Source of the DNA: a virus
Strand: one strand, 5' to 3'
DNA: 29,615 nt
IMG/VR virus record: IMGVR_UViG_3300037502_001832
Coordinates: 1 to 29,615 of that record
Shown here: piece after piece, positions 1 through 29,615 of the stretch
How the letters are laid out: the number at the start of each line of letters is the position of its first letter
Numbering within the stretch: position 1 is the first letter of the stretch
Program-made: the position numbers and the translations under genes
Notes under the pieces: model-generated
Databases searched by the model: none
What the model saw: the letters and a program-made list of their open reading frames with translations, nothing else
What the model was told of the DNA's origin: nothing

Positions 1-48
1 TTTGATTCTTTTGCTTCTTTAGTTAAAAACAAAATATCTCAAAGATAA
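1..48 (+). CDS. C-terminal end of an unknown gene cut by the window edge
   Basis: A frame is open from the first base and gives fifteen codons (FDSFASLVKNKISQR) before a TAA whose last base is the A of the next gene's ATG. This TAATG overlap is the same kind of stop-start coupling seen throughout the window, so the short tail is probably a real gene end and belongs to the structural operon. Its product cannot be named from fifteen residues. Confidence 0.5.
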   Translation, partial: FDSFASLVKNKISQR

Positions 49-521
49 TGGCATTCAATCCCACAGCCCAAAATGAAAATGGCTATTTAAGTACCAATAC
101 ATACGTTGGTAAATATAGTCTTAATCGCACCAATCCGTATGCCAATACAGATGGCATAAATGCGGAGCAATTATATGGTGTTGAAACTTTTGAAAACAGA
201 ATCCCTGTTTCATTTTCATATCATATTGCTTCGGCTGGTGACCGATTTACAGCTACACCTATTTACGGTGTAACGTCTGCTTCTGATTATTTGAAGTTTA
301 CTATCTATGACGAAAGCGGAAATAGTGCAAATAGCGTTTGGGTATCCTCAGCACCAAGTGCCGCTATGGATATCACAACAAGTGCTTTGAACTCAAGCAA
401 CGACTGGAAAGTGTTGTTTGCAACTTCTAAAGCGGGTAGTTTAACAGAATTTTCATTCATGCTTGATAGCGCATTGGTAATTACCAACACAACTGCGACT
501 ATTACTTATGCAAACCTTTAA
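48..521 (+). CDS. small structural-type protein of unknown function, upstream of capsid
   Basis: A 157-residue protein with no signal peptide or membrane segment. It is rich in Ser, Thr, Asn and Ala, with alternating polar/hydrophobic stretches typical of beta-rich virion proteins. No catalytic motif is visible. It starts at an ATG overlapping the stop of the upstream partial gene and ends 13 bases before the probable major capsid gene. That position fits a head decoration, stabilisation or scaffold-like part, but this is inference from order only. The protein family was not recognised. Confidence 0.6.
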   Translation: MAFNPTAQNENGYLSTNTYVGKYSLNRTNPYANTDGINAEQLYGVETFENRIPVSFSYHIASAGDRFTATPIYGVTSASDYLKFTIYDESGNSANSVWVSSAPSAAMDITTSALNSSNDWKVLFATSKAGSLTEFSFMLDSALVITNTTATITYANL

Positions 522-534
522 AATTAATTAAACA

Positions 535-1518
535 ATGGCAATAGTTGAATTTAGTCAATTAGACGTAGCTTTCAGGGGTACTGAGGCTAATAATATATTT
601 TTAGAGCCAGTTTTCTTCGACGACGATTTACGTTCACAATTCCGTGTATTAGGAAACGTTGCGAATAAAAAGAAAATGGTTTTTGTTGCAGCTTTGGAAA
701 ACATCGTAAGAAAGTATTCAGGTTGTGGCTTTACTCCAGTTGGTAAAACAGACATTTACGAAAGGTCAATCGACGTTGAGAAAATGAAAGTTGACCTTGA
801 AATGTGTTGGGATGAGTTTGAGGACACAGTATTTGAAGAGTTGTTGAAGACAGGTACAAGGCTTCCAGATGTTTCAGGCACATTGATTGAAAATATCTTG
901 TTGCAAAGAACACAACAGGCAATTCGTCAAGACATTACCCGTTTGTCTTATTTTGGTAATCAGGCTTCTAATAACCCTAATTATGATTCTTTAGACGGTT
1001 TTTGGACTGTTCATTATCCTGAATTAGTGGCTAAAGATTTGATTCCAAGAACAAATACTGGTTCAGGAAGTGACCTTTCGGCTGGTGATGGTTTTGCTAT
1101 ACTTAGAGCAATCTATGACCAGGCACCTTTACAATTGAAAGGCTTACCAGCAAACCAAAAAGTATTCAATGTAACTGGTTCGGTATATTCACAACTTAGG
1201 GAAGACATCGAAGATGGTGGCGGAGGAGATTATGGATTACTTCAGTTGATTAACGGAGTTGAGCAATTCACTTTTAGAGGTGTACCAGTTGTTGCTCAAT
1301 GGAGGTGGGATGATATCCTAACAAGTTTAGGAACTACAAAGCCTCATTACGTTGAATATACAACACCTTTAAATAAGGTTTTGGCAACTGACGTATTAAG
1401 TCCTGAAACTGCATTGGAACTTTGGTACGACCAGAAAGACGAGAAGGTATATATTAAGGCTCGTTTCAAAATGGGTGTAAATTATATTCATAATTCTTTA
1501 ATCAGCGTAGGCTACTAA
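535..1518 (+). CDS. probable phage major capsid protein
   Basis: A 327-residue soluble protein, the right size for a capsid subunit. The first third has a long charged helix region (about residues 75-135), and the rest is mixed alpha/beta with a glycine-rich loop near residues 225-235. The C-terminal part ends in short strand-like segments as in HK97-type capsid proteins. It sits among small structural genes and ahead of the portal, and its start ATG follows an A-rich leader typical of Bacteroidota. The call rests on size, composition and place in the operon plus resemblance to capsid proteins of Bacteroidota phages. A tail-tube or other abundant virion protein is the main alternative. Confidence 0.6.
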   Translation: MAIVEFSQLDVAFRGTEANNIFLEPVFFDDDLRSQFRVLGNVANKKKMVFVAALENIVRKYSGCGFTPVGKTDIYERSIDVEKMKVDLEMCWDEFEDTVFEELLKTGTRLPDVSGTLIENILLQRTQQAIRQDITRLSYFGNQASNNPNYDSLDGFWTVHYPELVAKDLIPRTNTGSGSDLSAGDGFAILRAIYDQAPLQLKGLPANQKVFNVTGSVYSQLREDIEDGGGGDYGLLQLINGVEQFTFRGVPVVAQWRWDDILTSLGTTKPHYVEYTTPLNKVLATDVLSPETALELWYDQKDEKVYIKARFKMGVNYIHNSLISVGY

Positions 1519-1529
1519 AATAGATTAAT

Positions 1530-2078
1530 ATGAGTAGTATAACAGGAGGTTGGTTAAATCAATGTACGGACGGAACTTGTGCTGGAGGTATCGGTAAACT
1601 TTATATTGCGAATGCAAATCAAGTGACATCGATTTCAACGAATGCCTCAGCAGCTTGTACGGCTATTACAATGACTTCCACGGCAGCCGTTTTTTATGAA
1701 ATAGAGTTTAGGGATAATTCTGGTGCGTTTACCGAAACCGTAACGCAAGACCCTGACACTTTATCTGTTGCTATCGAGCAATCATTAACGGGTGTAATTA
1801 ATTGTCGTGACCAAGAATTACGAAACTTGATTCAGGATATGGCAAATCAGGCTTGTGGTTTAGTGGTTGTTCACGTTGAGAATACGGGTAATTACTGGAT
1901 TTGGGGTGTTGAGCAAGTAGGAGGTAAGAAAAGGGTTGCAAGGTTAACAAGTGCTGAAGGTTTATCTGGAGCATTATTTACCGATTCCAACCAAGAAACG
2001 CTTACCATTACTTGTAGAACAACAAACAAATCAAGGTATATTGTTGATGGTGCTACCGTAATGGGTGCATTGGATTAA
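1530..2078 (+). CDS. structural-type protein of unknown function, cysteine-containing
   Basis: A 182-residue protein with no signal peptide or membrane segment. Two cysteines lie near the N-terminus (the QCTDGTCAGG region) and four more are scattered later, unusual for a virion protein. The second half reads as strands (GNYWIWGVEQVGGKK, ETLTITCR). Placement between the capsid-like gene and the portal, with an 11-base gap to each neighbour, argues for a head or tail component. Tail-tube, neck or decoration protein are all possible. No family was recognised. Confidence 0.55.
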   Translation: MSSITGGWLNQCTDGTCAGGIGKLYIANANQVTSISTNASAACTAITMTSTAAVFYEIEFRDNSGAFTETVTQDPDTLSVAIEQSLTGVINCRDQELRNLIQDMANQACGLVVVHVENTGNYWIWGVEQVGGKKRVARLTSAEGLSGALFTDSNQETLTITCRTTNKSRYIVDGATVMGALD

Positions 2079-2088
2079 TCATTAAATT

Positions 2089-2322
2089 ATGATAGTTAGA
2101 GAAAAAAGCAAGTTTATGATGTACGTTGGTTCAGACCCAACAGGCAAAGCTGGTGTAATTCGCAAGACTATCGGAGATTTTACGCAAACAGAACTTAGGG
2201 CATGGTTTAATTCCAACCCTAAGTCTGTTTCGCAACACGTTATTTTTACTCCTGAGAAAACGATTTATGAGCCAATTAAAGAAAATACAAGCAGTCCCGA
2301 ACAGGAACAGCAGACGACTTAA
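2089..2322 (+). CDS. small protein of unknown function upstream of portal
   Basis: A 77-residue basic-then-acidic protein. The first 55 residues look folded; the last 20 are polar and rich in Glu, Gln and Thr, likely disordered. It starts ten bases after the previous stop at an A-rich site. Its 3' end overlaps the longest possible portal frame by 56 bases, an unusually large overlap here, so one of the two boundaries may be misplaced. Role unknown; a capsid-to-tail small protein is plausible from context only. Confidence 0.5.
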   Translation: MIVREKSKFMMYVGSDPTGKAGVIRKTIGDFTQTELRAWFNSNPKSVSQHVIFTPEKTIYEPIKENTSSPEQEQQTT

Positions 2323-3901
2323 AAGGGGCGAAAGTCCTTTATTAGCTTCTGTGACTTTAGATACCTCAAACACTATGTTAGTGCAAGAGGATATTTTTAA
2401 TGAACCTTCACGGGAAAGGCTTGATTTTACAGGCGCAAAATGGGTAAGATTCTTTACTCAAAAAGACGATTTTCTTAAAAGTTTAATAGCAATTGTAAAC
2501 AATTCTCCGACTTTAAGACGAATAATTGAGGATAAAACTAATATGGTAGTGGGTGATGGCTTTATTCCAATTAAAGGCAAATCCACTACCTTATTAACAA
2601 CATCTCAAAGAGGCGAAGTAATAACGGATGATTCATTGACTGAGATTGAGGAAGTCATTTCTTCAGTCAATTTACATAATCAAAACCTTCAGGAAGTTTT
2701 AGGGGCATTGGCATTTGATTACGATGCCTTTGGCAATTGTTTTGCTGAGATAGTTAAAGGAAGAGTTGGCAGTCAACCGTTCAGCTACATTTACCATGTA
2801 CCCGTTTATAACATTGGTATAAGGAAAGCTGGGCAAGACCAGATAGTTAAATCAGTTGGTATATATGACAATTGGGAAGAAGTAACGTTAACGACTGACG
2901 GTTCTTTTTACGTTAATGAAGGGTTTAGGGAAGTACCGATATATCCTGAGTTTAAACAATTTGAAGACGGTACTGAACGTTCTGTCATTCACGTTAAACA
3001 GTATAGTGCTGGATATTTCTATTTTGGTTTACCTGAATGGATAGGGGCAAAGATGTGGGCTGAAATGGAATACCGCATTCAAAGATTCAATACTTCAAAG
3101 TTTGAAAATGGTTTTATGCCTTCGGGATTGATGCAGTTTTTTGGAACTATGACCAAAGACGAAGCTAAGAATCTTGTTCAAGGTATTGAGTCAAAATTTA
3201 CAGGCATGGGCAACAATCATAAATTGTTTGTTCAGGTTTTAAGAGATGAAAAATTAAAAGCTAATTGGATTCCAACTTCAAAGGAAAATGAAGGCGAATT
3301 TTTAAACCTTCAGAATTTAGCTGCAAGTGCAATTGTAGTTGCCAACCGTTGGTCAAAGTCATTAGCTGGTTTTGCAACAAGTGGACAACTGGGAAGCAAC
3401 CAACAGATTAGGCAAGAAATGGAATACTTGCAAAATACAGTTATCAAGCCACGTCAAAACCTTTTATTAAGTCGAATAATAAATCCCTTTTTACAAGAGA
3501 TTTCACAATATAATAATGCCTTTACAGATGTTACGTTTGGCATTTCAAATACTTTACCCGTATCATTTATGGGAGACATAGCCGTTGAAAACAATTTAAC
3601 GGTTGATGAAAAAAGAGAGATATTAGGGTATTCACCTATTAGTGATGAAGGCGAAAATAAAGCATCTGCCATAGATGTACAAGCGTTAATAAATGCTTAT
3701 GGTGTTGGTGTTCGTTCAGGTGCAATAACAGCACAAAAAGACGATGAGGAATACTTTAGACAAATGGCTGGTTTCCCATTACCTTCACAAGAGGTAAATG
3801 AAGTTTGGGAAAGCGAAGGGGTAAGAAGACCAATTACCTTAAAGTCAACGGAGGAGAGAGAAGCGGAATTGGTTAAAGTTCAAAACAAGTTAAAGAAATG
3901 A
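2267..3901 (+). CDS. phage portal protein
   Basis: A 544-residue protein with portal features: an early helical part (IIEDKTNMVVGDG), a central beta region describing a YHVP-like segment, then the motif stretch around residues 250-285 (YFGLPEWIGAK, followed by FENGFMPSGLM), a long Gln/Asn-rich helix, and a charged C-terminal tail. Portals form the dodecameric ring through which DNA enters the head, and length is normal for the family. The start is uncertain: the ATG at 2267 overlaps the upstream gene by 56 bases, while in-frame GTG 2351 and ATG 2375 would remove the overlap and lose only a basic, poorly structured leader. Its stop overlaps the next start as ATGA. Confidence 0.8.
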   Translation: MSQLKKIQAVPNRNSRRLKRGESPLLASVTLDTSNTMLVQEDIFNEPSRERLDFTGAKWVRFFTQKDDFLKSLIAIVNNSPTLRRIIEDKTNMVVGDGFIPIKGKSTTLLTTSQRGEVITDDSLTEIEEVISSVNLHNQNLQEVLGALAFDYDAFGNCFAEIVKGRVGSQPFSYIYHVPVYNIGIRKAGQDQIVKSVGIYDNWEEVTLTTDGSFYVNEGFREVPIYPEFKQFEDGTERSVIHVKQYSAGYFYFGLPEWIGAKMWAEMEYRIQRFNTSKFENGFMPSGLMQFFGTMTKDEAKNLVQGIESKFTGMGNNHKLFVQVLRDEKLKANWIPTSKENEGEFLNLQNLAASAIVVANRWSKSLAGFATSGQLGSNQQIRQEMEYLQNTVIKPRQNLLLSRIINPFLQEISQYNNAFTDVTFGISNTLPVSFMGDIAVENNLTVDEKREILGYSPISDEGENKASAIDVQALINAYGVGVRSGAITAQKDDEEYFRQMAGFPLPSQEVNEVWESEGVRRPITLKSTEEREAELVKVQNKLKK

Positions 3902-4437
3902 GCCAACTAATACAACCGAGTGAGGTCATTAGCGGTGGGGTTGCAAGACCTACACCAGCCGATATACGTTTGGACAAATCCCTAATTAGTCCACATATTC
4001 AGGATGCTGAGTTTAGATGGGTTGTTCCTGCTATTGGATTGTCCTTATATGATGCAATGGTAGCCAACAAAGGCAATAGTACGGCTTTTACATCAACGGC
4101 TTATCAGCAACTTTGGGATAGTCAATTGAAGGCTTTATGTGCCAATGCTGTTTTGTATGAGGCTTCGCCTTTCATGGTTATGCAAATGGGTTCAAATGGT
4201 CTATATACTTTGGACAATGAATACGGGCAAAATGTAGGTGTTGACGGTCTAAAGTTTTATCAAGATACATTGCTTCAAAGGATTCAGGTAAAGGCAAAAC
4301 GTATCAAGGATTATTTATGTGATAATTACCTTTCTTTTACAGCTTTTGTACCTTCATCCATTGGTTGTCCAGATTCAACTTGTGATGATGAAGAAATAAA
4401 TAACGATATATATACCTCATTAGGCGTAGTTTTATAA
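3898..4437 (+). CDS. head-completion/adaptor-type protein (DUF6712-like)
   Basis: A 179-residue, mostly helical soluble protein directly after the portal and coupled to it by an ATGA overlap. The N-terminal half has helices with conserved-looking YDAMVANKG and QLWDSQLKALCANAVLYEA segments, and the middle has a long helix ending in KRIKDYLC. This pattern resembles proteins found after the portal in Bacteroidota phages and grouped as DUF6712, which I take to be adaptor or head-completion proteins. The family name is recalled from pattern and could be wrong; the position after a portal is the stronger argument. Confidence 0.5.
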   Translation: MSQLIQPSEVISGGVARPTPADIRLDKSLISPHIQDAEFRWVVPAIGLSLYDAMVANKGNSTAFTSTAYQQLWDSQLKALCANAVLYEASPFMVMQMGSNGLYTLDNEYGQNVGVDGLKFYQDTLLQRIQVKAKRIKDYLCDNYLSFTAFVPSSIGCPDSTCDDEEINNDIYTSLGVVL

Positions 4438-4442
4438 AAAAT

Positions 4443-7400
4443 ATGGAAGAAAACATAAAAAAACCACGAAGATTTCTCAAAATGTTGGGAAGAGTTGGCG
4501 AAATTATAGCGCAAGAGGTTTTATTAAAAATATTAAGGGGAGTAGTCAGCAGGATTGGAGGAAAAAAAAATCTGCCTTCAATCCTTTTTTTATTCCTTTC
4601 TATTAGCCTGTACGGTCAATTCCCTATTAATATAAACAAACAAAGATTAGGTTATCAGACTACGGCTGACGGGCTGGTCTGGAGAGGTTCTTTAAGCGAT
4701 ACTTCTGCCATTCAACCAGTTTCAAATCAATATGCGTGGGTCATCCTTGATACCGTTAACCTTAAATTTTATTCCTTTGATTTTACTTCCAATGTCTGGA
4801 ATCAATTGCCATCAGGAACTACTATTGATACTACTTCTTTAAGCAATCGTATTAACTTAAAGTTGAACATATCAGATACTGCTTCAATGTTGGATAATTA
4901 CGCATTGAAATATTATGTTGATAGTATTGCAAATGATTTTCAAGATAGCATTAATGATATTACAAATGGTTATTTTAAGCAACAATTTTTAAGCGTTACA
5001 AGTGATACCTTATTTTGGACAAGAAGTGTTCAACTTCCAACCGATGAAAATCTTTTGTTGGCTTTTAGAAATGGTCAAATTTTAAATAATAGTCAATATG
5101 AAACGATTGACACAAATAAAATAAAGATAGTTGGGAATAGTTATAAAATTGGTGAAAACTATACGATTGTATATATTAAAGGTGGTGGAGGTAGCGGCAG
5201 CGGTGGTTCATCTTTTGATACGACTACTTTAAATCTTCAGGCAAGATTAGATTTAAAACTAAATATTTCTGATACTGCATCTATGTTAGCCAATTACGCA
5301 ACAAAAGCCTACGCAGATACAAGCGGTAGATTTTATGCAAGGCAAGATTTTACTAATGTTTCATCAGCTACTTTGACTTGGACGCAAAGCGATACGTTAG
5401 TTGTCGGTGGAGTTACAGTAATTCAGGTTTATAGAAATGGTCAAATACTTTTGCCTTCTCAATATACTATACCAACTAATGCCTCTGTTGTAATTGGTGC
5501 AACCGCTTATAAATCTGGTGAAAATTATACCGTAATATTTCCTCGTGGTGGCGGTGCTGGTTCGGGAAGTGGTGGGAGTGGTTCATTAACCTCTATTTCA
5601 GGAGGAACAGGAATTACAGTAAATCCAAATCCAATCACAACAACAGGCACGGTTTCTGCTGATACATCTTTTCTTTTCACTCAAAGCGATACATTGAGCC
5701 TTAACCTATCAAATCGTTTTGCCTTAAAATTAAACGCAGCGGATACGGCTTCATTATCCAATAGAATAAACGCAAAAGGAACAGGCACGGTGACAAGCGT
5801 TGCCTCAGGGTTTGGTTTGCTTGGTGGAACAATTACAACAACGGGTACATTGCGTTTAGATACGACAACCATTTACGCAAGGTTGCAAGATTCAATCAAT
5901 GTTGCCATTGGTGGGGATACGATTAAAATATTAAAACAAGAATATACAGGTTCAACTTCAAGCATTTTAACTTGGACAACTACGTCAAAATTTCCTATTC
6001 AACAAAAGGCTTATATTTTAGTTTTTCGCAATGGACAATTACTAAACAATGACCAGTATAATTTAACAGATACCAATAAAATAACCATAGTTTCAACCTC
6101 ATTTAAATCTGGTGCTAATTATACCGTTGCGACTGTTAGCGGAATAGGTTCGGTTGGAACTGGTGTTTATCCAAATCCAGTTTACCCTGAGGCTGGAATA
6201 GCATTGTCAACGGGTACGGCTTGGGCTTCTTCCATTACCAATAACTCAACAAATTGGAATACGGCTTACAATGACAAAATAAACAGTTTAGCGGTAACAG
6301 GAACGGCAACGAAAACGATTACTTTGACTCAACAAGATGGAGGCACTGTATCAGGAACTTTCTCGGATAACGGCACGGTTACAAGTGTTGGATTAACCGC
6401 TCCGACTGGATTTGATGTTGGCAATAGTCCGATAACTTCAAGCGGAAACATTGGAATAACTTTTTCAAGCGGTTATTCATTGCCTACAAATACAAAACAA
6501 AGTCAATGGGATATAGCATATAATGACAAAATAGCATCATTGGCTTTCACGGGAACAGATACAAAAACTTTAACCCTCAATCAAACTGACGGAGGCACGG
6601 TAACGGGAACATTTACCGATTTGCAAGGGGTAACGGGTTCAGGAACAATTGATTTTATACCAAAATTTAACACAACTACAAGTGTTTCAAATTCAGTTAT
6701 TCAAGAAAGTAGTGGTAATATTGGGATAGGTTTAACACCTACGGCAAATTTAGAATTATCAAGAGGGAAATTTATAATGTTGAATAGTCGAGATAATACT
6801 ACTCAAGATAGTTCAGGCATAATGTTATATGAAACAGGCACAAAAAGTGCAACAGATATTAATTTTGGTGCAAAAATAATGTATGATGCTATTTCTGATA
6901 ATTTAGAAATAAAAATGAAAAATTATAATGGCACTACTTTATTTAATCCAGCCGTTTCAATTTCTATACCTCGTACTACTGGAAATGTAAACATAGGTAC
7001 ATCTTTAGCGGTTACTGGTAATATAACAGAAGGAGGAAATAATGTATTAAATAACCTTGATACAGTTAATTTAAGCAGTCGAATTGATGGCAAAGTAGGT
7101 TTGACTGGAAATCAAAGTATATCTGGAACTAAAACATTTAATAACCTTGTTACTTTATCTTCTAATTTAATACTAAGTGGTTCTTATTCAAGTACAAACA
7201 AATTACTTGGTAAAAATTCAAGTGATGGTGTTGGTAATATTACAGTTGGTTCAGGATTAAATTTAACAAATGATGTTTTAACGGCTACACAAACAGACAC
7301 TACAAGTCTAAGTAATAGAATTAATGCCAAAGTAGGTTTAACTGGTAATGAAACTATTGTTGGTGAAAAATCTTTTAGTGGTATGATGACATTAAATGGA

Positions 7401-7721
7401 GGATTAAAAGGAAAAATAAAAAAAGAATCAGGAACAAGTGGTTTTTTTAATCCTATTCCTTCTGATGTTGTAACCTACATTTTTGAATATACTGGTTCAG
7501 TTACAGGCGGTGGAACAACTGATTTTTTAGGTAGTCCATCAAGTCACACAAATCGAATTATAAATATAATCAATGTAAGTGATGTTGATTATTTTCTTGG
7601 TTTTATGACTAATAAACCATATACAAAAACAAGTACACAATTAAACCAAGTAGATTACGGACAATCAATTACTGTTCAATCAGATGGTTCTAAATGGTGG
7701 GTAATATCAAGAAATTTTTAA
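4443..7721 (+). CDS. long fibre-like protein with tripled domain and buried signal-like segment
   Basis: A 1092-residue protein rich in Thr, Ser, Gly and Asn, the composition of tail fibres. Residues 1-43 are basic and amphipathic; 44-57 are strongly hydrophobic and end in YGQ, like a signal peptide with a long N-extension. A segment QTTADGLVWRG follows and recurs in the next gene. A domain of roughly 75-90 residues repeats three times (from about residues 179, 298 and 497), each with an RNGQ.L core and an NYT end; the first two are followed by Gly-Ser linkers. KLNISDTASML-type units separate them. The C-terminal third is visibly more AT-rich. Likely a host-binding fibre or surface protein; no enzyme motif seen. 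Confidence 0.65.
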   Translation: MEENIKKPRRFLKMLGRVGEIIAQEVLLKILRGVVSRIGGKKNLPSILFLFLSISLYGQFPININKQRLGYQTTADGLVWRGSLSDTSAIQPVSNQYAWVILDTVNLKFYSFDFTSNVWNQLPSGTTIDTTSLSNRINLKLNISDTASMLDNYALKYYVDSIANDFQDSINDITNGYFKQQFLSVTSDTLFWTRSVQLPTDENLLLAFRNGQILNNSQYETIDTNKIKIVGNSYKIGENYTIVYIKGGGGSGSGGSSFDTTTLNLQARLDLKLNISDTASMLANYATKAYADTSGRFYARQDFTNVSSATLTWTQSDTLVVGGVTVIQVYRNGQILLPSQYTIPTNASVVIGATAYKSGENYTVIFPRGGGAGSGSGGSGSLTSISGGTGITVNPNPITTTGTVSADTSFLFTQSDTLSLNLSNRFALKLNAADTASLSNRINAKGTGTVTSVASGFGLLGGTITTTGTLRLDTTTIYARLQDSINVAIGGDTIKILKQEYTGSTSSILTWTTTSKFPIQQKAYILVFRNGQLLNNDQYNLTDTNKITIVSTSFKSGANYTVATVSGIGSVGTGVYPNPVYPEAGIALSTGTAWASSITNNSTNWNTAYNDKINSLAVTGTATKTITLTQQDGGTVSGTFSDNGTVTSVGLTAPTGFDVGNSPITSSGNIGITFSSGYSLPTNTKQSQWDIAYNDKIASLAFTGTDTKTLTLNQTDGGTVTGTFTDLQGVTGSGTIDFIPKFNTTTSVSNSVIQESSGNIGIGLTPTANLELSRGKFIMLNSRDNTTQDSSGIMLYETGTKSATDINFGAKIMYDAISDNLEIKMKNYNGTTLFNPAVSISIPRTTGNVNIGTSLAVTGNITEGGNNVLNNLDTVNLSSRIDGKVGLTGNQSISGTKTFNNLVTLSSNLILSGSYSSTNKLLGKNSSDGVGNITVGSGLNLTNDVLTATQTDTTSLSNRINAKVGLTGNETIVGEKSFSGMMTLNGGLKGKIKKESGTSGFFNPIPSDVVTYIFEYTGSVTGGGTTDFLGSPSSHTNRIINIINVSDVDYFLGFMTNKPYTKTSTQLNQVDYGQSITVQSDGSKWWVISRNF

Positions 7722-7731
7722 AAACAAAAAC

Positions 7732-9111
7732 ATGAAACAAATACTTTCCTTTGCCCTTGCCTTGTTGCCTTGCCTTGCATGGGCACAATATCCGAGCAAC
7801 GGTAATCAAAAAATAACGCTGGGAGAACAGACAACTGCTGATGGGCTGATTTGGCGGGGCGTGGCATCCATTGATACAGTTACTGCAACAAGTAAAATCA
7901 CACGGTCAAACAAGCAAGATACAAGTGCATTTCTTTTGCTTGATACGGTTACCAATTTGCTATGGCATTATAAAACTGCAAGTAATGGATGGATACAAGC
8001 TGGCGGTTCTACCTTTGACACAACAACTTTAAATCTTACAACAAGATTTGCAACTAAATTAAATATTTCGGACACGGCATCCATGCTTACACCTTACATT
8101 GAGCGTGGAGACACGGCATCAATGTTAACAAATTACTATCGTAGTGGTAGAACAGGAATAATACAAGCATCAGATGTACCAACCTTAAATCAAAATACAA
8201 CAGGTAGCGCAGCAACTTTGACAACAAGTAGGACTTTCCAAACAAATCTTGCATCAACATTAACTGCCTCATTTAATGGAAGCGCAAATGTAACTCCTGG
8301 AGTAACAGGCACTTTGCCTCTGGCAAATGGTGGAACGGGTGCAAGTTCATTTAGTCCTAATAATTATTTAATTCGTACCAATTCAAGCGGAATATTTGAT
8401 ACAAGCGCAGTTTATGAGGCTGGAGGCAACGTTGGTATTGGCACGGCAAGTCCATCTTACCAATTAGATTTAGGTGGAAGTGGAACAACTAATCAAAGAT
8501 TAAGATTACAAAGAGGAACAGATGACTCTAATCAATATGCAACTTATGGTTGGAATCAAATAAATTTATATCGTGCAAACACATCATTAGGTAGTGCTCA
8601 AACTGATTTCTCTTTTAATCAAGTGGGGAGCGATGGAAGTAGAACACCTTTTTATATTTCTAACACAGGCAACGTCGGCATCGGCACGACAAGTGTAGCC
8701 GAAAAACTACACGTTGACGGCAATGGCAGAATTACTGGTGCATACAGTTCAACTACAGCAAGTGCAGCAAATTTATTTGTTGATTCCGATGGTGATTTAT
8801 TAAGGTCAACCTCATCTATAAAATATAAAAGTGATGTTGAAGATTATGCTAAAGGATTAAATGAAGTAATGAAATTAAGACCAGTAACATACAAATCAAT
8901 AAATAGCAACAATGATAAGATATATGCTGGTTTTATTGCTGAAGAATTAGCAGATTTAAAATTGACAGAATTATACGAAAATAATGACAATGGCGAACCT
9001 GATGCAATTAGTTATGCTTATATGGTTACATTATTAACTAAAGCAATTCAGCAGCAACAAAGTCAAATAGAAGACTTAAAGAAAAGAATTATTAACCTCG
9101 AAAATAAATAA
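7732..9111 (+). CDS. fibre protein with C-terminal peptidase S74 chaperone domain
   Basis: A 459-residue protein. Residues 1-19 look like a Sec signal peptide (hydrophobic core ending LAWAQ). The QTTADGLIWRG segment matches the upstream fibre, followed by the same NISDTASML units. Mid-protein GNVGIGT repeats (about residues 232 and 315) are typical of phage fibres. The last 99 residues match the S74 intramolecular chaperone: Ser361 and Lys366 spaced as the known Ser-Lys dyad, then LRPVTYK, GFIAEEL, and a C-terminal coiled coil. S74 domains help fibre trimers fold and then cut themselves off. The signal peptide is odd for a protein assembled in the cytoplasm. A secreted surface protein carried by the phage is the alternative. 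Confidence 0.8.
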   Translation: MKQILSFALALLPCLAWAQYPSNGNQKITLGEQTTADGLIWRGVASIDTVTATSKITRSNKQDTSAFLLLDTVTNLLWHYKTASNGWIQAGGSTFDTTTLNLTTRFATKLNISDTASMLTPYIERGDTASMLTNYYRSGRTGIIQASDVPTLNQNTTGSAATLTTSRTFQTNLASTLTASFNGSANVTPGVTGTLPLANGGTGASSFSPNNYLIRTNSSGIFDTSAVYEAGGNVGIGTASPSYQLDLGGSGTTNQRLRLQRGTDDSNQYATYGWNQINLYRANTSLGSAQTDFSFNQVGSDGSRTPFYISNTGNVGIGTTSVAEKLHVDGNGRITGAYSSTTASAANLFVDSDGDLLRSTSSIKYKSDVEDYAKGLNEVMKLRPVTYKSINSNNDKIYAGFIAEELADLKLTELYENNDNGEPDAISYAYMVTLLTKAIQQQQSQIEDLKKRIINLENK

Positions 9112-9112
9112 A

Positions 9113-9709
9113 ATGAGATACCTATTTTTATTTCTTCCCTTGCTTTCCTTTGCGCAAGACGTTGTCTTAGATACTGTTTATATAAAAAAACAGGGTAATT
9201 TATATTACATTATTACGCAAACGGAATATAGTGATTCAACGATTACTGGAAATAAAGAATTACTTGGTGATTCTTTAAAATCTATTCAAACATTATTACG
9301 AAAAGCTGAAGGGCAAAGTACTACTTTATCTTTATATGCTAAGCCTATTATTACAAAGGGCAAAGCCGTGCAAAGGATTAATTACTACAATGATTTGCAC
9401 GTTCAAATAAGCGGTAAGCCTGTGTATTTTACAACTGCTCAAAGGGATACTGCAAAGTTTTTGGGTAATTGGAAATTGAATTTTAACGGTGAAATTATTG
9501 ATGGAGTAATTGAATTAAACAATAATAAGCGTTTAATTTTCAACCCAGACAATGGCAAAGTTTACACCATTTCAACAAATCTTTTATTAGCCACTTTTAC
9601 CAACCAAATATCTTTTACATTTAACTCCGTCAAATACGATTGCTATAAATACGCTGATGGCAAATTTGCAACTGTGGATGGCAATGTAAGGCTTATAAAA
9701 TTAGAGTGA
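9113..9709 (+). CDS. secreted-type protein of unknown function
   Basis: A 198-residue protein starting with a short, clear signal peptide (MRYLFLFLPLLSFAQ, with Gln at the probable new N-terminus as often in Bacteroidota). The mature part is beta-rich with no recognised motif; a central segment (about residues 75-120) is more polar and ends in a GNWKLNFNGE-like strand. It begins one base after the S74 fibre stop and ends overlapping the holin start as TGATG. The context between fibres and lysis genes suggests a surface-exposed accessory or a spanin/lysis helper, but nothing in the sequence decides this. Confidence 0.55.
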   Translation: MRYLFLFLPLLSFAQDVVLDTVYIKKQGNLYYIITQTEYSDSTITGNKELLGDSLKSIQTLLRKAEGQSTTLSLYAKPIITKGKAVQRINYYNDLHVQISGKPVYFTTAQRDTAKFLGNWKLNFNGEIIDGVIELNNNKRLIFNPDNGKVYTISTNLLLATFTNQISFTFNSVKYDCYKYADGKFATVDGNVRLIKLE

Positions 9710-10113
9710 TGAAAGCAGTTATCTACAACATTTTAAAACTTGGATATGAAGGCATTGCTTTTGCCGTGTGCTGCGGTTTTATCGCTTCTTTCTTTATACC
9801 AATTAAAGGATTTCTTTTGTTTACTGTTTTTGTGGTCTTTGCTGATACCATCACAGGAATCTTGGCTGCTAGAAAAAGGGGAGAAGCAATTACGAGTAAA
9901 GGACTTTACCGAACATCGCAAAAAATAGTTGTTTACTTTGTAGGTATAATGATTTTTGAGGGCAGTCGTATTACTTTTAATTTGCCTTTAAACATTACAT
10001 ACATGGTAGCTTTTACCATTGCTACAACTGAACTATATAGCATTGCTGAAAATATACGTTCAATAACGGGAGTTAATATTGGTACATATTTATTAAGATT
10101 TTTTAGACGTTAA
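9709..10113 (+). CDS. phage holin (holin_4_1-like)
   Basis: A 134-residue membrane protein with hydrophobic segments at roughly residues 14-33, 36-50, 74-90 and 96-110, and a cytoplasmic-type loop carrying DTITGILAARKRGE followed by SKGLYRTSQK. That DxxTG...R pattern marks the Bacteroidota/Firmicutes phage holin family (toxin secretion/phage lysis holin). Holins open the inner membrane for the endolysin. The chosen start is the ATG at 9709, overlapping the previous stop; a GTG three bases earlier also exists. The amidase endolysin lies 1.2 kb downstream in the same operon. Confidence 0.82.
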   Translation: MKAVIYNILKLGYEGIAFAVCCGFIASFFIPIKGFLLFTVFVVFADTITGILAARKRGEAITSKGLYRTSQKIVVYFVGIMIFEGSRITFNLPLNITYMVAFTIATTELYSIAENIRSITGVNIGTYLLRFFRR

Positions 10114-10124
10114 AACAAAAAAAA

Positions 10125-10421
10125 ATGATGGAAGTAAAATTAGTAGATGCGTTAAAAAACGCAAACACTCCGAAAAGTCCTATTGGAGATTTGGCATGTT
10201 ATTCAATGAATTTTGCCGAACTTGCTGGAGAGGTAAATGTATTCCTTGAAGGAAATAAAGTTAAATTTACTTGGCGAGAGTACATTAAATTGGCTCAAAT
10301 TATTTGGGACAAAATCAAAGAGACAAGCAAAGAATGTGCTGGCAAAGAGATAGAAGTAAAATTACCAGCAAAACTTGGTTTAATTTCGGCAGCTTTTGCC
10401 CTAATTGGATTTAAATTATAG
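10125..10421 (+). CDS. small protein of unknown function in the lysis region
   Basis: A 98-residue protein: about 40 residues with a helical NFAELAGEVNVFLEG stretch, a central basic helix (KFTWREYIKLAQIIWDKIK), and a short hydrophobic C-terminus (LGLISAAFALIGFKL) that could touch the membrane. Two adjacent ATG codons (10125 and 10128) are possible starts. It lies 11 bases after the holin and is followed by a 72-base gap with two hairpins. A lysis helper or superinfection function is possible, but the family was not recognised. Confidence 0.5.
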   Translation: MMEVKLVDALKNANTPKSPIGDLACYSMNFAELAGEVNVFLEGNKVKFTWREYIKLAQIIWDKIKETSKECAGKEIEVKLPAKLGLISAAFALIGFKL

Positions 10422-10478
10422 GCGCAGTTGAGATTCGCTACCTTAGTGCCGAGGGGATAGGATGTATTCTTATCCCCT
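10421..10478 (+). promoter_or_regulatory. paired hairpins in the gap before the metallophosphoesterase
   Basis: The 72-base gap 10422-10493 holds two consecutive stems read as plus-strand RNA. The first pairs GGCGC (10421-10425) with GTGCC (10446-10450), with one G-U pair and a 20-base loop. The second pairs AGGGGATA (10452-10459) with TATCCCCT (10471-10478). The bases after the second stem are TTTAAAATAAAA, a weak terminator tail at best. It may reduce read-through into the next gene, protect an mRNA end, or be a processing site. No promoter box is visible in the gap. Confidence 0.4.
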
Positions 10479-10493
10479 TTAAAATAAAACAAT

Positions 10494-11327
10494 ATGAAAC
10501 TTAACAAGATATTTCCGAACACGCATGAGTTTAAAGATTTTCAAGTATACGGCAAAGAACGATGGATGCTATTTATCTCCGATGTTCACCTTGATTCTTT
10601 GCATTGTGACCGTGATAAATTAAAACAACATTTAGATTTAGCACTTAAACGAAATGCACCAGTATTTATCTTTGGTGATTTGTTAGATTTGATGCAAGGC
10701 AAATACGACCCACGAAGTAACAAGGCTGACCTTAATCCTAAATACAACTCTTCAAAGTATATTGATGAAGTTATTAATGATGTGGTAGATTTCCTTACTC
10801 CATACAAAGATGTACTTGCGTTTTATTCCCCAGGCAACCATGAAACATCGGTTGAGAGGAGAATTGAATATGGAATTGCGGATAAAATAGCTTATAAACT
10901 TGATATTTCTAAAGGCAATTATTCAGGATATATTTATTGTAGGTTTTTTTCTTATTTAGAAGAAACTGGTTCACATCCCCTTATCATTGGATTCCATCAC
11001 GGTTTTGGAGGCGGAGGACCAGTCACTCGAGATGTCATAAATACAAACAGAAAAGCGGTTTATTTGCCCGATTGCAATATAATTATCTCTGGGCACACTC
11101 ACGACCGCTGGATAGTACCAATCACAAGACAAAGACTTTCAAGATACAAAGAATATCTTGACCAGCAGTGGCATATAAAGACTGGAACTTACCAGAATGC
11201 ACCTACTGAGTTTAACGGTTATGTCGTTGAGAAAGGTTTAGCTCCTAAAACTGGTGGAGGTATTTGGATGAACTACACAATAGATAGCACAAAAACTTTA
11301 GTCTATAATTTTCAATTTGCTGAGTAA
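10494..11327 (+). CDS. calcineurin-like metallophosphoesterase
   Basis: A 277-residue soluble protein with the full metal-binding set of the calcineurin-like phosphoesterase fold: SDVH (Asp30, His32), GDLLD (Asp62), GNHE (114-117), HHG (168-170) and GHTH (200-203). Such enzymes cleave phosphoester bonds in nucleic acids, cyclic nucleotides or proteins using two metals; the substrate cannot be read from sequence. It is not an SbcD-type fusion, since no long C-terminal extension is present. It lies between holin and endolysin and shares one base with the amidase start (TAATG), so all are made together late in infection. Confidence 0.8.
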   Translation: MKLNKIFPNTHEFKDFQVYGKERWMLFISDVHLDSLHCDRDKLKQHLDLALKRNAPVFIFGDLLDLMQGKYDPRSNKADLNPKYNSSKYIDEVINDVVDFLTPYKDVLAFYSPGNHETSVERRIEYGIADKIAYKLDISKGNYSGYIYCRFFSYLEETGSHPLIIGFHHGFGGGGPVTRDVINTNRKAVYLPDCNIIISGHTHDRWIVPITRQRLSRYKEYLDQQWHIKTGTYQNAPTEFNGYVVEKGLAPKTGGGIWMNYTIDSTKTLVYNFQFAE

Positions 11328-11989
11328 TGAAAGTAAATAAATTTTGCGTTTTCCTCGATGCTGGTCACGGTGGAATTAATCCTAAATTAAAAATACCAAA
11401 CAATTACACGACGTACCCTTCCAAATGTTTCCAGCATACCAATAGCCTTTTTCACGGTTACGGTTGGTTCTTTGAAGGTGTGTTTAACCGTGATGTTGCC
11501 GTTTTAATTGAGAAGTATTTAAAAGACTGGGGATTTTCAGTTATGAATGTTTACGACCCTATTTTAGATTTACCATTGGGACAAAGGGTAAAGAAAGCTA
11601 ATTTTGCTGCTTCCAATTATTCCGATTCATTATACCTTTCCATTCATGGCAATGCTGCGGAAAACAAAGCTGCCAGAGGTTGGGAAGTATATACCAGTAT
11701 TGGACAAACAAAGTCAGATATATACGCTTCATTCCTTTTTGACGAGGTCAAAGAATCCTTTCCTAACTGGGTATTTAGGAAAGATACTCAGGATGGGGAC
11801 AATGACAGGGAGGAAATGTTTTATGTATTGACTAAAACAACCATGCCTTCTGTCCTTTCTGAAAACGGTTTCTTTACCAATTACAAAGATACGCTAATGA
11901 TGTTCGACCCAAAGTTTCAGGATACATTGGCTTTATGTCATGCAAGGGCGGTTGTTGATTATGCAAAGCATTTGGGCTATGAGTTTTGA
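11327..11989 (+). CDS. N-acetylmuramoyl-L-alanine amidase (Amidase_3 endolysin)
   Basis: A 220-residue protein covering just one Amidase_3 domain. The zinc ligands are visible: His14 in LDAGHGG, Glu50 before NRDVA, and His107 in LSIHGNA. The catalytic glutamate is Glu179 in SENGFFTN. These enzymes cut the bond between N-acetylmuramic acid and the peptide stem. There is no signal peptide and no cell-wall binding domain, as expected for an endolysin of a Gram-negative host released through the holin encoded upstream. It is the last gene of the left plus-strand block, converging on the minus-strand block across about 70 bases. Confidence 0.87.
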   Translation: MKVNKFCVFLDAGHGGINPKLKIPNNYTTYPSKCFQHTNSLFHGYGWFFEGVFNRDVAVLIEKYLKDWGFSVMNVYDPILDLPLGQRVKKANFAASNYSDSLYLSIHGNAAENKAARGWEVYTSIGQTKSDIYASFLFDEVKESFPNWVFRKDTQDGDNDREEMFYVLTKTTMPSVLSENGFFTNYKDTLMMFDPKFQDTLALCHARAVVDYAKHLGYEF

Positions 11990-11997
11990 AATAAAAA

Positions 11998-12021
11998 AGG
12001 GTTGACGCAACTGCCAACCCT
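11998..12021 (-). terminator. rho-independent terminator of the minus-strand block
   Basis: Arms AGGGTTG (11998-12004) and CAACCCT (12015-12021) form a 7-bp stem. Read on the minus strand, the stem is followed directly by TTTTTT (plus-strand A-run 11993-11998), the layout of an intrinsic terminator. On the plus strand the stem is followed by GAAAGATTT, so termination of the lysis operon here is less convincing. It sits 40 bases beyond the last minus-strand gene. Confidence 0.65.
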
Positions 12022-12060
12022 GAAAGATTTCACAAACTACATTAACAAATTAAAATCAAA

Positions 12061-12348
12061 CTAACCTACTAAAACCCTTAATAATTTTAAACATAATTCC
12101 TTAACTCCGTCGGTATCTCTTCCGTCATATATTTTATATGCAATTGCTATCATTCTACCTTTATCCATTGTCATGTAAGCTGGTTTCCCATTAGGCACAA
12201 GTTCGTTTAAATAAAAATTTAAAATTGCTATTTTACTTGATACCGTTTCTGAAAACCGAATAGGTCTTGGATATTGAGCAGCTATTGTTTCTATTTCATT
12301 CCATTTTTTAACGGAAAATCCATCAATGATTATATTACCTTTTGCCAT
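12061..12348 (-). CDS. small protein of unknown function, end of minus-strand block
   Basis: A 95-residue soluble protein, basic at the start, with a helix-rich middle (SVKKWNEIETIAAQ) and a GRDTDGVKELCLKLLR-like C-terminal helix. It overlaps the upstream resolvase gene by 14 bases and is the last gene before the terminator at about 12000. No family recognised. Coupling to the resolvase suggests a shared expression time rather than a shown function. Confidence 0.5.
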   Translation of the reverse strand: MAKGNIIIDGFSVKKWNEIETIAAQYPRPIRFSETVSSKIAILNFYLNELVPNGKPAYMTMDKGRMIAIAYKIYDGRDTDGVKELCLKLLRVLVG

Positions 12349-12820
12349 TTTTAATATATTTTTTTGCCATAAGCGCTAAGAAAAATGCGTCTATCATATC
12401 CTGAGTCACTTTGGCTGGTTTAAAATCAGGTTCAAATTTTAGCCGTTCTTGTTCAACGACCTTTAAAAAAACTTCTTTACCCCATTTTCTACCTTTACCT
12501 TCAGGTGAAATATTAAATGCGTTGTATCCATTTTCCTTTATCCATTCATAAGCTATGCGACTTGCTCCTTGATTCATTCCCACGTTTCTGGACATTCGGG
12601 AAAGGATAGCACGATTAATAGATGAATTGAAAGTAATGTTCTGAAGGCTGGAGTCTTCCACAAGGATAATCGGATTGTGGTAATCATTCCACGTTGGAAC
12701 ATCTTTTATAAAATCAACAAAGCGTTTGTATCTTTTAAAGATAATTACTTTGTCAGCAATTATACATGATGCCATTCCGTTTAATCTTATTGCGGGGTCA
12801 ACCCCTATATATGTTTTCAT
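12335..12820 (-). CDS. RuvC-like Holliday junction resolvase
   Basis: A 161-residue protein with an RNase H/RuvC-like pattern: Asp8 in YIGVDPA on the first strand, Glu55-Asp56 in ILVEDSS, and Asp141 and Asp144 in the C-terminal helix (QDMIDAFFLAL). These acidic residues bind two metals in RuvC-type enzymes, which resolve branched DNA before packaging. Length is normal for the family. It begins in an ATGA overlap with the upstream small gene. Another RNase H-fold nuclease or a terminase-nuclease relative cannot be excluded by eye, but size and acidic pattern fit a resolvase best. Confidence 0.65.
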   Translation of the reverse strand: MKTYIGVDPAIRLNGMASCIIADKVIIFKRYKRFVDFIKDVPTWNDYHNPIILVEDSSLQNITFNSSINRAILSRMSRNVGMNQGASRIAYEWIKENGYNAFNISPEGKGRKWGKEVFLKVVEQERLKFEPDFKPAKVTQDMIDAFFLALMAKKYIKNGKR

Positions 12821-13068
12821 TTTCTACTTTCTAAAAATAATTGGTAAACCTCACTTAATTTATAAGCATCCTCATTAATAATTTCATTATACCAATCGCC
12901 ACCATAGTCAGATATATACCAACGTTCATTAGAAAGCCATTTTGAAAATTCATTCATTATTTCCATTTGTAACATTTCGGCGGCTTCGAAAACTAATGGA
13001 CATTTATTTTCTTTATCATAAATACCTTTTAGGTATTCAATGCCTGTTTTACTTTTATTTTTCTTCAT
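12817..13068 (-). CDS. small protein of unknown function
   Basis: An 83-residue mixed-charge protein with a helical middle (FEAAEMLQMEIMNEFSKWL) and a tyrosine- and tryptophan-rich C-terminal half (RWYISDYGGDWYNE). No signal peptide, membrane segment or catalytic motif. It is coupled to the resolvase by ATGA and starts two bases after the membrane protein gene. Function not recognised. Confidence 0.5.
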   Translation of the reverse strand: MKKNKSKTGIEYLKGIYDKENKCPLVFEAAEMLQMEIMNEFSKWLSNERWYISDYGGDWYNEIINEDAYKLSEVYQLFLESRK

Positions 13069-13070
13069 GA

Positions 13071-13607
13071 TTATAAAGTTATCGTTTTAAACGAAGTTAC
13101 ATAACCGCTTCCTTGTTTTGGCGCATCTTCATTGATTTTTTTTGCAACAGGCTTTCTTTTGCGGCGTTTGATTGGTTCTGGTGCATTAATGCCATAAGCC
13201 TCAACGCCTTTGTCAACAAAGTTTATTTCCAAAAGGTACCCAAAGACTACTATTGTGCCAACAAAGAAAAACATGGTTATAAATTGCGCTCCAGAATACT
13301 TTTCAGATAAGCCAAAGAAAACTTCGATTAAGGCTATTAGCGTTGCTCCTAAGGCTATTTTAGGTGGATAAGGACTTCGTCCTTTAGTTGGGTTTAAAAA
13401 GTCCATGAAAACGACTGCAAAGCGTCCGAGTTGTAAAATGGTTGATGCTATGATAGCAATCCAAAAGTCAATCGGTAAAAAGATAGCGGTTAAATAGGCG
13501 TTGATTCCGTAGGTAAGGACAATTGTAGTAAGCATGATAGTTGGAATGTTATCGCTAATGCTTTCAAATGTCCATTTAAATTGTGTGTTTGTGAAATTCT
13601 TTTCCAT
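13071..13607 (-). CDS. multi-pass membrane protein of unknown function
   Basis: A 178-residue protein with several hydrophobic segments (roughly residues 22-45, 50-70, 86-100 and 106-126, counted from MEKN), followed by a basic, probably cytoplasmic tail with a PIKRRKRKP stretch. The start is placed at 13607 because an A-rich leader ending AACAACCTACA precedes that ATG and it leaves an 11-base gap to the upstream gene. The longer reading from 13661 would overlap that gene. Possible roles include superinfection exclusion or remodelling of the host membrane, neither shown. It lies in the early block, not the lysis block, so a holin is less likely. Confidence 0.6.
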   Translation of the reverse strand: MEKNFTNTQFKWTFESISDNIPTIMLTTIVLTYGINAYLTAIFLPIDFWIAIIASTILQLGRFAVVFMDFLNPTKGRSPYPPKIALGATLIALIEVFFGLSEKYSGAQFITMFFFVGTIVVFGYLLEINFVDKGVEAYGINAPEPIKRRKRKPVAKKINEDAPKQGSGYVTSFKTITL

Positions 13608-13618
13608 TGTAGGTTGTT

Positions 13619-13756
13619 TTAAAAAATGTTTAATACTTTGAATGAGTAACTCGTGTACCAATTATTCATAAATTGGCTGCATGATTTTTTGCTTCTGAAA
13701 ACTCGTACGGATACTTTGCCAGTTTTCTTGTCGGTTAATTCTACTTTCTGTTTCAT
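13619..13756 (-). CDS. 45-residue basic protein of unknown function
   Basis: A short basic protein (MKQKVELTDKKTGKV at its start, then RVFRSKKSCSQFMNN). The start at 13756 is chosen because the leader AAAAACAACCAATC before the ATG matches the leader of several other minus-strand genes. The longer frame from 13819 would run through the terminator at 13788-13809. Eleven bases separate it from the membrane protein gene downstream. Size and charge suit a nucleic-acid or host-protein binder; nothing specific is visible. Confidence 0.5.
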   Translation of the reverse strand: MKQKVELTDKKTGKVSVRVFRSKKSCSQFMNNWYTSYSFKVLNIF

Positions 13757-13787
13757 GATTGGTTGTTTTTTAGTTGGTGAAAAAAGT

Positions 13788-13809
13788 AGGGCAGCTGGGG
13801 GACTGCCCT
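13788..13809 (-). terminator. rho-independent terminator or attenuator between two small genes
   Basis: Arms AGGGCAG (13788-13794) and CTGCCCT (13803-13809) give a 7-bp GC-rich stem with an 8-base loop. On the minus strand the stem is followed by ACTTTTTT, a good intrinsic terminator tail. It lies 10 bases after the stop of the 59-residue gene and 31 bases before the next start, so it may limit how much of the downstream genes is transcribed. Confidence 0.65.
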
Positions 13810-13819
13810 GTGAAGGCAA

Positions 13820-13999
13820 TTATTTTCTTTTGTTTAATTCCATTACGCAATAATGAATTTCATCTTGATAATAAAAATTTTTTGGATTATTAGGCATGGC
13901 ATCAATTGCTTCTTTACAATCTTTAATTATAAATCTTAAGCAATCATTACTTAATGATTTTACTTTTTTCTGGTACTCTGAGTGATTAATCTGAATCAT
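13820..13999 (-). CDS. 59-residue protein of unknown function
   Basis: An open frame just under sixty codons, starting MIQINHSEYQKKV and ending MELNKRK. It is helical, with three scattered cysteines, and rich in Lys and Asn. It fills an otherwise empty gap, ends ten bases before a terminator stem, and starts 34 bases downstream of a conserved AT-rich element (14034-14107), as expected for the first gene of its operon. No family recognised. Confidence 0.5.
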   Translation of the reverse strand: MIQINHSEYQKKVKSLSNDCLRFIIKDCKEAIDAMPNNPKNFYYQDEIHYCVMELNKRK

Positions 14000-14033
14000 T
14001 TTGTTGTGTTTTTAAAGTTGTGAAATATCGTTT

Positions 14034-14107
14034 GTTATTTTCAATACGTAAATTTAAAAACAAATTTTGATATAAAAAAATATTTTCACAAATATTTTTA
14101 AAAAAAA
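14034..14107 (-). promoter_or_regulatory. conserved 74-bp AT-rich element, copy B
   Basis: This stretch matches 20087-20160 at about 66 of 74 positions without gaps. It contains a 10-bp inverted repeat (AAAAATATTT at 14076-14085, AAATATTTTT at 14090-14099) and the segment GTATTGAAAATAAC nearest the downstream gene. It lies upstream of the minus-strand gene at 13999. No exact TAnnTTTG box is inside it, so a phage-specific promoter or an operator for a regulator is plausible. Confidence 0.5.
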
Positions 14108-14108
14108 A

Positions 14109-14945
14109 TCAAAATTCTTCCTTTTGCCCATCTTTTGGAAAGTTATCCCTTTTTATTTCCCAGTATTCAGCCATCAAGGACGCACGAAATTTATAATCAT
14201 TGTCGGTGTGATACCCGTTTTCGTAGATACATTTGCAGATAGATTCGTACAAGCGTTTGCCTTTTAACTTATAGTTCGCTTTTTTGCATTCGTAGTATCT
14301 TCCAGAGTTCAGGATTTGAGCCCAAAGTTTTAACCCATCTTCGGTATTATCAGCAGAAAAAAACTTTGCTTTTATATAACGGTTCTTTCCCCTAATTACC
14401 TCCCTTGTTTTATAGGTCACATGGTCATAACCTTTTAATGCTTTGCCTCCTCCAGCGTTTGCGTGTAATCGCCAAAGGTCGGTTTCAATCCCGTTGTTTG
14501 TCGCCTCAATAATAAAGAATGAATAAATCATTGAGACTGGGAAATCGGTCATGTAATGAACGTTCATAAGCATATCATTGTATTTGTATGCTAACCAAAT
14601 ACGCCTTAGTCTAGAATGGTTCTCTCCTTGCAAATTACGAAAGCCAATACCCGTTAAATAATCCCTGAGTTGATTCTCTGACATTTTACGCAACTGCCAA
14701 CCGTACTGCCTTGATCCAAAAGCGGAAGTCTTGATATTATTCGCCTTGACTTTCAAAGGTTCAATCGTCTTTTTTACAAATACGGTTTCAATTTTGATAA
14801 TTGGTGAAACTGACTGGGTATAGTATTCCGTTTCAACAGGCGAATACCACAATCCTAAAATAAATGCAATGGTTAAGCCACTACCTACCAAATAAGGAAG
14901 GCTTTTGTTTTGCGGAACATAGATAATTTCTTCTTTCTTTTTCAT
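14109..14945 (-). CDS. membrane-anchored glucosaminidase-like (GH73-type) protein
   Basis: A 278-residue protein with a single membrane segment (about residues 18-34) after a short lysine-rich start, giving a periplasmic C-terminal domain. Residues 130-260 resemble the glucosaminidase fold of FlgJ-type enzymes: a FFIIEATNNG helix with a candidate catalytic Glu, then AKFFSADNTEDGLKLWAQIL, and a closing ENGYHTDNDYKFRASLM segment like the GYATD..Y end of that family. Such enzymes cut glycan strands of peptidoglycan. It is in the early-type block, far from the holin and amidase. The match is by eye and the fold could be a related non-catalytic version. Confidence 0.5.
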   Translation of the reverse strand: MKKKEEIIYVPQNKSLPYLVGSGLTIAFILGLWYSPVETEYYTQSVSPIIKIETVFVKKTIEPLKVKANNIKTSAFGSRQYGWQLRKMSENQLRDYLTGIGFRNLQGENHSRLRRIWLAYKYNDMLMNVHYMTDFPVSMIYSFFIIEATNNGIETDLWRLHANAGGGKALKGYDHVTYKTREVIRGKNRYIKAKFFSADNTEDGLKLWAQILNSGRYYECKKANYKLKGKRLYESICKCIYENGYHTDNDYKFRASLMAEYWEIKRDNFPKDGQKEEF

Positions 14946-14960
14946 CTGGTTTTGTTTTAA

Positions 14961-15227
14961 TTACACAGTCGTAAGTTGTTCAGCATAAAAATATCCTCCA
15001 TCGTACTCAATAGTTTCATCATATGTATCTGCAATGACGTTGCCGTCGCAATCGTAAACAAGTCCTCCCCATGAAAATTCATCAACAGGGAAATAATCTG
15101 AGTTTAGCATTGCGGCGTAAAACCTTTCAACGGCTTCGCGCTTTGAGATAGCTGCAATTTCTTGACGTAAATCCTGATATTTCTTGGCGTTGCCAAAATA
15201 CATCACGGTGTAAATGTTCTTTTCCAT
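14961..15227 (-). CDS. small acidic protein of unknown function
   Basis: An 88-residue protein with no signal or membrane segment. The first half resembles a small alpha/beta fold (YTVMYFGNAKKYQDLRQEI, then a helix REAVERFYAAML); the C-terminal half is acidic and tyrosine-rich (YDETIEYDGGYFY). It is the first gene after the AT-rich element at about 15297-15330 and sits 15 bases ahead of the glucosaminidase-like gene. No family recognised; phages often carry such small acidic proteins as host-takeover or anti-defence factors, which is only a guess here. Confidence 0.5.
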   Translation of the reverse strand: MEKNIYTVMYFGNAKKYQDLRQEIAAISKREAVERFYAAMLNSDYFPVDEFSWGGLVYDCDGNVIADTYDETIEYDGGYFYAEQLTTV

Positions 15228-15296
15228 TTTGTTTGTTTTTTTAGTAGTAATAAAATTTTTTTTTGTTTCTTTTATAAAAATATGTATAAATAATTA

Positions 15297-15330
15297 TATA
15301 AAAAAATATTTGTGTATTTATTTAAAAAAA
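15297..15330 (-). promoter_or_regulatory. conserved AT-rich element, degenerate copy C
   Basis: The segment ATATAAAAAAATATTT followed by an A-rich end repeats the core of the elements at 20087-20160 and 14034-14107, but only one arm of the inverted repeat is intact. It again lies directly after a terminator and ahead of a minus-strand operon (15227 downward). The 69 bases between it and that gene are very AT-rich with no other recognisable signal. Confidence 0.35.
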
Positions 15331-15331
15331 A

Positions 15332-15355
15332 ATCCCATACCAAATGATATGGGAT
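15332..15355 (-). terminator. rho-independent terminator ending the dCTP deaminase operon
   Basis: Perfect 8-bp arms ATCCCATA (15332-15339) and TATGGGAT (15348-15355) with an 8-base loop. On the minus strand the stem runs into nine T residues (plus-strand A-run 15323-15331). It follows the last small gene of the operon by ten bases. Confidence 0.8.
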
Positions 15356-15365
15356 CAAAAACAAC

Positions 15366-15515
15366 CTAAATACTATGCAACATTCCAAAAGTAGATATCT
15401 TTATTTCTTTATTTTCAACGTGTATCCTGAGTTTTTTAAATTCTTCAATCGCTTCTTCGACCGTGTTTCCGTTAACTATTACCCTTTCTTCATTGTATTT
15501 TATTTCCCATTTCAT
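15366..15515 (-). CDS. 49-residue protein of unknown function
   Basis: A short frame starting MKWEIKYNEERVIVNGNTVEE and containing a helix EEAIEEFKKLR, then a second strand-like part. It is coupled to the upstream small membrane protein by an ATGA overlap and is followed in ten bases by a strong terminator, so it closes an operon of eight coupled genes. The pattern of strand, helix, strand suggests a small folded domain. No family recognised. Confidence 0.55.
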   Translation of the reverse strand: MKWEIKYNEERVIVNGNTVEEAIEEFKKLRIHVENKEIKISTFGMLHSI

Positions 15516-15643
15516 TTGCTAAAGTCTTTTATAAGGTCAACAATGTAATAAATAGCGAAGCACAGTGTAACAATGCCTCCAGCTGCGACAAATAGATTAA
15601 GCATAAATTTAGTTGCTTCTATCCTTTCTTTTTGATTTAACAT
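15512..15643 (-). CDS. 43-residue single-pass membrane protein
   Basis: A short frame with a polar start (MLNQKERIEATKF), one clear hydrophobic segment (LNLFVAAGGIVTLCFAIYYIV, about residues 15-35) and a charged end (DLIKDFSK). It starts two bases after the dCTP deaminase stop and ends in an ATGA overlap with the next gene, which strongly supports translation. Small membrane proteins of phages often affect entry exclusion or the host membrane; the actual role is unknown. Confidence 0.55.
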   Translation of the reverse strand: MLNQKERIEATKFMLNLFVAAGGIVTLCFAIYYIVDLIKDFSK

Positions 15644-15645
15644 GG

Positions 15646-16179
15646 TTAAAAGTTTTTATAGTTTTTTGATGCAACAGGGTCTTTACCCTGATTGGAATAC
15701 TTAGCATCTGCTTTTGAAGCATAATCGGTGTATGGCATTTCAGATATATCATGGTAGCAGATTTGTGCAATCTTCATGCCTGGGTATATCTTGACTGGTT
15801 GAATACAAGCCAACTCAAGCGTCCAATGTCCTTTAAATCCAACATCGCCAAAACCAGCCGTTATATGAACAAATAACCCTAAACGGCCTAAACTGGATTT
15901 TCCTTGAATAATTGGAACATGGCGCAATGTTTCCGTATATTCTACAGTTGATGCCAGGTAAAGGATATTTGGTTTAAGAATCAATCCATCTTCAGGAATG
16001 ATAATTTCAACGTATGGGTTCTTTTGCCTGACGTCAAGAACATGTTCGGTGTACATTAATAGCGTTTTTGACAAAGTTAAATCAACGCTATTAGTTCCAA
16101 TATTTTCTTCTATTAAAGGCTCAATGACAATGTTTTTAGCTGCTATTTCGTCAATGATGGTTTTGTCTGTTAAAATCAT
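15646..16179 (-). CDS. dcd: dCTP deaminase (Dcd/Dut family)
   Basis: A 177-residue protein with the trimeric dUTPase/dCTP deaminase signature: NSVDLTL (30-36), the phosphate-binding GKSSLGRLG (93-101), and GDVGFKGHWTLEL (111-123) with the catalytic Glu122, then PGMKIAQICY. It converts dCTP to dUTP and ammonia, feeding dTTP synthesis; some relatives also hydrolyse dUTP. Length is slightly shorter than bacterial Dcd. It is coupled by ATGA to three paralogous small genes upstream and lies in the same operon as a dNTP pyrophosphohydrolase-like gene, which together point to nucleotide-pool control. Confidence 0.85.
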   Translation of the reverse strand: MILTDKTIIDEIAAKNIVIEPLIEENIGTNSVDLTLSKTLLMYTEHVLDVRQKNPYVEIIIPEDGLILKPNILYLASTVEYTETLRHVPIIQGKSSLGRLGLFVHITAGFGDVGFKGHWTLELACIQPVKIYPGMKIAQICYHDISEMPYTDYASKADAKYSNQGKDPVASKNYKNF

Positions 16180-16391
16180 TTTTCTTCGTTTTTATAAGTT
16201 TCGTTGTAATATTGTTCTGCTTCATCTTTTAGTGGAAATCCATTTTGATTACTTCCTTCATTATAAGATGTAATTATCTGCTCCTTTTCCAATTCTTTTG
16301 CTTCTTCACGAATATTATTCCATTCAGATATAGTGTGTTTTTCGGTTATCATTTTATTAAATAACCATTCAACTGCCGTTTGTTTACTCAT
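16176..16391 (-). CDS. tandem paralogue 3, small phage protein of unknown function
   Basis: A 71-residue protein starting MSKQTAVEWLFNKM and ending AEQYYNETYKNEEK. The same N- and C-terminal signatures occur in the two genes immediately upstream. The middle is a charged helix with an ELEKEQIITSYNEG segment. Small proteins with TAVEWL...MEKEQII...EYYNETY are common in Bacteroidota phages and have no assigned function, as far as I recall. ATGA overlaps join it to both neighbours. Confidence 0.6.
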   Translation of the reverse strand: MSKQTAVEWLFNKMITEKHTISEWNNIREEAKELEKEQIITSYNEGSNQNGFPLKDEAEQYYNETYKNEEK

Positions 16392-16594
16392 TTTTCTTCG
16401 TTTTTATAATTTTCATTATAATAATTTTCTGCATCTCCTTGATTTTCAGTTGCTGAATATCCTGCTAAATAAGCATTTATTATCATTTGTTTTTCCATTT
16501 GTAAAACTTCTTCTTGAAACTGTTTTGAAACTCGTATTCCAGCATTTACCCGTAATACCTCTATTAAATATTGAACTACTGTTGGTTTGCTCAT
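16388..16594 (-). CDS. tandem paralogue 2, small phage protein of unknown function
   Basis: A 68-residue protein starting MSKPTVVQYLIEVL and ending AENYYNENYKNEEK, the middle member of three tandem paralogues. The central QMEKQMIINAYLAG segment aligns with EKEQII in its neighbours. It has diverged most in the first helix. Both ends are in ATGA overlaps, so synthesis of the three is likely coupled. Function unknown. Confidence 0.6.
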   Translation of the reverse strand: MSKPTVVQYLIEVLRVNAGIRVSKQFQEEVLQMEKQMIINAYLAGYSATENQGDAENYYNENYKNEEK

Positions 16595-16857
16595 TTGTCT
16601 TCTTTTTTATAAGTTTCATTGTAATATTGTTCGCCGTTTATAGTTTTGTGATATTGTTTTGCACCATGTGCCTCTATTATCTGCTCCTTTTCCATTTCTT
16701 TGGCAATAATACATTTCATTTTTAACAAAGTCGTAGCTGTAAATACAGCATCGACATCTTTTTTTAACGATACATCATTTTTGATTAAATTATCTAATAT
16801 TTTTTCCATTTGCTCTATTTCATCTATTACCCATTGAACAGCAGTTATTTTACTCAT
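16591..16857 (-). CDS. tandem paralogue 1, small phage protein of unknown function
   Basis: The longest of three tandem paralogues (88 residues), starting MSKITAVQWVIDEIEQMEK and ending GEQYYNETYKKEDK. It has an additional 17-20 residues of lysine/valine-rich helix in the middle (LKKDVDAVFTATTLLKMK) before the shared MEKEQII core. Likely produced by duplication and divergence. Coupled by ATGA upstream to a 53-residue gene and downstream to paralogue 2. Confidence 0.6.
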   Translation of the reverse strand: MSKITAVQWVIDEIEQMEKILDNLIKNDVSLKKDVDAVFTATTLLKMKCIIAKEMEKEQIIEAHGAKQYHKTINGEQYYNETYKKEDK

Positions 16858-17015
16858 ACATTTTTTTTATGTGACACAAAAAATAGAAGAAATCCAGTTA
16901 CATAATATATTGTATTATTATAAATATAATACCCTTCTTTATTTGTAAAATCAATTTCATCTTTCCAAACATTATAGCGTTTACCAAATAATCTTATTTT
17001 AATATATTTAATCAT
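16854..17015 (-). CDS. 53-residue protein of unknown function
   Basis: A short frame starting MIKYIKIRLFGKRYNVWKDE, with a tyrosine/asparagine-rich middle and a hydrophobic stretch (YYVTGFLLFFVSHKKNV) at the end. It fills the 150-base gap between the pyrophosphohydrolase-like gene and the first paralogue and joins both by ATGA overlaps, which is good evidence that it is translated. No family recognised. Confidence 0.55.
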   Translation of the reverse strand: MIKYIKIRLFGKRYNVWKDEIDFTNKEGYYIYNNTIYYVTGFLLFFVSHKKNV

Positions 17016-17344
17016 TTCTTTAAATCATTTAATTCTGGGTGAGTAAAATAAAATTCAGTTAGCATGGCAGCATTGCACATCAAATGCGCAAAGTTCAAAA
17101 GCCCACTTTCAGCGTCTATCATTTCACCAAGTCGAATAGCTTCAAGGTGTCTCATGGCTGAGGCAATGACTAAAGAAAACGGAAAACCTTTTTCCCAGTT
17201 GCGCTCATCGTATTTTTCTAATCCTTGCGTCCATACCTTAGCGTATTCCCGTTGGGCAATCGCTGGACAAAGGTCATAACGGATTTTATTTTCATTGTGC
17301 CTGACTGCTCCGTTAAATTCCTTATAAAGTTCTTGTACTGTCAT
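17012..17344 (-). CDS. dATP/dGTP diphosphohydrolase-like protein (DUF5664 type)
   Basis: A 110-residue helical protein with the pattern of the DUF5664 family: NKIRYDLCPAIAQ (19-31), GLEKYDERNWEKG (41-53), SAMRHLEAIRLGE, then DAESGLLNFAHLMCNAAML. Members are all-alpha, MazG-like proteins thought to hydrolyse dATP/dGTP; family naming is from memory. In the same operon as dCTP deaminase, so it fits nucleotide-pool remodelling. It starts six bases after the nuclease gene and ends in an ATGA overlap. Confidence 0.65.
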   Translation of the reverse strand: MTVQELYKEFNGAVRHNENKIRYDLCPAIAQREYAKVWTQGLEKYDERNWEKGFPFSLVIASAMRHLEAIRLGEMIDAESGLLNFAHLMCNAAMLTEFYFTHPELNDLKK

Positions 17345-17350
17345 TCTGGT

Positions 17351-17956
17351 TTATTTATACGTGTGTAAAAAACTGGTAAAATGTTCGCTTATCTCCTTGC
17401 AAGTATTTTCGATTAATACAATTGCTTTTAGTAGGTCGTCCATTACAAATGTATGATTTAATTCATAGCTTTCCCCTGTAAATTCCAAACCGTTTTTTGT
17501 TTTTTTTGTGCCAAGCCAATTGATTTGAGACTCAGGGATTTTATCACCATTGACAAACATGGCAAGTGCATATACCTTCATTTGTATGCTATTTTTTAAG
17601 GTGTCTATTGTCCACGGTTTGCCAGATGTTTTAAAGTCAATTACTTTGTTATTTTCTTTATCCCAGGCGTCGATGAACCCTTTAACTTGAATATCGTTTA
17701 TTGATAGGCTAATTTCCTTCTCAGCCTCTAGACCTTTCAATGGACGTATTTTGTCTAAGTAAAAATTAGGGAATGTTTCCATAATAATTCCGTCTTTGAT
17801 ATAGGCTTCCGTGTCTTCGGCAAATTGCTTTCCAAAATCCATGTAGATAGAAGGCTCTTCAGGAAGGTCAAGATAATATCGATTGATATATTTTTCACGG
17901 TCGGTGTACCAAAGGTTTATTTGGCTGACTGAGATATATGGTTTTGGTAGTAGCAT
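17351..17956 (-). CDS. PD-(D/E)XK nuclease, Cas4/RecB-like
   Basis: A 201-residue protein with the PD-(D/E)XK nuclease core: a helix SVSQINLWYTDREKY at the start, GFIDAWD (Asp96), IDFKTSG (Asp107, Lys109), then QMKVYALAM (Gln125, Tyr129), the order typical of RecB/Cas4-type phage exonucleases. No cysteine cluster for an iron-sulphur centre is apparent. It probably acts in phage DNA recombination or end processing. It starts at an ATG preceded by AACAATAACC, two bases after the coiled-coil gene stop. Confidence 0.75.
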   Translation of the reverse strand: MLLPKPYISVSQINLWYTDREKYINRYYLDLPEEPSIYMDFGKQFAEDTEAYIKDGIIMETFPNFYLDKIRPLKGLEAEKEISLSINDIQVKGFIDAWDKENNKVIDFKTSGKPWTIDTLKNSIQMKVYALAMFVNGDKIPESQINWLGTKKTKNGLEFTGESYELNHTFVMDDLLKAIVLIENTCKEISEHFTSFLHTYK

Positions 17957-17958
17957 GG

Positions 17959-18186
17959 TTATTGTTTTTTAAAATGGGAATTTTTTTCTTCACTAATAAG
18001 TCCATCGGTGTATTTAACGCCTTCTTCGTAGCCTTTTTCAAATTCTATTTTTACAGACCTTTTGCGATGCTCTTCTGCTGCAATTAAATCTTTTTCAAGT
18101 TTTTCAATATAATTTGTTAAATTAATAATGACATCATTAATTTCATAAATAGCATTATCTATTTGTCTTTCTAATTTTTTTTTCAT
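17959..18186 (-). CDS. small coiled-coil protein
   Basis: A 75-residue highly charged helical protein (MKKKLERQIDNAIYEIND, then NLTNYIEKLEKDLIAAEEHRKR) with heptad-like leucine/isoleucine spacing, followed by a glycine-containing acidic end. The start at 18186 is preferred: the longer frame from 18222 begins inside a GC-rich hairpin and lacks a leader, whereas the ATG at 18186 follows ACAATTTAAA. It lies two bases ahead of the nuclease gene, so it may be a partner protein; this is a positional guess. Confidence 0.5.
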   Translation of the reverse strand: MKKKLERQIDNAIYEINDVIINLTNYIEKLEKDLIAAEEHRKRSVKIEFEKGYEEGVKYTDGLISEEKNSHFKKQ

Positions 18187-18212
18187 TTTAAATTGTTTTT
18201 GTATTGGTAAAT

Positions 18213-18236
18213 CCCCAGCCATATTTTAGGCTGGGG
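18213..18236 (-). terminator. GC-rich hairpin, possible terminator or RNA-processing stem
   Basis: Perfect 8-bp arms CCCCAGCC (18213-18220) and GGCTGGGG (18229-18236) with an AT-rich 8-base loop. On the minus strand the bases that follow are ATTTACC, so there is no proper U-run and termination would be weak. It lies between the unknown 144-residue gene and the coiled-coil gene and may set their ratio or stabilise an mRNA end. Confidence 0.45.
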
Positions 18237-18253
18237 CAAACAAACCAATATGA

Positions 18254-18688
18254 TTAAAAGAATTTTCCTATCTGGATAAAGATTGTAGCTGCTGCTGGTT
18301 GTGCCTGTGCAGCTTCTAACCCTGAGGCTTGTAACTGGTGAAATATATCTGCATAAATTCCAGTCATGAAGGTAGCCTTTTCGCTTATTTCTTCAGCCGT
18401 TAATTTACCGTTTTTATTTACAGTTGTTGCTGGTGTTTCGTTTGTTTCCTTTGTTGGTATCGTGTCAGCCGTTGTCATATCAAAGGCAACTTTGTAGCTT
18501 TTGCCGTCGTGGATAACTGTAACCTCATCGTCTTTCTTCAATGCTTTTAATTTTTCATCATCAGGCTTTCCATAAACCCTAATGTCTTCGCCATTCGCTA
18601 AAGTGACAACAGCGTTAATGGATGCTCCAAATTGTCCTTCAAAGACCTTTCCAGCCGTGTACTTGATTTTCCCTTTTAAAATGTTCAT
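18254..18688 (-). CDS. unknown protein with OB-like N-terminal half
   Basis: A 144-residue protein. The first 70 residues alternate strands and turns (KGKIKYTAGKVFEGQFG, INAVVTLANGEDIRVYG, DEVTVIHDGKSYKVA), reminiscent of an OB fold of a nucleic-acid-binding protein. Residues 70-100 are a Thr-rich linker, and the end is helical and alanine-rich. It lies in the replication/recombination block a short distance from a recombination-type nuclease. A separate SSB exists at 24919. OB resemblance is by eye and unproven. Confidence 0.45.
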   Translation of the reverse strand: MNILKGKIKYTAGKVFEGQFGASINAVVTLANGEDIRVYGKPDDEKLKALKKDDEVTVIHDGKSYKVAFDMTTADTIPTKETNETPATTVNKNGKLTAEEISEKATFMTGIYADIFHQLQASGLEAAQAQPAAATIFIQIGKFF

Positions 18689-18699
18689 AAAGTTTGTTT

Positions 18700-18918
18700 T
18701 TAATGATTAATTGATTCGTACCAAAGTTGCTTTTTATGATTGCTGATTTCCTTCCAGTCTATTTCTTTATCGTAGTCGATAATATAACCTTGCCTAAATA
18801 CCTTTTCAAGTTCAGCAACGCCATGTGTTCGCCAATACTTTTTTAATTGGTTAGGCTCAACGTAATTAGATGGGGCATTGTTTAGGCTGATTCGTTTTGC
18901 AAATTCTTGTATGTTCAT
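18700..18918 (-). CDS. small protein of unknown function
   Basis: A 72-residue soluble protein starting MNIQEFAKRISLNN, with a YWRTHGVAELEKVFRQG segment and a WKEISNHKKQLWYES end; helical and moderately basic. Coupled to the upstream gene by ATGA. It could be a small DNA-binding helix-turn-helix relative, but no clear motif is visible. Eleven bases separate it from the next gene. Confidence 0.5.
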   Translation of the reverse strand: MNIQEFAKRISLNNAPSNYVEPNQLKKYWRTHGVAELEKVFRQGYIIDYDKEIDWKEISNHKKQLWYESINH

Positions 18919-19235
18919 AACGCTTCCATTTCAGCGATTGCTTCATCGCATTTTTCAATAAGGTTTATTCTAAACCTATTTATTGTTGATTCTCCAGAGT
19001 CATTGTGTGCTTCAAGTTGTACTTTCATGTCTCTTACATTATCAATGTAAAATGGTAAACGGTCACGTCTGTACATGTTTACATAATACAATATCATACG
19101 GTGAGCATAACCACGAAATTCCAAAGCAATTTGCCAATCCTTAATTCTCTGGTCGTTCATTTGCCTAATTTCGATGTGCAATTCTTCTATCTTGTTTTGA
19201 TAAAAGTTGATTAAATCATTTAGTGATTGTTCCAT
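18915..19235 (-). CDS. helical protein of unknown function
   Basis: A 106-residue protein with a long charged N-terminal helix (NDLINFYQNKIEELHIEIRQ), an aromatic middle (YAHRMILYYVNMYRRDR) and an acidic helical end. No catalytic or membrane motif. Its leader AAAAACAACCAATC immediately before the ATG is shared with the genes at 13756 and 19500, suggesting common translation signals. Function not recognised. Confidence 0.5.
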   Translation of the reverse strand: MEQSLNDLINFYQNKIEELHIEIRQMNDQRIKDWQIALEFRGYAHRMILYYVNMYRRDRLPFYIDNVRDMKVQLEAHNDSGESTINRFRINLIEKCDEAIAEMEAL

Positions 19236-19257
19236 GATTGGTTGTTTTTAAGGTTGT

Positions 19258-19500
19258 TTAATCTTCAATGTCTATCCAGTCGCCTTGATTGTTCATTATA
19301 ACTTTTTCAAGGTTTAAGGTTGGGTATCTACCTTCGCATATTGCTGGTTCAAATTTGTAATCAAGTATATCCCAAATCTCATCATAATGTGGCATAGTAT
19401 CATCACCGTAATTTCCGTCGCCATACTCAAACGTAATATGAACAAAGTCATCAATATACTCGTCTAAACAAACGGATAATCTAAATTTTGAAATCTTCAT
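19258..19500 (-). CDS. small acidic protein of unknown function
   Basis: An 80-residue acidic protein (about 20 Asp/Glu) starting MKISKFRLSVCLDEYIDDF, with an aromatic and glycine-rich centre (FEYGDGNYGDDTMPHYDE) and a short C-terminal tail ending WIDIED. Small acidic phage proteins sometimes mimic DNA; there is no specific evidence for that here. It has the AACAACCAATT leader and lies 22 bases ahead of the next gene. Confidence 0.5.
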   Translation of the reverse strand: MKISKFRLSVCLDEYIDDFVHITFEYGDGNYGDDTMPHYDEIWDILDYKFEPAICEGRYPTLNLEKVIMNNQGDWIDIED

Positions 19501-19525
19501 AATTGGTTGTTTTATTTGTAAAAAA

Positions 19526-19738
19526 TTAAGTCCAGAATGTTTTGTCTATCAGGAAATAAGCTGCTTCCCTCATTTCCCTTTTCTTTGCCTCAAAGTAGGT
19601 GGATGCGCAAACGTGATAACCGTTAGGTGCATGAAGAATGTTTACCATGAATTGGAATTCAGATTTGCCTTCAAGGATTGACTTGTACACGTTTGCATCG
19701 TGTTCAGTGTTAACCCTAATTACTTCTATTGTTTTCAT
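19526..19738 (-). CDS. small protein of unknown function
   Basis: A 70-residue protein with a strand-helix-strand-helix look: MKTIEVIRVNTEHDANVYKS, then FQFMVNILHAPNGYHVC, then a basic-acidic helix FEAKKREMREAAYFL. It is preceded by the AACAACCGAT leader. A gap of about 50 bases separates it from the upstream gene, containing a GC-rich patch (about 19768-19782) but no clear stem. No family recognised. Confidence 0.5.
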   Translation of the reverse strand: MKTIEVIRVNTEHDANVYKSILEGKSEFQFMVNILHAPNGYHVCASTYFEAKKREMREAAYFLIDKTFWT

Positions 19739-19788
19739 ATCGGTTGTTTTTAAATTGCAGTTTTAGCGGATGCTGCACCCCGATTATA

Positions 19789-20073
19789 CTAATAAACTTG
19801 ACACTCAATAAAATCAATATCAACGTCGTCTAATATCATTTTAATATCATAAATGGCATTTGTTTCGTTAATATCTCCTCTTCTGTGTTCTTTAATAATA
19901 TCACATATAGAATCAGAAATATCACATAATTCGGTTGTATCTGGTAAATCATCTAAAGATAAACCAAAATTAAAATTAATGTGAAAAGATAAAATTCGAC
20001 GTGCGTAATGATAAGCATCATACGATGAAGCATCAATCAAAGATTGTTGGATTACATAAGTCATGTTTTTCAT
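19789..20073 (-). CDS. small acidic protein of unknown function, first gene of its operon
   Basis: A 94-residue protein starting MKNMTYVIQQSLID, helical with an acidic Asp/Ile-rich second half (TELCDISDSICDIIKEH, ending DDVDIDFIECQVY). The start is placed at ATG 20073, which follows the leader AAAACAACCGATT; the longer reading from 20097 would use a TTG. It is the first gene after the conserved AT-rich element 20087-20160 and after a terminator, so it opens an operon running to about 15366. Function unknown. Confidence 0.5.
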   Translation of the reverse strand: MKNMTYVIQQSLIDASSYDAYHYARRILSFHINFNFGLSLDDLPDTTELCDISDSICDIIKEHRRGDINETNAIYDIKMILDDVDIDFIECQVY

Positions 20074-20086
20074 AATCGGTTGTTTT

Positions 20087-20160
20087 GTTATTTTCAATAC
20101 ATAAAATTAATATTATTTTTTGATATAAAAAAATATTTACACAAATATTTTTAAAAAAAA
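20087..20160 (-). promoter_or_regulatory. conserved 74-bp AT-rich element, copy A
   Basis: Same sequence as 14034-14107 except eight positions. It holds a perfect 10-bp inverted repeat, AAAAATATTT (20129-20138) and AAATATTTTT (20143-20152), with a 4-base spacer, and ends nearest the gene with GTATTGAAAATAAC read on the minus strand. It lies between a terminator and the first gene of the operon. Candidate promoter plus operator for the long minus-strand operon. Confidence 0.55.
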
Positions 20161-20214
20161 GTGAGATAAAAAATTACCTCACTCCAAAACGAAAAACCAG
20201 ATTTTACAAGTATG
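20153..20214 (-). ncRNA. candidate ~60-nt small RNA with own promoter and terminator
   Basis: A TAnnTTTG box (TATCTTTG on the minus strand, 20227 to 20220), with TTG eighteen bases further upstream, starts two bases after the 244-residue gene stop. About 40 bases downstream a terminator stem follows (20161-20182). The interval contains no frame of useful length. A transcript of about 60 nt is predicted. The box may instead be a chance match, in which case the terminator simply ends the replication operon. Confidence 0.35.
20161..20182 (-). terminator. rho-independent terminator ending the replication operon
   Basis: On the minus strand GTGAGGTAA pairs with TTATCTCAC (20182-20174 with 20169-20161), a 9-bp stem with one G-U pair and a TTTT loop, followed by eight T residues. 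On the plus strand the same position would be an A-C mismatch, so the stem is directional and supports minus-strand use. Confidence 0.85.
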
Positions 20215-20219
20215 CACCA

Positions 20220-20227
20220 CAAAGATA
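20220..20227 (-). promoter_or_regulatory. Bacteroidota-type promoter box (TATCTTTG)
   Basis: Minus-strand TATCTTTG fits the -7 consensus TAnnTTTG; a TTG at 20246-20248 (as CAA on the plus strand) gives an 18-base spacing, close to the usual -33 to -7 distance. It lies in the gap after the 244-residue gene. Single matches to this six-base consensus are expected by chance dozens of times in AT-rich sequence, so position is the main support. Confidence 0.4.
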
Positions 20228-20228
20228 A

Positions 20229-20963
20229 TCATTTACGGTTTAAAACAATGCGATATACCGCTATTTTCCGTGCGATTGTCTTTGCGTTTGTTTCCTGAAG
20301 TTGAGCAGCATTTTTTAATTGGCTTTTAAAGTCAAAGTAATTATCGGTCTCAGGCTTTATCTTTGATGATATTTCAAGTGCTTCTTCCCAGATGGCTTTC
20401 TTTTCCCCTTCCGCATACTGGATTAAACCAGCTTCCATTGCTGCATCATACCAATATACGGGTACGTCTTTATAGGATTCTCCTTTAAACCCTGTTAACA
20501 TTTCTGGAAATTCCTCGTAAAACTTTTTCTTTGCCTCAATTTGCCTTTGTTCCTCTTCCATCTTTAATCGTTTCTTTTCGTCTTCGCTATCTATGGTATA
20601 ATATACCTTTTGCCTCCAGTTAATATAAGCGGTTAAAATTCTACCTATGGCAGCCAAATCAACTTTGCCGTACAGCTTATGTTCGTCTATGTTTAGTTCT
20701 TGCCTTGCAAATTTCTCAAAGGCAAGTTTAATTTCTTCAACCGCAATTAGTTTATAGGTTGATATAAATTTGATTAGTTCGATTAAATGTTCAGGACTTG
20801 CGTCAATGCCATACAATGGAAGGATTTGTCTAATTACGTCGTTTATCTTTGGCAGTGATTCAACGACGCCTGTTTTGAACAATCTTTTTTCCCTGTTGTC
20901 GATTACAACCTGAACATCTTGTATTTTTTCCTCAAGGGTGTTTGCAATTGCTGGTAGGTTCAT
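20229..20963 (-). CDS. replication-region protein of unknown function
   Basis: A 244-residue soluble helical protein. The first 100 residues contain KINDVIRQILPLYGID and a KLIAVEEIKLAFEKFARQEL helix followed by KLYGKVDLAAIGRILTAYINWRQK, a layout seen in phage replication-accessory proteins. The middle is a long charged coiled coil (DEDEKKRLKMEEEQRQIEAKK), and the end is helical. It follows the winged-helix genes in the same operon with a 12-base gap. A role as helicase loader or initiator partner is plausible from position; no ATPase motif is present. Confidence 0.5.
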   Translation of the reverse strand: MNLPAIANTLEEKIQDVQVVIDNREKRLFKTGVVESLPKINDVIRQILPLYGIDASPEHLIELIKFISTYKLIAVEEIKLAFEKFARQELNIDEHKLYGKVDLAAIGRILTAYINWRQKVYYTIDSEDEKKRLKMEEEQRQIEAKKKFYEEFPEMLTGFKGESYKDVPVYWYDAAMEAGLIQYAEGEKKAIWEEALEISSKIKPETDNYFDFKSQLKNAAQLQETNAKTIARKIAVYRIVLNRK

Positions 20964-20975
20964 TTCGTTTGTTTT

Positions 20976-21914
20976 TTATTGAGTTTGATATTTTTTCATC
21001 GCTTCTGCCAATAACCTATCAACCTCATCGTCATATGCCTTTTTCTTTGCTGCTGGGCTTGATGTTTGATAGGCAGTATAAATCTTTGCCGATTGTCCGT
21101 ACAATGTCGATGGTGTAAAGTTAGCCTTAATCCATTTGTCGTTTAATGTCCATGCAGCGTTTATAAAAACCTTTAATGCCTCAATAGTATTACCATTCCT
21201 GTCAACTTTTTCAAGCCATCGCAACAAATAAACCATGCCTCCAGCATCTTTGGGGCTCATGATATAGTTTCCGTTTTGGTCGGTCGGGTACGCAGCACCA
21301 GATAATTGCTCAAACGTTTGACAGAACACTGTAAAGGCTTCGTAGGTCGGGTTGGGCTTCCTTTCTTCTTTTCTTTTGGCGGAAGTTTTCTTTTCTTCTT
21401 TTTGACTTTGCAAATTAGCAATCACGGTAAAAGGGTTGACTTTGTAATTTTGATTTATTTCGATTTCATCTTCCGAAAATTCATCTGAATTTTCAATATT
21501 ATCTTTTAAGTTTTTATTTTTAATAAGTTTTTCTTCTTTCAAGTTTTTATTCTTAAGTGAAGGATTTTCCCGAAGCGGTATTTCACCGTCACGGGTTTTT
21601 TCCGATACGGTGAAATTTTTATCTGGTATAAAATCTATGACATAATCAAAACTATCAAATTTTCCATCTTCTGTTCTTCTTTGAGTTCTTTTTAAATATC
21701 CTGTTGAAACTAATTCGTCAAGATATTTTCTTAAAGTATCTTTTGAATATCCTAAATCTTTTGCCATTTTTGATTGGTAAAATTTCCAATCTTCAGCCAT
21801 TGAAGACATATAGCAATATAAAAATCTCGCTCTATCTGAAATACTTGAATTTCTTATCAAGTCATTAGGTATTTGCGTAAAATACTTCTTTGTTTTATTT
21901 GTGCATGTATTCAT
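20976..21914 (-). CDS. winged-helix replication initiation-type protein
   Basis: A 312-residue protein. Residues 10-95 form a clear helix-turn-helix region of the HTH_36/RepA-like type: FTQIPNDLIRN, DRARFLYCYMSSMAEDW, SKMAKDLGYSKDTLRKYLDEL, then GYLKRTQRR, a wing. A lysine-rich, low-complexity linker follows (about 115-180), and a C-terminal helical domain (WLEKVDRNG, KWIKANFTPSTLYG) resembling the end of phage replication proteins that contact helicase or DNA. It is coupled by ATGA to a second winged-helix gene upstream. Likely binds the phage origin and starts replication; a regulator is the alternative. Confidence 0.7.
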   Translation of the reverse strand: MNTCTNKTKKYFTQIPNDLIRNSSISDRARFLYCYMSSMAEDWKFYQSKMAKDLGYSKDTLRKYLDELVSTGYLKRTQRRTEDGKFDSFDYVIDFIPDKNFTVSEKTRDGEIPLRENPSLKNKNLKEEKLIKNKNLKDNIENSDEFSEDEIEINQNYKVNPFTVIANLQSQKEEKKTSAKRKEERKPNPTYEAFTVFCQTFEQLSGAAYPTDQNGNYIMSPKDAGGMVYLLRWLEKVDRNGNTIEALKVFINAAWTLNDKWIKANFTPSTLYGQSAKIYTAYQTSSPAAKKKAYDDEVDRLLAEAMKKYQTQ

Positions 21915-22192
21915 AATTTTTCTATAATTTTTGTATTTATTAAATAGGTATTTGATTTTTGACCTCCATATTTTTCATCATAGGAATAATTTATCTTTAG
22001 TAAATCTTTTTCCTTTAATTCGTTTTTTATCCTCAGTAATTTTGATTCTCCAAATCCTGTAATTTTACTTAGGTCTGAATTACTTATACTTGCTTCACGT
22101 TTGTGATTCATGTAATTTCCTAAGTGGCATAATAAATAAAACTGGTCAGCAGTTAAGCCTTTTTCAGCGTCTAAATTTAATCTTAATTCCAT
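21911..22192 (-). CDS. small winged-helix DNA-binding protein
   Basis: A 93-residue protein: MELRLNLDAEKGLTADQFYLL, then SNSDLSKITGFGESKLLRIKNEL (the helix-turn-helix), then KDLLKINYSYDEKYGG as wing. The start at ATG 22192 is preferred over TTG 22291, because the extra sequence would be two stable hairpins in the leader rather than protein. It resembles the N-terminal domain of the replication protein downstream, to which it is coupled by ATGA. Probable regulator or initiator partner of the replication operon. Confidence 0.65.
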   Translation of the reverse strand: MELRLNLDAEKGLTADQFYLLCHLGNYMNHKREASISNSDLSKITGFGESKLLRIKNELKEKDLLKINYSYDEKYGGQKSNTYLINTKIIEKL

Positions 22193-22297
22193 TTTTATAA
22201 AATAATAAACCCCAACGGGTAGGAGTCCATTGGGGTCATGAGAAAAATAATTTTCCCAAAATACCTTTTGAATCGCTCCTACCTGATTCAAAAGATT
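22193..22297 (-). promoter_or_regulatory. structured leader with complementary hairpin loops before replication genes
   Basis: Two hairpins occupy the predicted 5' leader. The first has perfect 10-bp arms (22285-22294 and 22265-22274) and the loop bases 22275-22284. The second has 9-bp arms (22227-22235 and 22210-22218, one G-U pair) and loop 22219-22226. CTCCTACC in one (22276-22283) is the exact complement of GGTAGGAG at the other (22218-22225), with seven of the eight bases unpaired in both loops. This could form a kissing complex or switch, or at DNA level be part of a replication origin next to the initiator genes. Confidence 0.5.
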
Positions 22298-22302
22298 ATA
22301 TG

Positions 22303-22310
22303 CAAATATA
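22303..22310 (-). promoter_or_regulatory. Bacteroidota-type promoter box (TATATTTG) for the replication operon
   Basis: Minus-strand TATATTTG matches TAnnTTTG and would start RNA about seven bases downstream, directly at the first leader hairpin. No well-spaced -33 element is seen (a CAAA at 22334-22337 on the plus strand gives 23 bases, too long). It lies in the gap between the HNH gene and the replication genes. Confidence 0.45.
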
Positions 22311-22321
22311 TAAAATTATTT

Positions 22322-22789
22322 CTAAACTTTTCTCAAATGTATCAAATGTGGATAAATTTCTGCCAGTGCCGTTTCGTATGCTTTACTTGCCTCTTTTGGA
22401 CAATCAAAGCAACCGAGATACGTTATTTTTTCCTTTTTCTTGATTACAGCCGTGTACTTAAACATTTCGGGTCGAAATGAAACTCCACGGTAACCAGTTT
22501 TATTTCGCCTTGACGTTGCATGGGTAATGCGTGAATCAGAACGGCTCATCACCATTAGATTACTTTTGCAATTGTTGCTCATATTTTTATCAATATGAAT
22601 TACAACGTCACCGTTTGGCGCATTAGTAATCATACGGTGCATATAAGTTGTTTGGTATTTGCCGTTAACCAGCATATTGGTTGCAAAAAGTCCGTTAATA
22701 ACGTGCCATGAATACTTGGATACCAGTTCGTAGTCTTCCGCATCAACCGTGCAGCTAAACCCTTTTTTTGTTGTTATTACTTTTTTCAT
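22322..22789 (-). CDS. HNH endonuclease with AP2 DNA-binding domain
   Basis: A 155-residue protein of the HNH-AP2 type. The HNH part has YMHRMI (49-54), VVIHIDKNMSNNC (62-74) and SNLMVMSRSDS; the catalytic His sits in IHID where DH is more usual, while the later Asn residues remain. The C-terminal half is an AP2-like domain (TGYRGVSFRPEMFKYTA, then TYLGCFDCPKEASKAY). These freestanding or intron-borne enzymes nick or cut DNA and move themselves or neighbours. It lies immediately downstream of two tandem structured RNAs on the same strand. Whether it is active with the altered DH is unknown. Confidence 0.8.
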   Translation of the reverse strand: MKKVITTKKGFSCTVDAEDYELVSKYSWHVINGLFATNMLVNGKYQTTYMHRMITNAPNGDVVIHIDKNMSNNCKSNLMVMSRSDSRITHATSRRNKTGYRGVSFRPEMFKYTAVIKKKEKITYLGCFDCPKEASKAYETALAEIYPHLIHLRKV

Positions 22790-22820
22790 TTGTTTTCCGT
22801 TTTTGTTTAATTATATAAGT

Positions 22821-22956
22821 AGTAAGGACTGGATTTAATACCAGCAAATATTATTAAGGTAATATTTTTTAATGTTTTCCAGCGTCCATTGAACGTTCCC
22901 TTAACTTTGCAATAACCACTTTCATTTCACATTGCGTCTATTTTCGCCACCTTACT
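22821..22956 (-). ncRNA. tRNA-like structured RNA, copy 2 (136 nt)
   Basis: Read on the minus strand: 7-bp acceptor-like stem AGTAAGG (22956-22950) with CCTTACT (22827-22821); TG; D-arm-like GCG..CGC (22947-22945, 22936-22934) within a GGTGGCGAAAATAGACGC stretch resembling a tRNA-Leu start; AATGT (22933-22929) pairing with ACATT (22875-22871) around a 53-base insert in place of an anticodon arm; a 7-bp hairpin AATATTA/TAATATT (22847-22853, 22860-22866) like a variable arm; and a T-arm-like CTGG..CCAG. No CCA is encoded. It lacks the D-loop GG and a normal 7-base T loop, so it is tRNA-like rather than a plain tRNA. Confidence 0.55.
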
Positions 22957-22959
22957 AAA

Positions 22960-23058
22960 TGCAAGGGCTGGATTCGATACCAGCATGAATCGTATAAAAG
23001 CTATAACAGTTGTACCCCTGTCGATTCTCAGCTTACGTCTATCTTCCGCCACCTTGCA
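22960..23058 (-). ncRNA. tRNA-like structured RNA, copy 1 (99 nt)
   Basis: Minus strand: acceptor-like TGCAAGG (23058-23052) with CCTTGCA (22966-22960); TG; D-arm-like GCG..CGT (23049-23047, 23037-23035) in GGTGGCGGAAGATAGACG; AAGCT (23034-23030) pairing AGCTT (23002-22998) around a 27-base insert holding a GACAG/CTGTT hairpin; and a T-arm GCTGG/CCAGC with an 8-base loop TATCGAAT. The stems match those of copy 2 with four compensatory base-pair changes. Three bases separate the two RNAs. No conventional anticodon loop could be placed. A promoter box lies just upstream. It may be a decayed or repurposed tRNA-Leu. Confidence 0.55.
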
Positions 23059-23061
23059 ACA

Positions 23062-23069
23062 CAAAGATA
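23062..23069 (-). promoter_or_regulatory. Bacteroidota-type promoter box (TATCTTTG) for the tRNA-like RNAs
   Basis: Minus-strand TATCTTTG fits TAnnTTTG, and its end is three bases before the first base of the acceptor-like stem, so transcription should begin at or near the RNA's own 5' end. The next 30 bases upstream are AT-rich without a clear -33 element. Confidence 0.5.
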
Positions 23070-23118
23070 ATAATTAATAGTTATAAAATTATAAAAAAAT
23101 AAAGAAAATTTATTTTGT

Positions 23119-23126
23119 TATATTTG
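23119..23126 (+). promoter_or_regulatory. Bacteroidota-type promoter box (TATATTTG) of the right operon
   Basis: Plus-strand TATATTTG fits TAnnTTTG and ends four bases before the ATG of the first operon gene, implying a leaderless or nearly leaderless mRNA. No good -33 element is seen 17-20 bases upstream. With the box at 23062-23069 it makes a back-to-back promoter region of about 60 bases. Otherwise this gap (23070-23118) is plain AT-rich sequence. Confidence 0.45.
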
Positions 23127-23130
23127 TCTT

Positions 23131-23820
23131 ATGAAAAGAACAATTGTTTTAACGGCTATAACTGGGGGCAAAGACAAGTTGATTGACCCTGAAATTGTAT
23201 TTGATACTTGCGATTATTACGCTTTTGTTGATAGCATTGACCATGATATCCATGTCTGGAATCAGGTTTTAAATTACAATTATTCCAACTTGACATTTTC
23301 TGCAAGGCGTAATGCAAAAGTACCCAAGATTTTAACTCAGTCGTATTGGAATCATTACGAGTATGTAATTTGGCATGATGGTACGCATGAATTAGCGGTC
23401 AATCCTGAGGATATTTATAATGAATATGGCGATTTTGATTTACTTTGTTTTCGACATGCTCAAAGAAGGTGTTTATATCAGGAATTAAACGCTATTGATA
23501 AAATGGATAATCCAGATTTAATCAACCAACAACGAGACTTTTATAAAGCAGTTGGAATGCCTGAGTACTATGGACTTTACGAAATGGGATGTTATATAAG
23601 AAAGGTGAACAAAAATACAATTGATTTTGGTTTGTCTTGGTTTGAACAGGTTTGCAAATTTTCTTCCCGTGACCAAGTATCTTTCCCTTTTGTAATATGG
23701 CAAATGGAAAATAGGATTAATCTAAAAGTCATAGAGGGAAATTGTAGCCAGTACATTGGCACACCTTTTGAAAATGAGGGAAACAAATATTTTAAAAATC
23801 ATTCAGTTCATTTAATATGA
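23131..23820 (+). CDS. glycosyltransferase-like protein (DUF616/TOD1 type)
   Basis: A 229-residue soluble protein with features of the DUF616 glycosyltransferase-like family: an N-terminal strand MKRTIVLTAITGGKDKL, ARRNAKVPKILTQSYW, the core YVIWHDGTHEL (with an acidic/His pair for metal or sugar nucleotide), and the closing SSRDQVSFPFVIWQ. Such proteins resemble GT-A enzymes that use nucleotide sugars. It opens the right operon just after a promoter box and overlaps the next gene by four bases. Substrate unknown; probably a lipopolysaccharide, virion or base sugar. Confidence 0.65.
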   Translation: MKRTIVLTAITGGKDKLIDPEIVFDTCDYYAFVDSIDHDIHVWNQVLNYNYSNLTFSARRNAKVPKILTQSYWNHYEYVIWHDGTHELAVNPEDIYNEYGDFDLLCFRHAQRRCLYQELNAIDKMDNPDLINQQRDFYKAVGMPEYYGLYEMGCYIRKVNKNTIDFGLSWFEQVCKFSSRDQVSFPFVIWQMENRINLKVIEGNCSQYIGTPFENEGNKYFKNHSVHLI

Positions 23821-24926
23821 TACCATTATTTAAGGTAGGCATGTCGGATAAAGCATCTTTTATGGTAAAGGGTGTTTTGGAATCAGGATTTATAGGTCAA
23901 GGGTCAGTTAATGAGGCATTTGAATTTAAGTTAAAAGAAAGGTTTAATAATCCAAATCTTGTGACAGTAAACTCAGGAACATCAGCCTTACAATTAGCGT
24001 TAAGATTGATAAAAGACAAATTCCCTAATAAAGAATATATTATCACAACCCCTTTGACTTGCACGGCTACCAACTGGGCAATACTTGCAGCAGGGTTTAA
24101 AATTATTTGGGCAGATATTGACCCGAACACATTAAACATAAGTCCTTATTCGGTTAACTCAAAAATGAACGATAAAGTAGCAGCCGTCATGGTAGTACAC
24201 TGGGGAGGTTATCCTGTTGATTTGCAAAAAATAGAAAGGCTAAAAGAATATTTTAATTTTGATATAATCGAGGATTGCGCACACGCTTTTGGTTCAACAT
24301 ATTATGATTACATGATTGGCAATTCTGCCAACTATTGCGCCTTTTCATTTCAGGCAATTAAACACCTTACGACGGGTGACGGTGGTATGTTAATTCTGCC
24401 AAATGAAAAGCAGTACAAAAAGGCTAAGTTACTTCGTTGGTATGGCATAGATAGGGAGGATAAAAACAAAACGGATTTTAGATGTGAAAACGATATACCC
24501 GAATGGGGTTATAAGATGCACATGAATGACATAAACGCATCTATTGGACTTGCCAACCTTGAAATTGTAGATGAGAATATTAGAAAAACAAGGCTTAACG
24601 CTTTGAAATTAAGGGAAGAATTAAAAGATGTAAAAGGGATTACGCTTTTAGATTATGACTATAGACATAATTGTTCCTATTGGATATTTTCTATTTTAGT
24701 TGAGGATAGAGAAAGGTTTAATCAAAAAATGAAAGAGGATGGAATTATGGTTAGTCAAGTTCATGAAAGAAATGATAAACATACTTGCGTTCAGGAATAC
24801 CGAAGCTATTTACCTAACCTTGAAAGCGTGGTAAATCATTTGTCCGCTATTCCGTGCGGATGGTGGATTAAGCCTAAAGAGATAGATTATATTATTGATA
24901 AAGTAAAAAATTATTTACATGATTAA
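23817..24926 (+). CDS. DegT/DnrJ/EryC1-family aminotransferase
   Basis: A 369-residue PLP-dependent enzyme. TVNSGTSALQLALR (50-63) binds the cofactor phosphate; IIEDCAHAFGS (150-160) has the Asp that contacts the PLP ring nitrogen (Asp153); AFSFQAIKHLTTGDGGM has the Schiff-base Lys182. The C-terminal domain has the expected YWIFSI strand. Members add an amino group to keto-sugars for nucleotide-activated deoxyamino sugars. Length is normal. Coupled to genes on both sides by ATGA/8-base overlaps, so an amino sugar for the adjacent glycosyltransferases is a natural role, although no sugar dehydratase is visible here. Confidence 0.9.
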   Translation: MIPLFKVGMSDKASFMVKGVLESGFIGQGSVNEAFEFKLKERFNNPNLVTVNSGTSALQLALRLIKDKFPNKEYIITTPLTCTATNWAILAAGFKIIWADIDPNTLNISPYSVNSKMNDKVAAVMVVHWGGYPVDLQKIERLKEYFNFDIIEDCAHAFGSTYYDYMIGNSANYCAFSFQAIKHLTTGDGGMLILPNEKQYKKAKLLRWYGIDREDKNKTDFRCENDIPEWGYKMHMNDINASIGLANLEIVDENIRKTRLNALKLREELKDVKGITLLDYDYRHNCSYWIFSILVEDRERFNQKMKEDGIMVSQVHERNDKHTCVQEYRSYLPNLESVVNHLSAIPCGWWIKPKEIDYIIDKVKNYLHD

Positions 24927-25293
24927 ATTAGTTGTTTCGGGTCGGGTAGGTGCAGACGCACAATTAAAAACAGTTGGTGACACGACCGTTTGTTCATTTT
25001 CTGTTGCTCACACCGAAAAAATATACGGTGATAATCCAACTGAAAAAACGATTTGGGTTTCCTGTTCTATATGGGGTGACCGTGGAATAAAACTTGCACC
25101 ACATATTTTAAAAGGTACTTATGTCGTCGTTGAAGGTTCAGGAGGCGTAAACCCTTTCTTAAAAAATGGGCAACCTGAGGCAGTAATTATATGTCGAGTT
25201 TCATCCTTAGAGTTTGGAGGCAAAGCAAATTTAGATAATCCAAAAGTGACAGAGGCAACTTCTTTTAAATCAGATTCTGAATTTCCGTTTTAA
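24919..25293 (+). CDS. ssb: single-stranded DNA-binding protein
   Basis: A 124-residue protein with the SSB OB fold: LVVSGRVGADAQLKTVGD at the start, CSFSVAHTE, KTIWVSCSIWGDRG, KGTYVVVEGS, then a short linker and an acidic tip ending DSEFPF, like the conserved C-terminal peptide that recruits replication proteins. It coats single-stranded DNA during replication and recombination. Its place is odd: it lies inside an operon of sugar-type enzymes, overlapping both neighbours, rather than in the minus-strand replication block. The tail is shorter than in host SSB. Confidence 0.85.
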   Translation: MIKLVVSGRVGADAQLKTVGDTTVCSFSVAHTEKIYGDNPTEKTIWVSCSIWGDRGIKLAPHILKGTYVVVEGSGGVNPFLKNGQPEAVIICRVSSLEFGGKANLDNPKVTEATSFKSDSEFPF

Positions 25294-25832
25294 TGGCTTA
25301 CTACAATTACAACATAGCATCGAGTTATCATAAGAACAACATCGGCAAGACACTATATAACACGGTGTTAACGATGCAGCCTTTTTGGATAATTGAATTT
25401 GGAACACTACATGGCTATTCAGCTATCTCAATGGCTCAAGCCTTACGAGACCTCGATAGTTCAGGGAAAATAATTTGTCATGACCTATGGAAGAAATACC
25501 CTTACAAAAATACGTCAATGGAAAGTACCCAAGCAACCATTGATGAATTAGGGTTGACAAAATACATTGAATTGGTTGAAATGGACTTTTATAACTGGAA
25601 CCCTGAACCATTTGACTTAATGCATTTTGACATAAGTAACCATGCAGGTCATATAAAATACTTAAAAAAAATGGTTGATGATAACCTGTTTAATAGTACG
25701 GTCTTGTTTGAGGGAGGCACAAAAGAAAGAGATAAAGTAGAATGGATGAAAGATTTCCAACCAATTAACTCATCGGGTATTAAGTTTATAACCATTGACG
25801 AAAATTTCCCATCTTTATCTATGTTACTATGA
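25293..25832 (+). CDS. SAM-dependent methyltransferase-like protein
   Basis: A 179-residue protein with a Rossmann pattern: WIIEFGTLHGYSAISMAQAL (31-50, the glycine-rich SAM-binding segment), SGKIICHDLWKK (the acidic end of the second strand), a VEMDFYNW strand, then FDLMHFDISNHAGH. It resembles small sugar or O-methyltransferases and cephalosporin-hydroxylase-like proteins. The last third is shorter than usual. It overlaps the SSB stop by one base and the next gene by four. It probably methylates a sugar or another small group in the pathway encoded around it; the target is not visible. Confidence 0.65.
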   Translation: MAYYNYNIASSYHKNNIGKTLYNTVLTMQPFWIIEFGTLHGYSAISMAQALRDLDSSGKIICHDLWKKYPYKNTSMESTQATIDELGLTKYIELVEMDFYNWNPEPFDLMHFDISNHAGHIKYLKKMVDDNLFNSTVLFEGGTKERDKVEWMKDFQPINSSGIKFITIDENFPSLSMLL

Positions 25833-26533
25833 AAATAGCGGTAGTTGCATCAGGTTGGCATTTCCCTTATGATTTTTACGAATCCATGTCGAGACAATTG
25901 ATGCCTAAAGGCTCATCGTTTGATATGTTTTGTATATCACATAGACTTCCAGATTTTTCACGCCAGGAAAAAGAAGGTATGCCAATTCAAGGCGATGACC
26001 TGATATTATATCGAAAGTTTGCAACGTTAACCGACATAGAAAATTTGGGTTGGATTTACGAACAACATCCAAACACTATCGGTGACTGGGGATGTTCAAA
26101 TCAATGGTTACAAAACCATGACTATAAAAAATACGACCTTTTGTTATTTACCCATGATGACAATTTTATTAAGCAGTATAAATGGTTAGGCAATGTCATT
26201 TATTTAGCGGAGCAAAACTGGGAGATACTTTGTAATTCATGCGGAGACCCGAAAGGATGGATTCGGGGCAGTTGTGAATTCTTTAAACCGTCATTACTTA
26301 ATAAAATAGGTGGTTCATTTGATTTATCATTGGTTAAACTAAACAGAGAAGGTCTTTATCAATCTCCAGATAACTGGGTGGATTTGTTCGACTGGAACAA
26401 CACGGTTCATCCTTTGATGAAATTTGCAGCCGAAAATGATATAAAAATTGGTTATATGTCCGATGTTTACAGGCATTCTGTTTTTGTATCCGAAGGGGAA
26501 AGGGGATTTATTAATCCAATTGTGAAAAAATAA
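25829..26533 (+). CDS. glycosyltransferase-like protein (GT-A type)
   Basis: A 234-residue soluble protein starting with a strand MKIAVVASGWHFPYDF, a long loop with charged residues, then LLLFTHDDNFIKQY, where HDDN is like the metal-binding DxD of GT-A glycosyltransferases. A CNSCGDPKGWIRGSCEFF segment with three cysteines follows, and a conserved-looking aromatic end (WVDLFDWNNTVHPLM). It lies between the methyltransferase-like gene and a promoter-like gap. The glycosyltransferase call rests on the strand/DxD pattern and neighbours. Confidence 0.45.
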   Translation: MKIAVVASGWHFPYDFYESMSRQLMPKGSSFDMFCISHRLPDFSRQEKEGMPIQGDDLILYRKFATLTDIENLGWIYEQHPNTIGDWGCSNQWLQNHDYKKYDLLLFTHDDNFIKQYKWLGNVIYLAEQNWEILCNSCGDPKGWIRGSCEFFKPSLLNKIGGSFDLSLVKLNREGLYQSPDNWVDLFDWNNTVHPLMKFAAENDIKIGYMSDVYRHSVFVSEGERGFINPIVKK

Positions 26534-26536
26534 TTA

Positions 26537-26544
26537 TATCTTTG
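26537..26544 (+). promoter_or_regulatory. Bacteroidota-type promoter box (TATCTTTG), internal
   Basis: TATCTTTG lies in the only gap of more than a few bases between 23131 and 27984 (26534-26559) and precedes the 57-residue gene by 15 bases. It may provide a second start for the distal genes (glycosyltransferase, methyltransferase, packaging). The nearest upstream TTG is 14 bases away, shorter than ideal. Confidence 0.4.
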
Positions 26545-26559
26545 AAATAATTTTAAATT

Positions 26560-26733
26560 ATGTTACAAACAAAGCAAAAAAACGAGTTATTCGGTATTAC
26601 CTATCGGGATGTTAAGATAAGGCAGAAACTTCTTGATATACAATACGACTTATGGAAGGAAAAACAGGTAAAACATTCAATGGAAGACGTGTTGGCAGAA
26701 TTGATTAAAACTTACGAAAGGTATAAACGATGA
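26560..26733 (+). CDS. 57-residue protein, ribbon-helix-helix-like
   Basis: A short frame starting MLQTKQKNELFGITYRDVKI, then KLLDIQYDLWKEK and HSMEDVLAELIKTYERYKR. The order of a strand-like start, a helix, a turn and a second helix with DVLAELI is reminiscent of ribbon-helix-helix regulators, though the strand is not typical. It ends in an ATGA overlap with the glycosyltransferase gene and is preceded by a promoter box, so it may regulate or only lead this second half-operon. Confidence 0.5.
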   Translation: MLQTKQKNELFGITYRDVKIRQKLLDIQYDLWKEKQVKHSMEDVLAELIKTYERYKR

Positions 26734-27734
26734 TAAGAATAGGTATAGTTACAAATCTTTCAAGTCCAACGACGGATTATTATCGTTCGGTCAATCCTTT
26801 TATAAAGTTAAGGAGGGAAATTCCTATGGAGATAACCTTCCTTAATCCTGATACCGTAAAATGGTACGACTTTTATAACGTTGACGTTGTTTTGTTTCAA
26901 CGTCCTAACGGTGACCACATATTGGGAATGATATCAGAGGCAAAGAAAATGGGTAAAAAGGTTATATTAGACCATGACGACCTATTACATGAGGTAAACC
27001 CAGCCAACCCATCAAGCCAACATTTTAGTAAAGAGGTGGTTAAGAAATCGGTTGAACGTGCTTTTATATACGCTGACCATGTTATCACTTCAACTCCGTA
27101 TCTAAAAGATTTTTATAAGCAGCATTACGATGAAAATAAAATAACGGTTATTCCTAATGCAATAGATTTAGAAACGACACCTTTTGTCGCTGTAAAACGA
27201 GATAAGGCAATCGATAAAAAGAAACGCATTATGTGGCGTGGCTCAATGACTCACATTGAAGACTTACAAACGGTTGATTTATTTTGGAAATGGCTGATGG
27301 CAAAAGAAACGGTTGAAGTTGCTTTTGTTGGTTTACCTGATTGGTTAGGAAAAACATTGTATCCTAAAGCTATTCATGTGCCTTGGAATAATAGTTTGTT
27401 CCAGTATTTCGAGATGATGAAAAATAGTAATCCACATTACGGTATTTTTCCTTTAACGAATGATAACTTTAATCAATCAAAATCCAATAACTTTGCTATG
27501 GAAATGCTGGTTGCTGGGGCGATACCTTATGCACCACGTTATATAAAAGAATTTAACATTGAAGGCGTACGTTTGTTTGATAATCAAAACGATTTAAAAC
27601 AAATTGTTCAAAATGCTTTAGAGAAAGATGATGCCTACTTTGTTGATTTGGAGGCTGGGCGTAAGTGGATAGAAAAGGAAAGGAATTTAATTAAGGTTAA
27701 CCAAATGCGTTTAAATGTGTTGAATAGTTTGTAA
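26730..27734 (+). CDS. GT-B glycosyltransferase (family 1-like)
   Basis: A 334-residue protein with two Rossmann-like halves. The N-terminal half has VVLFQRPNGDHILG, KKVILDHDDLLHE and a HVITSTPYLKDFY helix, and ends with ITVIPNAIDLE, the usual bridge of GT-B enzymes. The C-terminal half starts RIMWRGSMTHIEDL and has the acceptor/donor region GIFPLTNDNFNQSKSNNFAMEMLVAGAIPYA, close to the EX7E-type helix of family 4/1 glycosyltransferases. It likely transfers an activated sugar. It is coupled to the small gene upstream and lies one base from the next. Confidence 0.8.
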   Translation: MIRIGIVTNLSSPTTDYYRSVNPFIKLRREIPMEITFLNPDTVKWYDFYNVDVVLFQRPNGDHILGMISEAKKMGKKVILDHDDLLHEVNPANPSSQHFSKEVVKKSVERAFIYADHVITSTPYLKDFYKQHYDENKITVIPNAIDLETTPFVAVKRDKAIDKKKRIMWRGSMTHIEDLQTVDLFWKWLMAKETVEVAFVGLPDWLGKTLYPKAIHVPWNNSLFQYFEMMKNSNPHYGIFPLTNDNFNQSKSNNFAMEMLVAGAIPYAPRYIKEFNIEGVRLFDNQNDLKQIVQNALEKDDAYFVDLEAGRKWIEKERNLIKVNQMRLNVLNSL

Positions 27735-27735
27735 C

Positions 27736-27984
27736 ATGGAAAAAAATAATAATAACGAAGTACCTTTTGATTCAATAAACGAAAATCAATCGGAAGAATT
27801 GTATCAAAAAAACATTAAAAATAATACTGATTATATAAATTGTTCAGGTTCTTGGTTTGATGAAGAACAACAGGCACGTTATGATAAACGCATGGAATCA
27901 ATTAAAGCAGAGAAAGAATTAATTAAGAAAATACAGAAAAAGGTTTACAAAAAATTGATTAAAAAGTTGCTGAAGAAATTATGA
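27736..27984 (+). CDS. small highly charged protein
   Basis: An 82-residue protein: asparagine/glutamate-rich at first (MEKNNNNEVPFDSINENQSEE), a short GSWFDEEQQARYDKRM motif, and a lysine-rich helix ending KVYKKLIKKLLKKL, which could bind DNA, RNA or a membrane. It starts one base after the glycosyltransferase stop and ends in an ATGA overlap with the methyltransferase gene. No family recognised. Confidence 0.5.
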   Translation: MEKNNNNEVPFDSINENQSEELYQKNIKNNTDYINCSGSWFDEEQQARYDKRMESIKAEKELIKKIQKKVYKKLIKKLLKKL

Positions 27985-29135
27985 TAATCGAGAAAAAGAA
28001 AATATCTGATTTAATTCCAGCACCGTACAACCCACGACAAAGTACGGCAAAGCAAGAGCAACACTTGAAAGAAAGCCTTGAAAAGTTTGGATTGGTTGAA
28101 CCGATTATTTATAATAAGCAAACGGGGTACATTGTCGGTGGGCATTTCCGTGTCCGTGAACTTAAGAAGCTGGGAATCAAGGAGGTTGAATGTGTTATCG
28201 TTGACCTTAACGAACAAGACGAAAAGGAGTTGAACATACGCCTCAATGCAAACACGGGAGGATGGGATTGGGATACGTTGGCGAATGATTGGGAGGTTGA
28301 GGATTTGGAGGCATGGGGATTGGAGATACCGCAGTTTGAAACAATTGAAGAAATTGAAGCGGAAGAAGACGATTACGAAGTCCCAGAAGGAGGCATTGAA
28401 ACAGACATTGTTATTGGTGACTTGTTTGAGATTGGGGAGCATCGTTTACTTTGTGGGGATAGCACGGATAGCGACCAAGTGGCACGGTTGATGAACGGGG
28501 AAAAGGCGGATATGGTTTTCACTGACCCGCCGTATGGAGTAAGTTATCAATCCAATATGCGAACTAAAACAGAAAAGTTTGATGTGTTAGAAAATGATAA
28601 TGTATTTATAACTGAATGGATAAATAATTTACCTCTATTTTCAAAAGGTTTTGTATTTGTTTGGACAAGTTGGAAAGTATTAAAACAATGGATTGAATTT
28701 TGCGAACCAATCGGTGAGTTATCAAATTTAATAGTTTGGGATAAAGGAGGCGGGGGCATTGGAGATTTAAAAAAAACATTTTCAACTGACTTTGAAGTTG
28801 CATTAGTTTATCATAGGGGAGCTGAAATAAAAGGCAAAAGACTTGGCAGCGTTTGGAGTGTTGGAAAAGATGGTGCATCTAAATATTTGCATCCAACACA
28901 AAAGCCTATTGAATTACCTGCAATGGCAATAGAAAACATTATTAATAAAAACGAATTGGTATTAGATTTATTTCTCGGCAGCGGTTCAACAATGGTAGCA
29001 GCGCACCAACTTAAACGCCGTTGTTATGGCATAGAGTTAGAACCTAAATACTGCCAAGTCATAATTGACAGAATGCGAAAACTTGATTCATCATTGATTA
29101 TTAAGCGTAATGGCATTGAGTTAAAACAGGCATAA
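27981..29135 (+). CDS. DNA methyltransferase with N-terminal ParB-like domain
   Basis: A 384-residue two-domain protein. Residues 1-90 are a ParB/Srx-like domain (SDLIPAPYNPRQ, YIVGGHFRVRELKKLG). Residues 140-384 are an amino-methyltransferase of the beta order: DPPYGV (182-187), HPTQKP (304-309), then DLFLGSGST (329-337) and a YGIELEPKYCQ end. It likely methylates adenine-N6 or cytosine-N4 in DNA. No restriction enzyme is next to it, so it is probably an orphan enzyme protecting phage DNA. Bases from about 28540 to 28950, covering the target-recognition region, are visibly more AT-rich than the start, suggesting exchange. Confidence 0.88.
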   Translation: MIIEKKKISDLIPAPYNPRQSTAKQEQHLKESLEKFGLVEPIIYNKQTGYIVGGHFRVRELKKLGIKEVECVIVDLNEQDEKELNIRLNANTGGWDWDTLANDWEVEDLEAWGLEIPQFETIEEIEAEEDDYEVPEGGIETDIVIGDLFEIGEHRLLCGDSTDSDQVARLMNGEKADMVFTDPPYGVSYQSNMRTKTEKFDVLENDNVFITEWINNLPLFSKGFVFVWTSWKVLKQWIEFCEPIGELSNLIVWDKGGGGIGDLKKTFSTDFEVALVYHRGAEIKGKRLGSVWSVGKDGASKYLHPTQKPIELPAMAIENIINKNELVLDLFLGSGSTMVAAHQLKRRCYGIELEPKYCQVIIDRMRKLDSSLIIKRNGIELKQA

Positions 29136-29145
29136 TACAGGCAAT

Positions 29146-29475
29146 ATGGCAAAAGGAGGTAAAATATCACCCGAAACCGAATTTAAGAAAGGACAATCAG
29201 GCAACCCCAACGGAAGACCAAAGAAGCTACCTGAAATAGACAAGCTAATGGCTGAAGTCATGGGTGAGGAAAAGGACGGTATCACGGCAGCACAAGCCAT
29301 TTTAAACATGCTAAGGGGCAAGGCTGCAAAGGGTGATATCAAAGCGGCTCAGTTGCTTTTTGACCGTGCCTACGGAAAATCAAAGCAACAAATCGACGTG
29401 ACCAGTCAAGGGGAAAAGGTGACCGTGCCAACGATTATTTTCACAGACGGAAAGACAAAAGAGGAAACAAAATGA
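29146..29475 (+). CDS. small terminase subunit-like protein (DUF5681 type)
   Basis: A 109-residue protein. The start FKKGQSGNPNGRPKKLPEIDKL matches the DUF5681 motif seen in many phage genomes just before the large terminase, followed by a helical domain (AAQAILNMLRGKAAKGDIKAAQ, LLFDRAYGKSKQQ). These are thought to recognise phage DNA for packaging. The window ends just afterwards, so the large terminase probably follows. Its stop overlaps the next start as ATGA. Confidence 0.7.
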   Translation: MAKGGKISPETEFKKGQSGNPNGRPKKLPEIDKLMAEVMGEEKDGITAAQAILNMLRGKAAKGDIKAAQLLFDRAYGKSKQQIDVTSQGEKVTVPTIIFTDGKTKEETK

Positions 29476-29615
29476 TATACATAATTAGAAGAGCAAGTAT
29501 ACATAATGGAGCAAGTCCATGCGAAGAAGCTACTTTAAGATTGTTTAAACACAAGAATAGAGTTATAAATGAAGAAACTGATGAATATGAATGGAGTATT
29601 GAAATAAATACCTTT
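29472..29615 (+). CDS. 5' part of a small phage protein cut by the window edge
   Basis: A frame open to the last base, giving 48 codons: MIYIIRRASIHNGASPCEEA, then a lysine-rich stretch and EYEWSIEINTF. Small phage proteins with YIIRRAS...CEEA and a W.IEIN.L end are widespread and of unknown function, as far as I recall. It is joined to the small-terminase-like gene by ATGA, so it is likely translated. The 3' part lies outside the window. Confidence 0.55.
   Translation, partial: MIYIIRRASIHNGASPCEEATLRLFKHKNRVINEETDEYEWSIEINTF

What the first reader, a model, noticed from the sequence alone, without database searches (positions are those of the whole stretch)
22821..23058. Tandem tRNA-like RNAs with covarying stems next to an HNH gene
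Two RNAs of 99 and 136 nt lie three bases apart on the minus strand. Both have a perfect 7-bp acceptor-like stem, a GGTGGCGRAA..ATAGACG start as in tRNA-Leu, a D-like arm and a 5-bp T-like stem joined to the acceptor strand. Instead of a normal anticodon arm, each carries a 5-bp stem (AAGCT/AGCTT or AATGT/ACATT) around a 27- or 53-base insert. Four base pairs differ between the copies with both sides changed, so structure is under selection. The D-loop GG pair is absent and the T loop has eight bases, so this is not an ordinary tRNA. It could be a tRNA mimic that binds host tRNA enzymes or ribosomes, a Y-RNA-like molecule, or tRNAs carrying insertions.
Basis: partly seen in the sequence, partly recalled or inferred. 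Interest (0 to 1): 0.85.

Follow-up and report, generated by a model that had tools for sequence, protein, structure and literature searches.

The report
Phage tRNA-like RNAs without anticodons
This phage carries two small RNAs that look like transfer RNAs at their ends but have an exchangeable, knotted insert where the part that reads the genetic code should be; they belong to a large, apparently undescribed family in phages of many bacteria, and phage T4's unexplained 'RNA C' is built on the same plan.

Summary
Two RNAs (99 and 136 nt, 3 nt apart, minus strand) have perfect 7-bp acceptor stems, a tRNA-Leu-type D arm without GG, and a T arm with an 8-nt loop. A structured insert replaces the anticodon arm. 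ARAGORN and Rfam find nothing.

They are not a pair of oddities. A covariance model built from relatives scores them at 61.5 and 56 bits. A strict search of 2.1 Mb of fetched sequence gave 101 distinct non-tRNA members and none in shuffled DNA. Pairing covaries strongly, with far more G-U than A-C wobbles, so the RNA strand is under selection. The odd D and T loops go together: a relative with the same insert has both in canonical form. Canonical-elbow members almost always keep A73 (30/31); odd-elbow members do not (34/83). Inserts are exchanged like cassettes: unrelated phages share one, and related phages carry different ones at one site. Cultured phages (phAPEC8, Listeria P100, Lactobacillus SAC12B) carry unannotated members. 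T4 RNA C, of unknown function, shows the same architecture by covariation.

Best reading: non-decoding, tRNA-Leu-derived phage RNAs. Their function, most likely as decoys for tRNA-binding host proteins, is inferred, not shown. No transcript was seen.

The parts
22960..23058 (-). RNA1, tRNA-like RNA of 99 nt
   Evidence: model R1 61.5 bits; relatives L082 and L236
22821..22956 (-). RNA2, tRNA-like RNA of 136 nt
   Evidence: model R1 56 bits; relatives L237, L217, L238
23052..23058 (-). RNA1 acceptor stem, 5' strand TGCAAGG
   Evidence: pairs 7/7 with 22960-22966; acceptor covariation across the family
22960..22966 (-). RNA1 acceptor stem, 3' strand CCTTGCA; next base T, no CCA
23035..23049 (-). 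RNA1 D arm GCG-GAAGATAGA-CGT, no GG in the loop
   Evidence: same motif in the loci
22998..23034 (-). RNA1 anticodon-position stem AAGCT/AGCTT with 27-nt insert
   Evidence: insert sequence conserved in L082 and in otherwise unrelated L236
22987..23027 (-). RNA1 pseudoknot partner stem GAATCG (23022-23027)/CGATTC (22987-22992), enclosing hairpin ACAG/CTGT
   Evidence: p = 0.01 against dinucleotide shuffles in the strict test; same in L082 and L236
22967..22984 (-). RNA1 T arm GCTGG-TATCGAAT-CCAGC, 8-nt loop
22950..22956 (-). RNA2 acceptor stem, 5' strand AGTAAGG
   Evidence: pairs 7/7 with 22821-22827
22821..22827 (-). RNA2 acceptor stem, 3' strand CCTTACT; next base A, no CCA
22934..22947 (-). 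RNA2 D arm GCG-AAAATAGA-CGC, no GG
22871..22933 (-). RNA2 anticodon-position stem AATGT/ACATT with 53-nt insert
22846..22867 (-). RNA2 variable-arm hairpin AAATATTA-CCTTAA-TAATATTT; its loop can pair with TTAAGG (22899-22904)
   Evidence: invariant in L237, L217, L238, so no covariation test; missed by the automatic pseudoknot scan
22828..22845 (-). RNA2 T arm GCTGG-TATTAAAT-CCAGT, 8-nt loop
23062..23069 (-). TATCTTTG, a Bacteroidota-type -7 box ending 3 nt before the acceptor of RNA1
   Evidence: sequence; same arrangement TATATTTG-N3-acceptor at the copy in the Chryseobacterium chromosome, L122; promoter role inferred from the known Bacteroidota consensus
22322..22789 (-). HNH/AP2 homing-endonuclease-like gene starting about 30 nt after RNA2; probably not part of the RNA family

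Best explanation
WHAT IT IS (shown computationally, about 0.9): two paralogous, non-decoding, tRNA-Leu-derived RNAs of a widespread phage family. The tRNA body (acceptor, D arm, T arm) is kept. The D-loop/T-loop elbow has changed to a coupled non-canonical form, and the anticodon arm is replaced by an exchangeable, often pseudoknotted insert. HOW IT WORKS (inferred, about 0.35-0.4): the RNA is transcribed during infection and survives because its ends fold like tRNA. It acts in trans by presenting a tRNA-like surface with an altered elbow and a variable centre to host proteins that handle or attack tRNA. The most likely role is a decoy or inhibitor of tRNA-targeting defence or toxin enzymes. 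The need to match different host proteins would drive the rapid exchange of inserts.
For: Family and RNA-level selection: an alignment not selected for pairing gives 128 cells changed on both sides vs 43 shuffled, covariation score 0.659 vs 0.200, falling to about 0.2 when partners are slid; acceptor pairing 7/7 in 33 of 52 vs 1.7% with shuffled partners; G-U 36 vs A-C 5 in acceptors. No anticodon. Elbow coupling: GG absent in 73 of 83 with odd T loops, present in 14 of 18 with canonical T loops, p = 7e-8; L236 has the RNA1 insert with both loops canonical. Discriminator A in 30/31 canonical-elbow but 34/83 odd-elbow members. Cassette exchange and horizontal spread; 91 insert clusters among 100 elements. 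Pseudoknots enriched: 25 of 87 at p < 0.05. Members in tRNA arrays of cultured phages; one phage record carries 13 strong model matches, most of them tRNA-like. [quoted passage not shown]
Against: No transcript, protein partner or phenotype was seen. No defence system was linked to any insert. Inserts are only slightly more stable than shuffles as nested folds (mean z -0.48). Most inserts show no significant pseudoknot. The RNA1 and RNA2 inserts are too conserved to test their pseudoknots by covariation. The counts come from motif-based scans and related phages, so the statistics are not fully independent.
Confidence: 0.42

Rival explanations
1. Scaffolded small RNA: the tRNA-like ends serve only for maturation and protection from exonucleases, and the insert is the working part, acting by base pairing or by binding a protein unrelated to tRNA.
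For: Inserts are swapped while ends stay and are nearly invariant within a cluster across unrelated phages, as expected if the insert is the effector. Discriminator and CCA are not constrained in odd-elbow members.
Against: The body is constrained more than a plain stabiliser needs: U8, the A14-A15 region, the D stem and the coupled elbow are kept. Inserts are often pseudoknotted, which hides bases from antisense pairing.
Confidence: 0.25
2. Charged but non-decoding tRNA-like RNA: leucylated without need of an anticodon and used outside normal decoding, as an aminoacyl donor or in a tmRNA-like way.
For: D arm is tRNA-Leu type; bacterial LeuRS is known not to need the anticodon (established knowledge); canonical-elbow members keep A73 in 30/31.
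Against: RNA1 has T at the discriminator position and odd-elbow members in general do not keep A73 (34/83) nor encode CCA (8 of 83). No tag reading frame.
Confidence: 0.1
3. Processing punctuation or recombination handle: the elements mark RNA cleavage sites between small genes, or serve as repeats by which phage genes are shuffled.
For: Elements alternate with small ORFs in L028, lie co-directional with the downstream ORF 50:8, and recombine: L237 has a hybrid of RNA1's 5' end and RNA2's rest.
Against: G-U versus A-C asymmetry and covariation show RNA-level selection; neither role needs a conserved, exchangeable insert.
Confidence: 0.12
4. Real tRNA genes with small introns in the anticodon loop that are spliced out by a tRNA endonuclease and RtcB-like ligase.
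For: Inserts sit where tRNA introns sit; a stem like the anticodon stem closes both window inserts; some phages with such elements carry an RtcB-like ligase (P100).
Against: Inserts also pair with the variable region outside the would-be intron; insertions occur in the D loop too; elbow and discriminator are lost; no ligase or endonuclease of this kind among the window ORFs scanned.
Confidence: 0.06
5. Decaying tRNA genes or pseudogenes.
For: No anticodon, odd elbow, mostly no CCA.
Against: Strong covariation and near-invariant inserts in otherwise diverged phages.
Confidence: 0.03

Closest known systems
Phage T4 RNA C (rnaC, species 1 RNA)
   Same: tRNA-like acceptor (with two U-U mismatches), T arm and long variable arm, all covarying in T4-like phages; enlarged central domain that differs in EnC15 and PEi20; tandem with another RNA (rnaD) in a tRNA cluster, with a homing endonuclease gene nearby; function unknown (PMC3014915, PMC9697503).
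   Different: Canonical 7-nt T loop, no Leu-type D arm, no match to model R1 at E <= 1; expressed and seen on Northern blots, which is not known for the window RNAs.
tRNA-Leu (class II tRNA)
   Same: TGGCGGAA...TAGACGC D arm, U8 and A14 positions, 7-bp acceptor, 5-bp T stem, variable-arm hairpin in RNA2.
   Different: No 7-nt anticodon loop, no GG in the D loop, 8-nt T loop, discriminator not A in RNA1; not called by ARAGORN or Rfam.
tmRNA
   Same: tRNA-like ends with pseudoknotted material in place of the anticodon arm.
   Different: No match in Rfam or ARAGORN, no plausible tag frame, third acceptor pair is C-G / T-A and not the G-U that AlaRS needs, far smaller.
Bacterial Y RNA YrlA
   Same: A noncoding RNA with a tRNA-like module; suggested to inhibit an anticodon nuclease (PMC7790460).
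   Different: In YrlA, as I recall it, the tRNA-like module is internal and the ends form an Ro-binding stem; here the ends themselves are the acceptor. No TROVE gene found in the window.

Membership tests
tRNA | 7-bp acceptor, D arm, T arm in tRNA order | tested here: met
tRNA | 5-bp anticodon stem with 7-nt anticodon loop | tested here: not met
   27- and 53-nt loops; ARAGORN none
tRNA | GG in D loop and 7-nt TTCRANY T loop | tested here: not met
   met only in relatives such as L236
tRNA | reaches Rfam RF00005 | tested here: not met
tRNA | aminoacylated and used in decoding | not testable with these tools
   needs biochemistry; absence of an anticodon makes decoding very unlikely
tmRNA | tag reading frame and match to tmRNA models | tested here: not met
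tmRNA | G3-U70 for alanylation | tested here: not met
   third acceptor pair C-G / T-A
bacterial Y RNA (YrlA) | linked Ro/TROVE (Rsr) gene | tested here: not met
   none among about 30 window ORFs scanned; the record may be a fragment, so a gene elsewhere is not excluded
bacterial Y RNA (YrlA) | internal tRNA-like module with Ro-binding stem at the ends (recalled, not re-read) | tested here: not met
   the ends form the acceptor stem
T4 RNA C type phage tRNA-like RNA | tRNA-like ends plus enlarged non-decoding centre, phage-borne | tested here: met
T4 RNA C type phage tRNA-like RNA | sequence-level homology to rnaC | tested here: not met
   the T4 rnaC region gives no R1 match at E <= 1
T4 RNA C type phage tRNA-like RNA | stable transcript during infection | not testable with these tools
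   no RNA data for this phage

The most novel reading that the evidence does not exclude
A general phage strategy: a tRNA-Leu shell with a re-made elbow that carries exchangeable RNA inserts, each matched to a different host tRNA-handling or tRNA-attacking protein, so that phages hold and swap RNA-based counter-defence cassettes in their tRNA arrays; T4 RNA C, unexplained for decades, would be the first member ever seen.
Probability: 0.27. Interest if true: 0.95.

Novelty: new variant of a known kind. Interest (0 to 1): 0.8.

Why it matters
Phage tRNA arrays are usually read as codon supply. Here many phages, including cultured E. coli, Listeria and Lactobacillus phages, carry conserved tRNA-like RNAs that cannot decode and that annotation programs skip. 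If they are decoys or effectors, they are a new layer of phage-host conflict around tRNA, and they give a testable frame for T4 RNA C, whose role has stayed unknown. The coupled elbow change is also a natural experiment on how D and T loops hold tRNA shape.

Tried and rejected
Rfam at gathering and E<=10 and ARAGORN: nothing at the window RNAs. blastn of the region against cultured phages: only chance matches. HDV-like ribozyme: RNA1's P1-P2-P3-P1'-P2' order resembles it, but there is no P4 and no Rfam match, so it was dropped. Integron attC-like DNA handles: dropped because of the G-U/A-C asymmetry and the tRNA-Leu features. tmRNA: no frame, no G-U pair. HNH as part of the system: no sign of general association. 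T4 rnaD: I saw no tRNA-like ends. Listeria phage cka15, with very strongly transcribed unannotated RNAs near its tRNAs (PMC12282133): its region has no R1 match other than ordinary tRNA-Leu and one short partial hit, so it gives no expression support. Nested-fold stability of inserts: only weakly above shuffles. Literature: ten full-text searches of the open-access library found no description of this family; most subscription papers were not searchable.

Full report
OBSERVATION. The window is a 29,615-base virus record. On its minus strand lie RNA1 (23058-22960, 99 nt) and RNA2 (22956-22821, 136 nt), three bases apart. Each has a perfect 7-bp acceptor stem, a tRNA-Leu-type D arm without GG, and a T arm with an 8-nt loop. 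Where the anticodon arm should be, a 5-bp stem closes 27 or 53 nt. ARAGORN finds no tRNA or tmRNA. Rfam gives nothing at its thresholds, nor at E<=10 on the local stretch.

A LARGE FAMILY. Of 52 distinct motif sites that had a T arm downstream, chosen without looking at the acceptor, 33 had 7/7 acceptor pairing, against 1.7% with shuffled partners. The reverse scan, with the 8-nt-loop T arm, gave 110 stretches; after both scans 93 distinct elements had a paired acceptor and a D-arm-like start. A strict descriptor over all fetched loci (2.14 Mb, both strands) found 101 distinct elements not called by ARAGORN and none in block-shuffled sequence. A covariance model from 24 relatives (R1) scores the window RNAs at 61.5 and 56 bits and finds many more in the loci. 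R1 also picks up ordinary tRNA-Leu at roughly 25-38 bits, so low scores need a look by eye.

RNA-LEVEL SELECTION. In 37 gapless end-pieces that were not selected for pairing and include false sites, the two stems pair in 81.5% of cells (shuffled 53.9%). There are 128 cells with both sides changed (shuffled 43), and the score drops to about 0.2 when partners are slid. In acceptors G-U outnumbers A-C by 36 to 5. That asymmetry is expected only if this strand is the functional RNA. Elements lie in the direction of the next ORF 50:8.

THE ELBOW. Among strict members the GG of the D loop is absent in 73 of 83 with odd T loops (8-nt TATCRAAT, or a 7-bp stem with TGARAGT) and present in 14 of 18 with canonical T loops (p = 7e-8). 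Part of this comes from how the loci were found, but the T loop was free in the first scan and still came out non-canonical in 38 of 41 acceptor-paired cases. The clearest case is L236. It carries the RNA1 insert in a phage with no other detectable similarity to the window in the sequence held, and both its loops are canonical. My inference is that the extra T-loop base takes the place of the missing D-loop G. The discriminator base is A in 30 of 31 canonical-elbow members but only 34 of 83 odd-elbow members, so selection for leucylation may persist in the first group and seems relaxed in the second. The canonical group is dominated by a few phages, so these counts are not independent.

THE INSERT. 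Among 100 elements the inserts fall into 91 unrelated clusters, yet within a cluster they are nearly invariant. In related Bacteroidota-type phages one site, with the same upstream flank and the same AGCAAGG acceptor, holds four different inserts: the RNA1 type (L082), the RNA2 type (L217, L238), and two others (L058/L080/L141/L146; L223/L169/L176). L237, about 90% identical to the window, has a single hybrid: the 5' end of RNA1 joined to the rest of RNA2. So inserts move as cassettes, with the conserved arms as likely places of recombination. A pseudoknot between the stem next to the T arm and upstream sequence is enriched: 25 of 87 elements at p<0.05 in the loose test and 13 of 87 in the strict one, with RNA1 among the best. 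It is not universal. As nested folds the inserts are only slightly more stable than shuffles.

TRANSCRIPTION. TATCTTTG, the Bacteroidota -7 box, ends 3 nt before RNA1's acceptor. A copy in the Chryseobacterium polytrichastri chromosome, among ordinary host genes, has TATATTTG at the same spacing. Only these two of 114 elements have it. This suggests, but does not show, that transcription starts at the acceptor.

CULTURED PHAGES. phAPEC8 has a member between tRNA-Asn and tRNA-Thr, present at 95-100% identity in 85 phage records and almost always unannotated. Lactobacillus phages SAC12B and 521B have one in their tRNA arrays, with a compensatory acceptor change between them. Listeria P100/A511 have one beside tRNA-Asn. 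One environmental phage (L028) has 13 strong model matches in its record; two are ordinary tRNA-Leu, and most of the rest share one acceptor and T arm, with different centres, interleaved with small ORFs.

T4 RNA C. T4's rnaC, of unknown function (PMC3014915, PMC9697503), lies in tandem with rnaD in the T4 tRNA cluster. Aligned with eight relatives it shows an acceptor (with two U-U mismatches), a long variable arm and a T arm that covary: 24 both-side changes vs 7.6 shuffled, and 0-3 when slid. The central domain is different in EnC15 and PEi20. It is the same architecture, but not a sequence relative under R1.

FUNCTION. Nothing here shows function. A tRNA-shaped body that cannot decode, an elbow that has drifted from the standard one, fast exchange of a structured centre, and residence in phage tRNA arrays fit best with a trans-acting RNA that engages host tRNA-handling or tRNA-attacking proteins. 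[quoted passage not shown] I give this 0.35-0.4, the scaffolded-sRNA rival 0.25, and the others less.

LIMITS.

Noticed in passing
L082, L217, L238, L058, L080, L141, L146, L223, L169, L176: about 120 nt upstream of the tRNA-like element: A second conserved, apparently structured RNA (ATTTGCAGACCTCGG...GCGTCAGAGGATGAATTGGCA..CTGG..CAG..AAAT, with covarying CCTG/CAGG vs TCTG/CAGA) directly precedes the tRNA-like element; not found in the window.
   Followed up: partly
L028:7183-12206: Array of about a dozen tRNA-Leu-like RNAs with nearly identical acceptor and T arm (AGTCAGG/CCTGACT), different centres, interleaved with small ORFs.
   Followed up: partly
L232 (phAPEC8) about 3994-4066: Another atypical tRNA-like sequence between tRNA-Ile and tRNA-Met, with a 4-nt loop on the anticodon-position stem CACAA/TTGTG.
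   Followed up: no
L233 and L235, between tRNA-Leu and the tRNA-like element: A further small structured RNA with a covarying stem in Lactobacillus phages SAC12B and 521B.
   Followed up: no
L127:1550, L189:9329, L191:668: Three otherwise unrelated inserts share a hairpin motif AAAACGAGGCGTC...ACGCCTA near the T arm.
   Followed up: no
L248:26571-35000 (Listeria P100) and L249 (Rhizobium RHph_TM30): Ro/TROVE-type RNA-binding genes lie near the tRNA arrays of phages that carry this kind of element or T arm; P100 also has an RtcB-like ligase and an RNA ligase.
   Followed up: partly
L250:2700-3290 (Listeria phage cka15, record 26.2-26.8 kb): Region reported as the most strongly transcribed of the phage (PMC12282133), annotated with three tiny ORFs; no Rfam or R1 match, so an unidentified RNA of several hundred nt.
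   Followed up: partly
L027:2720-2866: ARAGORN calls a tRNA-Val wholly inside the insert of a tRNA-like element.
   Followed up: no
window 23131-27734: Run of sugar-modifying genes in the phage: TOD1/MUCI70-like glycosyltransferase, DegT aminotransferase, methyltransferase, family 4 glycosyltransferase.
   Followed up: no
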